From the NCBI RefSeq assembly GCF_000238595.1, contig NZ_AGTS01000078.1, positions 62,001 through 126,000 on the forward strand: a DNA stretch of 64,000 nt, given 5' to 3'. The notes under the pieces are model-generated. The model saw only the letters and a list, made by a program, of their open reading frames with translations, was not told the origin of the DNA and did not search any database. The position numbers and the translations under genes are program-made. The DNA is from Acidovorax sp. NO-1. Its GTDB lineage: Bacteria > Pseudomonadota > Gammaproteobacteria > Burkholderiales > Burkholderiaceae_C. Position 1 is the stretch's first letter, and each line of letters opens with the position of its first letter. Positions 1 through 64,000 of the stretch are shown here, in pieces.

Positions 1-2217
1 GTGGCCTTCAAGTCGCACGACCCGGCCAAACTGGCAGCCGCCTTTGGCCTGCCCGCATTGACCAAGGACGCGTTTGTGGTCATCTGGACCACCACTGCCT
101 GGACCATCCCTGCCAACCAGGCGCTGAACCTGAACCCCGAGATCAGCTACGCGCTGGTGGACGCGGGTGAACGCATCCTGCTCGTGGCAGAGCCGCTGGT
201 GGCCTCGTGCCTGGAGCGTTACGGCCTTACGGGCAGCGTGTTGGCTACCACCCTGGGCAAGAACCTGGGCGGCCTGGAATTTGAACACCCGCTGTACGAC
301 GTGAAGAGCGAGGACGGAACCCAGGGTTACAAGCGCCTTTCGCCCGTGTACCTGGCAGACTACGCCACGGCCGACGACGGCACGGGTATCGTGCACTCCT
401 CCCCTGCCTACGGCCTGGAAGACTTCAACTCCTGCCGCGCGCATGGCATGGCGCTGGACGAGATCCTGAACCCCGTGCAAGGCAATGGCACCTATGCGGC
501 GGACTTCCCGCTGTTCGGCGGCCAGCACATCTGGAAGGCCGTGCCTGTGATCATCGAAGCCCTGCGCAACGCAGGCCGCCTGATGACCACCAAGGACATC
601 ACGCACAGCTACCCGCACTGCTGGCGCCACAAGACACCGGTGATCTACCGCGCGGCCGCCCAGTGGTTTGTGCGCATGGACGAAGGCGAAGGCGTGTTCA
701 CTAAAGCAGGCATGAAGCCCGCCAAGACGCTGCGCCAGATCGCGCTCGATGCCATCGAGCACACCAGTTTCTACCCCGAGAACGGCAAGGCCCGCCTGCA
801 CGACATGATCGCCGGGCGGCCGGACTGGTGTATCTCGCGCCAGCGCAGCTGGGGCGTGCCGATCCCGTTCTTCCTGCACAAGGATTCGGGCGAGCTGCAC
901 CCGCGCACCATGGAAATCATGGACCAGGCCGCAGACATCGTGGAAAAGGGCGGTATCGAGGCCTGGAGCCGCGTGACGACCGAAGAAATCCTGGGTGCGG
1001 CTGACGCGCCCCACTACACCAAGAGCACCGACATCCTGGAAGTGTGGTTCGACTCCGGCTCCACCTTCAGCCATGTGCTGCGCGGTACGCACCCCGAGGT
1101 GCACCACGACACCGGCCCTGAGGCCGACCTCTACCTGGAAGGCCACGACCAGCACCGCGGCTGGTTCCACAGCTCGCTGCTGCTGGCATCGGCGCTGGAA
1201 GGCCGCGCGCCGTATCGCGGCCTGTTGACCCACGGCTTCACCGTGGACAGCCAGGGCCGCAAGATGAGCAAGTCGCTGGGCAACGGCATCGACCCGCAGG
1301 AGATCAACAAGAAGCTGGGCGCCGAGATCATCCGCCTGTGGGTGGCCGCCAGCGACTACTCGGGCGACATCGCGGGCGACGAGAAGATCCTGGCGCGCGT
1401 GGTGGACGCCTACCGCCGCATCCGCAACACACTGCGCTTCCTGCTGGCCAACGTGAGCGACTTCGACCCGGCCAAGGACGCCGTGCCGTTTGACCAGATG
1501 CTGGAGATCGACCGCTACGCGCTCACCCGCGCATCCGAGTTCCAGGCCGAGGTGCTGGCGCACTACAAGGTGTATGAGTTCCACCCCGTGGTCGCCAAGC
1601 TGCAGCTGTACTGCTCGGAAGACCTGGGCGGCTTTTACCTCGACGTACTCAAGGACCGCCTGTACACCACGGCGCCCAAAAGCCTGGCCCGCCGCAGTGC
1701 CCAGACCGCGCTCTACAACATCACGCACGCCATGCTGCGCTGGATGGCGCCGTTCCTGTCGTTCACGGCCGAAGAGGCGTGGAAGGTGTTTGGCAGCTCG
1801 GATTCGATCTTCCTCGAAACGTACAGCTCCATCGCGGGTGCGGACGAAGGCTTGCTGGCCAAGTGGGGCCGCCTGCGCGAGATCCGCGACGCGGTGAACA
1901 AGGAGATCGAGACCCTGCGAGCCGCCGGCCAGGTGGGCTCGTCGCTGCAGGCTGTCGTCACCCTCGCCGCAGCACCCGAAGACCATGCGTTGCTGGCCAG
2001 CCTGGGGGACGACCTGAAGTTCGTGTTCATCACATCCGCTATTGAATTGGTAGCTGGTAGCGCTTTACAGATAAGCGTCAGCGCCAGTTCTGATACCAAA
2101 TGCGAACGTTGCTGGCACTACCGCAGCGATGTGGATCAGGATGCGGCACACCCCACCATCTGCGGCCGTTGCACCAGCAACCTGCACGGCGCCGGAGAAC
2201 AGCGGGTGTTTGCATAA
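1..2217 (+). CDS. ileS: isoleucyl-tRNA synthetase, C-terminal 738 residues (5' end outside window)
   Basis: Class I aminoacyl-tRNA synthetase that charges tRNA-Ile in the cytoplasm. The window opens inside the gene; family members have about 940 residues, so roughly 200 are missing and the HIGH motif is not visible. The visible part holds the end of the editing domain, the KMSKS loop at visible residues 421-425 (ATP binding), the anticodon-binding helical domain, and the C-terminal zinc finger (CERC at 701-704, CGRC at 721-724). The GTG at base 1 is almost certainly an internal Val. Residues about 678-700 are encoded by a copy of the dispersed AGCGCTTAT repeat, an unusual insertion just before the zinc finger. 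The stop abuts the lspA start with no gap, a common proteobacterial order. Confidence 0.97.
2033..2092. repeat. dispersed AGCGCTTAT repeat, copy 1, inside ileS
   Basis: About 55 bases with the family layout: an A/T-rich CTAT..AAT arm, GTAGCT, TAGCGCTT, a short spacer, ATAAGCG, and a GCC-type end. Other copies in the window lie between genes. This one stays in frame with ileS and adds about 20 residues. Confidence 0.7.
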
Positions 2218-2730
2218 ATGGCGCGCACTTCTTCAAGCTCATCCTTTGCGCGCGCGGGCGCCAGCATGTGGCCGTGGCTCGCCTGGGCCGTCGTCATCCT
2301 GATCGCAGACCAGGTCACCAAGACGCTGATCCTGCAGCACTACCGGCTCGGCGACTCCACGTTCATTACCAGCTTCTTCAACATCGTGCGCGCCCACAAC
2401 ACCGGGGCCGCGTTCTCCTTCCTGTCCGACGCGGGCGGCTGGCAGCGCTGGCTGTTCACCGGCATCGGCGTGGTGGCCACCATCTTCATCGTGTGGCAGC
2501 TGCGTGCGCACCCGGGTCAAAAGCTGTTCTGCTTTTCACTGTCCAGCATCCTGGGCGGCGCCGTGGGCAATGTGGTGGACCGGCTGATGCACGGCTACGT
2601 GGTGGACTTCCTGGACTTCCATGCGAATGGCTGGCACTTTCCAGCCTTCAATCTGGCGGACTCGGCCATCACGGTAGGCGCGGTGTGTTTGATTCTGGAT
2701 GAACTGCTGCGTGTTCGGCGGGAGCGCTGA
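2218..2730 (+). CDS. lspA: lipoprotein signal peptidase (signal peptidase II)
   Basis: Inner-membrane aspartic protease that cuts the signal peptide of diacylglyceryl-modified prolipoproteins. The 170-residue length is typical. Four hydrophobic segments are visible (about 20-38, 68-88, 94-113, 140-162). The two catalytic aspartates fit D121 (GNVVDR) and D148 (NLADSA). The ATG follows the ileS TAA directly, so translation is probably coupled and both are transcribed together. A strong intrinsic terminator lies about 20 bases after the stop. Confidence 0.97.
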
Positions 2731-2750
2731 AACCGCCTCACTGTCGCACT

Positions 2751-2782
2751 GCAACAGCCCGCCCACGCGGGCTGTTGCTTTT
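2751..2782 (+). terminator. intrinsic terminator of the ileS-lspA operon
   Basis: Perfect 11-bp inverted repeat GCAACAGCCCG / CGGGCTGTTGC (2751-2761 and 2768-2778) with a 6-base loop, followed by TTTT. Confidence 0.9.
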
Positions 2783-3162
2783 GGGGGTGGCAGCGCAAGC
2801 CCCCCTCCTCCTCTCGGGCCGCAGGCGATGCACGGCAGCTTTCCGTTTCCATGAGGGGGCCGCCGCTCCATTGACGCCGGGCGCCACAGGGTCATCGCTG
2901 CGATGCTCCCCATTCAGGAGTATGCTTATGTGTCAGTTTTGTGACAAATGGTCAGGGTGCTGCATTTTTTTCGCAGGCTCCTCTCATCCCCGGATCTCGC
3001 GCAGCCCGGCTCCGCCCCCCGCTCGCCCCGCCTGCCTCCGCCCACGGGCACAGAAATGAAGAGCACCTGCCGCCTTGGGCGTGCGCTAGCGTCGCTGCTT
3101 GCGTGCACGAGCGGTACGGCGCATGCTTTTTGCATTCAACAAGAAAAAGAACACGGTTTTTC
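2783..3162. other. intergenic region, no gene seen
   Basis: About 380 bases between the lspA terminator and the phosphate cotransporter. An open frame runs upstream of the cotransporter from 2941, but its translation is Pro/Arg-rich and unlike the family, so it is read as leader. The bases just before the ATG at 3163 are A-rich (AAGAAAAAGA), giving a weak ribosome site. No other feature recognised. Confidence 0.5.
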
Positions 3163-4815
3163 ATGAAGCACCTTTTAAACCTGCTGGCAGCCGTGGCGCT
3201 GCTGATCTGGGGCACCCACCTGGTGCGCACCGGCATCCTGCGTGTCTTCGGCGCCAATTTGCGCCAGTTGATCGCGCACAGCGTCAGCAACCGGTTCACG
3301 GCCGTGCTGTCGGGCATCGGGGTGACCGCCGTGGTGCAGTCGAGCACGGCCACGGCGCTCATCGTGTCTTCCTTCGTGGGCCAGGGCCTGGTGGGCCTGC
3401 CCGCCGCGCTGGCCGTGATGCTGGGAGCCGACGTGGGCACCAGCGTGATGGCGGTGGTGTTCTCGATGGACCTGTCGTGGCTGTCGCCGCTGTTCATCTT
3501 TGTCGGGGTGGTGCTGTTCATCTCGCGCAAGGACACGGCCATTGGCCGCGTGGGACGCGTGCTCATCGGCCTGGGACTGATGCTGCTGGCGCTGCGCCTC
3601 ATTACCGAATCGACCACGGTACTCACCCAGTCACCGACGGTGCGCACCCTGCTGGGCGCGCTGACCAGCGACCTCCTGCTCGAAATCTTCACCGGCGCGG
3701 TGCTGGCCGTGGTGTCGTATTCGAGCCTGGCCACCGTGCTGCTGACCGCCGCGCTGGCGGGCTCCGGGGGCATACCTGCCGATGTGGCATTGGGCCTGGT
3801 GCTGGGGGCCAACCTGGGCAGTGGCGTACTGGCGGTACTGACCACGATGAAGGCCGATGTGCAGACGCGCCAGGTACCGCTGGGTAACCTGTTCTTCAAG
3901 ATCATCGGCGTCGTCATCATGACGCCCCTCACCGGCCTTTGGCTCCAGCATGCGCGCCCACACGTGCCGGATGTCGCGACATTGGTGGTGCTGTTTCACC
4001 TGGCCTTCAACATGGTGGTGGGCATCGTATGCATCGGCCTGACCGGCACTGTGGCGCGGGCCGTGCAGCGCCTTATGCCGCCACAGAAGGCTCAGGCGGC
4101 AGGCGCCCGGCCCCAGCATCTCGACCCCTCGGCCCTTGCCACGCCATCGCTGGCCATTTCCTGCGCCGCGCGCGAGGCGCTGCACCAGGCGGACGTGGTG
4201 GAATCGATGTTGCGGGGGCTTCACAAGGTGATTCGCACCGATGACCTGCAGCTCGCCGAGGACCTGCGCAAGCTCGACGATGAAGTGGACGGCCTGTACT
4301 CGGCCATCAAGTACTACATGACCAAGATCTCGCGCGAGGCGCTGGACGAGCGCGAAGGCCGCCGCTGGGCCGACATCATCAGCTTCACGATCAACATGGA
4401 GCAGATTGGCGACATCATCGAGCGCGTGCTCATCGACATTGAAGACAAGAAGATCAAGAAGGGCCGCCAGTTCTCCGAGGCAGGCATGGAAGAGATCAAC
4501 GAACTGCATGCCCGCCTGATCGACAACCTGCGGCTGGCGATGAGCGTGTTCCTGAACGGCAGCGTGCGCGATGCGCAAAAGCTGCTGGAGGAAAAAGCCC
4601 GCTTTCGCGACCTGGAGCATGCGTATTCGGCCACCCACCTGGCACGCCTGTCGGACAACACGGTGCAAAGCATCGAGACCAGTTCGCTGCACATCGACCT
4701 GATCAGCGAACTCAAGCGCATCAACTCGCTGCTGTGCTCGGTGGCCTACCCCATTCTGGAATCGGCCGGGGCCCTGGCACCGAGCCGGCTCAAGACCATG
4801 GTGGACAAGGGTTGA
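3163..4815 (+). CDS. Na+/phosphate cotransporter (NptA/YjbB family) with C-terminal PhoU-like domain
   Basis: Inner-membrane protein of 550 residues. The first about 310 residues carry hydrophobic helices and the two family repeats, recognisable by the QSSTATA motif (about residue 58) and a second Ser-rich SYSSLATV stretch (about 185). Residues about 340-540 are a helical PhoU-like domain rich in charged residues. The family moves phosphate with sodium, as uptake or efflux; YjbB in E. coli exports phosphate, so direction is open. The ATG at 3163 is chosen because the family begins at this hydrophobic helix (MKHLLNLLAAVALLIWG). Transcribed alone. Confidence 0.88.
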   Translation: MKHLLNLLAAVALLIWGTHLVRTGILRVFGANLRQLIAHSVSNRFTAVLSGIGVTAVVQSSTATALIVSSFVGQGLVGLPAALAVMLGADVGTSVMAVVFSMDLSWLSPLFIFVGVVLFISRKDTAIGRVGRVLIGLGLMLLALRLITESTTVLTQSPTVRTLLGALTSDLLLEIFTGAVLAVVSYSSLATVLLTAALAGSGGIPADVALGLVLGANLGSGVLAVLTTMKADVQTRQVPLGNLFFKIIGVVIMTPLTGLWLQHARPHVPDVATLVVLFHLAFNMVVGIVCIGLTGTVARAVQRLMPPQKAQAAGARPQHLDPSALATPSLAISCAAREALHQADVVESMLRGLHKVIRTDDLQLAEDLRKLDDEVDGLYSAIKYYMTKISREALDEREGRRWADIISFTINMEQIGDIIERVLIDIEDKKIKKGRQFSEAGMEEINELHARLIDNLRLAMSVFLNGSVRDAQKLLEEKARFRDLEHAYSATHLARLSDNTVQSIETSSLHIDLISELKRINSLLCSVAYPILESAGALAPSRLKTMVDKG

Positions 4816-4893
4816 CGCCCAGGCTGCCCCGATACAACGCCCTTTTTGACTGCCGCTGCCCCGCGGCCTGCGGCTGAGCCCGGCGGCGGTCCC

Positions 4894-6996
4894 TCAAGCA
4901 GGCCCCAGCGCCATCCTCCCGGAGGCGCTCGCCTGGCCTGCATGCCGGGTCTCGACCCGGTTGCGGCCCGCACGCTTTGCGTCGTAGCAGGCCATGTCGG
5001 CGGCGTAAAGCACCGAGGGCACATCCTGCAAGCTTGCATCCAGCACCACAAGCCCGATGCTGACGCCCAGCGTAAAGCTTCGCCCCTGGTACGACGGCTC
5101 CCAGGCCTGCACCGAGGCGCGCAGCTGCTCGGCCACCGCCTGCCCGCGGGCCAGGGCGCAGCCGGGCAACACCACGGCAAACTCATCCCCGCCCAGCCGC
5201 GCGGCCCAGCCTATCTGGCGCACCTGCGACTCCAGCAGCCGGGCGACGTGCCGCAGGACATCGTCACCCGCATCGTGGCCCGCAATGTCGTTCACTACGG
5301 TGAAGTGATCCAGATCGAGGAACAGCACCACGCCGTCACCTGCCGTGTCGCCGCCCGCATCGGACGGGCGCGTGCGGCCTGAACGCTCGGCCAGCAACGC
5401 ACCCAGGCGTTCGTCAAAGGCATTGCGGTTGTAGAGCTGGGTGAGCGGGTCGTGGGCATGCTCCCACGCCTGTTGCGCCTGCGCCTCGCGCGCAGCGGTG
5501 ATGTCCTCCAGAATCCACACCGTGCCCCCCTGCATTTCGTCGGGCTGCACCGCACGGCCCTGGACACGGGCCCAGACCGGGCTGCCGTCCTTGCGCAGAA
5601 AGCACACATCACCGTCAAATACGCCGTGCGCTGCAAACTCGGCCTGCACGCGCTCGCCGATGCGCTGGTAGTCCGCATCACTGGCGTACAGGATGCGCGC
5701 TGGGTGGCCCTGCAGCTCGGCCAGCGAGTAACCCAGCATGGTGCAGGCCTGGCGCCCCACCACCTCCAGCACCCCGTTGCGGGAGATCACGATGCCAACC
5801 GAGGCGTTGTCCAGCACGGCCTGGAACTGCCCGCGCAACGTCTCCCGCTGGTACTGCTCCTGGCTGCCTTGCAGGGCGAGCCCCTTGAACACCTTGACCA
5901 ATTGGCCCACCTCTCCGCCGGCGCCAGGCCAAGTGATGGTCGGCCGAGCACCGGCAGGCGTGTCACGCCGGAGCATTTTTCGCGCGCTGTGTACCAGGTG
6001 GGCCAGGGGCTGAGCCATCCAGCCCATGGCCACCGCGGCGAGCAACATGCACAGCGCCATGCTGGCGGCAGCAATCCACCACGCCTCGCGCTGCGCGCCT
6101 TCCAGGGGCGCCAGCAGCGCCTGCGCAGGGCTCACCCGAGCCACGATCCATTGCGGCAGCGGCATGCCGGCCAGACTCACGATGTGCTCGGCCTCCATGT
6201 GGGTCGTGCCGCGTCCGGATATCGGCTGCGCCTGTGCATGCCAGCGCTCATACACAGGGGCCAGACCCGCCTCGTCGCCCACCTTGCCCATGATGCGGGT
6301 AGGGTCCGAGTGCGCCAGGATGGTGCCGTCGCGCGTGAAGACAATGAGCCGCGAATCCTCACGCGTGGGCAGCGTCATGGAGGGCGGCAGCAGGCCCTGC
6401 GACTGCAGGCGCAATGCACCGGCCACCACGCCCAGCACGGTACCGTCTTCACGGTGCAGCGGCATGGTGAACATCACGCGCGCGTCGCTGGTGCGGCCCG
6501 CAATCAGCTCGGAAACCAGCGGTTTTCCGTCCACCAGGGTTCGGCGCAGCGCATCGCGTTCGGCCGGGTCCAGATTGGAGGCCTTGTCCAGCCGCCCGGC
6601 CCGCAGGTTCAGGCGCAGCTCGCCATTGTCACGGGCCACCTGTATCGCATCAAAGAACTGAACTGCCGGCAGGCCCTGCTGCAGCAGCCATTCCAGAGCC
6701 GAGGGGGATTCCAGCATGCCCGGTGTGATACCGGCGGCCACGGTGCGCAGCACCTTCTGGCTCTGCTCGATCTTGCTGGCCAACAGGCGGGCCACCACCT
6801 CCACCTCGTCGGTCTGCTGGCTTACCACCCGGCGCATGGCCTCTTGCCCGGAGGCCCGCGTGACCAGCCAGGCCGACACCGCCCCCGAAAGCCCCACCGC
6901 CAGCACGGCCACCAGTACGAGACGCAACACCAGGGGGCCCGGCATCCACCAGCCCTGCGCTTCCTGATTGGGCGCGGGTGGGGGCGGGAGCGTCAT
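4894..6996 (-). CDS. membrane sensor with PAS and GGDEF domains (putative diguanylate cyclase)
   Basis: 700 residues from the ATG at 6996; longer in-frame starts lack family features. A membrane helix at about 15-40 is followed by an extracytoplasmic sensor region (about 45-300), a second helix (about 315-335), a HAMP-like linker, a PAS domain (about 395-510) and a GGDEF domain with intact GGDEF at 602-606. This should make c-di-GMP from two GTP. The inhibitory I-site is degenerate: RQIG stands where RxxD is expected five residues before GGDEF, so product feedback is probably weak. It lies downstream of, and in the same direction as, the Crp/Fnr gene, with an inverted repeat between. Signal unknown. 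Confidence 0.9.
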   Translation of the reverse strand: MTLPPPPAPNQEAQGWWMPGPLVLRLVLVAVLAVGLSGAVSAWLVTRASGQEAMRRVVSQQTDEVEVVARLLASKIEQSQKVLRTVAAGITPGMLESPSALEWLLQQGLPAVQFFDAIQVARDNGELRLNLRAGRLDKASNLDPAERDALRRTLVDGKPLVSELIAGRTSDARVMFTMPLHREDGTVLGVVAGALRLQSQGLLPPSMTLPTREDSRLIVFTRDGTILAHSDPTRIMGKVGDEAGLAPVYERWHAQAQPISGRGTTHMEAEHIVSLAGMPLPQWIVARVSPAQALLAPLEGAQREAWWIAAASMALCMLLAAVAMGWMAQPLAHLVHSARKMLRRDTPAGARPTITWPGAGGEVGQLVKVFKGLALQGSQEQYQRETLRGQFQAVLDNASVGIVISRNGVLEVVGRQACTMLGYSLAELQGHPARILYASDADYQRIGERVQAEFAAHGVFDGDVCFLRKDGSPVWARVQGRAVQPDEMQGGTVWILEDITAAREAQAQQAWEHAHDPLTQLYNRNAFDERLGALLAERSGRTRPSDAGGDTAGDGVVLFLDLDHFTVVNDIAGHDAGDDVLRHVARLLESQVRQIGWAARLGGDEFAVVLPGCALARGQAVAEQLRASVQAWEPSYQGRSFTLGVSIGLVVLDASLQDVPSVLYAADMACYDAKRAGRNRVETRHAGQASASGRMALGPA

Positions 6997-7160
6997 GGAC
7001 ACTCCGCAACAGGAGCGCCCGGCAGGCGCAGGAAGTAGGCGATGGGCATGGGACAGGTCAAACCGGACTGGTCCCAACAAATATACGCAGCCCCCCCCTG
7101 CCCGGGCTTGGGTGGAACCCTCAGTCAACCCCAAGGAAAAACCCTGAGGCCCGGGAAGGT

Positions 7161-7197
7161 GTGAACCCACCCGCCCTGCCCGAGTGGGGCGGATTCA
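7161..7197 (-). terminator. imperfect inverted repeat after the Crp/Fnr gene, possible terminator
   Basis: GTGAACCCACCCGCC pairs imperfectly with GGGGCGGATTCAC around a 10-base loop. It sits just past the stop of the minus-strand regulator; a short T-run (minus strand) appears about 20 bases further on. It could also be a regulator site for the downstream GGDEF gene. Confidence 0.4.
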
Positions 7198-7216
7198 CCT
7201 ACACCTTCTGAACGCC

Positions 7217-7840
7217 TCAGCAGCCGGCCATCGACTGCAACGCCCGGGGTTGCGGCAGGTTCAGCACGTTCCCCGTGCCGTGGATAAGGCCCAGCTCCCG
7301 CAGGTGGCGCAGCACGCGCGAGAAAGTTTCTGGCGCAATCCCGAGCTGGGCGGCAATCAGGCGCTTGCGCTGGTGCAGCGTGACCTGCATGGCGCCGCTG
7401 TGGTCCGGCTGGGCGTGGTTCAGCAGCCACTGGGCGCAGCGCGACTCGGCATCCTGCGCCAGCCGGCTCACGGCCAGCTCCGACTGCTGGCGGTAGCCTT
7501 GCGCCATGTCGAGCAGCAGCCCCCGCGCACCCTCGGGCATTTCCGCCAGACTGCGGCGAAACTCCTCGATAGGCAGGCGCCGCACCTGGACACGGGTGTC
7601 GGCCACCATGTCCACCGGCAGCGGCATGCCCATAAGGGCCGACGCGGCATCCAGCCAGAACGGGCCTTCGACGGCCCCCAGCTGGTGGCGCAGGTAGCCA
7701 TCGTCGAGCACGCCGCGCAGCACGCGGCCACTTTCAAGGTGCAGCACAGACGTCAGCACCTCGTTGCGCCTGCGCAGCACTTCGCCGGCGGCAATCAACT
7801 CGGTTTCGGCGGGCAGTGAGAAGTAGTTAGAGGGCAGCAT
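7217..7840 (-). CDS. Crp/Fnr-family transcriptional regulator
   Basis: 207 residues from the ATG at 7840. The N-terminal two thirds form the cyclic-nucleotide-binding-like beta roll; the C-terminus is a winged helix with the sequence APETFSRVLRHL. The E-x-x-S-R pattern in the recognition helix is the one FNR-type proteins use to read TTGAT half-sites. No N-terminal cysteine cluster is present, so it is not an oxygen-sensing [4Fe-4S] FNR; Dnr/NnrR-like or another signal is possible. A near-consensus FNR box lies 36 bases upstream of its start, suggesting autoregulation or control by another FNR. It is divergent from the EAL-GGDEF gene. Confidence 0.85.
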   Translation of the reverse strand: MLPSNYFSLPAETELIAAGEVLRRRNEVLTSVLHLESGRVLRGVLDDGYLRHQLGAVEGPFWLDAASALMGMPLPVDMVADTRVQVRRLPIEEFRRSLAEMPEGARGLLLDMAQGYRQQSELAVSRLAQDAESRCAQWLLNHAQPDHSGAMQVTLHQRKRLIAAQLGIAPETFSRVLRHLRELGLIHGTGNVLNLPQPRALQSMAGC

Positions 7841-7875
7841 GGAACGGACTGTGCCGCGCCGAGCCCCCCCAGGCA

Positions 7876-7889
7876 TTGAGCAAGATCAA
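7876..7889. promoter_or_regulatory. FNR-type box (TTGAGCAAGATCAA)
   Basis: TTGAG-N4-ATCAA matches the FNR/Anr consensus TTGAT-N4-ATCAA at 9 of 10 positions. It lies between the divergent Crp/Fnr gene (start 7840) and the EAL-GGDEF gene (start about 8103). The neighbouring regulator has the matching recognition-helix residues. Confidence 0.6.
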
Positions 7890-8102
7890 ACCGAACCCTC
7901 GCGGCAGCCCTCGCGCTGCGCCGGGGTTGAGCCAAAGCACAAACGGCTCGATCACGCCGCCACGGGATGCCCCACGCTGCACATCGAATCACGGAAACAA
8001 CGTGTAACAACCGTGTCACACCCGGCCGATATCGTTGCCCCCTTGCTCAGAGACCTCCGATCCACCGTGACGTACAACACCCTTGGGAGCCGACAGGCGG
8101 CG

Positions 8103-9929
8103 ATGATGTCCTTGCTGTCACCGGCGGCGCGCCAGGGCACCGGCGCTCTGGCACGCCTTATGCGCGAGGGCGGGCTGCACTGCGTGTTCCAGCCCCTGGC
8201 CGACCTGCGCGAAGGCAGCATCTACGCCCACGAAGCATTGATCCGGGGCCCCCAGGGCACGCCTTTGCACACACCCGACGCCTTGCTGGAGGTGGCCCGG
8301 CGCGAGCACATCCTGCAAGACTTCGAGTTGCTGTGCGTTTTCACAGCCCTGCAGCAGTGGGGCGCACAGCAGGCGCAGGGGCGGCTGTTTGTGAACATCA
8401 GCGCCGACGCGCTGGTGCATGGCGTGGCCCTGATCGGGCCACGGATGCTGGGCGAGGCCATACGCAGCTTTGGCATGCATGCCCGCATGCTCGTGCTGGA
8501 GATCACCGAGCACGATCGCGTCACCGACATGCCCGAACTGCGCGAAGCCATCAAGGCCGTGCACGCCTGCGGCGCACGGCTGGCACTGGACGACTTTGGC
8601 GACGGCCGCTCCAGCCTGCGGCTGTGGTCCGAGGTGAAACCCGACTTCGTGAAGATCGACAAGTACTTCGTCCACGACATCAGCAACCACCCCGCCAATC
8701 TGCAGATGTTGCAGGCCATCAAGGGCATTGCCCAGGTATTTGGCACCCAGCTCATTGCCGAAGGCATCGAGACGCAGGACGACCTGCGTGCGCTGCGGGA
8801 CCTGGACATCCCCTACGGCCAGGGCTGGCTTCTGGGCCGCCCCGCCGCCCTGCCACGGGACAGTGTGGAGCGGCTGGCGCAAGAAGTGATGCAGGACCGC
8901 CGCGTGGCCGTATTGCCGCACCTGGGGCAAACGGCGCGCCCCGGCATCCTGCGCAGCCTGATGGTGGTGCAGGCGCCCTTTGCGTCGCCGGGCACCAGCA
9001 ACGACGCCGTGGCGACCTTGTTCCACAAACACCCGGACCTGCACGCCCTGCCGGTAGTGGAGGGCTCCCGCCCCGTGGCACTCATCAACCGCCAGCAGTT
9101 CATGAACCACTACGCCACGCTGTACTTCCGCGAGGTGCACGGCCGCAAACCCTGCCTGGCGTTCGCCAACACAGCGCCCCGCGTGGTGGAGCTCGACTGT
9201 GATGTGGACCAGCTGGTGGGCATCCTCACCTCGCAGGACCAGCGCTACCTGAATGACGGCTACATCGTCACCGACAACGGCCGCTACCTGGGCCTGGGCA
9301 CGGGCGACCAGCTCGTGCGCGCCGTGACCGAAACCCGCATCGAGGCGGCACGCCACGCCAACCCGCTGACGTTTTTGCCCGGCAACATCCCCATCAGCCT
9401 GCACATGCAGCGCCTGCTGGAGAGCGGCACCGAGTTTGTCGCGTGCTACGCCGACCTGAACAACTTCAAGCCCTTCAACGACCATTACGGCTACTGGCGC
9501 GGCGACCAGATGATCCGCCTCGTCGCCCGCCTGGCCACCACCCACTGCGACGCGCGGCGCGACTTTGTGGGCCATGTGGGCGGGGACGACTTCATGCTGA
9601 TCTTTCAGAGCAGCAACTGGCTGCAGCGCTGCAAGAACATCGTGGATGAGTTTGCGCGCGAGGCTATCGCGCTGTTCGACGAACCCGCGCGGCTGGCGGG
9701 CGGCATCCAGGCCGAAGACCGGCACGGCGTGCAGCGGTTCTTCCCGTGCACCACGCTGGCTATCGGTGCGGTGCGCGTCATGCCGGGGCGTTTTCGGCAC
9801 GCCGAGGAAGTGGCCAACCTGGCGGCAGTGGCCAAGCATGAGGCCAAGCAGGCGGCCGCTGGCGTGGTGCTGCACGGCGGGTTTACGGAGTCGAGCCTGG
9901 GGGCGTTGGCGGCGACGCGGGCGCTGTAG
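8103..9929 (+). CDS. EAL - CBS-like - GGDEF protein (c-di-GMP turnover)
   Basis: 608 residues from the ATG at 8103 (a second ATG follows directly). The EAL domain is N-terminal with intact motifs: EAL at 44-46, EITEHD, DDFGDG, FVKIDK and AEGIET, so phosphodiesterase activity is plausible. The middle (about 285-400) looks like a CBS-pair segment. The C-terminal GGDEF domain has GGDDF at 493-497, a permitted variant that may cycle or bind GTP. This EAL-CBS-GGDEF order is known in proteobacteria. An in-frame open extension to 7839 exists but has no family similarity. No ribosome site is clear at either ATG, so the start is moderately sure. Convergent with puuD. Confidence 0.88.
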   Translation: MMSLLSPAARQGTGALARLMREGGLHCVFQPLADLREGSIYAHEALIRGPQGTPLHTPDALLEVARREHILQDFELLCVFTALQQWGAQQAQGRLFVNISADALVHGVALIGPRMLGEAIRSFGMHARMLVLEITEHDRVTDMPELREAIKAVHACGARLALDDFGDGRSSLRLWSEVKPDFVKIDKYFVHDISNHPANLQMLQAIKGIAQVFGTQLIAEGIETQDDLRALRDLDIPYGQGWLLGRPAALPRDSVERLAQEVMQDRRVAVLPHLGQTARPGILRSLMVVQAPFASPGTSNDAVATLFHKHPDLHALPVVEGSRPVALINRQQFMNHYATLYFREVHGRKPCLAFANTAPRVVELDCDVDQLVGILTSQDQRYLNDGYIVTDNGRYLGLGTGDQLVRAVTETRIEAARHANPLTFLPGNIPISLHMQRLLESGTEFVACYADLNNFKPFNDHYGYWRGDQMIRLVARLATTHCDARRDFVGHVGGDDFMLIFQSSNWLQRCKNIVDEFAREAIALFDEPARLAGGIQAEDRHGVQRFFPCTTLAIGAVRVMPGRFRHAEEVANLAAVAKHEAKQAAAGVVLHGGFTESSLGALAATRAL

Positions 9930-9961
9930 GATGTGTTGGCCGCCTGAGTCTGCGCACCCCG

Positions 9962-11200
9962 TCACGGGGCTGTGGGCGCCCCCGCCTCAAACCAGCGCCC
10001 GATCAGCGCCCGCTCCGCATCAGTGATCTGCGTGGAATTGTTCATCGGCATCAGCTTTTGCACCACCACCTGCTGGTAGATGGCCTGGGCGTGTTGCTTG
10101 ACCAGCTCCGGCGAGTCGAGCCGCAGGTTCTTCATCTGCACCGCCTCGCCGTGGCACAGGTAGCAGCGCTGCTCCAGCACCGCTTGCACTGATTTATAGT
10201 CATTTTGGCCACCAGCGCTTACCCCACCTGCGTCAGCAGCTCCTGAAACAGTAGCATTCGCATTGGCTGGTGGTACTGGCCGCATCCACACGATGGCGCC
10301 GACGATGACAGCCACGCCCACCAGCGCATAGGGCAGCGGGTTGCCATTGCGGCCCAGCTTGTAGCCGTGGCGCATCACAAAGAACTGGCGGATGGCGGCG
10401 CCGGCAAACATCATGAGGATGAGCACCAGCCAGTTTTGCGGGTGGCTCCAGGTAAAGCTGTAGTGGTTGCTGAGCATGGCAAACAGCACGGGCAGCGTGA
10501 AGTAGGTGTTGTGCACGCTGCGCTGTTTGCCGCGTTTGCCGTGGATGGGGTCCACGGGCTGGCCGGCCTTGATCTGCGCCACCACGGTGCGCTGGCCGGG
10601 GATGATCCAGAAGAACACGTTGGCGCTCATGGCGGTGGCGATCATGGCGCCCACCAGCAAGAAGGCTGCACGGCCTGCAAACCAGTGGCAGGCCAGCCAT
10701 GAGGCCACGCACACCAGCACGAACACCAGCGCGCCGACGATGGCATCGCCGTTCTTCTTTTGGCCGAAGATGCGGCAGATGGCGTCGTACAGCAGCCAGA
10801 ACACGACGAAGAACGCGAGCGCCACCACGATGGCGGTGGCTGGTGCCCAGTCCATTTTCGACTTGTCGATGAGGTAGGTGCTGGCGCTGTACAGGTACGA
10901 CACGGTGAACAGCGCAAAGCCGCTGATCCAGGTGCTGTAACTTTCCCAGAAGAACCAGTGCAGGTGTTTGGGCAACTGCGGTGGCGACACGGCGAACTTG
11001 ACGGGGTGGTAGAACCCGCCGCCGTGCACGGCCCAGAGCTCGCCGCTGACGCCCTGTTTTTTCAGGTCTTCGTCCTCTGGCGGCGTGAGGCTGCTATCCA
11101 GAAAGACGAAGTAAAACGACGAGCCGATCCAGGCGATGGCGGTGATGACGTGGACCCAGCGCAACAGCAGGTTGGCCCAGTCGAGAAAGTAGCTTTCCAT
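9962..11200 (-). CDS. puuD: urate hydroxylase PuuD (membrane urate oxidase with cytochrome c domain)
   Basis: 412 residues. The N-terminal part has eight or so membrane helices typical of the Urate_ox_N domain, including HVITAIAWIGSSFYFVFLD near the start. The C-terminus is a cytochrome c domain with CYLCH at 346-350 for covalent heme attachment. PuuD oxidises urate to 5-hydroxyisourate and passes electrons to the respiratory chain. Its product is the substrate of UraH, encoded nearby. Residues about 315-336, between the last helix and the heme domain, are encoded by a degenerate copy of the dispersed repeat. A half-copy of the GntR operator palindrome lies about 135 bases upstream of the start. 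Confidence 0.93.
   Translation of the reverse strand: MESYFLDWANLLLRWVHVITAIAWIGSSFYFVFLDSSLTPPEDEDLKKQGVSGELWAVHGGGFYHPVKFAVSPPQLPKHLHWFFWESYSTWISGFALFTVSYLYSASTYLIDKSKMDWAPATAIVVALAFFVVFWLLYDAICRIFGQKKNGDAIVGALVFVLVCVASWLACHWFAGRAAFLLVGAMIATAMSANVFFWIIPGQRTVVAQIKAGQPVDPIHGKRGKQRSVHNTYFTLPVLFAMLSNHYSFTWSHPQNWLVLILMMFAGAAIRQFFVMRHGYKLGRNGNPLPYALVGVAVIVGAIVWMRPVPPANANATVSGAADAGGVSAGGQNDYKSVQAVLEQRCYLCHGEAVQMKNLRLDSPELVKQHAQAIYQQVVVQKLMPMNNSTQITDAERALIGRWFEAGAPTAP
10194..10258. repeat. dispersed AGCGCTTAT repeat, copy 2, inside puuD
   Basis: ATTTATAGTCATTTTGGCC, ACCAGCGCTTAC, a spacer, and GCAGCTCCTGAAACAGTAG follow the family layout (compare 15069-15135). It is in frame and encodes an Ala/Gly/Ser-rich linker between membrane and heme domains. 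Confidence 0.6.
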
Positions 11201-11333
11201 ATCTCAACCTTGGCAGCGCGGGGCGCTGCAAACCTGCTCACCACTGCGGGCGCTCTGAGCAGAAATTTTGGTCGCGCACCTTGGCCAAACACGGAGTGTT
11301 GGCCGGGGCACCGCTGCGACCCATGAATCGGTG

Positions 11334-11351
11334 AAAAGTGTATGCAGGATT
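11334..11351. promoter_or_regulatory. candidate GntR operator upstream of puuD
   Basis: AAAAGTGTATGCAGGATT shares its first 10 bases exactly, and 12 of 13, with the perfect palindrome AAAAGTGTATACACTTTT at the GntR/uraH promoter; the right half has decayed. It lies about 134 bases upstream of the puuD ATG. Confidence 0.5.
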
Positions 11352-11394
11352 TGTTCCAGATTCCAGCCCCGGCTGTGGGATTGCTGGCCCGGAA

Positions 11395-12219
11395 TTACCC
11401 TCGGCCTGACCCCTTCAAGGTCTGCAGCAGCTGCGCCGCCACCGCCACGGCGATCACCTCGGGCTCCTTGCCCTCAATGCCGGGGATGCCAATGGGGCAG
11501 GTGACCTGCGCGAGTTCGTCTTGCGCAAAGCCACGGCCGTGCAGGCGATTGCGGAATGTAGCCCACTTGGTTTTGCTGCCAATGAGGCCGATGAACGGCA
11601 GGTCACCCTGCTCGCGCTGGCGGCGCAGGCAGGCGGCGACCACGTCCAGGTCTTCGGCGTGGCTGAAGCTCATGATCAGCACGCGGCTGCCCGGGGCCAG
11701 GCTCGGCACGGCCAACTGCACGGGCTCGGAGTGCTCGCACACCACGCCCTCGGGCGCCGGGGTGGGGAAGATGCCATCGCGGCTGTCGATCCAGGTCAGC
11801 GCAAAGGGCAGCGGCGCCAGCACCCGTGCCAGCGCGTGGCCCACATGGCCGCCGCCGAACAGCGCCACCGGGTGCTGGCGGGGCGCCAGGCGCGCGGCCA
11901 GGCCGGCGGCGGGGGCCAGGTCGGCCGCGGTCAGCAGCTCAAATGTCAGGTACACCACGCCCCCGCAGCACTGCCCCAGCGCCGGGCCCAGCGCATGGCG
12001 CTGCCGCGCGGGACCGGGCACACCGGCCAGCTGGCGGCGCGCTTCGGCCATGGCCTGCAGCTCCAGATGGCCACCGCCAATGGTGCCCACGGTGCGATCG
12101 GCCAGCACGGCCATCCACGCGCCTGCTTCACGCGGGGCCGAGCCTTCGGTAGACTCCACCCGCACGAGGCAAGCGTTGGCGCCCGCCAGGGCCTCCATCA
12201 ACAATCGCAAATCAGTCAA
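11395..12219 (-). CDS. xdhC: XdhC, molybdenum-cofactor insertion protein for xanthine dehydrogenase
   Basis: About 274 residues. The C-terminal Rossmann part has FGGGHVGHALARVL and the family block LIGSKTKWATFRNRL; the N-terminal part has EGSAPREAGAWM and IGGGHLE. XdhC binds sulfurated Mo cofactor and loads it into xanthine dehydrogenase, which feeds urate into this pathway. The structural xdhAB genes are not in the window, so presumably lie elsewhere. Start: a TTG at 12219 has AAGGA six bases upstream; the ATG at 12198, seven codons later, is the alternative. Divergent from the lipoprotein gene. Confidence 0.88.
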   Translation of the reverse strand: MTDLRLLMEALAGANACLVRVESTEGSAPREAGAWMAVLADRTVGTIGGGHLELQAMAEARRQLAGVPGPARQRHALGPALGQCCGGVVYLTFELLTAADLAPAAGLAARLAPRQHPVALFGGGHVGHALARVLAPLPFALTWIDSRDGIFPTPAPEGVVCEHSEPVQLAVPSLAPGSRVLIMSFSHAEDLDVVAACLRRQREQGDLPFIGLIGSKTKWATFRNRLHGRGFAQDELAQVTCPIGIPGIEGKEPEVIAVAVAAQLLQTLKGSGRG

Positions 12220-12300
12220 TCCAGATCCTTTATCGCTGACACCACCGCGTGGCGCCTTCAGACCGGCGCCTCGCCCAGCCAGTTTTACCCATCCACCATC

Positions 12301-12849
12301 ATGCCGTCTCCAGCCCCCGAACGCCCTTCCAGTACCCGCAGCCGCCACTGGCTGCTTGCCGGGCTCATGGCCTCGGTGGCGGCACTGGTGGCCGCCTGCA
12401 AATCGGCGCCCGAGCCCCCTGCCCCCGTGCAGGACAGCCGCGCGCCCAGCACCGACCCGTCCACGGGCGTCAAAGGCCCCGTGCCCGGCAGCGCGGGTTC
12501 GGCCCGTGCATCCGCGGCCAGCACGCCCCGCGCCTACCGCCAGGACGCCGCCACCCACCTGTATGGACTGAACAAGAACCGCATTTTCAAAGGCAAGCTG
12601 CCACCGCTGCTGTATGCCATCGGCGTGCTGGAGGTCGATATCGACCGCACGGGCAAGGTCACCCGGCTGCACTGGATGCGGGCGCCCAAACACGCCCCCG
12701 AGGTGATCGCCGAAATCGAACGCACCGTGCGCGCTGCGGGCCCCTTCCCGGCGCCCACGCGCATGGGCAAGGTCACGTACACCGACACCTGGCTCTGGGA
12801 CAAGAGCGGCAACTTCCAGCTCGACACGTTGACCGAAGGTCAGCTGTAG
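12301..12849 (+). CDS. putative lipoprotein with TonB-C-like domain
   Basis: 182 residues. An Arg-containing N-terminus, a hydrophobic stretch and a lipobox (LVAAC, Cys about residue 33) indicate a lipoprotein, followed by a Pro/Ser/Ala-rich linker to about residue 75. Residues about 90-175 (VDIDRTGKVTRLHWMRAPK, PFPAPT) resemble the periplasmic C-terminal domain of TonB-like proteins. There is no TonB-type membrane anchor, so classical energy transduction is doubtful. Convergent with uraH and divergent from xdhC. Function unknown. Confidence 0.75.
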   Translation: MPSPAPERPSSTRSRHWLLAGLMASVAALVAACKSAPEPPAPVQDSRAPSTDPSTGVKGPVPGSAGSARASAASTPRAYRQDAATHLYGLNKNRIFKGKLPPLLYAIGVLEVDIDRTGKVTRLHWMRAPKHAPEVIAEIERTVRAAGPFPAPTRMGKVTYTDTWLWDKSGNFQLDTLTEGQL

Positions 12850-12955
12850 GGACTTCCCCCTGAGGCGCTGCGGGGCGGCCCTTGCCTGGCATCCTTGGCC
12901 TGGGCCGCGCCCCTGTCACCGCCATGTCGCTTGCCGCACTTCGCAGCCGGACTCC

Positions 12956-13306
12956 TTATGACCCGCGGTAGGTCGAATAGCTCCAGGGGCTAACCAGTAG
13001 TGGCACGTGATAGTGCTGGTCGGCGTGCGCAATGCCGAAGTCCAGGCTCACCTGGTTGAGAAAGTTCGGCTCGGGCAGCTGCACGCCCCGGGCCTTGAAG
13101 TACCCTGCCACATCAAACCGCAGCCGGTAGGTGCCGGTGCGCAAGCTGGCGTTGTCAAACAGCGGCACATCGGTGCGGCCATCGTGGTTCAACACCAGGC
13201 GCTTGATGAGGGTGGCGTTGTCGCCATCGGTGGAGTACAGGGCCACCTCCATTCCAGCGGCGGGGCAGCCGTTCATGGTGTCCAGAACGTGGGTGCTCAA
13301 TCCCAT
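12956..13306 (-). CDS. uraH: 5-hydroxyisourate hydrolase (transthyretin-like)
   Basis: 116 residues from the ATG at 13306, preceded by GGAG at a good distance. The family signatures are present: MGLSTHVLDTMNGCPA at the N-terminus (catalytic His), an RTDVP-type central Arg, and the invariant C-terminal tetrapeptide YRGS. The enzyme hydrolyses 5-hydroxyisourate (PuuD product) to OHCU, which UraD then decarboxylates. It is divergent from the GntR regulator and shares its promoter region, with the palindromic operator 68 bases upstream of its start. Confidence 0.95.
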   Translation of the reverse strand: MGLSTHVLDTMNGCPAAGMEVALYSTDGDNATLIKRLVLNHDGRTDVPLFDNASLRTGTYRLRFDVAGYFKARGVQLPEPNFLNQVSLDFGIAHADQHYHVPLLVSPWSYSTYRGS

Positions 13307-13373
13307 GGTGAATCTCCTGCAAGGTAAGAGGCTGTCCAATCGGCGGCGATTGCCAGACCACAGTGTGTAGACC

Positions 13374-13391
13374 AAAAGTGTATACACTTTT
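13374..13391. promoter_or_regulatory. palindromic operator for the GntR regulator
   Basis: AAAAGTGTATACACTTTT is a perfect 18-bp palindrome, 24 bases before the GntR ATG and 68 bases before the uraH start. GntR/FCD regulators typically bind such short palindromes at their own promoters. A decayed copy lies upstream of puuD. Confidence 0.75.
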
Positions 13392-13415
13392 CGCCATCTA
13401 CCCTATCATGCCGCC

Positions 13416-14084
13416 ATGGAATCCTCATCCACCAGCGCGATTGTTGAAGCGCTGACCCGCGCCATCGTGGAGCACCGCCTGCAGCCGGGCACCAAGCTGG
13501 CCGAACAGAAGCTGGCCGACCACTTTGGCGTGTCGCGCACGCTGGTGCGGCAGGCGCTGTTCCAGCTGGCGCAGAACCGGCTGGTCACGCTGGAGCCCGC
13601 ACGCGGCGCGTTTGTGGCCACGCCTTCAGCCGAAGAGGCCCGCCAGGTGTTTGCGGTGCGACGCATGCTGGAAAGCGAAATGACCCGCGCCTTTGTGCGC
13701 CAGGTGACGCCCGCCAAGCTGCGCGCCCTCCGCGCCCATGTCGCCGCCGAGAAGGCCGCCGTGGGCAGCCAGGATGCCAGCAGCCGCACCGAGCTGCTGG
13801 GCGACTTCCACGTGCGCATGGCCGAGCTGATGGGCAACGAGGTGCTGGCGCAGATGCTGGGCGACCTGATCTCGCGCTGCGCGCTCATCACGCTGATGTA
13901 CCAGTCGGCCAGCGCGGCAGAACATTCGCACGAGGAGCACGCCGCCATCGTGGCCGCTCTGGCCGCGCGCGATGAAGAGCGCGCCGTGCAACTGATGCAA
14001 AGCCATCTTGAACATGTGGAGGCCAGCCTGGCCTTCGACCGCAAACGCCCCGCCAGCGACCTGGCCGCCGCGCTGACCTCTTGA
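13416..14084 (+). CDS. GntR-family regulator (FCD/FadR-like), probable purine-catabolism regulator
   Basis: 222 residues. The N-terminal winged helix (about 8-70) includes KLADHFGVSRTLVRQAL; the FCD ligand domain (about 80-205) is helical with an EHSHEEHAAIVAAL stretch whose His residues fit the FCD metal site. It heads the run of puuE, uraD-allC and the M20 gene and is divergent from uraH. The palindrome in the shared promoter and a partial copy near puuD suggest it represses the urate-degrading genes until an intermediate such as allantoin or urate binds. The ligand is inferred only from context. Confidence 0.85.
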   Translation: MESSSTSAIVEALTRAIVEHRLQPGTKLAEQKLADHFGVSRTLVRQALFQLAQNRLVTLEPARGAFVATPSAEEARQVFAVRRMLESEMTRAFVRQVTPAKLRALRAHVAAEKAAVGSQDASSRTELLGDFHVRMAELMGNEVLAQMLGDLISRCALITLMYQSASAAEHSHEEHAAIVAALAARDEERAVQLMQSHLEHVEASLAFDRKRPASDLAAALTS

Positions 14085-14097
14085 ACACAGCACCACC

Positions 14098-15072
14098 ATG
14101 ACCTACGACGCCACCGCCCCCTACCCCCGCGACCTGATCGGCTACGGCCCGAACCCGCCCCACGCGCAGTGGCCCGGCGGCGCCCGCATTGCGGTGCAGT
14201 TTGTGCTGAATTACGAGGAAGGCGGGGAGAACGCCGTGCTGCATGGCGACGCGGGCAGCGAGCAGTTTTTATCTGAAATGTTCAACCCCGCCAGCTACCC
14301 CGAGCGGCACATGAGCATGGAAGGCATCTACGAATACGGTTCGCGCGCGGGCGTGTGGCGCATACTGCGCGAGTTTGAAAAGCGCCAACTGCTGCTGACG
14401 GTGTTTGGCGTCTCCACCGCGCTGCAGCGCCACCCCGAGCTCACGGCCGCCTTCGTGGAGCTGGGCCACGAGATCGCCTGCCACGGCCTGAAATGGATCC
14501 ACTACCAGAACGTGCCAGAGGACGTGGAGCGCGCCCACATGCGCGAGGCCATGGAAATCCTCCAGCGCATGACGGGAGAACGCGGAAGCTCGCAAGACCA
14601 TGTGCATGGTCTGGGCTGGTACACCGGCCGCGACAGCCCCAACACCCACCGCCTGGTGGCCGACTACGGTGGCTTTGCATACGACAGCGACTACTACGGC
14701 GACGACCTGCCCTTCTGGATGAAGGTGCGCAAGACCGACGGCAGCGTGGTGCCCCAGCTCATCGTGCCCTACACGCTGGACTGCAACGACATGCGCTTTG
14801 CCCTGCCGCAGGGCTATTCGCACGCCGACCCGTTCTTTCAGTACCTGAAGGACACTTTCGACGCACTGTATGCCGAAGGCGACCCGGCTGGTGACAACGC
14901 GCCCAAGATGATGAGCATCGGCATGCACTGCCGCCTGCTGGGGCGGCCCGGGCGCATCACGGCGCTGCAGCGGTTTCTGGACCACATCGGGCAGCACAGC
15001 CACGTGTGGGTGGCCCGCCGGATCGACATCGCACGCCATTGGAAGCAGCACTTTCCTGCCCCAGTTTTTTAA
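14098..15072 (+). CDS. puuE: allantoinase PuuE (polysaccharide-deacetylase-type)
   Basis: 324 residues, the usual PuuE length. It belongs to the NodB/polysaccharide deacetylase superfamily, with VNYEEGGE-type (here LNYEEGGE) and GHEIACHG motifs and a conserved WIHYQNV stretch. This class opens the allantoin ring to allantoate, unlike amidohydrolase allantoinases. It starts 14 bases after the GntR stop and precedes the uraD-allC fusion, so is probably in one operon with both. A dispersed repeat overlaps its last bases. Confidence 0.93.
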   Translation: MTYDATAPYPRDLIGYGPNPPHAQWPGGARIAVQFVLNYEEGGENAVLHGDAGSEQFLSEMFNPASYPERHMSMEGIYEYGSRAGVWRILREFEKRQLLLTVFGVSTALQRHPELTAAFVELGHEIACHGLKWIHYQNVPEDVERAHMREAMEILQRMTGERGSSQDHVHGLGWYTGRDSPNTHRLVADYGGFAYDSDYYGDDLPFWMKVRKTDGSVVPQLIVPYTLDCNDMRFALPQGYSHADPFFQYLKDTFDALYAEGDPAGDNAPKMMSIGMHCRLLGRPGRITALQRFLDHIGQHSHVWVARRIDIARHWKQHFPAPVF

Positions 15073-15135
15073 GCCAAATTGGCCTCCAGCGCTTATCTGT
15101 ATTGCGCCAGCAGCTCACTTTTTAGAAGCAAATAC
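15063..15135. repeat. dispersed AGCGCTTAT repeat, copy 3
   Basis: TTTTTTAAGCCAAATTGGCC, CTCCAGCGCTTATC, a spacer and GCAGCTC..TTTTAGAAGC fill the gap between puuE and the uraD-allC fusion. The repeat supplies the puuE stop region. Confidence 0.7.
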
Positions 15136-15136
15136 C

Positions 15137-16915
15137 ATGTCCCTCACACTGGAACAACTCAACACCGCCAGCGCCGCCGAGGCCCTGGCGCTGCTGGACA
15201 GCCTGTACGAACACTCGCCCTGGATTGCCGAGCAGGCCCTGGCGCAGCGGCCCTTCCGAACGCTGGCGCACCTCAAGCACGCCTTGGCGCAGGTGGTGCG
15301 CACCGCGGAGCTGGACGCCAAGCTGGCCCTGATCCGCGCCCACCCCGAACTGGCAGGCAAGGCCATGGTGGCCAAAAGCCTCACGGCCGAGTCCACCAAC
15401 GAGCAGAGCAAGGCGGGCCTCACGCAGTGCACGCCCGAGGAGTTCGAGCGCATCCAGCAGCTCAACGCCGCGTACAACGAGCGCTTTGGCTTCCCGTTCA
15501 TCCTGGCCGTGCGCGGCCCGCGCGGCACGGGCCTCAGCAAGCGCGAGATCATCGACACCTTTGCCCGGCGGCTGGACAACCACCCCGAGTTCGAGCTGGC
15601 CGAGGCGCTGCGCAACATCCACCGCATTGCCGAGATCCGCCTGGCCAACAAGTTTGCCGCCGAGCCGGTGCTGGGCAACGACGTGTGGGACTGGCACGAG
15701 CAACTGGCCGAACACTCTGACCCCGGCTTTGCCGAAAAAGGCCAGCTCACCGTCACCTACCTCACCGACGCGCACCGCGCCTGTGCGCAGCGCATCAGCC
15801 ACTGGATGCACGGTTGCGGCTTTGACGAGGTGGAGATCGACGCCGTGGGCAACGTGGTGGGGCGCTACCACCCGGCCACCAGCGGTGCACGCTACCTGAT
15901 GACGGGGAGCCACTACGACACCGTGCGCAACGGCGGCAAGTACGACGGGCGGCTGGGCATCTTCGTGCCCATGGCCTGCGTGCGCGAGCTGCACCGCGCC
16001 GGGCGCCGCCTGCCATTCGGCATCGAGGTGATTGCCTTTGCTGAAGAAGAAGGCCAGCGCTACAAGGCCACCTTCCTGGGCTCGGGCGCGCTCATCGGCC
16101 ACTTCAACCCCGCCTGGCTCGACCAGAAGGACGCCGACGGCATCACCATGCGCAGTGCCATGCAGCACGCGGGGCTTTGCATTGACGACATAGAAAAACT
16201 CCAGCGCGACCCGGCGCAGTACCTGGGCTTCCTTGAAGTGCACATCGAGCAGGGCCCCGTGCTCAACGAGCTGGACCTGCCCCTGGGCGTGGTCACCTCC
16301 ATCAACGGCGGTGTGCGCTACCTGGGCGAGATGATCGGCATGGCCAGCCACGCCGGCACCACCCCCATGGACCGCCGCCGCGACGCCGCCGTGGCCGTGG
16401 CCGAGCTGGCGCTGTACATCGAAAAGCGCGCAGCGCAAGACGGCGACTCGGTGGGCACCATTGGCCTGCTGAACGTGCCCGGCGGCTCCATCAACGTGGT
16501 GCCGGGGCGCTGTCTTTTTTCACTGGACCTGCGCGCCCCCACGGACGCGCAGCGCGACGCGATGGTGACGGACGTGCTGGACGAACTGGCCCGCATTGCA
16601 GGGCGCAGGGGCCTACGCTACACGCTGGAAGAATCCATGCGCGCAGCGGCCGCACCCAGCGCACCCGCCTGGCAGCACCACTGGGAGCGCGCCGTGGACG
16701 CGCTGGGCCTGCCCGTGTTCCGCATGCCCAGCGGCGCCGGGCATGACGCGATGAAACTGCACGAAATCATGCCGCAGGCCATGCTGTTCGTGCGCGGCCA
16801 GAACTCCGGCATCAGCCACAACCCGCTCGAATCCACCACCAACCACGACATCCAGCTGACCATCGAGGCCTTTGCCCAGGTCCTGGAGCAGCTCGCCAAG
16901 GAACACCAAACATGA
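15137..16915 (+). CDS. bifunctional OHCU decarboxylase - allantoate amidohydrolase fusion
   Basis: 592 residues. Residues 1-about 170 are UraD (OHCU decarboxylase), with the catalytic RAHPELAGKAM block (His69) and ESTNEQSKAGL. Residues about 180-590 are a zinc amidohydrolase of the AllC/hydantoinase-carbamoylase group, with TGSHYDTV (His259), GGKYDGRLG and FAEEEGQR. The first half makes (S)-allantoin from OHCU; the second removes ammonia and CO2 from allantoate. These steps flank allantoinase, encoded just upstream as puuE. Such fusions occur in other Burkholderiales. The next gene overlaps its stop by 4 bases (ATGA). Confidence 0.9.
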   Translation: MSLTLEQLNTASAAEALALLDSLYEHSPWIAEQALAQRPFRTLAHLKHALAQVVRTAELDAKLALIRAHPELAGKAMVAKSLTAESTNEQSKAGLTQCTPEEFERIQQLNAAYNERFGFPFILAVRGPRGTGLSKREIIDTFARRLDNHPEFELAEALRNIHRIAEIRLANKFAAEPVLGNDVWDWHEQLAEHSDPGFAEKGQLTVTYLTDAHRACAQRISHWMHGCGFDEVEIDAVGNVVGRYHPATSGARYLMTGSHYDTVRNGGKYDGRLGIFVPMACVRELHRAGRRLPFGIEVIAFAEEEGQRYKATFLGSGALIGHFNPAWLDQKDADGITMRSAMQHAGLCIDDIEKLQRDPAQYLGFLEVHIEQGPVLNELDLPLGVVTSINGGVRYLGEMIGMASHAGTTPMDRRRDAAVAVAELALYIEKRAAQDGDSVGTIGLLNVPGGSINVVPGRCLFSLDLRAPTDAQRDAMVTDVLDELARIAGRRGLRYTLEESMRAAAAPSAPAWQHHWERAVDALGLPVFRMPSGAGHDAMKLHEIMPQAMLFVRGQNSGISHNPLESTTNHDIQLTIEAFAQVLEQLAKEHQT

Positions 16916-18153
16916 CCGCACCCACACAGCCCTCGTACGCCGCCCTCGACGCCTGGATCGACCAGCACTTTGACGAGGAAGTGCGCTTTCTGCAGGCCCT
17001 GGTGCGCGTGCCCACCGACACACCGCCCGGCAACAACGCGCCCCATGCCGAACGCACGGCAGAGCTGCTCAAGGACTTTGGCTACGAAGCCGAAAAACAT
17101 GCCGTGCCCGCCGCCGAGGTGCAGGCCTACGGCATGGAGTCCATCACCAACCTCATCGTGCGCCGCACGTATGGAAGTGGCGGCAAGACCATTGCGCTGA
17201 ACGCGCACGGCGACGTGGTGCCCCCCGGCGAGGGCTGGACGCACGACCCCTACGGCGCCGAGATCGTGGATGGCGCCATGTACGGCCGCGCCACCGCCGT
17301 GAGCAAGGGCGACTTTGCATCGTTCACCTTCGCCGTGCGTGCGCTGGAAGCCATAGCCAAGCCCACGAAAGGCGCGGTGGAACTGCACTTCACCTACGAC
17401 GAAGAATTTGGCGGTGAACTCGGCCCCGGTTGGCTGCTGCAAAAAGGCCTGACCAAGCCCGACCTGATGATCGCCGCAGGCTTCAGCTACGAAGTGGTCA
17501 CCGCCCACAACGGCTGCCTGCAGATGGAAGTGACCGTGCACGGCAAGATGGCACACGCCGCCGTGCCGCACACGGGTGTGGACGCGCTACAGGGCGCGGT
17601 ACACATCCTGAACGCGCTGTACGCGCAGAACGACGAATACAAGAAGGTCACGTCCAACGTCACGGGCATCAAGCACCCCTACCTGAACGTGGGCCGCATC
17701 GAAGGCGGCACCAACACCAACGTGGTGCCAGGCAAGGTGATGTTCAAGCTCGACCGCCGCATGATCCCCGAAGAGAACCCGGCGGAGGTCGAAGCCAACA
17801 TCCGCCGCGTGATCGAGCAGGCAGCGGGCGAACGCGCCGGTATCCGCGTGGACATCAAGCGCCTGCTGCTGGCCAACGCCATGACGCCGCTGGCGGGCAA
17901 TGCACCGCTGGTCGATGCGATCCAGAAACACGCCGAGGCCGTGATCGGCGAGCCCGTGCCCGCCGTGGGCACGCCGCTGTACACCGACGTGCGCTTGTAT
18001 GTGGAGCGTGGGATTCCCGGCGTGATCTACGGCGCCGGGCCGCGCACGGTGCTGGAGTCGCACGCCAAGCGGGCGGACGAGCGCCTGCAGTTGGAAGACC
18101 TGCGCCGCGCCACCAAGGTGATTGCGCGGTCGTTGCATGATTTGATGGCGTAG
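16912..18153 (+). CDS. M20-family metallohydrolase in the urate operon
   Basis: 413 residues, overlapping the upstream stop by ATGA, so translationally coupled. M20 signatures: NAHGDVVPPG (first metal ligands), GRATAVSKGD (variant of GRGTSDMKG), TYDEEFGGE (catalytic and metal Glu) and LESHAKRADE near the C-terminus. Relatives include ArgE/DapE deacylases and ureido-compound hydrolases. Its position after allantoate amidohydrolase suggests it acts on a ureido or amide intermediate (for example ureidoglycine or ureidoglycolate), but the substrate cannot be read from sequence. Confidence 0.85.
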   Translation: MTAPTQPSYAALDAWIDQHFDEEVRFLQALVRVPTDTPPGNNAPHAERTAELLKDFGYEAEKHAVPAAEVQAYGMESITNLIVRRTYGSGGKTIALNAHGDVVPPGEGWTHDPYGAEIVDGAMYGRATAVSKGDFASFTFAVRALEAIAKPTKGAVELHFTYDEEFGGELGPGWLLQKGLTKPDLMIAAGFSYEVVTAHNGCLQMEVTVHGKMAHAAVPHTGVDALQGAVHILNALYAQNDEYKKVTSNVTGIKHPYLNVGRIEGGTNTNVVPGKVMFKLDRRMIPEENPAEVEANIRRVIEQAAGERAGIRVDIKRLLLANAMTPLAGNAPLVDAIQKHAEAVIGEPVPAVGTPLYTDVRLYVERGIPGVIYGAGPRTVLESHAKRADERLQLEDLRRATKVIARSLHDLMA

Positions 18154-18164
18154 ATCTGGTTAAA

Positions 18165-18222
18165 ACCCGCCTCAGGCGCTTACCTATAAAGCGTTATGCG
18201 CTATCGATTTTATAGTCTTCGC
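18165..18222. repeat. dispersed AGCGCTTAT repeat, copy 4
   Basis: AAAACCCGCCTCAGGCGCTTACC, a spacer, and GCGCTATCGATTTTATAG follow the family layout. It lies in the convergent gap between the M20 gene and glycerate kinase. Confidence 0.55.
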
Positions 18223-18333
18223 CGTGCATGTATTGAAGGGCGGAGGCCGGGGCGACATCCCGGCTCCCGCCCGCAAAACAGGCAAACCATCAAAAAATAG
18301 CTGCTGCCACCCACAAAAAACACACGCTGACAA

Positions 18334-19668
18334 CTACAAAACCAAGATCGCCCGGAAGTCATTCACATTGGTGTGGGTAGGCCCCGTCACCACCAGATCT
18401 CCCAGGGCGTCAAAGAAGCCGTAGGCGTCGTTGCGGTCCAGGTGGGCGGCGATGCGCAGACCCGCCGCCTCGGCCCGCGCCAGCGTGTCCGGCGCCACGC
18501 GGGCGCCGGCGTTGTTTTCCACGCCGTCAATGCCATCGGTGTCCGCCGCCAGCGCCCACACGCCCGGCTGCCCCTGCAGCGCCTGCGCCAGCCCCAGGCA
18601 GAACTCGCCCGCGCGGCCGCCCCGCCCCCGGGGTGTACCGGGCGGCTGCGGCCGCACCGTGACCGTGGTCTCGCCACCGGAGAGGATCACGCAGGGCCGC
18701 GCGAAGGGCTGGCCATGCTGTGCCACGGCCCGCGCGAGCGCGGCGTGCACCTTGCCCACCTCGCGCGATTCCCCTTCCATAGCGTCGGAGAGGATGTGCG
18801 CCTGCACGCCCGCCGCGCGAGCAGCCTCGGCCGCCGCTTCCAGCGCCTGCCGGGGCGTGGCGATGAGGTGTACGGCGTGGCCAGCGAACACGGCGTCGCC
18901 GGGCTTGGGTGTTTCCAGCGTGCCGGCTTCGAGCGCCGAGCGCACCGCGGCGGGCACCTCGATGCGATAGCGGTCCAGGATCGCCAGCGCATCGGAGCAG
19001 GTGGTGGCGTCGGGCACCGTGGGGCCGCTGGCGATCACGGAAGGGTCGTCCCCCGGCACATCGCTGATGGTGAGCGTGACCACGCGCGCCGGCGCGCAGG
19101 CCGCGGCCAGCCGCCCGCCCTTGATGCGCGACAGGTGCTTGCGCACGCAGTTCATCTCGTCGATGGCGGCGCCACTGGCCAGCAGCGCCTGGTTGATGCG
19201 CTGCTTTTCCTCCAGCGTGAGGCCATCGGCCGGCAAGGTGAGCAGGGCCGAGCCGCCGCCCGATATCAGGCACAGCACCAGGTCGTTTTCGGTCAGGCCC
19301 TGCGTGTGCGCCAGCATGCGCTGCGCGGCGGCAAGCCCTGCCGCGTCGGGCACGGGGTGCGCCGCTTCCACCACCTCGATGCGCTGCACCAGCCCTTCAG
19401 GCCGCGGCGGCGTGTGGTGGTACCGCGTGACCACGAGGCCCGACAGGGGCGCATCGGCGGGCCACAGCGCCTCCACCGCGTGCGCCATGGCGCCACCCGC
19501 CTTCCCCGCGCCCAGCACCAGGGTGCGGCCACCACTATCCGGGGTAGGTGGCGCTGGCAGGAATGCCGCCGTGTTGTGCAGCGGCAGCGCACGGCGCACG
19601 GCCACGCGGTAGAGGTGTTGCAGGAATTCGCCGGGCTGGCGGGCAGGATCGGGTGCAGGGGTGGTCAT
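18334..19668 (-). CDS. ttuD: glycerate kinase, type 2 (MOFRL family; TtuD/GckA-like)
   Basis: 444 residues from the ATG at 19668, preceded by GGAGAAA. Family blocks are visible: LVLGAGKAGGAMA, the phosphate loop LISGGGSALL, NCVRKHLSRIKGGRLA, SDVPGDDPSVIASGPT and the C-terminal DTDGIDG..AG MOFRL region. It phosphorylates glycerate to 2-phosphoglycerate. Glyoxylate from allantoin breakdown commonly enters metabolism through tartronate semialdehyde and glycerate, which fits its position after the urate genes, although glyoxylate carboligase is not in the window. Older annotations call this family hydroxypyruvate reductase. Convergent with the M20 gene, divergent from maeB. Confidence 0.88.
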   Translation of the reverse strand: MTTPAPDPARQPGEFLQHLYRVAVRRALPLHNTAAFLPAPPTPDSGGRTLVLGAGKAGGAMAHAVEALWPADAPLSGLVVTRYHHTPPRPEGLVQRIEVVEAAHPVPDAAGLAAAQRMLAHTQGLTENDLVLCLISGGGSALLTLPADGLTLEEKQRINQALLASGAAIDEMNCVRKHLSRIKGGRLAAACAPARVVTLTISDVPGDDPSVIASGPTVPDATTCSDALAILDRYRIEVPAAVRSALEAGTLETPKPGDAVFAGHAVHLIATPRQALEAAAEAARAAGVQAHILSDAMEGESREVGKVHAALARAVAQHGQPFARPCVILSGGETTVTVRPQPPGTPRGRGGRAGEFCLGLAQALQGQPGVWALAADTDGIDGVENNAGARVAPDTLARAEAAGLRIAAHLDRNDAYGFFDALGDLVVTGPTHTNVNDFRAILVL

Positions 19669-20035
19669 GGGCGTTTCTCCGGTGGCGATTGTGACGCGTG
19701 GCGTTCTCCTGCACGGCGCCGAATCCGGTATCCTGCGGGCCTCGATCAAGGCTGTGGCCCTGAACGTTGCTTCCATGGCGCCAGCCGCGACACCTTCCGC
19801 CGCTGTCCACGCCCCACGCCAGGCCGACGCCCACGAGCGTCCCGCCTGCGCGCTGCCAGGAACCCGTTACCCGGCCCGCCCCCGGGCCACAACCTGCGTG
19901 ACCACACGCCCCGTGTGCCATTGCGGCCCCTGGGGTTGCGGCCCATGCTGCATACGCATAAACGTGCATGCCAGCCCGCCACGCCATCGGGTACCCTTGT
20001 TTTTGCTTTCCGCCCAGGACTTCCAGGATTTCCGT
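19669..20035. other. divergent promoter region, glycerate kinase / maeB
   Basis: 367 bases between two divergent genes. The frame is open upstream of maeB but its translation is Arg/Pro/Ala-rich and unlike malic enzyme. No palindrome or repeat stands out. Confidence 0.4.
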
Positions 20036-22342
20036 ATGACCCAAAACATTTCCGCCGCCGAGCAGGCCCTGCGCGACGCCGCGCGCGAGTACCACCGCAA
20101 CCCCACCCGGGGCAAGATTGCCGTCACCCCCACCAAGCCTTTGTCCAACCAGCGCGACCTGTCGCTGGCGTATTCGCCGGGCGTGGCCTATCCGTGTCTG
20201 GACATCGCGGCCGATCCCTCCAAGGCGTTCGATTTCACCTCGCGCGGCAACCTGGTGGCCGTGATCACCAACGGCACGGCCGTGCTGGGCCTGGGCGACA
20301 TCGGCCCGCTGGCCGCCAAGCCGGTGATGGAAGGCAAGGGCTGCCTGTTCAAGAAATTTGCCGGTGTCGATGTGTTCGACATCGAACTGGCCGAGCGCGA
20401 CCCCGACAAGCTCATCGAGATCATTGCGGCACTGGAGCCCACGCTGGGCGGCATCAACCTGGAAGACATCAAGGCGCCCGAGTGCTTCTACATCGAGCGC
20501 GAACTCAGCAAGCGCATGAACATCCCGGTGTTCCATGACGACCAGCACGGCACGGCCATCATCAGCAGCGCGGCGCTGCTCAACGGCCTGGAGCTGGTGG
20601 GCAAGCAGATCGGCGAGGTCAAGGTGGCCGTGTCCGGCGCGGGTGCCGCCGCCATTGCCTGCCTGAACGTGATGGTGGGCCTGGGCGTCAAGCGCGAGAA
20701 CATCTTCGTGTGCGACTCCAAGGGCGTGATCTACGAAGGCCGCCCCGGCGGCTATGACGAATCGAAGGCCATCTACGCGCAAAAGACCGACGCCCGCACG
20801 CTCGCCGATGCGGTCAATGGCGCCGACGTGTTCCTGGGCTGCTCGGCCCCCGGCGTGCTCACGGCCGAGATGGTGAAAACCATGGCGCCGAAGCCCATCA
20901 TCCTGGCGCTGGCCAACCCCGAGCCCGAAATCCGCCCCGAGCTGGCCAAGGCCATCCGCCCCGACTGCATCATCGCCACGGGCCGCTCGGATTACCCGAA
21001 CCAGGTGAACAACGTCCTGTGCTTCCCGTACATCTTCCGCGGCGCGCTCGACTGCGGCGCCACCAAGATCACCGAGGCCATGAAGCTCGCCTGCGTGCGC
21101 CAGATTGCCGACCTGGCAAAGGCCGACATCAGCGAGGAAGTGGCCAACGCCTATGCGGGCAAGGAACTCACCTTCGGCCCCGACTACCTCATCCCCACGC
21201 CGTTCGATTCGCGCCTGATCCTCAAGATTGCGCCTGCGGTAGCCAAGGCGGCTGCGGAATCGGGCGTGGCCACGCGTCCCATCGAGGACATGGAGGCCTA
21301 CAAGGACACGCTGTCCCGCTTTGTCTATCAGACCGGCATGCTGATGCGCCCGGTCATCATGGCCGCCAAGGCCCTGCCCGACGCGCAAAAGCGCGTGGCC
21401 TATGCCGATGGTGAAGACGAGCGCGCCCTGCGCGCCGCACAGATGGCCATCGACGACAAGATCGCCGTGCCCATCCTGATCGGCCGCCCCGCAGTGATTG
21501 CCGCCCGCATTGCCAAGGCCGGCCTGCGCATGCAGCTGGGCAAGGACGTGGAGGTCTGCAACCCCGAAGACGACCCACGCTTTCGCCAGTACTGGGAGCA
21601 CTACCACCAGCTGCTCAAGCGCGATGGCGCAACGGCCGAAGTGGCCAAGGCCGCCGTGCGCCGCTCCAACACCATCATTGCCTCACTGATGGTCAAGCTG
21701 GGCGATGCCGACGCCATGATCTGCGGCCTGGTGGGCACGTATGAAACGCACCTGGAACGCATCCACAGCATCATCGGCCGCCAGAGCGGCGTGAGCGACT
21801 ACGCGGCCCTGAACGCCCTGATGACCAACCGGGGCACGCTGTTCATTGCCGACACCTACGTGAACGAAGACCCCACGGCCCAGCAGCTGGCAGACATCGC
21901 CTGGATGTCGGTGCAGGAGGTGCAGCGCTTCGGCATCCCACCCAAGGTGGCCTTCCTGTCGCATTCGAGCTATGGCTCGTCCAAGCGCGCATCGGCCCGC
22001 AAGATGCGCGAGGCGCGCGACCTGTTCGTGGCCGCCCACCCCGAGATCGAGTGCGATGGCGAGCTGCATGGCGATGCCGCGCTGGAGCCGAACATCCGCA
22101 GCGCCTACATGGCGGATTCGACCCTGACGGACTCGGCCAACCTGCTGATCTGCCCGAGCCTGGATGCCGCCAACATCCTCTACAACGTGCTCAAGACGAC
22201 CACCAGCGGCGGTGTCACGGTGGGGCCCATCCTCATGGGCGCCGCCGCCACGGCCTGCATCCTGACGCCTGCTGCTACCGTGCGCCGTGTGCTCAACATG
22301 ACGGCCCTGGCCGTGGCCAGCGCAGCGGCGCGCCCCAAGTAA
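20036..22342 (+). CDS. maeB: NADP-dependent malic enzyme MaeB (with phosphotransacetylase-like domain)
   Basis: 768 residues, the usual MaeB size. Residues 1-about 430 are the malic enzyme: the [11 protein letters not shown] block, [23 protein letters not shown] (metal) and the NADP fold around [12 protein letters not shown]. Residues about 440-768 form the phosphate acetyltransferase-like domain, which in this family is regulatory (acetyl-CoA response). It decarboxylates malate to pyruvate with NADPH formation. The ATG at 20036 is used because the family begins there; upstream open sequence has no similarity. Monocistronic as far as seen. Confidence 0.95.
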
Positions 22343-22403
22343 GGGCGCCGGGAGGGGCGCGGCAGGCAACCAACCCGCCTGCGCCCCGGCCGTATCCCCC
22401 GGG

Positions 22404-22431
22404 TGGTGCACCGCCGCCCGGGCGTGCACCA
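22404..22431. repeat. inverted repeat TGGTGCA - N14 - TGCACCA
   Basis: Perfect 7-bp arms around a GC-rich centre, 61 bases after the maeB stop and 160 bases before the ABC binding-protein gene. It may be a hairpin at the maeB mRNA end or a regulator site. Arm polarity and spacing do not match an NtrC site. Confidence 0.4.
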
Positions 22432-22590
22432 TGTGGGGAAACCCTGCATGCCCGCACGCACCACTTCAGGGAACAATGGCTGCATGCCTGACCGCGTCCG
22501 CGCGAAAGCAGGCATCGATTTTGCTGAGTCCATGGCGACACCCCGCTGTGCCAACGGCACCTTCCCCAGCCTTTTCCGACAGGAGCCCCC

Positions 22591-23622
22591 ATGAAAAAAC
22601 GTTCGTTCCTGCAGACCGCCGCACTGCTGGCCGCTGCCAGTACCTTTTCGCTGGCGCAAGCGCAGACCCCCACGCCCATCAAGTTCCAGCTCGACTGGCG
22701 CTTTGAAGGCCCTGCAGCGCTGTTTCTGCAGCCTGTGGCCAAGGGCCATTTCAAGGCCGCAGGGCTGGACGTGACGGTGGACGCCGGCAACGGCTCGGGC
22801 GGCGCCGTGCAGCGCGTGGCCTCGGGCACGTATGACATGGGCTTTGCCGACCTGGCCGCCGTGATGGAATTCCACGCCAACAACCCCAACGCGCAGAACA
22901 AGCCCGTGGCGGTGATGATGGTCTACAACAACACTCCTGCCTCGGTGATGGCGCTCAAGAAGAGCGGCATTGCCAAGCCCGCCGACCTGGCAGGCAAAAA
23001 GCTGGGCGCACCCGTGTTTGACGCCGGCCGCCGCGCCTTCCCCATCTTCCAGAAGGCCAACGGCGTGGGCGCCGTGACCTGGACCGCCATGGACCCGCCG
23101 CTGCGCGAAACCATGCTGGTGCGCGGTGACGTGGACGCCATCACGGGCTTTACCTTCACCAGCCTGCTGAACCTGGAGGCCCGCGGCGCCAAGGCGGCCG
23201 ACGTGGTGGTGCTGCCCTATGCAGACTTTGGGGTGAAGCTGTATGGCAACGTGATCATCGCGTCTCCGAAGCTCATCAAGGAGAACCCGGCCGCCATCAA
23301 GGCCTTCCTGTCGGCCTTTACCAAGGGCGCCAAGGAAGTGCTGGCCAATCCGGCCGCGTCCATCGAGCATGTGAAGGCCCGCGACGGCATCGTCAACGTG
23401 CCGCTGGAAACCCGCCGCCTGCAACTGGCGATCGACACCGTCATCAACAGTGCCGACGCGCGCGCCGAAGGCTTTGGCCAGGTCAAGCCCGCTCGCCTGT
23501 CCCTGATGGCCTCGCAGGTGTCGGACGCGTTCAACACCAAGACGCGCGTGAACGCCGACGATGTGTGGAACGGCAGCTTCCTGCCGCCCGCCGCAGAGCT
23601 GAACATCCTGCCGAAGAAGTAA
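22591..23622 (+). CDS. ABC transporter substrate-binding protein (NMT1/THI5-like, NitT/TauT family)
   Basis: 343 residues. A Sec signal peptide is clear: MKKR, a hydrophobic core and a cleavage site after LAQAQ (about residue 24). The mature protein starts KFQLDWRFEGPAALF, the typical opening of NMT1/SsuA-like binding proteins (compare ThiY and RibY). A good ribosome site (AGGAG) precedes the ATG. It is first in a three-gene importer with the ATPase and permease downstream, and ureD follows. The ligand is not identifiable; pyrimidine, flavin or nitrogen-compound ligands are all known in this family. Confidence 0.87.
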   Translation: MKKRSFLQTAALLAAASTFSLAQAQTPTPIKFQLDWRFEGPAALFLQPVAKGHFKAAGLDVTVDAGNGSGGAVQRVASGTYDMGFADLAAVMEFHANNPNAQNKPVAVMMVYNNTPASVMALKKSGIAKPADLAGKKLGAPVFDAGRRAFPIFQKANGVGAVTWTAMDPPLRETMLVRGDVDAITGFTFTSLLNLEARGAKAADVVVLPYADFGVKLYGNVIIASPKLIKENPAAIKAFLSAFTKGAKEVLANPAASIEHVKARDGIVNVPLETRRLQLAIDTVINSADARAEGFGQVKPARLSLMASQVSDAFNTKTRVNADDVWNGSFLPPAAELNILPKK

Positions 23623-23648
23623 ACGGCTCCGCGCGCCGCGGCACGTTT

Positions 23649-23707
23649 ACTATATTTTTTATAGCTGCTTGCGCTTACCGTAAAAGCGCTGGCGGCCATT
23701 TTTAGTC
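23649..23707. repeat. dispersed AGCGCTTAT repeat, copy 5
   Basis: TATTTTTTATAGCTGCTTGC, GCTTACC, spacer, AAAGCGCTGGCGGCCATTTTTAG, in the opposite orientation to copies 2-4. It lies between the binding-protein gene and the ATPase gene of one operon. Confidence 0.7.
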
Positions 23708-23718
23708 AAATTTTCTTC

Positions 23719-24543
23719 ATGCAGGCTGCTGATTCCTATTTTGTGGACTTCCGCGATGTCTGGCTCGCCTACAACGACGAGCTGCGCGCGCAGAACCACT
23801 TCGCTGTCGAGGCGATCGACCTGCAGATCCGCCAGGGTGAGTTCATTGCCATCGTAGGCCCGTCGGGCTGCGGCAAGTCCACCTTCATGAAGCTGGCCAC
23901 GGGCCTGAAGATGCCGTCCATGGGCAAGATCCTGATCGACGGCCAGCCGGTGACCGGGCCCCTGAAGATCTCGGGCATGGCGTTCCAGGCGCCCTCGCTG
24001 CTTCCCTGGCGCACCACGGTCGATAACGTGCTGCTGCCGCTCGAAATCGTCGAGCCCTACCGCAGCAACTTCAAGCAAAAGCGCAAGGAATACGAAGACC
24101 GTGCCCGCAAGCTGCTGCAAAAGGTGGGGCTGGCGGGCTATGAGGACAAGTTCCCCTGGCAGCTGTCGGGCGGCATGCAGCAGCGCGCCAGCATCTGCCG
24201 CGCCCTCATCCACGAACCCAAGATGCTGCTGCTGGACGAGCCCTTCGGAGCGCTGGATGCCTTCACGCGGGAAGAGCTGTGGTGCATCCTGCGCGACCTG
24301 CAGGCCGAACAGAAATTCAACGTCATCTTGGTCACGCACGACCTGCGCGAATCGGTGTTTCTGGCCAACACCGTGTACGTGATGAGCAAGAGCCCGGGCC
24401 GCTTTGTGGTGAAGAAGGAGATCGAGCTTGCCCACCCGCGCGAGCTGGAAGTCACCTACACCAAGGAATTCACGGACATCGTGCACGAGCTGCGGGGCCA
24501 CATCGGCGCCCTGCGCAAAGTCGGTGCACCCATTTCGCAATAG
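23719..24543 (+). CDS. ABC transporter ATP-binding protein (NitT/TauT type)
   Basis: 274 residues with a complete nucleotide-binding domain: Walker A GPSGCGKST (about residue 49), Q-loop FQAPSLLPWR, signature LSGGMQQR, Walker B MLLLDEPFGALD and the switch His in VTHD. It energises the importer with the permease encoded 17 bases downstream. Confidence 0.92.
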   Translation: MQAADSYFVDFRDVWLAYNDELRAQNHFAVEAIDLQIRQGEFIAIVGPSGCGKSTFMKLATGLKMPSMGKILIDGQPVTGPLKISGMAFQAPSLLPWRTTVDNVLLPLEIVEPYRSNFKQKRKEYEDRARKLLQKVGLAGYEDKFPWQLSGGMQQRASICRALIHEPKMLLLDEPFGALDAFTREELWCILRDLQAEQKFNVILVTHDLRESVFLANTVYVMSKSPGRFVVKKEIELAHPRELEVTYTKEFTDIVHELRGHIGALRKVGAPISQ

Positions 24544-24560
24544 AGCCCACTCCATTTTTC

Positions 24561-25328
24561 ATGCACAAGAAAACCGTAGAACGCTGGTCACCGTGGATCC
24601 TGCTGGTGGCCATCATCCTGCTGTGGCAGATCATCTGCTCGGCCTTCAGCGTCCCTGAATACCTCTTCCCCAGCCCCTGGGTCATCGCCACGCAGCTGGT
24701 CGAGTTCAGTGGTGTGATCGCCGCCCATGCCTGGCGCACCTACTGGGTCACCATGGCGGGCTTTGGCATTGCCATCGTGGTAGGTGTGCTGCTGGGCTTC
24801 GTCATCGGCAGCTCACGCCTGGCCTATGCCGCCGTGTACCCGCTGATGACCGCGTTCAACGCACTGCCCAAGGCCGCGTTCGTGCCCATCCTGGTGGTGT
24901 GGTTCGGCATTGGCGTGGGCCCGGCCATCCTCACGGCCTTCCTCATCAGCTTCTTCCCCATCATGGTCAACATCGCCACGGGCCTGGCCACGCTGGAGCC
25001 CGAGCTCGAAGACGTGCTGCGCGTGCTGGGCGCCAAGCGCTGGGACGTGCTGACCAAGGTGGGCCTGCCCCGCTCCATGCCGTATTTCTTCGGTTCGCTC
25101 AAGGTGGCCATCACCCTGGCCTTTGTGGGCACTACGGTGAGCGAGATGACGGCCGCAAATGAAGGCATCGGCTACCTGCTCATCAGCGCGGGTTCGTCCA
25201 TGCAGATGGGCCTGGCCTTTGCCGGCCTGATGGTGGTGGGCGCCATGGCCATGGTGATGTACGAGCTGTTCAGCGCCATCGAGAAGCGCACCACAGGGTG
25301 GGCGCACCGGGGCTCGCAGGGCGAGTAA
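24561..25328 (+). CDS. ABC transporter permease (NitT/TauT type)
   Basis: 255 residues from the ATG at 24561; the open frame extends upstream into the ATPase gene in another frame. About six membrane helices are visible, with the EAA coupling loop around EDVLRVLGAKRWDVLTKVGLP. Part of the three-gene importer 22591-25328. Confidence 0.92.
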   Translation: MHKKTVERWSPWILLVAIILLWQIICSAFSVPEYLFPSPWVIATQLVEFSGVIAAHAWRTYWVTMAGFGIAIVVGVLLGFVIGSSRLAYAAVYPLMTAFNALPKAAFVPILVVWFGIGVGPAILTAFLISFFPIMVNIATGLATLEPELEDVLRVLGAKRWDVLTKVGLPRSMPYFFGSLKVAITLAFVGTTVSEMTAANEGIGYLLISAGSSMQMGLAFAGLMVVGAMAMVMYELFSAIEKRTTGWAHRGSQGE

Positions 25329-25463
25329 CCACAACCATCCTGAGCGCCTTGGGATGCCGCGCCTGGTGCCGCGCCCGCCTTGGCAGCGGGCACACCGGGC
25401 AGTCACGATGACCTGGCCCCAGGCCCCAGGCACCTGCACACTGATATCGACCGCCCCCCACCC

Positions 25464-26309
25464 ATGTCCTGGCACGCCCGCCTGCAACTCGACTACACGG
25501 CAGAGCCCCCCGCTGGCAGCTCCCGCACCGTGGCCCGCTATGCACACCACGGGCCGCTGCGCATCCTGCAAAGCCTGTACCCCGAGGGCGACGGCATCTG
25601 CCACAACGTGCTGGTGCACCCGCCTGGCGGCCTGGTGGGCGGGGACACGCTGGACATCACCACCACCGTGGGCCCCGGCGCCCATGGCCTGGTCACCACG
25701 CCCGGCGCCACACGCTTTTACCGCTCCACCGGCCCGCTGGCTTTGCAGCGCAGCCACCTCACCCTGGCTGAAGGCGCTCGGCTGGAATGGCTGCCGCTCG
25801 AAGCCCTGTGCTACAGCGCCTGCCACGCCGAAAACCACCTTACGCTGAACCTCGCCCCCGGCGCCGAATGCATCGCCTGGGACGTGACGGCACTGGGCCT
25901 GCCGCACGCGGGCCAGCCGTTTGACCAAGGCCGATTCACCCAGCACGTGGAAGTGCCGGGCCTCTGGCTGGAGCGCGGCGTGATCGACGCCGCCGATGAC
26001 CGGCTGCTGACCAGCCCCTCGGGCCTGGCAGGTCACCGCTGCATGGCCAGCATGTTCTTTGCCGCAGGCACGTCCCTCAACCGCACGCGCCGCGATGCGG
26101 CCCTGGACGCCGCACGTGCTGTGATGGAGCAACACCCCCAGGTCAAGGCAACAGCAGGCGCCACCAGCCCCAACGACCGCATGGTGGTGGTGCGCGTGCT
26201 GGCGCCGCAGGTGGAGCCTGCGATGAAGCTGCTCAAGGCGGTGCGGGTGGCTTGGCGGGAGGTGTTGTGGGGGTTGGAGGGGGAGGCGCCCAGGATCTGG
26301 GCGATGTAG
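25464..26309 (+). CDS. ureD: urease accessory protein UreD
   Basis: 281 residues. UreD signatures: the RILQSLYPEGDGICHN opening, VHPPGGLVGGD, TTPGATRFYRS and the C-terminal VRVLAP..VWREVLWG-type end. UreD forms the UreDFG complex on apo-urease and channels nickel to the active site. It lies about 25 kb from ureABC-EFG in this window, whereas it commonly heads the cluster. It follows the ABC importer with a 135-base gap. The ATG at 25464 fits the family N-terminus; no strong ribosome site is seen. Confidence 0.93.
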   Translation: MSWHARLQLDYTAEPPAGSSRTVARYAHHGPLRILQSLYPEGDGICHNVLVHPPGGLVGGDTLDITTTVGPGAHGLVTTPGATRFYRSTGPLALQRSHLTLAEGARLEWLPLEALCYSACHAENHLTLNLAPGAECIAWDVTALGLPHAGQPFDQGRFTQHVEVPGLWLERGVIDAADDRLLTSPSGLAGHRCMASMFFAAGTSLNRTRRDAALDAARAVMEQHPQVKATAGATSPNDRMVVVRVLAPQVEPAMKLLKAVRVAWREVLWGLEGEAPRIWAM

Positions 26310-26368
26310 GGCGTTGTCCTTGCTGCACACGCGACAGCGGGAGGGGTCCCGGCCCCGTACGATGCCGC

Positions 26369-27115
26369 ATGAACCCGCACACACCCGCCAATCCGTCCGC
26401 CCTGCCCGCCGACCACCCCTTTGCCCAGGTGCAGGTGCTGGCCTTCGACATCTTTGGCACGGTGGTGGACTGGCACGGCAGCATCGCACGCGAGGTGCGG
26501 GCGCTGTACCCCCAGGTGGATGCCGACGCTTTCGCTCTGGCGTGGCGCGCGGGCTACCAGCCGGCCATGGCGCGCGTGATGCGCGGCGAACAGGGCTGGA
26601 CGCTGATCGATGCACTGCACCGGCAAATACTGGACGAAATCCTGCCGCGCTTTGGCCTCGCACACCTGGGCGAGGCCGAGCGCCGCCAGCTCAACCGCGT
26701 GTGGCACCGGCTGGATGCCTGGGCCGACAGCGTGCAGGGCCTCACACGGCTCAAGCAGCGCTACACCATCACCACGCTGTCGAACGGCAACATCGGTCTG
26801 CTGACCGCCATGGCCAAACGCGCAGGGCTGCCCTGGGACTGCGTGCTGAGCGCCGAGGTGTTCAAGGCCTACAAGCCGCATCCCGACACCTACCTGGGCG
26901 TGGCGCGGGTGTTTGACCTGGCGCCGCACCAGGTGGCGCTGGTGGCCGCACACCACGATGACCTGGCTGCTGCGCGGGGCTGTGGTCTGCGCACGGCGTA
27001 CATTGAGCGGCCGCATGAGTTTGGCGCGGCACAGCCCAAGGATGTGTCGCCCCAGCCGGGCAATGACCTGCATGCCACAGACCTCAACGCGCTCGCTCAG
27101 ATGCTGGGATGCTGA
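26369..27115 (+). CDS. haloacid dehalogenase-like hydrolase (type II HAD)
   Basis: 248 residues. Motif I is FDIFGTVVDW (catalytic Asp about residue 29), motif II TTLSNGN, motif III KAYKPHPDTY and motif IV near AAHHDDLAAA. This set matches L-2-haloacid dehalogenases, which hydrolyse 2-halo acids to hydroxy acids, but many relatives act on other substrates. An N-terminal Pro-rich stretch of about 20 residues is extra. Follows ureD by 59 bases; no functional link is evident. Confidence 0.82.
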   Translation: MNPHTPANPSALPADHPFAQVQVLAFDIFGTVVDWHGSIAREVRALYPQVDADAFALAWRAGYQPAMARVMRGEQGWTLIDALHRQILDEILPRFGLAHLGEAERRQLNRVWHRLDAWADSVQGLTRLKQRYTITTLSNGNIGLLTAMAKRAGLPWDCVLSAEVFKAYKPHPDTYLGVARVFDLAPHQVALVAAHHDDLAAARGCGLRTAYIERPHEFGAAQPKDVSPQPGNDLHATDLNALAQMLGC

Positions 27116-27136
27116 GGCGCTCCGCGCGCGGCTGCC

Positions 27137-28246
27137 TCAACGCGCCACCAGCAGCTGCACGAACATCTGCACCTTGGCGCGGCATTCCGGGCTGATGGAG
27201 GTGAACTCCAGCCCGGCCACCCATTCGTCGCCATCGCGCTTGAGCGTGATGACTCGCGCATACACATCGGCCACGCGGTAGTCCACCAGCGGCAGCTCGA
27301 ACTCCAGCTTGATCTCGCTGTGGGGTTCCAGCGGCTCGACCAGCTCCACCAGCAGGCCGTGATAGCCGATGTCCTGGATGGCGCCATGCACGATGTGGGG
27401 CACCACGATCTTGTCCTGCACACGCTGGCACAGGCAGGGCAGGCGCGCATCCACCCGGTGGCTGCGCCGGAACTCCTGGCGCGGCACCTTGAGCTTGTGG
27501 GAGGGTATGGCGATCAGCTCGCGCAGGTTGACAGGTTGTGTGCGGCCCTTGACATAGACCTGCATGGGCGCCGATGCCGACACCAGACCCCAGCAGCGCT
27601 GGTAGGTGGAGTCACTGATGAGCACCTGGCCGCGCAGGCTCAGCGCCTCGATGCGCGAGGCCAGGTTGACGGCCTCGCCGATCACGGTGTATTCGGAATA
27701 CACATCCGACCCAAAACGCCCGGCCATCACCGTGCCGGTGTTCACGCCAATGCCCAGGAACACCTCTGGCAGCCGCTCCTGCAGGTGCGCCAGGTTGAGC
27801 TCGCGCATGGCCATCTGCATCTCCACGGCGCACAGCAGGGCACGGTCCACATCGTCGTCGCGGGCCACGGGGGCGCCGAACAGCACCATGATCGAGTCGC
27901 CCATGAACTTGTCGATGCTGCCCTGGTACTTGAAAACCACCTCGCTCAGCCGGGCAAGGCAACGATTGAGCGCTGCGATGACCACCGCCGCCGGCAGCGA
28001 GCCCGCCAGCGCCGTGAACCCGCGCAGGTCTGCCAGCAGGATGGTGACTTCACGCGGCGCAACGCCCAGCCCATCGCTGGCCGTGCCATGGGGCCAATCG
28101 GGGCCGCGCAGGATGGTTTCCATCTCGGCCTGCGCGTTTTCGCCAAGAGGCGCCCCTGTCTCCCGCTCGATCAGGGCCTGCAGGCGCTGCACGGCGTCGT
28201 TGTGAAATTCTTTGTGCATAAGAGCGGTGAAAACCAAAAGGGGCAT
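27137..28246 (-). CDS. class III adenylate cyclase with C-terminal PilZ domain
   Basis: 369 residues (ATG 28246; an alternative ATG at 28219 is nine codons later; neither has a strong ribosome site). The catalytic domain spans about 60-240: TILLADLRGFTALAG (first metal Asp), DKFMGDSIMVLFGAP (second metal Asp, adenine-selecting Lys) and VNLASRIEAL (transition-state Asn and Arg). All key residues are present, so cAMP synthesis is expected. Residues about 255-365 look like PilZ: RRSHRVDARL gives the RxxxR c-di-GMP motif, while DxSxxG is altered to DIGYHG. There is no membrane helix, so it is a soluble cyclase possibly tuned by c-di-GMP. Convergent with the HAD gene. Confidence 0.83.
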   Translation of the reverse strand: MPLLVFTALMHKEFHNDAVQRLQALIERETGAPLGENAQAEMETILRGPDWPHGTASDGLGVAPREVTILLADLRGFTALAGSLPAAVVIAALNRCLARLSEVVFKYQGSIDKFMGDSIMVLFGAPVARDDDVDRALLCAVEMQMAMRELNLAHLQERLPEVFLGIGVNTGTVMAGRFGSDVYSEYTVIGEAVNLASRIEALSLRGQVLISDSTYQRCWGLVSASAPMQVYVKGRTQPVNLRELIAIPSHKLKVPRQEFRRSHRVDARLPCLCQRVQDKIVVPHIVHGAIQDIGYHGLLVELVEPLEPHSEIKLEFELPLVDYRVADVYARVITLKRDGDEWVAGLEFTSISPECRAKVQMFVQLLVAR

Positions 28247-28407
28247 TTGTGCCGCGCAGCCCCGTGGGCGTGCGGGTTGGGGCAGTTCAACCCAGAATAG
28301 ACGGGGGCCTGCAGCCGGTCAAGCCGGTGAAACGCGGGGGCCCGGATGTGCCGGTTGCGCGCGCTGCTGCGCCGTTGCGGCACCTTGGTGCCTCCAATTT
28401 CCCGGAG

Positions 28408-29199
28408 TCACGGGGCCAGCAGCGTGCGGCTCACGCAAGCAAACTCGCCCTTGGGGTGGTCGTAGTCCCACCGCGCGGCAAAACGGGCCTGGCCGCTCGC
28501 CACGGCGCCAGTGGCTTCCACGCTCAGCACCAGCAGGCTGTTGGGGCTGCCGTGCCGCACACGCCGGGACACCGCGGTGCCCGCGCGGCTGGCCCACAGG
28601 CCCGGCGAAGGCTGCACCAGGCCCGGCTCATGCACATGGCCGGACAGCAACATCTGCGCCCCTGCCGCTTGCCAACGCTGCAGCGCCACATCGGCTCGAC
28701 GGGGGCGGTGGGCCTGGTCGGCCGTATCGCGGGGTACCAACGGATGGTGGCTGGCCACAATGCGCCACGCGCCGGGTGGCGCGTGCGCCAGCCTTCGCGC
28801 CACCTCCTCGATCTGCGCGGCGGACAGGCTGCCGCGTTCGTGGCGCCAGGGCCTGGTGGTGTTGACCCCCACCACATAGAAGGGCCCCATCTGCCGCACG
28901 GGCTCCTGGTCCAGCCCAAACTGCTGCGCAAAGCGCTCATACGAACGCCCCCAGCGCATCCACCAGGCAAACAGTGGCAAGTCGTGGTTGCCGGGCAGCA
29001 CCAGCGTGGACCGGGCATGCAGCCCCTGCAAAAACCGGGCGGCCAGCTCAAACTGCGCAGCGGTGGCGCGCTGGGTGAGATCGCCCGACACCACCACCAT
29101 CTCCACGCCGAGGCGCTGCGCCAGCCGCTGCGCCGCAGTGCACACCTGCGGGTCGTGTGCCCCGAAGTGCAGGTCCGACAGGTGCATCAGGACATTCAT
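28408..29199 (-). CDS. calcineurin-like metallophosphoesterase
   Basis: 263 residues. Metal-ligand motifs are intact: HLSDLHFG (D-x-H), VVSGDLTQ (GD), LPGNHDLP (GNHD), a SHHP histidine and LSGHVHE (GHxH). Soluble, without a signal peptide. It may act on nucleotides, cyclic nucleotides or phosphoproteins. It shares direction with the lipid kinase 40 bases upstream and lies before the adenylate cyclase on the same strand, so a cAMP-related role is conceivable but unproved. Confidence 0.85.
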   Translation of the reverse strand: MNVLMHLSDLHFGAHDPQVCTAAQRLAQRLGVEMVVVSGDLTQRATAAQFELAARFLQGLHARSTLVLPGNHDLPLFAWWMRWGRSYERFAQQFGLDQEPVRQMGPFYVVGVNTTRPWRHERGSLSAAQIEEVARRLAHAPPGAWRIVASHHPLVPRDTADQAHRPRRADVALQRWQAAGAQMLLSGHVHEPGLVQPSPGLWASRAGTAVSRRVRHGSPNSLLVLSVEATGAVASGQARFAARWDYDHPKGEFACVSRTLLAP

Positions 29200-29239
29200 G
29201 GCGGGCAGTCGCTACAAGACCGACGGGGTCAGAGCCGTC

Positions 29240-30310
29240 TCAGGCGGGCACCAGGCCGCCCGATGCGGTCGCGAGCGCCTCGGTGGGCGGCTCGCTGGCC
29301 TGCAGATGCGTCAGCGCATCCTCACGCACGAGGGGGCTGGGCGCCACAAGCCACAGGGGGCGGTCGCTCAGGCGAAAATGCAGCGGTGGCTCCATCCATT
29401 CGCGCTCTCCATCAAACGCCACCTTGACCTGCGGGGGCCGCCAGCTGGCAGGCTCCACGGTCAGCTCCGCGCATGCCATGCTCAGCACGGCAGTGTCCTT
29501 GTCGAGCTGGCCGGTGGCGGCATGCCACACCGTGCGCGCCACAGCCCACCGGCCCTGCGGCTTGAGCAGTACCACCGCCAGCTTGCCGCCATCGGCCACC
29601 ATCTGCGCCTGGGGGAGGCCCATGCGGTCCAGCTGCAGCGGGTTGTTGCCCACAAAAAGGGTGGACACCAGATGCTCCTCCGGTTGGGCCGTGGCATCGC
29701 GGTGGGTTTTCATCACCACACGCCAGCGGCGGCCGGCTGCCGGCCGGAACATGCTCCACACGGCCGACGCAACAGCCACCAGGCGTGACCGGCCAAACCG
29801 CCGGGAGGCCTTCTCACGCTCGGCCAGCAGCTTCGGGTACAGCCCCACGCTGGCGTTCACCATGAACAGCCGGTTGTTGACATGCCCTACCTGCACCGGG
29901 CGCATATCCCCATCGTGCAGTGCCTGCAAAAGCTCTTGCACGGCTTGTTCAGGCTCCAGCGCCAGCCCATGCTCGCGGCTGAAATAGTTGAACGTTCCCA
30001 TGGGCACCACGCCCATGGGAACGCCCACGCGCAACGCTGCGGCGGCAACGGCATTGATGGTGCCATCTCCGCCAGCGGCCACCAGCAGCCCCCCATCGGC
30101 GCGCGCGGCATACGCCGCATCACGGGCCAGTTGCACGATGTCGCCACGCTGGTCGGGAACATGCCACACCACGTCGTGGTCCTGCAGTGGGGCAATACCC
30201 TCCAGCCTGGCGCGCAGTGCGTCCAGGTCGGCACCCGGGCGCCGGGGTACCACCAGATGAATGGGACCGTGGGGTTTGGCAGAAGAAAGCGGTGGGTTCG
30301 AAGTGGTCAT
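29240..30310 (-). CDS. diacylglycerol/lipid kinase-like protein (DAGK catalytic domain)
   Basis: 356 residues from the ATG at 30310. The nucleotide-binding block AAGGDGTINAVA and GVVPMGTFNYFSRE mark the DAGK_cat family (YegS/BmrU-like); the C-terminal half has the usual beta-sandwich. It likely phosphorylates a lipid alcohol such as diacylglycerol. The frame stays open upstream through a hexanucleotide repeat to an ATG at 30466; that extension would add a poly-Leu segment of about 20 residues and is judged unlikely. It is divergent from a PAP2 phosphatase, which does the opposite chemistry. Confidence 0.85.
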   Translation of the reverse strand: MTTSNPPLSSAKPHGPIHLVVPRRPGADLDALRARLEGIAPLQDHDVVWHVPDQRGDIVQLARDAAYAARADGGLLVAAGGDGTINAVAAAALRVGVPMGVVPMGTFNYFSREHGLALEPEQAVQELLQALHDGDMRPVQVGHVNNRLFMVNASVGLYPKLLAEREKASRRFGRSRLVAVASAVWSMFRPAAGRRWRVVMKTHRDATAQPEEHLVSTLFVGNNPLQLDRMGLPQAQMVADGGKLAVVLLKPQGRWAVARTVWHAATGQLDKDTAVLSMACAELTVEPASWRPPQVKVAFDGEREWMEPPLHFRLSDRPLWLVAPSPLVREDALTHLQASEPPTEALATASGGLVPA

Positions 30311-30647
30311 AAAAAGCGGGCAAAGCGCGTGTGGCCTGGCAAGCAGAAGCAGAAGCAGAAGCAGAAGCAGAAGCAGAAGCAGAAGCAGAAGCAGATGCAG
30401 AAGCAGATGCAGATGCAGATGCAGATGAAGGCCGAATCTCGGCCCTCGCATGCCGTGGCAACGCACGCCAGCCTGCCTATCGTTACGGCCGCTGCGTCAG
30501 CGTTCAGCCAGCAGTCGCGCCTTTGCGTTGTCAGCACCCGCCGACAACTGCGACGCTACGCTCTGCGCTGTACCGAATGCGGGAACTCAGGCTGCAGCCT
30601 GGGCTCCCTTGCTGTTTACCAACCGACCGCAGAGAAAGACCCGCCTG
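30311..30647. other. divergent intergenic region, lipid kinase / PAP2
   Basis: 337 bases. Besides the hexanucleotide array it holds about 220 bases of ordinary sequence with no palindrome or recognisable promoter of high score. The PAP2 start at 30648 is preceded by GAGAAAGA. Confidence 0.5.
30343..30426. repeat. hexanucleotide tandem repeat (GCAGAA/GCAGAT) x14
   Basis: Fourteen uninterrupted 6-base units: eight GCAGAA, one GCAGAT, one GCAGAA, then four GCAGAT. It lies in the divergent region of the lipid kinase and PAP2 genes, 32 bases upstream of the kinase ATG. Such arrays are prone to slippage and could tune transcription or leader length. Confidence 0.95.
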
Positions 30648-31493
30648 ATGACGACGAACACCGCCGCCGCCGACTTTGGCGCCGTACTGGCCCAGCACCC
30701 TGTGGGCTGGTGGCTCGCTGGCATGGGTGCTTTCGCCCTGCTGGGCATGGTGGCACTGCAAGGCCTGCGCGCCCTGCGGCGTGCAAGTCCGCCGCTGCAT
30801 CGGCTGCTGCCGCGCCTGGAGGCACGGTGGCTGATGCTGGTGGCCATGGGCGCCTCGGCCTGCACCCTGGTGATGGCGGGCGCAACGATGGCAGCGCTGG
30901 CCGAAAGCGGGCGCACCCAGGGCCCCTGGGGGGCACTGGACGACGCAGTGACCATGGCCCTGCGCGACCGGGCCGACACCGCCGTGCTGCAGGGGTTTGC
31001 CATGCTCACCCACCTGGGGGACACCTGGGTGCTGACGGCGCTAACGCTGGCCGTGGCGGGGGCCCTGTGGCGGCAGCGGCGCCGACTGCTGGCCACGGGC
31101 TGGCTGGTGGCCATGGCCGGCAACGGCGCACTCACCAAGATTCTGAAAAATGTCTTTGAACGCGTGCGGCCCGAACATCTGCATGGCATCGCGCAGGCGG
31201 ATGGCTACAGCTTTCCAAGCGGGCACAGCAGTGCATCGATGGTGGCCTACGCCATGCTGGCCTACCTTGCAACGCGGCTCCTGCCACGCGCCTGGCACCT
31301 GCCCGCCGTGGTGGCAGCTGGCATGCTGATCTTCACCACCGGGTGGAGCCGCGTCGTGCTGCAGGTGCACTACCCCAGCGACGTGCTGGCGGGTTGGCTG
31401 CTGGGCGCCACCTGGATGGTGTGCACTGTGGTGGTCATGGAAAGCGTCTCGCGCTGGCGCAGCACTGTGGGTCGCCACATGAAGCTGGCCTGA
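30648..31493 (+). CDS. PAP2-family membrane phosphatase
   Basis: 281 residues with about six membrane helices. The three phosphatase motifs are complete: KNVFERVRP, FPSGHSSAS and SRVVLQVHYPSDVLAGW. The family removes phosphate from lipids such as phosphatidic acid or undecaprenyl pyrophosphate at the outer face of the inner membrane. The divergent lipid kinase neighbour suggests a shared lipid pool (inference). Ends four bases before the convergent urtE stop. Confidence 0.9.
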   Translation: MTTNTAAADFGAVLAQHPVGWWLAGMGAFALLGMVALQGLRALRRASPPLHRLLPRLEARWLMLVAMGASACTLVMAGATMAALAESGRTQGPWGALDDAVTMALRDRADTAVLQGFAMLTHLGDTWVLTALTLAVAGALWRQRRRLLATGWLVAMAGNGALTKILKNVFERVRPEHLHGIAQADGYSFPSGHSSASMVAYAMLAYLATRLLPRAWHLPAVVAAGMLIFTTGWSRVVLQVHYPSDVLAGWLLGATWMVCTVVVMESVSRWRSTVGRHMKLA

Positions 31494-31497
31494 TGCG

Positions 31498-32190
31498 TCA
31501 AATGGCGACCAGACCGCGGATCCCCTTGGCTTGCATCTCGGTGCCGGGCCCACGCGCAATGACTTCGCCGCGCTCCATCACCAGGTACTCGTCGGCCAGC
31601 TCCTCGGCAAAGTCGTAGTACTGCTCACACAGCAGGATGCCCATCTCACCCTTGTCGGCCAGCATGCGGATGACACGGCCAATGTCCTTGATGATGCTGG
31701 GCTGGATGCCTTCGGTGGGCTCGTCGAGGATCAGCAGGCGCGGGCCGGGGGCCAGGGCACGGGCGATGGCCAGTTGTTGCTGTTGGCCACCTGACAGGTC
31801 CCCTCCACGGCGCTTGAGCATCTGCTTGAGCACGGGAAACAGCTCGTACAGGTGCGGGGGCACAGGCGTGGAGCCGCTTTTGTAGGCCAGGCCCATGCGC
31901 AGGTTTTCTTCCACGGTGAGGCGGCCGAAGATCTCGCGGCCCTGGGGGACGAAGCCGATGCCTGCGCGGGCGCGGTCGTAGGGCTTGGCCTGATCGATGG
32001 GCTGGCCGTCGAAGGTGATGGTGCCGCTCTTGATGGGGACGAGGCCCATGAGGCTTTTGAGCAGCGTGGTCTTGCCCACGCCGTTGCGACCGAGCAGCAC
32101 GGTGACTTTGCCGGGGGCAGCGGTGAGGCTCACGTCGCGCAGGATGTGGGAGCCGCCGTAGTACTGGTTGATGTTTTGGACGGTGAGCAT
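31498..32190 (-). CDS. urtE: urea ABC transporter ATP-binding protein UrtE
   Basis: 230 residues. Walker A is GRNGVGKTT, with signature LSGGQQQQ, Walker B LLILDEPTEGIQP and the LCEQYYDFAEEL stretch typical of UrtE (LivF-like). It pairs with UrtD to power urea import. In most clusters it directly follows urtD; here 973 bases with a structured repeat element separate the two, so it may need read-through or its own promoter. Confidence 0.95.
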   Translation of the reverse strand: MLTVQNINQYYGGSHILRDVSLTAAPGKVTVLLGRNGVGKTTLLKSLMGLVPIKSGTITFDGQPIDQAKPYDRARAGIGFVPQGREIFGRLTVEENLRMGLAYKSGSTPVPPHLYELFPVLKQMLKRRGGDLSGGQQQQLAIARALAPGPRLLILDEPTEGIQPSIIKDIGRVIRMLADKGEMGILLCEQYYDFAEELADEYLVMERGEVIARGPGTEMQAKGIRGLVAI

Positions 32191-32205
32191 GGTGGTTTTT
32201 TGGGT

Positions 32206-32260
32206 GTTTTTGGCCTCTAGCGCTTATTCAGTAAGCGCCAGCAGCTATGTTTTTGATAGT
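32206..32260. repeat. dispersed AGCGCTTAT repeat, copy 6
   Basis: GTTTTTGGCCTCTAGCGCTT, ATTCAGTAAGCGC, CAGCAGCTATGTTTTTGATAG: a well-kept copy just upstream of urtE (minus strand). The AGCGCTTA/TAAGCGC core is itself an inverted repeat. Confidence 0.8.
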
Positions 32261-32269
32261 TTCCACTGA

Positions 32270-32295
32270 CCGTTCGGGCTGAGCTTGTCGAAGCC
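32270..32295. repeat. REP-like 25-bp repeat (CGTTCGGGCTGAGCTTGTCG type)
   Basis: The same unit occurs inverted at 33051-33080 and 33091-33120, and as an inverted pair at 51527-51586. This is a common kind of intergenic repeat in proteobacteria. Confidence 0.7.
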
Positions 32296-32332
32296 GGGGC
32301 TCGGGTGCTGGATAAGCCGCATGCCTGGTTTG

Positions 32333-33015
32333 AGGGCGGGAGCCGGGGTGTGCGCCCGGCGGCGCAGTAACTTTCTCTTGTCTCGCCAAGAGAAAGTCAC
32401 CAAAGAGAAGGCGACCCTACTGTGCGTGTCCCTTCGCTGCGCTACGGGCAACCTGCGATGCTCGGTCAGGGGGTGCGCCGCAGAACTCACTGCGCGCTGC
32501 GCGCTCCGTTCAGACAACTGCGGCGAGTCAGTGCACGAAGTGCGTGTGTCCTTCGGCACACGCACGCACCCCCTGCCCTGCGCTTCTCGGCACGCACAGA
32601 AGGGAACCCGCAACCGGACAACCCCACGGGCCATTGCTGCGCTCGGCCTGGATGGCGCAGGCGCAGGCGCTGCGCGCCGCGACCGCGAGGCCGAGCGCAG
32701 CAATGGCCCGTGTGGACTGTTCGGCTGTTCGGCTGTCCCACCCCTGCTGGCTGCGCCTGCGGCGGGGCGGTTGCGGGGTGAGCATGCGCGTCGGAGCGCG
32801 CATGCCTCGTAATCTGACTCGCCGTGGTTGTCCGAGCGGCGCGCGCCAGCGCAAAGCGAGTTCCACGGCGCACCCCGCAACCGCCCCGACGCAGGTTTGC
32901 CCCTTCGCACAGCGAAGGGGTCGCAGACTGGGGGTCGCCTTTTCTTTGGTGACTTTCTTTTGGCGAAGCGAAAGAAAGTTACTCGCATGCCGGGCGACTC
33001 CCGGCCTCCGCCCTC
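32333..33015. repeat. structured 0.68-kb repeat element, copy 1 (terminal inverted repeats and internal hairpins)
   Basis: The left arm (32333-32417, AGGGCGGGAGCC to GGCGACCC) and right arm (32932-33015) are imperfect inverted repeats of about 85 bp. Each arm contains its own hairpin (GTAACTTTCTCTTG/CAAGAGAAAGTCAC at 32367-32400). Internal inverted repeats: 32467-32477/32565-32575, 32540-32548/32557-32565, 32628-32649/32688-32709 (22 bp perfect), 32764-32780/32871-32887 (17 bp perfect), 32782-32790/32797-32805, 32900-32908/32912-32920. Open frames inside are Arg/Pro/Cys-rich and look spurious. No transposase. Copy 2 is at 41348-42003. It fills most of the 973-base gap between urtD and urtE. 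Confidence 0.85.
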
Positions 33016-33050
33016 AACACGGGCATGCTTTCTCAACCAGCACGCCCCAG

Positions 33051-33120
33051 CTTCGACAAGCTCAGCCAGAACGGATGGGGAGCGCCCAGGCTTCGACAGG
33101 CTCAGCCCGAACGGATGGGG
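33051..33120. repeat. two direct copies of the REP-like repeat
   Basis: CTTCGACAAGCTCAGCC...GGATGGGG at 33051-33080 and CTTCGACAGGCTCAGCCC..GGATGGGG at 33091-33120, 40 bases apart, inverted relative to the copy at 32270. Together they bracket structured element copy 1. Confidence 0.75.
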
Positions 33121-33163
33121 TTCAGTTGCACGACCACAAAGCGAAGAGCGGCAGACCACCATA

Positions 33164-34039
33164 TCACCGCCCCAAATAAACCTCAATCACCCGCTCATCC
33201 GCCTGCACCTGGTCCAGCGTCCCCTGCGCCAGCACAGACCCATCGCACAACACCGTCACGATCTCAGAAATGGTGCGAATGAAAGACATGTCGTGCTCCA
33301 CCACCATCAGCGAGTGCTTGCCCTTGAGTGTCAAAAACAGCTCCGCAGTGCGCGCAGTTTCCTCATCTGTCATCCCCGCCACCGGCTCATCCAGCAACAA
33401 CAACTTGGGGTCCTGCATCAGCAGCATGCCCATCTCGAGCCACTGCTTTTGCCCATGGCTCAGATTCCCCGCCATACGCGCCACGCTGTCCGCCAGATGA
33501 ATCGTGTGCAGGATCTCGGCCAGCCGGTCCGACTGCGCTGAATCGAGACGGAAGAACATGCTCGACGTCACACCCTTGTGCGTCTTCAAGGCCAGTTCCA
33601 GGTTTTCAAACACGCTGAGCTGCTCAAACACCGTGGGCTTCTGAAACTTGCGGCCGATGCCCAGGCTGGCGATCTCCGGCTCGTTGTGGCGCAGCAGGTC
33701 GATGGTCGAGCCGAAATACACCGTGCCGCTGTCCGGCCGCGTCTTGCCGGTGATGATGTCCATCATCGTCGTCTTGCCCGCACCGTTGGGGCCGATGATG
33801 CAGCGCAACTCGCCGGGTGCGATATCGAGGCTCAGGTTGTTGATGGCCTTGAAGCCGTCAAAGCTCACGTTCACGTCTTCCAAATACAGGATGCGGCCGT
33901 GCGTGATATCCACCTCGCCGGGCGTGGCGATGCGCGAGAAGCCTGCAGTGCGGCCACCGGATTCGGTCTGGCCCAGGGCAGCAGGTGCCAGCTTGGCCTG
34001 AATGCGCCGCGCGCCTTCGTCCATCAGATCAGGCGTCAT
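33164..34039 (-). CDS. urtD: urea ABC transporter ATP-binding protein UrtD
   Basis: 291 residues from the ATG at 34039, which overlaps the urtC stop by four bases (ATGA). Walker A GPNGAGKTT, Q-loop region, signature LSHGQKQWLEMGM (the LSHGQ variant typical of UrtD), Walker B LLLLDEPVAGMTD and switch His VVEHD. It starts with about 50 extra residues before the domain, as in other UrtD. Works with UrtE on the UrtBC membrane pore. Confidence 0.95.
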   Translation of the reverse strand: MTPDLMDEGARRIQAKLAPAALGQTESGGRTAGFSRIATPGEVDITHGRILYLEDVNVSFDGFKAINNLSLDIAPGELRCIIGPNGAGKTTMMDIITGKTRPDSGTVYFGSTIDLLRHNEPEIASLGIGRKFQKPTVFEQLSVFENLELALKTHKGVTSSMFFRLDSAQSDRLAEILHTIHLADSVARMAGNLSHGQKQWLEMGMLLMQDPKLLLLDEPVAGMTDEETARTAELFLTLKGKHSLMVVEHDMSFIRTISEIVTVLCDGSVLAQGTLDQVQADERVIEVYLGR

Positions 34040-35175
34040 GGCGCGGCTCCTTCGGTCTTCTTTTGGTTGTTGTTCTTCTTCAATTTCTTGACCAGGCCCA
34101 CCACACCATCGGGCAGGAACAGCGTGACGGCGATGAACAGCGCGCCCAGAAAGTACAGCCAGAACTCTGGCGCCGTCACGGTGAGCCAGCTCTTGGCACC
34201 ATTGACGATGAACGCCCCCACGATGGGCCCGATCAGCGTGGCGCGGCCACCCACTGCAGCCCACACCGCGATCTCGATGGAGTTGGCGGCACTCATCTCG
34301 CCGGGGTTGATGATGCCGACCTGGGGCACATACAGCGCGCCCGCCACGCCACACATCATGGCGCTGATGGTCCAGATGGTGAGCTTGTAGGGCAGCGGCG
34401 AGTAGCCCGAGAACATGACGCGCGTTTCGGCATCACGCACCGCCTGCAGCACGCGGCCAAACTTGCTGCGCACCAGCCAGCGGGCCAGCAAAAAGAACAC
34501 CAGCAACGTCACGCCCGTGAGCACGAACAGCGTCATGCGCATGTTCTGTGTGGCCAGTGGCATGCCCAGAATGCGCTTGAAGTCGGTAAAGCCGTTGTTC
34601 CCGCCAAAGCCCGTCTCGTTGCGAAAGAACAGCAGCATGGCCGCATAGGTCATGGCCTGGGTGATGATGGAGAAATACACACCCTTGATGCGCGAGCGGA
34701 AGGCGAAGTAGCCGAACACAAACGCGATCACGCCGGGCACCGCCACGATGAGGATTAAGGTGGCCACAAAGCTGTCGGACAGCGCCCAGTGCCAGGGCAG
34801 CTCCTTCCAGTCGAGGAACACCATGAAGTCGGGCAGGTCGCTTTGGTAGTTGCCGTCGCGGCCGATCTGGCGCATGAGGTACATGCCCATCACATAGCCA
34901 CCCAAAGCGAAGAACAGGCCGTGGCCCAGGCTCAGGATGCCGGTGTAGCCCCAGATCAAGTCCATGGCGAGTGCGCAGATGGCGTAGCACATGATCTTGC
35001 CGAGCAGCGCCACGGCGTAGTCGCTGAGGTGGAAAGCGCTGCCTGCGGGCACCCACAGATTGAGTACGGGCGCCACGGCGCACACCACGATGAGCGCCAC
35101 GATAAAGGCTGACCAGCCGCTGCGGGTAAGCAGCGGTGCCGGAGCAGGAAGTTGGATAGGAGATGGCGTAGTCAT
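34036..35175 (-). CDS. urtC: urea ABC transporter permease UrtC
   Basis: 379 residues. LivM-type permease with about ten hydrophobic helices and the conserved WGYTGILSLGHGLFFALGGY block. C-terminal Lys/Asn-rich tail. Lies 21 bases after urtB in the same transcript. Confidence 0.95.
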   Translation of the reverse strand: MTTPSPIQLPAPAPLLTRSGWSAFIVALIVVCAVAPVLNLWVPAGSAFHLSDYAVALLGKIMCYAICALAMDLIWGYTGILSLGHGLFFALGGYVMGMYLMRQIGRDGNYQSDLPDFMVFLDWKELPWHWALSDSFVATLILIVAVPGVIAFVFGYFAFRSRIKGVYFSIITQAMTYAAMLLFFRNETGFGGNNGFTDFKRILGMPLATQNMRMTLFVLTGVTLLVFFLLARWLVRSKFGRVLQAVRDAETRVMFSGYSPLPYKLTIWTISAMMCGVAGALYVPQVGIINPGEMSAANSIEIAVWAAVGGRATLIGPIVGAFIVNGAKSWLTVTAPEFWLYFLGALFIAVTLFLPDGVVGLVKKLKKNNNQKKTEGAAP

Positions 35176-35196
35176 ATCAGTCTGTCTCTATCGGCC

Positions 35197-36777
35197 TCAA
35201 TCGGCCGTACGCCCCTTGACCGCAAAGATGCCCTGCGGTCGCTTCTGGATGAAGATGATGATGAATACCAGCACGGCGATCTTGGCCAGCACGGCGCCCG
35301 TCCAGCCTTCGAGGAACTTGTTGAGCACACCCAGGCCCAGCGCGGCATACACGGTGCCGGCCAGCTGACCCACGCCGCCCAGCACCACCACCATGAACGA
35401 GTCCACGATGTAGCTCTGCCCCAGGTCGGGCCCCACGTTGCCCACCTGGCTCAGCGCGCAGCCCGCGAGACCCGCGATGCCCGAGCCCAGTGCAAAGGCA
35501 TAGGTATCCACCCGAGCCGTGTTCACGCCCATGCACGAGGCAATGGGCCGGTTCTGCGTCACGCCGCGCACAAACAGGCCAAGGCGCGTTTTGCTGATGA
35601 GGAAGGCCACACCGGCCAGCACCGCCAGCGCGAAGGCGACGATGATCACGCGGTTCCAGGGCAGCTGCAGGTTTTCCATGAGCTGCACGCCGCCGCTCAT
35701 CCACGCGGGGTTTTCCACGCCCACGTTTTGCGCACCGAACACGGTGCGCACCAGCTGCTGCAGCATCAGGCTGATGCCCCAGGTGGCAAGCAACGTCTCC
35801 AGCGGGCGGCCATACAAGAAGCGGATCACGCTGCGCTCCAGCACCGCGCCCATCAGGGCCGACGCCATGAATGCCACCGGCACGGCCGCGACCAGGTACC
35901 AGTCGAACGCACCCGGAAAGTACCGCTGGAACACACCCTGCATCACATAGGTGGCATAGGCGCCGATCATCATCAGCTCACCGTGGGCCATGTTGATCAC
36001 GCCCATCAGCCCGTAGGTGATGGCCAGGCCCAGCGCCACCAGCAGCAGGATGGAGCCCAGGCTGATGCCGGTGAACAGCGCGGCCAGTTTTTCGCCCCAC
36101 TGCAGGCGGCCTTCCACCGCTGTCAGCGCGGCCTGGATGGCGGCTTTGACCTGAGGATCCTGTTCATTGCGCAGCTGCTCCAGCAGCACGGTGCGCGTGC
36201 CGGGGTTGCCGCTGGTGGCCAGATACTGCGCGGCCTTCAGGCGCTGCGACGCGTCGCTGCTGGCCAGCAGGATGCGCGCGCGGATGGCTTCGAGCCGGGC
36301 TTGCAGGTCGGCGTTGTTCTCGGCGGCCAGGGCCTTCTCGATGAGGGGCAGACGCGCCTCGTCGGTCTCTTCGCGCAGCGCGTCGATGGCGGTGCGGCGC
36401 TGGGCCACATCGGGCGACAGCAGTTGCAGCGAAGCCAGTGCTGCGTCGAACTCGCCCCGCATGCGGTTGTTGTTGACGATGTCTTCGGCATCGTCGGGCA
36501 CGGGCACCTCGGCGCCACTCACCGGGTCGTAGCCCTTGTCGTCTTTCATGACGATGGCCTTGTCGCCTGCGATCTTGACGGCGTCTTCACCCATGGCGCG
36601 GATAAAGGCCAGCGTGGCGTCGTCGGGGGTGGCAATGGCCTGCTGCAGCGCGGCGATGCGCTCGTCGGTATCGCCACTGGCCATGGCCCGCGCCGCCTCG
36701 GCCGTGAGTGCGTGCGCCTGCACGGCTGCACACAGCAGCAGGCAGGCGATCAGGCGAGAAAAAATGGAAGCAAGCAT
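35197..36777 (-). CDS. urtB: urea ABC transporter permease UrtB
   Basis: 526 residues from the ATG at 36777. UrtB differs from LivH by a long N-terminal extracytoplasmic domain: a signal peptide (about 1-24, ending QAHA), then about 210 helical, HEAT-like residues, then the LivH-type permease from about 235 (ALGLAITYGLMGVINMAHGE). The frame is open upstream but that sequence lies in the hairpin-rich urtA-urtB gap. Second gene of the urt operon. Confidence 0.95.
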   Translation of the reverse strand: MLASIFSRLIACLLLCAAVQAHALTAEAARAMASGDTDERIAALQQAIATPDDATLAFIRAMGEDAVKIAGDKAIVMKDDKGYDPVSGAEVPVPDDAEDIVNNNRMRGEFDAALASLQLLSPDVAQRRTAIDALREETDEARLPLIEKALAAENNADLQARLEAIRARILLASSDASQRLKAAQYLATSGNPGTRTVLLEQLRNEQDPQVKAAIQAALTAVEGRLQWGEKLAALFTGISLGSILLLVALGLAITYGLMGVINMAHGELMMIGAYATYVMQGVFQRYFPGAFDWYLVAAVPVAFMASALMGAVLERSVIRFLYGRPLETLLATWGISLMLQQLVRTVFGAQNVGVENPAWMSGGVQLMENLQLPWNRVIIVAFALAVLAGVAFLISKTRLGLFVRGVTQNRPIASCMGVNTARVDTYAFALGSGIAGLAGCALSQVGNVGPDLGQSYIVDSFMVVVLGGVGQLAGTVYAALGLGVLNKFLEGWTGAVLAKIAVLVFIIIFIQKRPQGIFAVKGRTAD

Positions 36778-36878
36778 GACGAGGGCTGTGTGAAAAAGCA
36801 GTGGGCCGCAGAGCAGGCGCGATCTAAGAGCGAGGGCCGCCGCGCAAGGGCCGCCCCGCCGCGCTGGCGGCGTCCCCC

Positions 36879-36925
36879 CTCCCACGCGCAAGCGTGAGAG
36901 AGGGGGTGAAGGCGCGCAAGCGCCT
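36879..36925. repeat. hairpins in the urtA-urtB intercistronic gap
   Basis: CTCCCACGC-GCAA-GCGTGAGAG (36879-36900) and AGGCGC-GCAA-GCGCCT (36910-36925) are two short stems, with a further GC-rich palindrome near 36857-36872. They lie just after the urtA stop (minus strand). Such hairpins after a binding-protein gene often stabilise its mRNA relative to the permease part. Confidence 0.55.
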
Positions 36926-36936
36926 CAGGGGGGTGC

Positions 36937-38208
36937 TCAGAGTTTCGACTTGCCGTCCGGCTCGTCCTTCTTCTTGTCGTTGCCTTCGATATATGGAGAC
37001 CATGGCTTGGCCTTCACCGGGCCCGGCGTCTTCCACACCACGTTGAACTGGCCGTCGGCCTTGATCTCGCCGATGAACACGCTCTTGTGCAGGTGGTGGT
37101 TCTTTTCGTCCATCTTGCTCACGATGCCCGATGGTGCCTTGAAGGTCTGACCGGCCATGGCGGCAATCACCTTGTCGGTGTCGGTGCTCTTGGCCTTGGT
37201 CACGGCTTGCGCCCACATGTTGATGCCGATGTAGGTGGCTTCCATCGGGTCGTTGGTGAGCGGCTTGTCCTTGTGGCCCGCAATGCCCTTGGCTTTGGCG
37301 TAGTCGCCCCACTTCTTCATGAAGGCAGTGTTTTCAGGGCTCTTGATGGACTGGAAGTAGTTCCAGGCAGCCAGGTGGCCGACCAGTGGCTTGGTGTCCA
37401 CGCCGCGCAGTTCTTCTTCACCCACGCTGAATGCGACGACTGGCACGTCCTTGGCCTTCAGGCCCGCGTTGCCCAATTCCTTGTAGAAGGGCACGTTGGA
37501 GTCGCCGTTGATGGTGGACACCACGGCCGTCTTGCCGCCCTGGCTGAACTTCTTGATGTCGGCCACGATGGTCTGGTAGTCAGAGTGGCCGAATGGGGTG
37601 TACTTCTCGTCGATGTCGGAATCCTTCACGCCCTTGGACTTGAGGTAGGCGCGCAGGATCTTGTTGGTGGTGCGGGGGTACACGTAGTCGGTGCCCAGCA
37701 GCACCCAGCGCTTGGCAGAGCCGCCGTCCTTGCTCATCAGGTAGTCCACCGCAGGGATGGCTTGCTGGTTGGGCGCGGCGCCGGTGTAGAACACGTTCTT
37801 GGACAGCTCTTCACCTTCGTACTGCACGGGATAGAACAGCAGGCCGTTCATTTCTTCAACCACGGGCAGCACCGACTTGCGCGACACCGAGGTCCAGCAG
37901 CCGAAGATGACCGAAACCTTGTCCTGGCCCAGCAGCTGCTTGGTTTTTTCAGCGAACAGGGGCCAGTTGGAGGCCGGGTCCACCACCACGGGTTCGAGCT
38001 TCTTGCCCAGCAGGCCGCCCTTGGCGTTGATCTCGTCGATGGCCATCAGCACGGTGTCTTTCAACACGGTTTCGGAGATGGCCATGGTGCCCGACAGGCT
38101 GTGCAGGATGCCGACCTTGATCGTGTCCTGGGCGTGGGCTGGCAGCGCAGACAGGCCAGCGAGCGTAGCGACGGCCGCGAGGGCCTTGAGGGAATAACGA
38201 CGTTGCAT
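36937..38208 (-). CDS. urtA: urea ABC transporter substrate-binding protein UrtA
   Basis: 423 residues from the ATG at 38208, with GGAGAAG as ribosome site. A Sec signal peptide ends about PAHAQD (residue 27). The mature part starts TIKVGILHSLSGTMAISE and contains FGCWTSVSRKSVLPVVEE and FYPVQYEGEE, all characteristic of UrtA/FmdD-like amide and urea binders. First gene of urtABCD(E). The C-terminus is Lys/Asp-rich. Confidence 0.95.
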   Translation of the reverse strand: MQRRYSLKALAAVATLAGLSALPAHAQDTIKVGILHSLSGTMAISETVLKDTVLMAIDEINAKGGLLGKKLEPVVVDPASNWPLFAEKTKQLLGQDKVSVIFGCWTSVSRKSVLPVVEEMNGLLFYPVQYEGEELSKNVFYTGAAPNQQAIPAVDYLMSKDGGSAKRWVLLGTDYVYPRTTNKILRAYLKSKGVKDSDIDEKYTPFGHSDYQTIVADIKKFSQGGKTAVVSTINGDSNVPFYKELGNAGLKAKDVPVVAFSVGEEELRGVDTKPLVGHLAAWNYFQSIKSPENTAFMKKWGDYAKAKGIAGHKDKPLTNDPMEATYIGINMWAQAVTKAKSTDTDKVIAAMAGQTFKAPSGIVSKMDEKNHHLHKSVFIGEIKADGQFNVVWKTPGPVKAKPWSPYIEGNDKKKDEPDGKSKL

Positions 38209-38557
38209 GTGTGCTTCTCCGGTGGTGGTTTCAATCAATCAAACCGCTTCGCTCGCCGGTCCCTTGCAGGGCCCTGGGTGATCGAGCGATGGAATGGATT
38301 CTGGAGAGCGGGGCCTGCTTCGGAAATACGCCGGGTGGCGTACACGGCGGCCCGGCGCGAACGCGCAGAGCCTGTTCACCCGCGTTGTGTCGGGTAGGCG
38401 AAACGCTATGCAATTAGTAGCTAATAGCGCTTGATATATAAGCGCTAGAGGCCAAAAACACTCAAAATCTGCGGCAATCCCGGTGGTGGACAAACGCCCC
38501 TGGGAATTACGATGGGCAGCAACGGCCCTCCCCCGCTCACCCCAAAAGGAATAGACG
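38209..38557. other. divergent promoter region, urtA / isoquinoline-oxidoreductase-like genes
   Basis: 349 bases. It holds one dispersed repeat (38405-38460) and a GC-rich stretch with several CGGCGG/CCGG palindromic pieces. No NtrC or other nitrogen-control site could be matched with confidence. Confidence 0.4.
38405..38460. repeat. dispersed AGCGCTTAT repeat, copy 7
   Basis: GCTATGCAATTAGTAGCTAA, TAGCGCTTGATATATAAGCG, CTAGAGGCCAAAAACA. Well conserved, in the upstream region of urtA. Confidence 0.8.
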
Positions 38558-40828
38558 ATGGTGAAACGACGCACAGTGCTCCTCGGCGGCGCCGCAACGG
38601 CGGGCGCGCTGGTCATTGGCTGGGGCGTGATGCCGCCGCGCCAGCGCCTGCACCCCGCCGACCCCCTGCCGCAGACCAGCGGGCAGGCCGCCTTGAACGG
38701 CTGGGTCAAAGTGGGGGCCGACAACACCGTGACGGTGATGATGGCCAAGTCCGAAATGGGCCAGGGCGCACACACCGGGCTGGCCGCCATCCTGGCCGAA
38801 GAGCTGGACGCTGACTGGGCGCAGGTGCGGATCGAGATGACGCCCATCGACGACATCTACAACAACCTGGCCACGGTGGTGGACGGCCTGCCCTTTCACC
38901 CCGACAACGACGGCTCGATGAAGGCCGTGGCGGGCTGGCTGACCGCCAAGACGATGCGCGAGGTGGGCGTGATGATGACGGGCGGATCGAGCAGCATCAA
39001 GGACCTGTGGCTGCCCATGCGCGAAGCTGGCGCCCATGCGCGTGCGATGCTGATCCGCGCCGCTGCCGCGCAGTGGGGCGTGCAGGCGACCGAGTGCACG
39101 GCCAACGCAGGCTGGGTGGAACACACCGCAGGGCAGCGCGCCACCTTTGGCGAACTGGCCGCTCTGGCCGCGCAGCAGCAAATGCCGGGCAAGGTCGTGC
39201 TGAAAGAACCCGCACAGTTCAAGCTGATCGGCAAGCCGCTCACGCGCATCGAGGCGCCGTCCAAACTCGATGGAACGGCCGTGTTCGGCATCGACGCCAA
39301 CCCGCCCGGCCTGCTGCACGCTAGCCTCGTGATGTGCCCCACGCGCGGTGGCAAGGTGGCCCGCTTTGACGCGGCCGCCGCCCAGAAGCTGCCCGGCGTG
39401 AAGCACGTAGTGGAAGTGGCGCCCTACCACGGCGGCACGGGCGGAGTGGCGGTGATTGCTGACACGCCCTGGCACGCCAAAAAGGCCGCTGCGGCCATCA
39501 CCGTGGAATGGGACCACGGCCCCGCCGCCACCTTGTCGAGCGATACCGTGATGGCGCGGCTGGCCCAGGCGCTGGACGAAGCCAAGGGCTTTGGCTACCA
39601 CAGCGCGGGCGATGTGGACGCGGCCATGCAAGGCGCTGCGACCACCATCACCGCCGACTACCGCGCGCCCTACCTGGCCCACGCCGCGCTGGAGCCGATC
39701 AACTGCACAGTGCAGTTCAAAGACGGCGCTGCCACCGTGTGGACATCCACCCAGGTGCCGGGCCTGGCGCGCCGCGCGGCGGCCAAGGCGCTGGGCATCG
39801 ACGATGAAAAAGTGACCGTGCACCAGCTGCTGCTGGGTGGCGGCTTTGGCCGCCGGCTGGAGGCCGACTACGTGGCCCAGGCCGCCGCCATTGCCAAGGC
39901 GGCGGGTGGTGCGCCGGTGCAAACGCTGTGGAGCCGCGAGCAGGACACGCAGCACGACTTCTACCGCCCGGCCTGCATGGCCCGCTTCAAAGCGGGCTTT
40001 GACGCACAGGGCCAGCTGGTGGCGTGGCACAACGTGTCGGTGGGCCAGGCCATCGTGCCGCAGGTGCTGGTGCGCACCTTTGGCCTCGCAGGCGCAGGGC
40101 CGGACAAGACCACGTCCGAAGGCGCGTTCGACCAGCCCTACGAATGGCCCCATGCGCGCCTTGCGCACGAGATCGTTGACCTGCCGCTGCCGGTGGGCTT
40201 CTGGCGCTCGGTCGGGCACTCGCACCAGGCATTTTTCAAGGAAAGTTTTGTGGACGAGGCCGCAGCAGCGGCCAAGCAGGACCCGGTGGCGTTTCGCGCC
40301 GCACTGCTGCAAAAGCACCCGCGCCATCTGAAGGTGCTGCAAAAGGCGGCCGAGCTGGCGGACTGGGGCCAACCGCTGGCACCGGGTGCAGCGGGCGAGA
40401 AGCGTGCGCGCGGCGTGGCGCTGCACCAGTCGTTCGGCTCCATCGTGGCGCAGGTGGCCGAGGTGTCGGTGGGGGCCGACAAAACCATCCGCGTGCACCG
40501 CGTGGTGTGCGTTGTCGACTGCGGCGCCGCCATCAACCCCAACCTGATTGCGCAGCAGATGGAAAGCGGCGTGGTGTTTGGCCTCACGGCGGCGCTGTAT
40601 GGCGAGATCACGCTGAAGGACGGGCAGGTGCAGCAAAGCAATTTTCACGACGTGCCGCTGTTGCGCATGGCCGACTGCCCGCGTGTGGAAACGCACATCA
40701 TCGACAGCGCCGAGCCGCCCGAGGGCGTGGGCGAGCCGGGCGTGCCGCCCATTGCGCCCGCCGTGGCCAATGCCCTTTTCGCACTCACCGGCCAGCGCCT
40801 GCGCGCCCTGCCGCTGAAGCTGGCCTGA
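38558..40828 (+). CDS. molybdopterin-binding oxidoreductase, isoquinoline 1-oxidoreductase beta-subunit-like
   Basis: 756 residues, xanthine dehydrogenase superfamily. The N-terminus ([16 protein letters not shown]) is a Tat-type signal, so it is probably exported with its cofactor. The AEMGQG-type glycine motif appears as [12 protein letters not shown]; cofactor-binding [15 protein letters not shown] is present, and the [12 protein letters not shown] block near the C-terminus carries the catalytic Glu. It pairs with the iron-sulfur subunit encoded 19 bases downstream. The family hydroxylates N-heterocycles or oxidises aldehydes; the substrate is not readable. XdhC at 11.4 kb is another family's partner and need not serve it. 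Confidence 0.87.
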
Positions 40829-40847
40829 ATCGATTCAAGGAACCACC

Positions 40848-41306
40848 ATGTCCACGACCTTGCGCATCAACGGCAAAGCCATCTCCGTCACCGCCGAACC
40901 CGACACCCCGCTGCTGTGGGTGCTGCGCGGCGAGCTGCACCTCAACGGCACCAAGTTTGGCTGCGGCATGGCGCTGTGCGGCGCCTGCACCGTGCACCTG
41001 AACGGCGAACCCGTGCGCGCCTGCATCACGCCCCTGTCGGCCGTGGGTGACGCCGACATCACCACCATTGAAGGCCTGCAAGGCCCCGAGGCCACCGCCC
41101 TGCGCAGCGCGTGGACGGTGCTGGATGTGGCGCAGTGCGGCTACTGCCAGAGCGGGCAGCTGATGTCGGCCTGCGCGCTACTGAAGAAAACCCCGAAGCC
41201 CAGCGATGCGGACATTGATGCGGCGATGGGCGGGAATGCGTGTCGGTGCGGGACGTATCCGAGGATTCGGGCGGCGATTCATCGGGCGGCTGAGGGGCGG
41301 GGTTGA
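40848..41306 (+). CDS. (2Fe-2S) ferredoxin-type subunit, isoquinoline 1-oxidoreductase alpha-like
   Basis: 152 residues with eight cysteines for two [2Fe-2S] clusters: [12 protein letters not shown] and an earlier Cys for the plant-type cluster, then [10 protein letters not shown] and CRCGTYPR for the second. It carries electrons from the Mo site of the large subunit. It has no signal peptide of its own, so it would be co-exported with the Tat partner. Structured repeat copy 2 starts 41 bases after its stop. Confidence 0.92.
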
Positions 41307-41347
41307 TTTTTGGTTCGCTCGCTGATCTGAGCTGCATGACTAATTGA

Positions 41348-42003
41348 AGGGCGGGAGCCGGGGTGTGCGCCCGGCGGCGCAGTAACTTTCTCTTGCCTCG
41401 CCAAGAGAAAGTCACCAAAAAGAAGGCGACCCTACACGCTGCGTCCCTTCGCTTCGCTGCGGGCAACCTGCGGTGCTCGGTTTTGGCGGGATCTCGCTAA
41501 ACTCGTGCCGCTTCGCGTCACTCAAACAGACGCGAGCCCTGATCCGCCAAAACCTCCGCTCCTCGGCGCATCCTGAAGGGAACCCGGGGATCGGACATCC
41601 ACCCGGGCCATTGCTTCGCTGCGCTGCGCTCGGCCCCAAACGCGCGGGCGCAAGCGCCTCGCTGCGCAGACTGGGCCGAGCGAAGCAATGGCCCGTGTGG
41701 CTGTTCGGATGTTCGGCTGTCCCACCCCTGCTGGCTGCGCCTGCGGCGGGGCGGTTGCGGGGTGAGCATGCGCGTCGAAGCGCGCATGCCTCGTTGTCTA
41801 GCTCGCCGGGGCTGATCGAACGTAGCGCCAACGGCGCGCAGTGAGTTCCACGGCGCACCCCGCAAGCGCCCCGACGCAGGTTTGCCCCAACGCCGCAAGG
41901 CGTTGGGGTCGCAGACTGGGGGTCGCCTTTTCTTTGGTGACTTTCTTTTGGCGAAGCAAAAGAAAGTTACTCGCACGCCGGGCGACTCCCGGCCTCCGCC
42001 CTC
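41348..42003. repeat. structured 0.66-kb repeat element, copy 2
   Basis: Terminal arms at 41348-41432 and 41920-42003 match copy 1 closely. Internal hairpins lie at the same relative places but with altered sequence: 41479-41489/41544-41554 (GGTTTTGGCGG/CCGCCAAAACC where copy 1 has CAGGGGGTGCG/CGCACCCCCTG), 41605-41620/41679-41694, 41748-41764/41856-41872 (one mismatch), 41766-41774/41781-41789, and 41885-41894/41899-41908 (CCCCAACGCC/GGCGTTGGGG where copy 1 has CCCCTTCGC/GCGAAGGGG). It fills the 798-base gap between the iron-sulfur subunit gene and the MurA-like gene. No coding signal. Confidence 0.85.
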
Positions 42004-42104
42004 GGCACAGGCAGGCCGCACGCAAGTACCCAAAACGCCAACCCAGTTAGAGTATCGACCTCGCGCAACCCCTCGCCCGCCCAGGCCTCTTCTCCTCCCT
42101 CCCC

Positions 42105-43406
42105 ATGTCCAACCTCGTCGTCCACGGCGGCACCCCGCTCAAGGGCCGCATTACGCCATCTGCCAACAAGAACGCCGTGCTGCCCGTGCTCTGCGCCACG
42201 CTGCTCACCAACGAGCCACTCAGGCTGCTGGGCGTGCCCGACATCACCGATGTGCGCAAGATCCTCGACATCTTCCGCACGCTGGGCAGCGATGTGCAGA
42301 TGGACCACACCACCGGCACGCTGGAGTTGCACCACCACGCCACCACGTTTGACGCAGCCCACCACCGCCTGCCCGAGGAGATGCGCTCGTCCATCATGCT
42401 GGTGCCGCCCCTGCTGGCGCGCTTTGGCGTGGCGCGGCTGGAGGACAACGTCAAGGGCTGCACGCTGGGCGTGCGCGAGATCGATCCGCATGTGGAGGTG
42501 TTCTACCGCTTTGGTGGCCGCGTGGAGCGGGCCGAGGGCTCGCTGCTGATCCGCTGCGACGGCAGGCTGCAGGCCAACCACCACTGGCTGGACTACGCAT
42601 CGGTCACCACCACCGAGAACTTCGTGCTGTGCGCCGCCACGGCCGAGGGCACGTCGGTGCTGACGAACGCCGCGTCGGAGCCCCACGTGCAGGAGTTCTG
42701 CCGCTTCATGACCATGATCGGCGTGCGCATCGAGGGCATGGGCACGTCGCGCATCACGGTGCACGGCGGCACCACCCTGCGCGGTGGCGAGTTCCGCTTT
42801 GACGAAGATTTTCACGAGATCACCACCTTCCTCGCCTTAGGTGCGATCACGGGGGGCGACGTGGTGGTGAAGAACAGCGCACCCGAGAACTTTCCGCTCA
42901 TCGACCGCACGTTTGCCAAGTTCGGCGTCACGATCGCGCACGAGGACGGCTGGTCGCGCGCGCACTGCGCGGGGCCCCTCAAGGTGCAGACGCCGTTCAC
43001 CAGCAACGTGCTGACCAAGGTGGAGGCGGCGCCCTGGCCGTACTTTCCGGTGGACCTGCTGCCCATCTTCATCGCCCTGGGTGTGCGGGCCGAAGGCAAT
43101 GCGCTGTTCTGGAACAAGGTGTACGACGGCGCCCTGGGCTGGGCGGGCGAGCTGTCCAAATTCGGCGCGCATGTGTTCCAGTCCGACCCGCACCGGCTGG
43201 TCACCTTTGGCGGCAATGCGCTCACGCCAGCGGTGGTGGAGAGCCCCTACATCATCCGCGTGGCGATTGCGCTCTTCATGGTGGCGGCGAGCACGCCCGG
43301 GCGCTCGGAGATCCGCAACGCCGCACCCATCCGCCGCGCCCACCCGCACTTTGTGGAGAACCTGCGCAGCCTGGGCGTGCAGGTGGAGTGGACGAGCGAG
43401 GAATGA
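42105..43406 (+). CDS. MurA-like enolpyruvyl transferase (UDP-N-acetylglucosamine 1-carboxyvinyltransferase family)
   Basis: 433 residues, about MurA length. Key MurA residues are kept: ANKNAVLP (Lys/Asn of the active site), KGCTLGVRE (the Cys115 and Arg120 equivalents), FPVDLLPIF (Asp305 equivalent) and an Arg near IRRAHPHF. The rest is clearly divergent from housekeeping MurA, including the catalytic-loop surroundings (GVREID rather than GARPVD). It may be a paralogue serving a special carbohydrate or cell-wall task; the housekeeping murA would then be elsewhere. Convergent with a GGDEF gene. Confidence 0.8.
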   Translation: MSNLVVHGGTPLKGRITPSANKNAVLPVLCATLLTNEPLRLLGVPDITDVRKILDIFRTLGSDVQMDHTTGTLELHHHATTFDAAHHRLPEEMRSSIMLVPPLLARFGVARLEDNVKGCTLGVREIDPHVEVFYRFGGRVERAEGSLLIRCDGRLQANHHWLDYASVTTTENFVLCAATAEGTSVLTNAASEPHVQEFCRFMTMIGVRIEGMGTSRITVHGGTTLRGGEFRFDEDFHEITTFLALGAITGGDVVVKNSAPENFPLIDRTFAKFGVTIAHEDGWSRAHCAGPLKVQTPFTSNVLTKVEAAPWPYFPVDLLPIFIALGVRAEGNALFWNKVYDGALGWAGELSKFGAHVFQSDPHRLVTFGGNALTPAVVESPYIIRVAIALFMVAASTPGRSEIRNAAPIRRAHPHFVENLRSLGVQVEWTSEE

Positions 43407-43421
43407 GCGGGCCTGCGCGCC

Positions 43422-44489
43422 TCACGCCGTGAGGCCGCCGCCCACGCCATTGTCTGGCTCACTGAGCACGTGCACTGCAGCGGGCACACCCGGCGGCGCA
43501 TCGGCGCAGTACACGGCATTGCGCCCCGTGCCCTTGGCACGGTAGAGGGCCGTGTCGGCGCGGTTGATCAGCGCTTCAAAGTCATAGCTGCAGCCCTGCT
43601 GCAGCGTGGCTACGCCAATGCTCACGGTGACGGAAACGCATGCGCCTGCGTCGTTCACGGGCACTCGCATTGCGGCGATCTCGCGCCGCAGCGTCTCGGC
43701 CACATGCAGCGCGCTGGTGCCCCCGGTCTCGGGCAGCACGATGACGAACTCTTCCCCGCCAAACCGCGCCACGATGTCCACGCCGCTGCGCTTGCGCGCT
43801 GCACAGGCACTGGCCACGGCGCAGATCACGCGGTCGCCTGCCAGATGGCCCCACGCGTCGTTGACGGCCTTGAAGAGGTCGATGTCCACCACCAGCACGG
43901 ACACCGGGTGCCCAAACCGCTCGGAGCGTTTGCACTCGTTCGCGCCCAGGTTCATAAGGGTGCGCCGGTTCGACAGGCCGGTCAGCGCATCATGGGCGGC
44001 CAGCAGTTCCAGCGCCGCATTCAGTTCCTGCAGCAGCTGGTTTTGCTCCACCAGCTGCCGGTTGATCTGCGCGATCTCGTCTTCCTGCTGCTTGCGGTCG
44101 TGGATATTGAACGTCACGCCGATCAGGCGCTTGCCCGGCGTGTCCGTGTTGCGGTCCATGATGCGGCCGTAGTTGGCAAACCAGATCCACTCGCCCGCCT
44201 TGGAGCGCAGCCGGAACTCGGCGCGGTACTGCGGCGTGGCGCCCGCCACATGGTCGGCCACCGCCTGCCGGACCCTTTCGAGATCACCGGGATGAAACAG
44301 GGCAAAGATATCCTCCAGGCCGGACGCCATTTCGTCCTCGGCAAAGCCCAGCTCCCGGAAGGTCTTGGTCGCCTTGTACGTGACCTGGCCAGTGACCAGG
44401 TCGTTCTCCCAAAGATCAAGACCGGCGGCTTCAAGCACCAGTGCCAGACGGTCCTTGTTCAGGTCTTTTTCAGTGTCGCCCATCGCCAT
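43422..44489 (-). CDS. PAS-GGDEF protein (putative diguanylate cyclase)
   Basis: 355 residues from the ATG at 44489 (AAGG six bases upstream; a GTG at 44495 is two codons earlier). A PAS fold spans about 15-135, with WIWFANYGRIMDR and a FNIHDRKQQEDE end, then a short coiled coil, then GGDEF with FGGEEF (active form). The I-site position reads SGVD, so RxxD lacks its Arg and feedback inhibition is probably weak. Soluble. Convergent with the MurA-like gene and divergent from the CheX-like gene. Confidence 0.9.
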   Translation of the reverse strand: MAMGDTEKDLNKDRLALVLEAAGLDLWENDLVTGQVTYKATKTFRELGFAEDEMASGLEDIFALFHPGDLERVRQAVADHVAGATPQYRAEFRLRSKAGEWIWFANYGRIMDRNTDTPGKRLIGVTFNIHDRKQQEDEIAQINRQLVEQNQLLQELNAALELLAAHDALTGLSNRRTLMNLGANECKRSERFGHPVSVLVVDIDLFKAVNDAWGHLAGDRVICAVASACAARKRSGVDIVARFGGEEFVIVLPETGGTSALHVAETLRREIAAMRVPVNDAGACVSVTVSIGVATLQQGCSYDFEALINRADTALYRAKGTGRNAVYCADAPPGVPAAVHVLSEPDNGVGGGLTA

Positions 44490-44812
44490 TGGCACCTTGT
44501 GTCAGCCCCGCCCTGTTGAAAGCCCCCAGTGGTGGCAAAGGCCACCGCCGCCCAAAGCCATGGCAACGTGGCCCCCTGCCATGTCGCACCCGTCCTGCCC
44601 ACGGTGATGGATGCGCCTGGCACCACCTCTGCCGCCTCCCTGGCACGATACGCCCACGCGCCTCCTTGTCAATCGACGGCTTCCCTCTCAGCCTCCCACG
44701 CACTGTGGGCGACACGTCGGTAACGGCACGGGAAAGCACGCTGGCCGGTCTCGGCGCCTTCGCCTATGCTCTGCACCACGTCAACCTGCCACCATCATCT
44801 CCTGAACGCACC
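44490..44812. other. divergent intergenic region, GGDEF gene / CheX-like gene
   Basis: 323 bases. The frame upstream of the CheX-like ATG is open but Pro/Arg-rich and unsupported. Nothing else recognised. Confidence 0.4.
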
Positions 44813-45499
44813 ATGAGTACCCCCGAAAAATCCACCGTCTACGGCACCGAAGACCTGCTGATCAGCCTGTGCAACTCCGTCACCCGCGTGCTGGGCGTGG
44901 CCACCCACAGCCAGATCCACTACTCCGGCATGGTGCAGCGCATCAGCAAGACCTGCCTGAAGCCCGACATCGGCTGCTTTGTGCTGTTTGACGGCGGCTT
45001 CTCGGGGCTGGTGATCATCAACTTCTCGGGCCAGGCGGCGATGGAGCTGTATGCCAACTACCTGCTGAACATGGGCATGTCCAAGGACGACCTGGTCAGC
45101 TCGTACACCTCGGACGAGGTCAGCAACGTGATGGGCGAGCTGATGAACCAGGTGGTGGGCGACTTCACCGGCAAGGTGCGGCGCGAGCTGCAGACCCACA
45201 TCACCCAGAACCAGCCCAAGATGCTGGTGCTGAACAAGCAGGTGCAGCTGAGCGTGGACGCCAACCTTGACAAGCCCGAAGCCCGGCGCGTGACCTTCTA
45301 CACCAGCAACAACAACATCTTCTACCTGGAACTCGCCATCGACCGCACCGAGTTCATCAAGCTCTATGACTTTGAAGCGCAGGAAGCACCCGACCCCGAC
45401 GCGCTGATGGCCCAGTCGCAGGCCGCGCCCCCGGTGCCTGCGCCACCGCCTGCGGGGCAGGACGATACCGATGCGCTGCTCAAGTCGCTGGGGATGTAA
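44813..45499 (+). CDS. CheX-like/DUF3334-type protein
   Basis: 228 residues. The central part resembles the CheC/CheX phosphatase fold, with the helix SDEVSNVMGELMNQVVGDFTGK containing the ExxN motif these enzymes use on CheY-P. A second ExxN helix is not seen, so it could be CheX-like or only a structural relative. The C-terminus is a Pro/Ala/Gln linker ending DTDALLKSLGM, similar to short docking tails. Its neighbour is a GGDEF gene in divergent orientation; no che or fli genes are in the window. Function unproved. Confidence 0.65.
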   Translation: MSTPEKSTVYGTEDLLISLCNSVTRVLGVATHSQIHYSGMVQRISKTCLKPDIGCFVLFDGGFSGLVIINFSGQAAMELYANYLLNMGMSKDDLVSSYTSDEVSNVMGELMNQVVGDFTGKVRRELQTHITQNQPKMLVLNKQVQLSVDANLDKPEARRVTFYTSNNNIFYLELAIDRTEFIKLYDFEAQEAPDPDALMAQSQAAPPVPAPPPAGQDDTDALLKSLGM

Positions 45500-45558
45500 A
45501 TAGCTATCAAAATAATAGCTTCTGGCGCTTTACTGGCAAGCGCAAGCGGCCAAAAATA
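45499..45558. repeat. dispersed AGCGCTTAT repeat, copy 8
   Basis: AATAGCTATCAAAATAATAG, CTTCTGGCGCTTTACTGG, CAAGCGCAAGCGGCCAAAAA. Directly follows the stop of the CheX-like gene, in the convergent gap before the EamA gene. Confidence 0.75.
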
Positions 45559-45584
45559 CCTGAAACCATGCGGTTCGGCAGCCC

Positions 45585-46523
45585 TCAAACCGGGCGCCGC
45601 GTGCCCAGCCGCTCCGCGATCCAGATGCCGCCGAGCACCATTGCCAGTGCCACGGCGTGGTACCAGCCCACCGGCTCGCCCAGCACGCCCACGGCCAGTG
45701 CGGGGCCAAAGACAGGGTTGAGGTTGAGGAACACGCTGGCGCGTGCGGGGCCGATCATTTCCACAGCGCGGATGAAGAGGATCTGCGAGACAAACGATGG
45801 CAGCAGACCGATGTAGACCAGAATGGCCCAGCCCCACGGCGTAGGCCAGAAAAAGCGCCCCGACAGCACTTCGGCCGCCAGCAGCGGCAAAGATGCCAGT
45901 GCCGCAACACCCGCCACGGCCGAGAAAAAAACCAGCGGCGGCACCGCAGGCCGGGAGCGCAGCCCCAGCGTGTAGCCGGCGTACAGCAGCGAGGCCAGCA
46001 AGATCCAGGCGTCGCCCAGGTTGATGTCCAGCGCTGCCAGCGCAGCCCAGGAGCCGCGCGAGGCCACCACCGCCACGCCCGCCAGCGTGATGACAACACC
46101 CACCATCTGCAGAGCGGTGACCCGCAACCCGAAAAACATCACACCGCCCAGCAACACCAGCACGGGGATCATTCCCTGTATCAGCGAAAGGTTGACGGCC
46201 GTGGTGTGGTGTGCCGCTGCATAGAACAGCGCGTTGAAAGCGGTGAACCCGCTCACGCCCATCAGCGCCAGATACATCCAGCGGCCGCGCAGCGCCGGCA
46301 ACTGCTGTGCCACCTGCTGGCGCGCCACAAACCACAGCGCGATACAAGCAATGCCCCAGCGCGCCGTGGTGAGCATCATCGGAGAAACATGGCCCACGGC
46401 CAGGCGCGCCGCCACCGCATTGCTACCCCAGATAAGGGTGGTGACCACCAGCAGCAGCGCCGGGCGCCGGTACAGCCCGCGCAGGAAGGCCCCGCGCGCA
46501 GCAACAGAGGGAGATGCGGACAT
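45585..46523 (-). CDS. EamA/DMT-family transporter
   Basis: 312 residues from the ATG at 46523, with ten hydrophobic helices forming two EamA repeats (about 20-145 and 160-300). The RhaT/YdcZ-type drug/metabolite transporters export amino acids or metabolites; the substrate cannot be assigned. Open sequence upstream of the ATG is not family-like. Confidence 0.87.
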   Translation of the reverse strand: MSASPSVAARGAFLRGLYRRPALLLVVTTLIWGSNAVAARLAVGHVSPMMLTTARWGIACIALWFVARQQVAQQLPALRGRWMYLALMGVSGFTAFNALFYAAAHHTTAVNLSLIQGMIPVLVLLGGVMFFGLRVTALQMVGVVITLAGVAVVASRGSWAALAALDINLGDAWILLASLLYAGYTLGLRSRPAVPPLVFFSAVAGVAALASLPLLAAEVLSGRFFWPTPWGWAILVYIGLLPSFVSQILFIRAVEMIGPARASVFLNLNPVFGPALAVGVLGEPVGWYHAVALAMVLGGIWIAERLGTRRPV

Positions 46524-46648
46524 GGGCTGAGCGTAGCAAATCGCCACAGCACACCCGATCCCGCGCCACCACACACCGCCAGACAGGCTGCCGGCCCGCC
46601 GCGCAGGCGGGCATGCCGTCATGCGCCCGGCTCCGCACGCGCAGCCGC

Positions 46649-47719
46649 CTACCCCTCAAACTGCGGGTGCAACTGCCGGATACGGTTCATCGCCATTCCC
46701 GCCGCCGCAGTGCGCGTCTCCACCCCCAGCTTGGCAAACACGCGCTCCAGGTGCTTCTTCACCGTGGCGGGGCTGGCACCCAGAATGTCGCCGATGTCGC
46801 GGTTGATCTTGCCCTTGACCACCCAGTACAGCACCTCGGCCTCGCGTGCTGTGAGCTTGAACGACAGGCTCATGGATTCGATGATCTTGGCGTCGGACAC
46901 CTCGCGCATCACCAGCAGCCAGTCACCGCCGCCCTCGCTGTCGCCTGCCTGCTGGTGCAGGCGGAAGGTGAGGCGGCGCGCGCCCTGCTCCACGGCCAGG
47001 CGGGGAGGCTCGGCCAGCGATGCAGCCAGCAGCTCGGCGGCGTTGTCGGCCAGCACGTGGCGGCGCAGCCAGGCCTGCACGGGCTCGGGCGCCCATTGGC
47101 CAAATGCGGTGGGCGCGCCATCGGACCCCACCTCGCCAAAGTAGCTTTGCAGCAGCTCGCGCGCCAGCGGGGTCTGCCACACGATGCGGCCGTCCGACGC
47201 ACGCACGGTGATGCTGGCGTAGCCAAACGCATCGAGTGCATTGCGCGCCTCGCGCGCCTGGCGCGCGTCCTGGCGGGCCTTGCGGGCTGCGCCCAGGTGC
47301 ACGCCCATGCGGGCCATCACCTCGCGCGGCTTGATGGGCTTGGTGACGTAGTCGATGCCGCCGGCCTCCAGCGCGGCCACCAGGTGCTCGGTCTCCGTCA
47401 GCCCGGTCATGAAGATGATGGGGATGTGCGCGGTGGCGGGGTTGGCCTTGAGCCGCCGTGCAACTTCAAACCCATCCATGCCGGGCATCATCGCGTCGAG
47501 CAAAATAATGTCGGGCAGGGCCTGCGCGGCGCGCAACAAGGCGGCCTCGCCATGCGTGGCCACCAGCACGGTGTAGCCGGATTCGTCGAGCGCGTCATGC
47601 AGCACGGCCAGGTTGTCCGGCACGTCGTCCACGATCAGCACCACGTCGCTGTCGGTGCGGTCCAACGCTGCACCGGGCGCTGCAGGCGCGTGCAAGGAAG
47701 ATGGGTTGGCGGTGGTCAT
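46649..47719 (-). CDS. response regulator with LuxR-type DNA-binding domain
   Basis: 356 residues; the ATG at 47719 overlaps the kinase stop (ATGA), so the pair is translationally coupled. Receiver domain about 25-145 with VDDVPDN and the phospho-acceptor in IILLDAMMPG. A middle PAS-like segment (about 165-275) precedes a LuxR/GerE helix-turn-helix (about 290-350, LTAREAEVLYWVVKGK). It should be phosphorylated by the permease-kinase fusion and bind DNA. The nearby divergent urease operon is a natural candidate target, by inference. Confidence 0.9.
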   Translation of the reverse strand: MTTANPSSLHAPAAPGAALDRTDSDVVLIVDDVPDNLAVLHDALDESGYTVLVATHGEAALLRAAQALPDIILLDAMMPGMDGFEVARRLKANPATAHIPIIFMTGLTETEHLVAALEAGGIDYVTKPIKPREVMARMGVHLGAARKARQDARQAREARNALDAFGYASITVRASDGRIVWQTPLARELLQSYFGEVGSDGAPTAFGQWAPEPVQAWLRRHVLADNAAELLAASLAEPPRLAVEQGARRLTFRLHQQAGDSEGGGDWLLVMREVSDAKIIESMSLSFKLTAREAEVLYWVVKGKINRDIGDILGASPATVKKHLERVFAKLGVETRTAAAGMAMNRIRQLHPQFEG

Positions 47720-50700
47720 CAAGAGGGGGCCTGCTCCAGGATCTGGCCCATGGCATCGAACTGGAACTGCTTGGCCAGCTGCCGCATGGTGCCCACAAAA
47801 GCGCTGTGCGCGGGCTGGCTGCGCTCGATGTCGTCCAGGGTGTTGAGGATGCCACGGTAATAGCCCAGCGCCACCACCTGCGCCAGCGCCGCGAGTGCGG
47901 CGGCGTCGGGGTAGGTCAGCGGTGCGGGAGTGGCGGGCGCCGCAGTGGCTTGAGGTGCGCCGGGCAAGTGTGCGGCGGGTGGCTCTTCATACAACCATTG
48001 CAGGCCAAGACGGCGCTCCAGCCAGCCCAGCAGCTCACTGTGGCGCACGGGCTTGACGATGAAGTCCTCGGGGCGGATGTTCACGTCGTTGTCCAATGCT
48101 TTATCAAAGGCATTCGCAGACACGATGGCGCTGTGGACCTCAGGCAAATGCATCTGCCGCACGCGCCGCAGCGTCTCCCACCCATCAATGCCCGGCATGG
48201 CCAGGTCCATGAAGATCGCGTGAGGCCGGTAGCCGGTGGCCAGCAGGTCCAGCGCGTCGTGCCCGCTGGCCGCCTGGCGCAACTCAAACCCCAGGGGTTC
48301 GAGCAGTTGCACCAGCAGTTCGCGGTCGGGCTCTTCGTTGTCCACCACCAGGATGCGGCGGCGCTCGCCTGCGTAGCCCTTGCGGGCGCGCTGTGCAAGG
48401 GCAGCCAATGCGGCGGGCGGCGGGGCGGTTTTACCCAAAGCGTCGGCATGCACCTCGGGCAAGAAGAGCTTGACGTGAAACACCGAGCCCGCGCCCGGCG
48501 TGCTGGTCACCGTCAGCTCCCCGCCCATCAGTGCCGTGAGCATCTTGGCAATGGTCAGGCCCAGCCCTGCGCCAGGGGCTGCGGCGGACCCGTTACCGCC
48601 CGATCCACCGCGCGTAAACGGCTCGAAGATGCGTTCGATCTCGTCGGCGGTCAGGCCCGGCCCGGTGTCCTGCACCTCGATGCGTGCCATCTCGCGCGCA
48701 TAGCGCACGCGCAGCGTGACGGTGCCGTGCGCGGTGAACTTGACGGCGTTACCCAGCAGGTTGATGAGGATCTGGCGCAGGCGCTTGTCGTCGGCGCGCA
48801 CCACCTCCGGGATCACCCCCAACACATCGAACGTGAACGCCAAGCCCTTGGCGGCAGCCTGCAGCTCGAACAGGCTTGCCATCTCGTGCAGCCCGTCGGC
48901 AAAGCGCATGGGCGCTACATCCAGTGTGAGCTTGCCGGACTCGATGCGCGCGATGTCCAGCGTGCCTTCGATGAGCGACAACAAATGTTCACCTCCGCGC
49001 CGGATCACGTGCACGGCCTGCTTGCGGTGCGGGGGCACGCCTGCGTCTTCTCCCATCAGCTGCGCGTAGCCCAGAATGGAGTTCAGCGGCGTGCGGATCT
49101 CGTGGCTGATGGCGCTGATGTAGCGGCTCTTGGCCTGGTTGGCCTGGTCGGCGGCGCGCTTGGCTTCTTCGGCCACCTGGCGCGCCTGCTCGGCCACGCT
49201 GCGCGCAGTCTGCAGGGCCTCGTCGGTCTGGCGGTGCAGGTCGATCTCGCGCACCAAGAGGCCCGTCTGCCGGTTCGATTCCTCCTGGGCGACCTGGCGA
49301 CTTTTGTGCGCCAGCACCAGCCACCAGGCCACGATGCCCGAGATGACCAGCAGCGCAAGATAGGCCTTGAGCAAGCCGGAGCGCAACGCCACCTCGGGGG
49401 CCGCTGCCACTTCGGTGTCCGTCATGGCCTGGGCAATCGTGTTCAGCTCCTGGTGGTAGAGCAGCCCCATCACGGCCGCGAGCAGCGGCGCAATCACCAG
49501 CATCAGCAGCAGGAAGTGGCCGAGGCCCGTGTCAAGGTAGCGCCAGACGGCACGCGGCAGCACCCACCGCAGCGCGGCAGACCACTGCACGGCCATGGTC
49601 GCATGGGGTTTACACAGGTCGCCACAGCGCGCGTCCAGCGTGCAGCACAGCGAGCAGATGGCGCCCCGGTAGGCGGGGCACTGCGCCATGTCGGGCGCCT
49701 CGTATTCGCGCTCGCAGATCACGCAGCGGTGCACCGTGAGGCGCTGGTAGCTGCCTATGTCTGAAGCCCGACCGCATGGTACGGGGCCTTGCATGGGCAC
49801 AGCCACCGGCTCGCTCTGCCGTGCGATGTAGTACTTGCCCCGCGTGGCCCAGGCAATCAGCGGTACGGCCACAAACGCCACGGCCATCGCGATCACGGCC
49901 GAGAACGCCTGCGGCAGCGGGCCAAAAAACCCCAGGTGCGCGCTGATGGACACGATGGACGCCAGCGCCATCGACCCCACACCGACGGGGTTGATGTCGT
50001 ACAGGTGCGCGCGCTTGAACTCGATGCCCTTGGGCGACAGGCCCAGCGGCTTGTTGATGACGAGGTCGGCCACCACGGCCATGATCCAGGCGATGGCGAT
50101 GTTGGAGTACAGCCCCAGCACCTCGCCCATGGCGCGGAACACGTTCATCTCCATCAGCATGAAGGCGATGAGTGTGTTGAACACCACCCACACCACGCGC
50201 CCCGGGTGGCTGTGCGTGAGGCGCGAGAAGAAATTGGACCACGCCAGCGACCCCGCATAGGCATTGGTCACGTTGATCTTCATCTGCGAGACCACCACGA
50301 ACAGCGCCGTGGCCGCCACCGCCCAGCCGTAATGCGGGAACACATACTCGTACGCCACCAGGTACATCTGGTTGGGGTCCACCGCGCGGTCCACCGGCAC
50401 CATGTGGGAGATGGCCAGCCAGGCCAGCAGCGCGCCGCCCAGCATCTTGAGCACCCCCAGCACCACCCAGCCCGGCCCGCCCACCAGCACGCCCAGCCAC
50501 CAGCGCCCGCGCGTGGCGGGGGTGGATGCGGGCATGAAACGCAGGTAGTCGGCCTGCTCCCCCATCTGGGTGATGAGTGCAATGCCCACCGTGAGCGCCG
50601 CACCAAACAAGGGCAACTGAAAACTCGTATGGCGCCCCGATTCACCACCGTAGTGCATCACTCCCGCAAACGCACCAGGATCGCGCAGCAGCACATAGGC

Positions 50701-51348
50701 AAACGGCACCACCAGCATCACCAGCCACAGCGGCTGTGTCCACACCTGCAGGCGGCTGATGGCCGACACGCCGTGCGTGACCAGCGGAACCACCACCACG
50801 GCGCAGATCAGATAGCCCCAGGTGGGCGGGATGTCGAGCGCCAGCTCCAGCGCATAGGCCATCACGGCGGCCTCCAGCGCGAAGAAAATGAAGGTGAAGC
50901 TGGCGTAGATCAGCGAGGTGAGCGTGGAGCCGATGTAGCCAAACCCCGCGCCGCGCGTGAGCAGGTCCATGTCCACCCCGTAGCGCGCCGCATACACGCT
51001 GATGGGCAGCCCCGCCAGAAAGATGATGAGCCCCGTGGCCACGATGGCCCAGAAGGCGTTGATGAAGCCGTACTGCACCAGCAGCGTGGCACCCACAGCC
51101 TCCAGGATCAGGAAGGAGGCCGCACCAAACGCCGTGTTGGCCACACGCCATTCAGACCATTTGCGAAAGCGCTGGGGCGTGTAGCGCAGCGCGTAGTCCT
51201 CCATGGTCTCGGTGGCTACCCAGCTGTTGTAGTCGCGGCGCACCTTGACGACCTGCTGGGGGGCCTGCGCATCTACGTCCTGCCCCGACGGCTGCACCGG
51301 CGCAGCATCGGCGGGAGCAAGGGGCGCAGTGGAAAGTGGCATGGGCAT
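47719..51348 (-). CDS. NCS1 permease - hybrid histidine kinase fusion
   Basis: 1209 residues from the ATG at 51348 (another ATG at 51342; a longer frame to 51438 is Cys/His-rich and unlikely). Residues about 50-520 are a purine/cytosine-type NCS1 permease with about 12 helices (GFINAFWAIVATGLIIFLAG, DYLRFMP). A Cys-rich block with CVIC at 542-545, then CPAYRG, CSLCC and CGDLC, suggests metal binding. Two more helices (about 610-630 and 655-680), a coiled coil, then HisKA with SHEIRTPLN (His749), HATPase_c (NLLGNAVKF, DTGPGL, GAGLGLTIAK), a receiver with Asp1048 (FMDLAMPG) and an Hpt-like helical tail. The permease part may sense or move the ligand. Next to urease and coupled to a LuxR-type regulator. 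Confidence 0.9.
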   Translation of the reverse strand: MPMPLSTAPLAPADAAPVQPSGQDVDAQAPQQVVKVRRDYNSWVATETMEDYALRYTPQRFRKWSEWRVANTAFGAASFLILEAVGATLLVQYGFINAFWAIVATGLIIFLAGLPISVYAARYGVDMDLLTRGAGFGYIGSTLTSLIYASFTFIFFALEAAVMAYALELALDIPPTWGYLICAVVVVPLVTHGVSAISRLQVWTQPLWLVMLVVPFAYVLLRDPGAFAGVMHYGGESGRHTSFQLPLFGAALTVGIALITQMGEQADYLRFMPASTPATRGRWWLGVLVGGPGWVVLGVLKMLGGALLAWLAISHMVPVDRAVDPNQMYLVAYEYVFPHYGWAVAATALFVVVSQMKINVTNAYAGSLAWSNFFSRLTHSHPGRVVWVVFNTLIAFMLMEMNVFRAMGEVLGLYSNIAIAWIMAVVADLVINKPLGLSPKGIEFKRAHLYDINPVGVGSMALASIVSISAHLGFFGPLPQAFSAVIAMAVAFVAVPLIAWATRGKYYIARQSEPVAVPMQGPVPCGRASDIGSYQRLTVHRCVICEREYEAPDMAQCPAYRGAICSLCCTLDARCGDLCKPHATMAVQWSAALRWVLPRAVWRYLDTGLGHFLLLMLVIAPLLAAVMGLLYHQELNTIAQAMTDTEVAAAPEVALRSGLLKAYLALLVISGIVAWWLVLAHKSRQVAQEESNRQTGLLVREIDLHRQTDEALQTARSVAEQARQVAEEAKRAADQANQAKSRYISAISHEIRTPLNSILGYAQLMGEDAGVPPHRKQAVHVIRRGGEHLLSLIEGTLDIARIESGKLTLDVAPMRFADGLHEMASLFELQAAAKGLAFTFDVLGVIPEVVRADDKRLRQILINLLGNAVKFTAHGTVTLRVRYAREMARIEVQDTGPGLTADEIERIFEPFTRGGSGGNGSAAAPGAGLGLTIAKMLTALMGGELTVTSTPGAGSVFHVKLFLPEVHADALGKTAPPPAALAALAQRARKGYAGERRRILVVDNEEPDRELLVQLLEPLGFELRQAASGHDALDLLATGYRPHAIFMDLAMPGIDGWETLRRVRQMHLPEVHSAIVSANAFDKALDNDVNIRPEDFIVKPVRHSELLGWLERRLGLQWLYEEPPAAHLPGAPQATAAPATPAPLTYPDAAALAALAQVVALGYYRGILNTLDDIERSQPAHSAFVGTMRQLAKQFQFDAMGQILEQAPS

Positions 51349-51526
51349 GGGATGACAACAAGCACTGCAGGTGCAGTTTCCATGCCACTGCGCACGCCAG
51401 CGAGCACGGCCCTGCGCCAGATGACGTATGGCGGGCACGGGGCTTGCTGCCTATGATGAAACGGCCTCAAGCAGATTTCCCGGTACACCCTGGAGTAGTA
51501 CCGACTTCGTGGTCGATCAACAAGAC

Positions 51527-51586
51527 CCGTTCGGGCTGAGCGTGCCGAAGCCTCGCGCGGCGCTTCGACAAGCTCAGCGTGAACGG
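51527..51586. repeat. inverted pair of REP-like repeats (hairpin)
   Basis: CCGTTCGGGCTGAGCGTGCC..(51527-51551) and GCTTCGACAAGCTCAGCGTG..(51562-51586) pair at 21 of 25 positions around a 10-base loop. It has the same unit type as the copies flanking structured element 1. It could act as a transcription terminator or insulator between the divergent operons. Confidence 0.75.
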
Positions 51587-51614
51587 ATCTGTGTTTTTTG
51601 AATGCAGACAGGCA

Positions 51615-51771
51615 TGAGACGAAACGGAACTGACTCCTCGCGTTCGACACGCTTTGTGGCCGCGCGAGTCGATGACACCAGCATTGAGTAAAACGATATG
51701 GAACTGACCCCTCGCGTTCGGCCGCCCCTGCGGTCGCGCGAGCCATTGACCCCAGCATTGAGTGAAACGAC
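51615..51771 (+). repeat. tandem duplication of the ureA leader (two upstream units, 70 and 74 bp)
   Basis: TGAG at 51615, 51685 and 51759 marks three units. Each continues as (A/G)AAACG..GGAACTGACTCCTCGCG; units 1 and 2 end in GCGCGAG..CCAGCAT. Unit 3 is the real ureA start (ATG 51772). Unit 2 keeps an ATG (51698) encoding the same MELTPR opening; unit 1 has lost the ATG by a four-base deletion. Confidence 0.85.
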
Positions 51772-51781
51772 ATGGAATTGA
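51698..51781 (+). CDS. 27-codon upstream ORF overlapping the ureA start
   Basis: This frame starts at the duplicated ATG in leader unit 2, encodes MELTPR followed by an Arg/Pro/Leu-rich tail, and stops at TGA 51779-51781, ten bases inside ureA. Its first six residues equal those of UreA. If translated, its stop would deliver ribosomes to the ureA start. It has no better ribosome site than ureA itself, so translation is unproved. Confidence 0.35.
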
Positions 51782-52074
51782 CTCCTCGCGAAAAAGACAA
51801 GCTACTGATCTTTACGGCCGCCCTGCTGGCAGAGCGTCGCAAGGCCCGGGGCCTCAAGCTCAACTACCCCGAGGCCGTGGCCCTGATCAGTGCCGCCGTG
51901 ATGGAAGGCGCGCGCGACGGCAAGACCGTGGCGCAATTGATGAGCGAGGGCCGCAGCGTGCTGACCCGCGCGGACGTGATGGACGGCATCGCCGAGATGA
52001 TCCCGGACATTCAGGTGGAAGCCACCTTCCCCGACGGCACCAAGCTCGTCACCGTGCACCAACCCATTCTTTGA
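51772..52074 (+). CDS. ureA: urease gamma subunit
   Basis: 100 residues, the standard UreA length. [20 protein letters not shown] and [21 protein letters not shown] are diagnostic, and it ends VTVHQPIL. Together with UreB and UreC it forms the (abc)3 enzyme that hydrolyses urea to ammonia and carbamate. First gene of the cluster; its leader is duplicated upstream. Confidence 0.97.
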
Positions 52075-52100
52075 TCAGCCCTCTCACAGGACCCTTCCTC

Positions 52101-52286
52101 ATGCCGCGCACCACCGCCCACCCCAACCGATTCATCACGGCTTGCGCCCTCTGGGTATGCGCAGGCAGCGCATGGGCCCATGATGGCCACAGCCCGCACG
52201 GCAGCCACTGGCACGCCACCGATCTGTGGGGCTTTGTCGCCATGGGCCTGGTGGTCGCCCTGGCTATATGGCAAGGCCGCAAGTGA
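52101..52286 (+). CDS. small His-rich membrane/exported protein between ureA and ureB
   Basis: 61 residues from the ATG at 52101, 26 bases after ureA; ureB starts 19 bases later. Residues about 8-27 are a signal-like hydrophobic segment ending SAWA. A His-rich stretch follows ([15 protein letters not shown]), then a second hydrophobic helix and a short basic tail (WQGRK). The His run could bind nickel or another metal at the periplasmic face. Not part of the standard urease set, and the family is not recognised. The even spacing and lack of frame breaks support a real gene. Confidence 0.65.
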
Positions 52287-52305
52287 CCTCACCCGGGAGA
52301 ACCAC

Positions 52306-52611
52306 ATGATTCCAGGTGAACTGCTGACCGACAGCGGAGAGCACCCGCTCAACACCGGTCGTCGCACCCTCACGCTGGTGGTGCGCAACACGGGCGACCG
52401 CCCCATCCAGGTGGGCTCGCACTACCACTTTGCCGAGACCAACAACGCCCTGGGTTTTGACCGCGCAGCCGCACGCGGCATGCGGCTGAACATTGCGTCC
52501 GGCACGGCTGTGCGTTTTGAGCCCGGCCAGGAACGCACGGTGGAGCTGGTGGACTACGCGGGCGAGCGCCGGGTGTACGGCTTTCAGGGCCTGGTACACG
52601 GCGCGCTGTAA
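52306..52611 (+). CDS. ureB: urease beta subunit
   Basis: 101 residues, standard Ure[38 protein letters not shown] and the C-terminal VYGFQG are typical. GGGAGA precedes the ATG. A dispersed repeat separates it from ureC. Confidence 0.96.
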
Positions 52612-52616
52612 AAATT

Positions 52617-52676
52617 TAAGCCAAAACAGCCTATAGCGCTTATTGGATAAGCGCTAGCAGCTATCAAAAACATAGT
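52617..52676. repeat. dispersed AGCGCTTAT repeat, copy 9
   Basis: TAAGCCAAAACAGCCTATAG, CGCTTATTGGATAAGCG, CTAGCAGCTATCAAAAACATAG: an almost perfect family member in the ureB-ureC gap. Confidence 0.85.
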
Positions 52677-52700
52677 TCTCAGTTCTCGCGGAGCACACCC

Positions 52701-54446
<1,746 letters not shown>

Positions 54447-54458
54447 GGTCCACGTCCC

Positions 54459-55022
54459 ATGAGCGCCGTATTGCAAGACCTGATGATCCGTCTGGACGAC
54501 CTGAGCGATCCGCGCATTGAAGCCTTCATGCAAGAGCACCTGGTGGACATGCGCGCCGTGTCACCGCCTGAAAGCGTGCACGCGCTGGACATGGACCAGC
54601 TGCGCCAGCCGAACATCGCGTTCTGGTCTGCCTGGCTGACCGGAGCGGATGGCGACATGCTGGTGGGCACGGGCGCCCTCAAGCGGCTCGATACCAGCCA
54701 CGCTGAACTCAAATCCATGCGCACCAGCACCCACTATCGCGGCCGGGGCATTGCGCGCCAAATGCTGGACCATTTGCTGCAAGAGGCCTGCGCACGCGGC
54801 TTTGCCCGCGTGACCCTGGAGACCGGTACGCAACCCTACTTCGAACCCGCGCGGCAGCTCTACCTGCAGAACGGCTTCGTCGAATGTGGCCCTTTTGCCG
54901 ACTACTGCCTCGACCCCTCCAGCTTTTTCATGACCCGTGCGCTGAAAGTAAATGCATCGAACCGCGCCGAGCCCCTGGCACACAATGCGCGTTTGCCCGC
55001 TGCAACCCAAGAATCTCCATGA
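54459..55022 (+). CDS. GNAT-family N-acetyltransferase between ureC and ureE
   Basis: 187 residues. The acetyl-CoA loop is HYRGRGIARQMLDHLL (about 88-103), followed by TLETGTQPYFEPARQLYLQNGF, typical of GNAT enzymes acting on small amines or proteins. The stop overlaps the ureE ATG (ATGA), so it is co-translated with the urease accessory genes. Its substrate is unknown; an unusual passenger in a urease operon. Confidence 0.88.
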   Translation: MSAVLQDLMIRLDDLSDPRIEAFMQEHLVDMRAVSPPESVHALDMDQLRQPNIAFWSAWLTGADGDMLVGTGALKRLDTSHAELKSMRTSTHYRGRGIARQMLDHLLQEACARGFARVTLETGTQPYFEPARQLYLQNGFVECGPFADYCLDPSSFFMTRALKVNASNRAEPLAHNARLPAATQESP

Positions 55023-55696
55023 TCCAAGCCTCCAAACTCATCCCCCAAGGCAAGGGCCTGGCCCCCATACTGGTCAAGCGCGCCACCACCATCGAGCTGG
55101 ACTGGGACGTGCGCCAGAAAAGCCGCTTTGCCGCCACCGACTCCACCGGGCGCGAGCTGGGCATCTTCCTGCCGCGCGGCACGCTGGTGCGTGGCGGTGA
55201 TGTGCTGGTGGCCGAAGACGGCTCCATGGTGCGCGTGATCGCCGCCCCACAGCCCGTGCTGGTCATCACGCACTGCAAGAACCACGGCACCGCGTTTGAC
55301 CTGACCCGCGCCGCCTACCACCTGGGCAACCGCCATGTGCCCATCGAGCTGCAGCCCGACCACCTCAAGATCGAGCCCGACCACGTGCTGGCAGACATGC
55401 TGCGCGCCATGCACCTCATCGTGAACGAGCAAAACCTGCCATTTGAACCCGAAGGCGGTGCCTATGCTGCGGGGCATGGCGGCGGGCACCACCATGGGGG
55501 TCACGATCACGATCACGATCACGATCACGATCACGATCACGAGCATAGTCACGCGCACGATCATGGCCAAGACCACGGGCACGCTCACACAAAGGTACCG
55601 GCTGCGGCCACGCCCCCAGCCCAAGGCCGCACCGTGTCCATCCCCGTGGTGGCCCAAGGGCACGTGCACGGCCCGAACTGCAACCACGACCACTGA
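55019..55696 (+). CDS. ureE: urease nickel metallochaperone UreE
   Basis: 225 residues, longer than usual (about 150-160) because of a His-rich tail. N-terminal peptide-binding domain about 1-75; nickel-binding domain about 80-150 with GNRHVPIEL (conserved His). From about residue 155 the tail is dominated by His, with six His-Asp pairs encoded by a perfect hexanucleotide repeat, and ends GPNCNHDH. Such tails store or deliver nickel. Overlaps the GNAT stop. Confidence 0.95.
55502..55537 (+). repeat. (CACGAT)x6 coding repeat in ureE
   Basis: Six perfect 6-base units give His-Asp pairs, followed by CACGAG. Slippage would add or remove two residues without a frameshift. Confidence 0.95.
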
Positions 55697-55706
55697 GCCA
55701 CCGCCC

Positions 55707-56417
55707 ATGCGCCTGGACCGCCCCGCGCCGCTGCCGGCCGCCAGCTTTTTGCAGCTGATGTGGCTGGCCTCTCCCGCGCTACCCGTGGGCGGGTTCTCGT
55801 ATTCCGAAGGGCTGGAAAGCGCCATTGAAAACGCAGGCGTCGCCAGCGAAACCGCCGTGGCCGACTGGCTGCTGGACCAGCTCCACATCACCCAGGCCCG
55901 GGGCGACATGGCCCTCATCGCCAAGGCCGTGGGAGCGTGGCGGCGCGGCGACTGGGCGCACGTGCGCGAACTCAACGACTGGGTGCTGCACACCCGAGAA
56001 ACCAGCGAACTGCGCCTGCAGACCGAGCAAATGGGCCGGTCCATGGCCGACTGGCTGCGCAACCAATACCAGGGCGACGAGGCCCTGATACCCGCCGTGC
56101 GCTACCTGGCCGCACTGCCCCCCACATACCCTGTGGCATTCGCGCTGGCCGCCTCCACCACCCAGGCGCCCGTGCGCGATGTTCTGCTGGCCTACGCCTT
56201 CGGCTGGGCCGAAAACATGGTGCAGGCCGCCCTCAAATCCATGCAGCTGGGCCAAAGCGCAGGCCAGCGCATCCTGGCAAAGTTGGCGGACGCAATCCCC
56301 GCCGCCGCCGACCACGCCATAGGCCTGATGGACAGCGAGCGCCAGGCCTTTTCGCCCATGCTCGCCATCTTGAGCGCGCAGCACGAAGTGCAATATTCAA
56401 GACTTTTCCGCTCCTAG
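55707..56417 (+). CDS. ureF: urease accessory protein UreF
   Basis: 236 residues, all helical. [21 protein letters not shown] and the C-terminal [22 protein letters not shown] are diagnostic. UreF bridges UreD and UreG on apo-urease and acts as a GTPase gate. Ten bases after ureE. A dispersed repeat overlaps its last codons and stop. Confidence 0.96.
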
Positions 56418-56458
56418 CGCTTATCCCATATGCGCTAACAGCTATCAAATTCATAGTC
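56404..56458. repeat. dispersed AGCGCTTAT repeat, copy 10
   Basis: TTTTCCGCTCCTAGCGCTTA, TCCCATATGCGCTAACAG, CTATCAAATTCATAG. The TAG within CTCCTAGCGC is the ureF stop codon, so the repeat sets the end of UreF. Confidence 0.8.
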
Positions 56459-56468
56459 CGCAAGAACC

Positions 56469-57146
56469 ATGACGAACACACTGCACCACATCCCCCACCG
56501 CACCAAGAACCTGCCCCCTTTGCGCGTCGGCATCGGCGGCCCCGTGGGCTCCGGCAAGACCACCCTGCTGGAGATGCTCTGCAAAGCCATGCGCGACGAC
56601 TACGACCTCATCGCCATCACCAACGACATCTACACCAAGGAAGACCAGCGCCTACTCACGGTGAGCGGCGCCCTGCCCGCCGAGCGCATCCTGGGCGTGG
56701 AAACCGGCGGCTGCCCCCACACCGCCATCCGCGAGGACTGCTCCATCAACCTGGAGGCCATCGACCGCATGTTGGGCGAGTTTCCCAACGCCGACATCGT
56801 GTTTGTGGAAAGCGGCGGCGATAACCTGGCCGCCACCTTCAGCCCCGAGCTCTCGGACCTCACCATCTACGTGATCGACGTGGCCGCCGGCGAAAAAATC
56901 CCCCGCAAGGGCGGCCCCGGCATCACCAAGAGCGATCTGTTCATCATCAACAAGACCGACTTGGCCCCCCACGTGGGCGCCAACCTGGACGTGATGCACG
57001 CCGACACCACCCGCATGCGCACCAACGCCCAGGGCCTCAAGCCCTTTGTGATGACCAACCTGAAAACCCTGGCAGGCGTGGCCGATGTGGTGAAGTTCAT
57101 CGAGACGCGGGGCATGCTGAAAAAACAAGCACCCGCAGTCGGCTAG
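56469..57146 (+). CDS. ureG: urease accessory GTPase UreG
   Basis: 225 residues. P-loop [10 protein letters not shown], the metal motif GGCPHTAI (Cys-Pro-His), VESGGDN and [10 protein letters not shown] are all present. UreG couples GTP hydrolysis to nickel delivery. Last gene of the cluster; its stop is 18 bases before a tRNA-Ser gene. Confidence 0.97.
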
Positions 57147-57164
57147 AATTCGCGCCTTCCCCCC

Positions 57165-57252
57165 GGAGACTTGGGTGAGTGGTTTAAACCAGCAGTCTTG
57201 AAAACTGCCGACGGGCAACCGTCCGTGAGTTCGAATCTCACAGTCTCCGCCA
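57165..57252 (+). tRNA. tRNA-Ser(UGA)
   Basis: Acceptor arms GGAGACT (57165-57171) and AGTCTCC (57242-57248) pair over 7 bp, followed by encoded GCCA. The anticodon loop CTTGAAA carries TGA. A long variable arm (CCGACGGGCAACCGTCCG region) and a T loop TTCGAAT are typical of serine tRNAs. Serine tRNAs are frequent integration sites, and foreign-looking DNA starts just downstream. Confidence 0.95.
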
Positions 57253-57345
57253 CGGACCCAGCATCCATGCGGGTTTCAAGGCGATTCACCCCACCTACCC
57301 GCCATGCAACCCTCCAAAGACTGGTCGGGTTGAATGTCCAAGAAA

Positions 57346-57367
57346 AAAGCCCCGACGATGGGGCTTT
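57346..57367 (+). terminator. hairpin after tRNA-Ser
   Basis: AAAGCCCC-GACGAT-GGGGCTTT, an 8-bp stem with A/T flanks; could stop transcription from either side. The segment 57253-57535 holds no gene. Confidence 0.75.
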
Positions 57368-57535
57368 GTTGTTTCTGGGGTCTGGGTCGTTGAAAACCCG
57401 CATCCCTCACGCGCGCGCGATGCTTGCAGCATTGGTCTTGCAATCCTCCAAGCATCAGCCGCGCGCCGCCTTGCCGTCACCTACCGGCCTGACGACGGAC
57501 CCGGCCCCTCGCGCGCGCGTAGGGCCTCGGAAAAC

Positions 57536-57901
57536 TCAAACCGCCCGGTACACCTGCTCGACGTACCCCACCACCCGGAACCCGCCCGCATCCCCGGCGC
57601 CCACTCCGCGCCAGCCACCCCGGCCTGAGTCGTCCACGCTCAGAGCCCCGTCGATACCGCGCGCGAACCGGCGGCAGCCCATCCACGCCACGCCGTCGTG
57701 CGTCATGGCTTCGACAAGGTAGAGCCCGTCCCGACCGATGCGGTCGCAGTCGAAGTCCACGCGCATCACATCGTCCGCATCAACCGCAGCGCCGTAGGCA
57801 CACAGGCCAGCGGGCACCAGCGCCACGCCACATAGGCGGGATGGTGCGGCAGCGTTGCGGGTTGTCACGCGGGTTTGGCTGGTCGTTGCAATCAGGTTCA
57901 T
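57536..57901 (-). CDS. hypothetical island protein
   Basis: 121 residues from the ATG at 57901, chosen because AAGGAG lies seven bases upstream. Composition: Gly/Val/Asp-rich, with RVDFDCDRIGRDGLYLVEA and a C-terminal FRVVGYVEQVYR. These phrases recall the beta-barrel end of S24/LexA-type phage repressors, but the catalytic Ser/Lys pair is not evident and no DNA-binding domain is present. Not recognised with confidence. Same strand as the virion-type genes upstream. Confidence 0.55.
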   Translation of the reverse strand: MNLIATTSQTRVTTRNAAAPSRLCGVALVPAGLCAYGAAVDADDVMRVDFDCDRIGRDGLYLVEAMTHDGVAWMGCRRFARGIDGALSVDDSGRGGWRGVGAGDAGGFRVVGYVEQVYRAV

Positions 57902-58154
57902 TGGGGGCTCCTTTTGGGTTGCTGCGCATCGCAGTGCCTCCAGTTTCCTGTGCATCGGCCCGGCTGGCCTCATGCCCCTTTATCCAGCTCAGTTGCCCAG
58001 ACAACCCAAACGATTGACCCCGGCAAATGTGCCCCACTCGTCCCGGTCAACCACCCCACAGGCGGCCCGCGGTAGGCCAGTCAACCAAAGCGATTGACTC
58101 GGGTCAGCACAACAAAATCACGCCCTGTAGCGCACCCACAACAGCGGCCGAACC

Positions 58155-58168
58155 GAAACCTAGGTTTC
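58155..58168. repeat. palindrome GAAACCTAGGTTTC
   Basis: Perfect 14-bp palindrome. The same sequence occurs at 62739-62752, and a split version at 62700-62722, all within the island. May be a regulator or recombination site. Confidence 0.6.
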
Positions 58169-58213
58169 ATCCCTCGCGCGCGCGTACTTGTGTCGAAATT
58201 CCCCGCCGCCCAC

Positions 58214-58235
58214 AAAAAAGCCCCACGAATGGGGC
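58214..58235 (-). terminator. intrinsic terminator of the virion-gene operon
   Basis: On the minus strand GCCCC-ATTCGT-GGGGC is followed by TTTTTT, 20 bases after the stop of the large virion-type gene. Classical form. Confidence 0.88.
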
Positions 58236-58254
58236 GTTGTGTATGGCTACTGCG

Positions 58255-61146
58255 TCAGGGGCTCATGGCCCGCAACCTCATGGCGGCCAGCCGTTCTCTC
58301 TCTGCAGCAATCCGCATGGCCCGGGCCTGCGCCATCTCGTTGTCTGCTTCCATGCGGGCGGCTCTGGCACGTTCGCGCATCTCTTCCAGCTTCTGGCGCT
58401 CGGTCTGCATCTGCGACACCTGCGCCCGCGCCACGTCAACCGGCGATGGCTCGTGAAGCGATGCGATGGCCTCGTCTACCGTGGCGGCCTCAGACAGCCG
58501 TTGCATCTGGGTGCGGGTATCGACCGCGGGCATGTTGTCCAGCGGGTCAACCGGCGCCAGTGGTGCCACGGCTGGCAGGTCCAAGGGCTGCGCAGGCATC
58601 GGCCCTGCTACCCCATTGAGCCCCGGCCCGGCGTCCACCATCGGCGCCCCCTGCCACCATGACCCATCATCTGCCGGTGCCAATGCCGGTGCCAGTGGCT
58701 GGGGCTGCGCGTCCACACTCGCGGCAGCGTTGACCATGGCAGCACCAGCGCCGGGGCTCAGGGCGGTTTTGGTGGCGGCCATCTCCAGCACCGCCGGGGA
58801 TGTCACGGCCTTGGCGCCAGCGTTCGCCAGTGCTGGCACTGCCAGTGCGCCCATCAGTGGCAAGGGCTGCCCGGCCGCCGCAGCCACCACCCCGCCAGCG
58901 ATACCACTGCCCAAACCGATCTGCGCCGCCGCTGGTGCCGTGCCAGATGGATTGGCAAAGATGCGCCCACCCTCCCGGCGGGAGTCGGCCACGGCTGCGA
59001 ACTGCTGCAGCTTTTCAATCACGCCATCCACATCAGTGCGGCCGAAAAGGGTCTGGCGCGCCGTGGGGCTCATCTTGGACAGGTTCGTGAGAAACGTCTC
59101 CGCGCTGAATGCGTCACCTACCGCGTTCTGCTGCCCCGGGGTAGCGCGTCCAAGGCGTTGCAACAGGGCTGCGCTCACCTCCCGGCGTTCCTGCATCGGC
59201 AGAGCGCTGATAACCCGCTTGGCGATGGTGTCGCCTTCGGCAGTGCCAGCCACCGCAGCCGCGAACACCTTTTCGGGGCTGTCCTTCGTCACGATGCCGG
59301 ACAGCTCCTCCAGCCGCCCCAACTGGGTTTTGGTGAACTGGTTTGACCACTGCCACGCGGCTTCCGCCTCCGGCCCGGCGTTCTTGGCGGCCACGCCCAA
59401 ATCGTCGGACAGGGCGCCGTACAGTGCCGACCATTTCGACCGGGGCACATCAGACACAAACGATGCGTCTGCCAGCTCGTTGCCGACCAACGTGCGTAGC
59501 TTCTTGATGGCCTCATAGGGCAGCCCCACCGCCTGCGCAGCCACGTCATCAGCAGCCCCGGCCGTGACCTTCGCCGCCTCGTCCAAATCGGCCAGCAGTG
59601 CGCGTTCGATGCCGCCTATCTTGGCGTTCTTGAACATCGCGGACAGGTTCACCGCGCCGTCAATGTCAGCATTCAGCGCTGCCAGAGCGTTGCGCGTGTT
59701 CTCGACGGATACGGTCGCTTCTGACGGGATGTGCTTGTCCAAGTTGCGATACAGGCGCCGCTGAACCTCCTTGATGCCCTGTTTGAAGGCACCCAGCCCG
59801 CGTACGATGGCATCGCCCGCATTGGCAGCGCTGGCACTTGGCGCCAGTTCATCAGACAGTTGCTGTACCGCCTTTGCCAAGTCGTCGGCCTGCTTGTTCG
59901 CGTACTCGCCCATGACTCCAGCGCCGCCCGGTGTCTTGGACAAAAGCGACTCCGTGGCCCGGACAAAGCGCCCGCCCGTGGCCTGTCCCAGCGTAGGCGA
60001 TGTGCCTGCCCCCTTGAACGTCTCCACGGTATCGGCCACGGCCTGCCGCCCAGCTTCGCCGCCACGGATGGCACCACGGACCGCAGCTCCACCCAGCGCA
60101 GGCAGCACGGACGGCGCCAGCGCTCCGGCGATACCTGCCGCCACCTGAGCCCCAGTCCCGCCTCCTTCTTCGCGCACGATTCCAGCAGCACCCGACCCAG
60201 TGGCAGCGCTTGTGACCTGTAGCCCCGGCCCGGCTGCCAGAGCGTTGCCAACCCCCTTTGCGACCGCTCCGCCGGTCTGTGCCAGTGCCTTGCCAGCACC
60301 CACAAAGCCACCTGCGCCCGCCATGGCTGCGGCCACATCGCCCACGACTCGCTCGGTCGCGTTCTGGGGCTCAGGCAGCCCCGCGCCGGTCATCAGGTCA
60401 TTGATGGATGCCCCGGCCTTCTTGAACCGGAACCCGTTACCCTCGCCGCGCAGCTTGTCCAAGCCAGCATTGATGGGGCCGGTAATCGCATCCGATGCCA
60501 TGACAGGAATGGCAGCCAGCCCATTGACCCCGGCCCGTGCGGTAAGCCCCACCTGCCGCAGCAGCTCACGGCCCATCGATGGCTTGCCCTTGGGCTTATC
60601 GGCCACAGCATTGGCCCGTGGGGGCTCTTTGGCTTCGGGCTGGGCCACTGGGTAGGCTTTTGGCAGTTCGCCACCTCCTGCGGCCTTTTGGCTGGCCTGC
60701 TGGGGCTTGTCACCCAACCTGCCCACCACTTGCTCGGCATATTCAAGGGTTGTGGGTGCCTTGGGGTTGCGCGGGTCAGATACCGCCACGCCCTTCTTTG
60801 CCTTGTCCTGCCCACCCGGCCCGCCGTAGTAGCCCACCGCAGTCAAAGCCGGGTCGCCGCCCACACGTTCGGCCATGGCCTTGATGTAGCGCACCCCGGC
60901 GCGCGCGTTGTGTATGGGGTCGTCAATGTCCCACCCCTTATCCGCAACTTCCCGAAACGTCCCCGGCAGTATCTGCATCCCGCCCACGGCGCCCGCGTTG
61001 GATGTGGTCGTGTTCTTGCCGGACCCCGACTCCTGCGCGTAGATGCTGCGTGCCACGTCGGCCAAAGTGCCGGATACACCCTCCGCAGCGAGCGCCGCGT
61101 CCATAGGGGAGACCTTAGGGTATTCGTCCCACCACTTACCGCTCAT
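58255..61146 (-). CDS. large virion-associated protein with lytic transglycosylase domain (phage DNA-injection type)
   Basis: 963 residues. Residues about 18-110 form an SLT-like transglycosylase: VARSIYAQESGSGKN (catalytic Glu39), AGAVGGMQILPGTF and NARAGVRYIKAMAERVG. The remaining about 850 residues are Ala-rich, with glycine-rich hydrophobic stretches (about 265-400) and long helical parts at the C-terminus. This build matches internal virion proteins of podovirus-type phages, which open the peptidoglycan during DNA entry. It overlaps the preceding gene by ATGA, and a terminator follows. Probably from a prophage or phage-derived island; capsid and tail genes are not in the window. Confidence 0.75.
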   Translation of the reverse strand: MSGKWWDEYPKVSPMDAALAAEGVSGTLADVARSIYAQESGSGKNTTTSNAGAVGGMQILPGTFREVADKGWDIDDPIHNARAGVRYIKAMAERVGGDPALTAVGYYGGPGGQDKAKKGVAVSDPRNPKAPTTLEYAEQVVGRLGDKPQQASQKAAGGGELPKAYPVAQPEAKEPPRANAVADKPKGKPSMGRELLRQVGLTARAGVNGLAAIPVMASDAITGPINAGLDKLRGEGNGFRFKKAGASINDLMTGAGLPEPQNATERVVGDVAAAMAGAGGFVGAGKALAQTGGAVAKGVGNALAAGPGLQVTSAATGSGAAGIVREEGGGTGAQVAAGIAGALAPSVLPALGGAAVRGAIRGGEAGRQAVADTVETFKGAGTSPTLGQATGGRFVRATESLLSKTPGGAGVMGEYANKQADDLAKAVQQLSDELAPSASAANAGDAIVRGLGAFKQGIKEVQRRLYRNLDKHIPSEATVSVENTRNALAALNADIDGAVNLSAMFKNAKIGGIERALLADLDEAAKVTAGAADDVAAQAVGLPYEAIKKLRTLVGNELADASFVSDVPRSKWSALYGALSDDLGVAAKNAGPEAEAAWQWSNQFTKTQLGRLEELSGIVTKDSPEKVFAAAVAGTAEGDTIAKRVISALPMQERREVSAALLQRLGRATPGQQNAVGDAFSAETFLTNLSKMSPTARQTLFGRTDVDGVIEKLQQFAAVADSRREGGRIFANPSGTAPAAAQIGLGSGIAGGVVAAAAGQPLPLMGALAVPALANAGAKAVTSPAVLEMAATKTALSPGAGAAMVNAAASVDAQPQPLAPALAPADDGSWWQGAPMVDAGPGLNGVAGPMPAQPLDLPAVAPLAPVDPLDNMPAVDTRTQMQRLSEAATVDEAIASLHEPSPVDVARAQVSQMQTERQKLEEMRERARAARMEADNEMAQARAMRIAAERERLAAMRLRAMSP

Positions 61147-62348
61147 GGCTTCCTCCGAATCGACCCATCAGGGGCAGTAAACAAGGCACCAGACGGCAGC
61201 GCATCAAGCTCTGCGCGGCTGCTCACCTTGGGGGCTGCCATGGCAGGCGCGGGCGGCTGCGCACCTGTGGCTGGTGCCTTGTCGCTGTGTTTCAGGTTGA
61301 AGGCTTCACGTAACCGATCTTTCGCGCCGTTGCTGTATTCGATGATCTTTCCAAGGCTGGCGCGGAACTGTTCGATGCTCTGCGCCTGCGACAGCGCCGC
61401 GAGATTGGCCTCCAGTCGCTTGCCCTCAGCGTCAGAGACAGCACCCAGCGCGCCGCCGGTCTTGCTGGCGTCGCGCATGGCTTGCAGCACGCCAAAGCCC
61501 ACTTGAGACTTGAGCGTTTCAAGGAGTGCCTGAGCGTTGGCAGCGTCGCCGCCGGGGATGTTGGGGAACTTGCCTTGTATGCCCACAATGCCCTTGAGAC
61601 CCGGATGGCTCAAAAGCTCGTTGGCACCTGCCGCTAGTCGGTTGAGGCTGTCACTGGTGCCAGCGAGCTGCGCCGTGTCGGCATTGAAGGCGCCCGAAAT
61701 TTTTTGATCCGCAGGGCCGCCGGGGATGGCCTGTAGGTTGCCGTCTGGTGTCTCCCGGTATCCGGCTGGCACCTTGCTGCCGGACTTGCCCTCCAGCTTC
61801 GCCAGAGCAAGCTCGACAGCCTGAGCGCGCCGGGCTGTATCGGCATCAGAGCGAACTTGTGCAATCTGCTGCTTGGTGTCGTTCTGCATCAGCGTCACAG
61901 GGCTCTCAAAACCCTCCTCCACGGCAGCGCGCACGATGCTTTCAGGGTCGCGTGTGAACCTGAGCTTGTCGCGTTCTTTTTCAACGCGCTGGCGTCTCAT
62001 GCCTTCATCAAAAACGGCCTGCTGCTCAGGCGTCAGGGGCTCGTCTCCCATGATGGGCTCGGCATATCTGGCGCCCAGTGCCTCCGCGGCATTGGCATCA
62101 AGCCTGCCTGAGATGGCTTGGTTCTTCATGGTGCGTTGCTGCTCTAACTTACCGGTTTCGGCTGCGTCGGTCTGGCGCGCCCAATCTGCCTTGAGCTTCA
62201 TCTCAAACAGCAGCTCTTCCCGCCGGTCCATGATGGATGTGCGGCGTTTTTGTTCTGCATCCCGGTTTGCAATGGCTTGGTCTGCCAGTTGACCTACGGC
62301 CTGCGCGCTGCCGGTCAGTGCGCCCGCGAAAAGTAATCCTGTGCCCAT
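61143..62348 (-). CDS. putative phage virion/DNA-injection protein
   Basis: 401 residues with a strong ribosome site (AAGGAGG) before the ATG at 62348. The N-terminus has a hydrophobic Gly/Ala stretch (about 3-22), followed by long charged helices with many Gln, Glu and Arg; the C-terminal third has low-complexity Ala/Pro. No enzyme motif. Coupled to the large transglycosylase-type protein by a 4-base overlap, as in phage internal-protein operons. Family not named from sequence; role inferred from context. Confidence 0.6.
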   Translation of the reverse strand: MGTGLLFAGALTGSAQAVGQLADQAIANRDAEQKRRTSIMDRREELLFEMKLKADWARQTDAAETGKLEQQRTMKNQAISGRLDANAAEALGARYAEPIMGDEPLTPEQQAVFDEGMRRQRVEKERDKLRFTRDPESIVRAAVEEGFESPVTLMQNDTKQQIAQVRSDADTARRAQAVELALAKLEGKSGSKVPAGYRETPDGNLQAIPGGPADQKISGAFNADTAQLAGTSDSLNRLAAGANELLSHPGLKGIVGIQGKFPNIPGGDAANAQALLETLKSQVGFGVLQAMRDASKTGGALGAVSDAEGKRLEANLAALSQAQSIEQFRASLGKIIEYSNGAKDRLREAFNLKHSDKAPATGAQPPAPAMAAPKVSSRAELDALPSGALFTAPDGSIRRKP

Positions 62349-62408
62349 GTGTTCCTCCTTGGGTGGATGGGGGTTGTTGTTGGTGTGGTGCTGGGGCTGG
62401 TCATCGAT

Positions 62409-63497
62409 CTACATCCGCATGACCTCCCATCCGCGTTGACCACGGGCAGCGAGCGCATCAGCCACCCAGCCATCGGCCGCGGCTCGCTGGGTGCCCTTGG
62501 GCTTCTCACTGCTGGGCACCCACTCGCCCAGCTCCTCGCACCACTGCCCGGCCGCCATGTCGTCATCACGGATGCGGGCAAAGGTCTGGTCGTGGTCGTC
62601 GTCTGGTGTTGGTGCTGGCGCAGGCGCGTCGTCGGCCGCTCGGACTTGGGCCTCGCAGCTCGGCCGCTCTGCCGGGGAAATTGGCGCTTGAGATGGGGCG
62701 AAACCTACACAGGATAGGTTTCGATCTTTTTGGGGCTTGAAACCTAGGTTTCGATCTTCCGCAGTCTTTTTGCCTTTGCTCGTGAAGACATCAGCCATGG
62801 TGCGCAGCTTCTTGGACGGTTTCGCCACCTCCACCCCAAGGGCCTGCGCGAAGGGCTCAGGATCGCGCTCTATGGCCCCGCGCGCGGCCGCCCATGCCCC
62901 ACTCCTCATGATGGGATCGCTGATCGCGTTCAGGCGTTGCAGCACGGCCGCAGCGAGCGCCGCCCGGCTGGTCCCATCGATGCGCGCGGCCTTCTTGAGC
63001 CCGAAGGATCGCCCGACCTCGCGGTAGAAGGCGTCTCGCATCTTCGCCAGCTCCGCCCGCGCCACCAGCGCAGAGCCGACCATGCGGCCATCGACCAGCG
63101 GCAGCACCAGCACATGGCAGTGGGGTGCGGCCTCGTCGTGGTGAACGTCAGCACTGAGGATGTGACCAGCCCCGAACCGGCGTTCGACCCATTCCACGCA
63201 CGCGACGAAGTACCGGCCGGTGTCTATCTGAGTGTCAGGTGGCAGGCTGAACAGCAGCTCGACGGCCTGCGCGTAGTCCTTGCGCAGCTTGTCCACGGCC
63301 ACGCCAGCCGCCGCCATGGTGGACAGCGCCAGCGCCGCCACCGTATCAGGCGTTGACGGCCCGCGCAGGTGCTGGTTCAGGTGCGACAGCGCCGGGTCTA
63401 TGTTGGCCCGTGCGCCGCGCTCGTTCTGACTGGCGCGCATGTTGTGGCGCGCCGCCATGACGATACTGGAAGGCTTGCGCCCGCCCCTCGTTGACAT
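62409..63497 (-). CDS. MobV/Pre-family plasmid mobilisation relaxase
   Basis: 362 residues from the ATG at 63497. MobV motifs in order: AARHNMRA (HNxR) near residue 17, ANIDPALSHLN (NID) near 30, and HHDEAAPHCHVLVLP (HxDE-PHxH, about 119-133), which holds the metal-binding His triad. Such enzymes nick oriT and start conjugal mobilisation of small plasmids and integrative elements. The C-terminal third is Pro/Ala-rich, with two near-identical DRNL motifs (encoded over the palindromes at 62700-62752). Sits between virion-type genes and a small winged-helix gene. Confidence 0.85.
   Translation of the reverse strand: MSTRGGRKPSSIVMAARHNMRASQNERGARANIDPALSHLNQHLRGPSTPDTVAALALSTMAAAGVAVDKLRKDYAQAVELLFSLPPDTQIDTGRYFVACVEWVERRFGAGHILSADVHHDEAAPHCHVLVLPLVDGRMVGSALVARAELAKMRDAFYREVGRSFGLKKAARIDGTSRAALAAAVLQRLNAISDPIMRSGAWAAARGAIERDPEPFAQALGVEVAKPSKKLRTMADVFTSKGKKTAEDRNLGFKPQKDRNLSCVGFAPSQAPISPAERPSCEAQVRAADDAPAPAPTPDDDHDQTFARIRDDDMAAGQWCEELGEWVPSSEKPKGTQRAAADGWVADALAARGQRGWEVMRM
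62700..62752. repeat. two GAAACCTAGGTTTC-type palindromes inside the relaxase gene
   Basis: GAAACCTA-N7-TAGGTTTC at 62700-62722 and a perfect GAAACCTAGGTTTC at 62739-62752, each followed by GATCTT. Third copy at 58155-58168. Confidence 0.6.
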
Positions 63498-63525
63498 CCC
63501 GATGGTGCCAACGGAAAAAAACAGG

Positions 63526-63867
63526 CTACTCGCCACCCTGTTCTGATCCCAGCAGGGAACGGACCCGCGCAAGGTTCTTGGGCTCCGGCGCCACCCAGTA
63601 GCGTTTTACCGGCGTGTAACCGCGAGCCCCACGGGTGGGCACCCGCTCCCACTCGTCAAGAATCACGATGCCCTTTTTTCGCAGTTGCGACACCGTGCTG
63701 TTCAGGCAGTGGTCGCCGATGCGTTCAGCCTCAAATCGGTTGAGCGAATCGTGGGTCAGAGCCCGCAAAACGTCTTCCTCTTTGGTAGGCACCGCGGTAC
63801 ACTTTGCGTGTGTTTCGGTGGCCGTGTCTGTGTCGAGCAGCGCGGCCATTTTTTGTGCTTCGGTCAT
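63526..63867 (-). CDS. small island protein, possible winged-helix
   Basis: 113 residues from the ATG at 63867, with GAGGGG as ribosome site. Residues about 30-95 (EEDVLRALTHDSLNRFEAERIGDHCLNSTVSQLRKKGIVI, described by position) look like a winged helix: helix, recognition helix NSTVSQLRKKG, then a wing leading to YWVAPE. It precedes the relaxase by 28 bases in the same direction and could control it or replication. No family recognised. Confidence 0.6.
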   Translation of the reverse strand: MTEAQKMAALLDTDTATETHAKCTAVPTKEEDVLRALTHDSLNRFEAERIGDHCLNSTVSQLRKKGIVILDEWERVPTRGARGYTPVKRYWVAPEPKNLARVRSLLGSEQGGE

Positions 63868-64000
63868 GTGGCACCCCTCAGCTTGGGGAGTGCGAGCGAA
63901 TCCACTGGCGCACGTCGCCAGCTCGCCATGCGACAACACCCGGCAGCGGCCGAATAGGCTTCGGAAAGTCGGCATCCAACAGCCGATAGAAGCTAGACCG
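63868..64000. other. window end, nothing assigned
   Basis: 133 bases upstream of the small winged-helix gene; no complete gene, repeat or terminator recognised. Whether an integrase lies beyond cannot be seen. Confidence 0.4.

Follow-up and report, generated by a model that had tools for sequence, protein, structure and literature searches.

A dispersed, non-coding 0.7-kb repeat of Burkholderiales that keeps its stems paired while its sequence changes

Bacterial intergenic repeats are mostly short palindromes that are explained by transposition. REP/BIME repeats, as characterized in the available text of PMC2817692, PMC3733652, and PMC8266576, are intergenic, palindromic, and dispersed sequences of 20-40 bp that occur in more than 100 copies. 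IS200/IS605-type transposons, to the extent covered by the available part of PMC6006769, have hairpin ends and a tie to replication, with IS608 and ISDra2 targeting the lagging-strand template. Integron attC sites (PMC2727003, likewise in its available part) are recognized by structure without a conserved sequence, and one strand serves as the substrate. BRE, a repeat of Comamonadaceae and Alcaligenaceae, Acidovorax included, is described in the available portion of PMC3110155 as usually intergenic, about 90 bp long, and in some cases tandem. Finally, large structured RNAs in Rfam show elaborate covarying folds.

Here we describe a gene-free element of 0.7 kb that keeps its fold across many genera, starting from two copies in a window of 64,000 nucleotides from Acidovorax sp. 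NO-1 (contig NZ_AGTS01000078.1, positions 62,001 to 126,000). These copies are members of an old, dispersed, non-coding, intergenic repeat family of Burkholderiales. The element resembles REP/BIME repeats in being intergenic, palindromic, and dispersed but, judged against the available descriptions, differs in its length, its multi-branched fold, and its 6-9 copies per complete genome. It shares hairpin ends and a tie to replication (for the element, seen in Acidovorax only) with IS200/IS605-type transposons but carries no transposase gene inside, as judged from its tested open reading frames (ORFs) and Pfam, consists of inverted pairs of large folds, and occupies sites that are all (9/9) common to two strains. 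Compared to attC sites, it is far larger and dispersed in intergenic gaps; from BRE, as described, it differs in size and layout, and no Rfam family reaches its gathering score on the element. Single-strand transposons, attC sites, and REP repeats are thus the closest parallels, and none of them, as far as the available text of PMC6006769, PMC2727003, PMC2817692, and PMC8266576 describes them, fits the tests made here. The literature searched, in which coverage of subscription papers is thin and which excludes preprints, yielded neither a description of the element nor an occurrence of six literal end and flank sequences. A link to RAYT (TnpA-REP) was considered and rejected; PF01797 is found in 34 of 36 Acidovorax genomes, most of which have one to three such Y1 genes, and element ends were found beside none of the 30 loci examined.

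Both copies are present where the original prediction had placed them (Table 1). Copy 1 has on either side an ABC ATPase gene of a branched-chain amino acid transporter (Pfam hits), which we take to be livG-like and livF-like, while copy 2 lies beside an Fe-S (Fer2/Fer2_2) gene and an EPSP_synthase gene (Pfam hits), the latter presumably murA-like. The predicted terminal inverted repeats of about 85 bp were recovered as 65-nt ungapped arms with 83% and 86% complementarity in copies 1 and 2, respectively, plus an additional 29-nt arm pair in copy 1 (83% complementary); across its full length, copy 1 is 73% identical to its own reverse complement, and its inverted repeats extend into the flanking REP-like repeats. 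The predicted internal stems (P-half S2, Q-half H1, and the central hairpin in Table 1) are present and paired in both copies. Folding energies were extreme for copy 1 as RNA (z = -23.1) and for copy 2 as DNA (z = -23.2), with none of 20 dinucleotide shuffles equally stable in either case. Coding and mobile origins were also considered: none of four ORFs of the element matched Pfam, no match was found in a phage collection, and only three plasmid records matched, covering 6-34% of the query. Searches against Rfam at a permissive threshold returned only microRNA families, below their gathering scores.

The Acidovorax element, which is 624-726 bp long in 69 full-length sequences (69 of 77 kept), consists of two homologous but different halves, P (left in the window) and Q (right), which are arranged head to head and separated by a central hairpin. 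From the end inward, each half comprises a terminal hairpin with a CGGC loop, hairpin H0 (arms GTAACTTTC..GAAAGTCAC), hairpin H1, and stem S2, with domain D on top; domain D is composed of hairpin H2, which has an inner hairpin H2i inside, and hairpin H3, and includes the unpaired motifs AACTC, GACA, GAGTCAG, and ACGA. An H-type pseudoknot at the terminus was rejected, as the simple hairpin with the CGGC loop explains the identical covarying bases. Within the window, a covariance model of the 104-nt domain D (R1) detects the domain in each half of copy 1 and, in copy 2, in the Q half; the corresponding P half is of a variant type that has no significant R1 match. REP-like repeats lie within 130 bp of at least one side in 45 of 62 Acidovorax elements (3 of 65 being omitted for short flanks) and are constant in orientation, i.e., inverted 66 times and in the opposite orientation never.

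Table 1. Coordinates, in the window, of the two element copies, their parts, and associated repeats
Feature	Position	Strand	Remarks
Copy 1, full element	32333..33015	+	P half left, Q half right
Copy 2, full element	41348..42003	+	P half left, Q half right
Terminal hairpin TGCGCC-CGGC-GGCGCA, P end	32351..32366	.	Stem covaries, 124/130 parsable Acidovorax ends
Terminal hairpin H0, P end	32367..32400	.	Arms 32367-32380 and 32387-32400
P-half closing stem	32415..32604	.	Arms 32415-32428 and 32591-32604; encloses H1 (32430-32448) and S2
P-half stem S2 (CAGGGGGTGCG stem of the original prediction)	32464..32578	.	Arms 32464-32477 and 32565-32578
Domain D, P half of copy 1	32469..32572	+	Model R1: H2 with H2i, then H3
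Central hairpin	32622..32715	.	Arms 32622-32658 and 32679-32715
Q-half stem S2	32756..32895	.	Arms 32756-32783 and 32868-32895
Domain D, Q half of copy 1	32775..32877	-	Model R1
Q-half hairpin H1 (CCCCTTCGC stem of the original prediction)	32901..32919	.	Inverted repeat
Terminal hairpin H0, Q end	32949..32982	.	Inverted repeat
Domain D, Q half of copy 2	41759..41862	-	Model R1
REP-like repeat (CCGTTCGGGCTGAGCTTGTCGAAGC), outermost arm	32270..32300	+	Beside Acidovorax elements always in this orientation
Two inverted copies of CCGTTCGGGCTGAGCTTGTCGAAGC-type REP-like repeat, other side of copy 1	33043..33120	-	
Collapsed remnant, 35 bp	18238..18272	.	Two outermost ends, interior missing

The genome that includes the window (161 contigs) has nine copies of the element, one of which was matched across 605 of 683 positions, and nine complete Acidovorax genomes have 6-9 copies each when end-only matches are excluded. 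Within the genus, matches were found in 33 of 36 genomes, the source genome included; among 24 genomes of other families, 5 showed weak matches (best E 1e-17). Within the family, R1 hits were obtained for 99 of 250 genomes, representing 61 of 141 genera, and the spread is therefore patchy; across the order, R1 matched in 11 of 300 genomes, 6 of which belong to three other families, one of these families being represented by a single weak match (E 9e-5). An exact 21-mer of domain D occurs in Acidovorax, Paracidovorax, Simplicispira, Comamonas, Variovorax, and Rhodoferax as well as in Rubrivivax, Aquincola, Rhizobacter, Ideonella, and Aquabacterium, with several of the carriers being metagenome bins. 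Outside Acidovorax, the elements have different outer ends, some occur as single units, and the two halves may both look P-like, as is the case in one genome (G248). Two units of one family (f20; L175 and L344) are bounded by inverted CTAGTGTAGTGCTTC-like ends that are unlike the Acidovorax ends, such that the same core may travel with differing ends. One genome (G015) also has direct-repeat series of domain D with a spacing of about 476 bp (e.g., contig C81, 127973-129026, and contig C11, 774269-774850), which occur beside inverted pairs.

The original prediction had proposed that folding is under selection, to be examined with a covariance model, and covariation analyses within and outside the genus support this. 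Sequences of domain D were compared in four alignments. A1 was aligned without structure, with halves located by motif; 19 of 130 halves could not be parsed, and of 37 diverse halves picked, 36 were used and one cut half was omitted. A2 to A4 were gathered by a model that scores pairs and hence lean towards pairing; A4 takes in 49 of 81 loci, none of them named Acidovorax or Paracidovorax. Standard pairs made up 97.3% of cells in A1, where 16 of 24 pairs were changed on both sides, 98.5% in other genera (18/24), 96.9% in distant family members and other families (20/24), and 95.1% in A4 (22/24). The covariation score in A1 was 0.398 as compared to 0.168 in shuffles, and slid versions paired in 11-50%. 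In each of the four alignments, none of 500 shuffles reached the observed share of pairs, number of doubly changed pairs, number of doubly changed cells, or covariation score; a weaker signal came from the count of further pair types, which 500, 102, 39, and 1 of 500 shuffles reached in A1 to A4, respectively. The terminal hairpin covaries as well, with a mean longest complement of 5.11 versus 4.21 (maximum 4.45) in shuffles, 6 of 130 ends being unparsed. When 65 full elements (77 unique sequences minus 8 with aberrant lengths and 4 that exceeded 96% identity) were aligned with MAFFT, RNAalifold gave a poor consensus because unrelated stems fail to align, and the domain alignment was used instead; a first regular expression for the half core, which missed 44 of 130 halves, was not used.

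While the minimum-energy fold of the whole strand is a long hairpin between P and Q, arms of individual hairpins paired with their own partners at 0.92-0.98 and with swapped partners at 0.47-0.84 (65 elements for H0, 50 for the others); H0, H2i, and H3 arms were located by best-hairpin search, which raises their own-pairing values, and H2 arms by position. P and Q arms, by contrast, resemble each other within one element no better than across different elements, which argues that local hairpins are selected and the long P-Q hairpin is not, and the idea that the two long arms co-evolve was thus not borne out. The unit is the half-element, whose hairpins, above all those of domain D, keep pairing while letters change.

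The compensatory changes reported between the two copies of the window stand in part; the stems are paired in both, but two copies alone are insufficient to prove point-by-point compensation because blocks have been replaced at one and the same site between strains, some of them resembling another copy. Among eight orthologous copy pairs from two strains of the species, which are 73.7-100% identical (five at ≥94%), three contain replaced segments of 60-140 nt that are 95-97% identical to another copy, a pattern expected of gene conversion; for the two largest replaced segments (about 260-360 nt), the best donor among the copies compared reached only 73-89%. This visible block replacement, together with stems that are almost purely Watson-Crick, could suggest that no selection is needed to maintain pairing, with arm-to-arm copying (via template switching or quasi-palindrome correction) and gene conversion together being sufficient, and hairpin-dependent copying had indeed been raised as a possible source of the pairing. 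However, H0 retains an A.C mismatch and domain D an internal loop that is mostly mismatched, and unpaired motifs are conserved across genera and families, such that we consider this origin of the pairing very improbable.

Sites are common to strains and species, and blocks of copies get replaced. The second strain of the species has an element at all nine sites of the source genome, the copy at one of them being shortened (one site was checked by its left flank only), and the flanks of shared sites are 89-100% identical between the two strains. Across species, 8 of the 11 genomes in which both flanks are visible carry the element at site 1; one of these copies is shortened, and the element is reversed in three species (G007, G023, and G015). 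The other three genomes lack the element at site 1; two seem to retain end-like debris and none shows a clean joint. Site 2 is occupied in 5 of 8 genomes and has an insertion-sequence-like insert in two (G024 and G006); the two inserts (L108 and L109) are different and both sit at the loop of terminal hairpin H0, and in G024 the interior of the element is gone. The 35-bp remnant in the window is identical in the second strain, the only one of nine stretches compared that has it, and its composition suggests that the interior was lost through a deletion that joined short repeats present in either end.

Terminal inverted repeats, dispersed copies, presence and absence at orthologous sites, and rarity between divergent genes are features that a miniature inverted-repeat transposable element would show, in which case the copies would be dead or dormant and the hairpins would be ends needed by a transposase only. 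Pairing constraint extends to the interior and is not confined to the ends, however, and the domains counted are mostly intact, with 0.88-1.0 of positions paired in A1 (36 sequences) and a median of 0.96 in A4 (74 sequences, one below 0.8). Moreover, the ends have no further copy in the source genome (all 18 end matches in its 161 contigs fall within the nine copies), no target duplication was seen at the sites compared between species, and all nine sites are common to the two strains. We therefore regard dormant transposable elements as an improbable explanation.

Orientation was evaluated in the nine complete Acidovorax genomes, with dnaA located in each genome, exact genome lengths used, and the terminus set as the point opposite dnaA. 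Of 66 elements, 60 have their P-to-Q direction opposed to the replication fork, and such elements form the majority in each of the nine genomes, with no exception in five genomes (9, 7, 8, 7, and 8 elements) and one or two in the other four. Four end-only matches (<200 nt), which were excluded from this count because only one end is shown, all point the other way and would give 60 of 70. Since species share sites, elements were also grouped by their flanks (49 of the 66 elements, seven genomes), although looser grouping might merge some sites; of the resulting 20 sites, 17 are wholly against the fork, 1 is with it, and 2 are mixed with a majority against, for a site-level bias of p = 1.4e-4 with mixed sites left out. 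The bias was measured in Acidovorax only; for other genera, dnaA was not found at the start of 3 of 4 records checked.

Elements favor gene 3' ends and avoid promoter-to-promoter gaps. Contexts in the complete genomes were convergent, tandem, and divergent in 26, 13, and 0 of 39 callable cases (1 weak case of 40 omitted), and in another set they were 18, 22, and 2 of 42 (19 weak cases and 4 short flanks of 65 omitted). Convergent genes give no direction of transcription between them. With 48 flanking genes on the leading and 30 on the lagging strand (i.e., 62% leading-strand, 48/78) and most contexts convergent, transcription fails to explain the direction bias. Among single units of other genera between confidently called tandem genes, two point with the genes and four against them (n=6; gene caller trained on Acidovorax).

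The preference for gene 3' ends, along with a multi-branched fold, unpaired motifs that are conserved across families, and an extreme RNA folding energy, is what would be expected if the fold under selection were that of RNA, i.e., a structured non-coding RNA family or mRNA 3'-end structures transcribed from one or both strands. Arguing against RNA, the direction tracks replication far better than transcription, the few single units between tandem genes have no uniform direction with respect to the genes, the two halves run in opposite directions such that any transcript would carry one of them reversed, and an Rfam match is absent. Base pairs themselves did not separate RNA from DNA. In the four alignments of domain D, GT and AC mismatches numbered 31 and 33, respectively, among 3,798 cells with 3,636 Watson-Crick pairs, while A4 alone had 20 GT versus 11 AC; in Acidovorax halves (17 of 130 unparsed), wobbles are bound to position, with AC and GT counts of 116 and 16 in H0, 17 and 0 in H2, 8 and 39 in H3, and 6 and 4 in H2i. 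An argument for DNA from this G-U asymmetry was dropped, as the RNase P RNA control (30 genomes of the family) flips with the rule for choosing pairs, giving 56 GT and 19 AC when G-U was counted as paired and 10 GT and 13 AC when pairs were chosen on Watson-Crick alone. C-UNCG-R loops and conserved unpaired motifs in the element resemble RNA; the loops do not discriminate, because C-GNA-G, the complement of C-UNCG-R, is a stable loop in DNA too. Because the unpaired motifs are conserved, however, we consider selection on an RNA fold to be almost as likely as selection on a DNA fold.

Selection on the fold, combined with an orientation linked to replication rather than transcription, suggests DNA that folds while single-stranded at the fork, and we tentatively favor, at somewhat less than even odds, an explanation in which such folded DNA is read by a candidate protein. 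Counting against it are the six full elements and four end-only matches that oppose the majority direction, the reversal at site 1 in three species, the confinement of all end matches in the source genome to its nine copies, and the lack of a clean empty site or target duplication at the sites compared between species. Under this explanation, the fold would form on the lagging-strand template, Q half first, and would be bound by a hypothetical protein; the spread of the element was probably passive, with such a protein mobilizing it by single-strand transposition in the manner of IS200/IS605, and its present upkeep would depend on selection on the fold, aided by recombination between copies. 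None of the 30 Y1 transposase loci that might have supplied such a protein had element ends. An unlikely variant is that the copies are replication-oriented structural DNA, a large single-strand folded signal placed at gene 3' ends and recognized by shape at the fork, with a role in marking or protecting the replication or segregation of the chromosome; the stems could then vary freely provided that pairing is preserved.

If the selected fold is indeed that of DNA, then a dispersed element is selected for DNA shape, and strong covariation does not necessarily indicate RNA; if the fold is that of RNA, then a large multi-copy RNA family is absent from Rfam. With either form, natural stem variants are numerous enough that searching for the reading protein is practical.

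The window also includes several other repeats and matches. A second dispersed repeat (AAGCGCTAGAGGCCAAAA type, ≤4 mismatches) occurs at 10203, 15077, 32208, 38440, 45538, and 56405, and adjoins copy 1 once. Further REP-like repeats are located at 51527-51592 and 51619-51766, beside a 74-bp direct repeat (two copies, 78% alike). An AAGCAG/ATGCAG hexamer repeat is found at 30329-30442, where long open frames overlap, and CACGAT repeats, one frame of which would encode His-Asp, at 55490-55543. Finally, the minus strand at 52895-53178 has a strong Rfam match (86.9 bits) to the 5' ureB sRNA, a family known from Helicobacter, here in a betaproteobacterial host.
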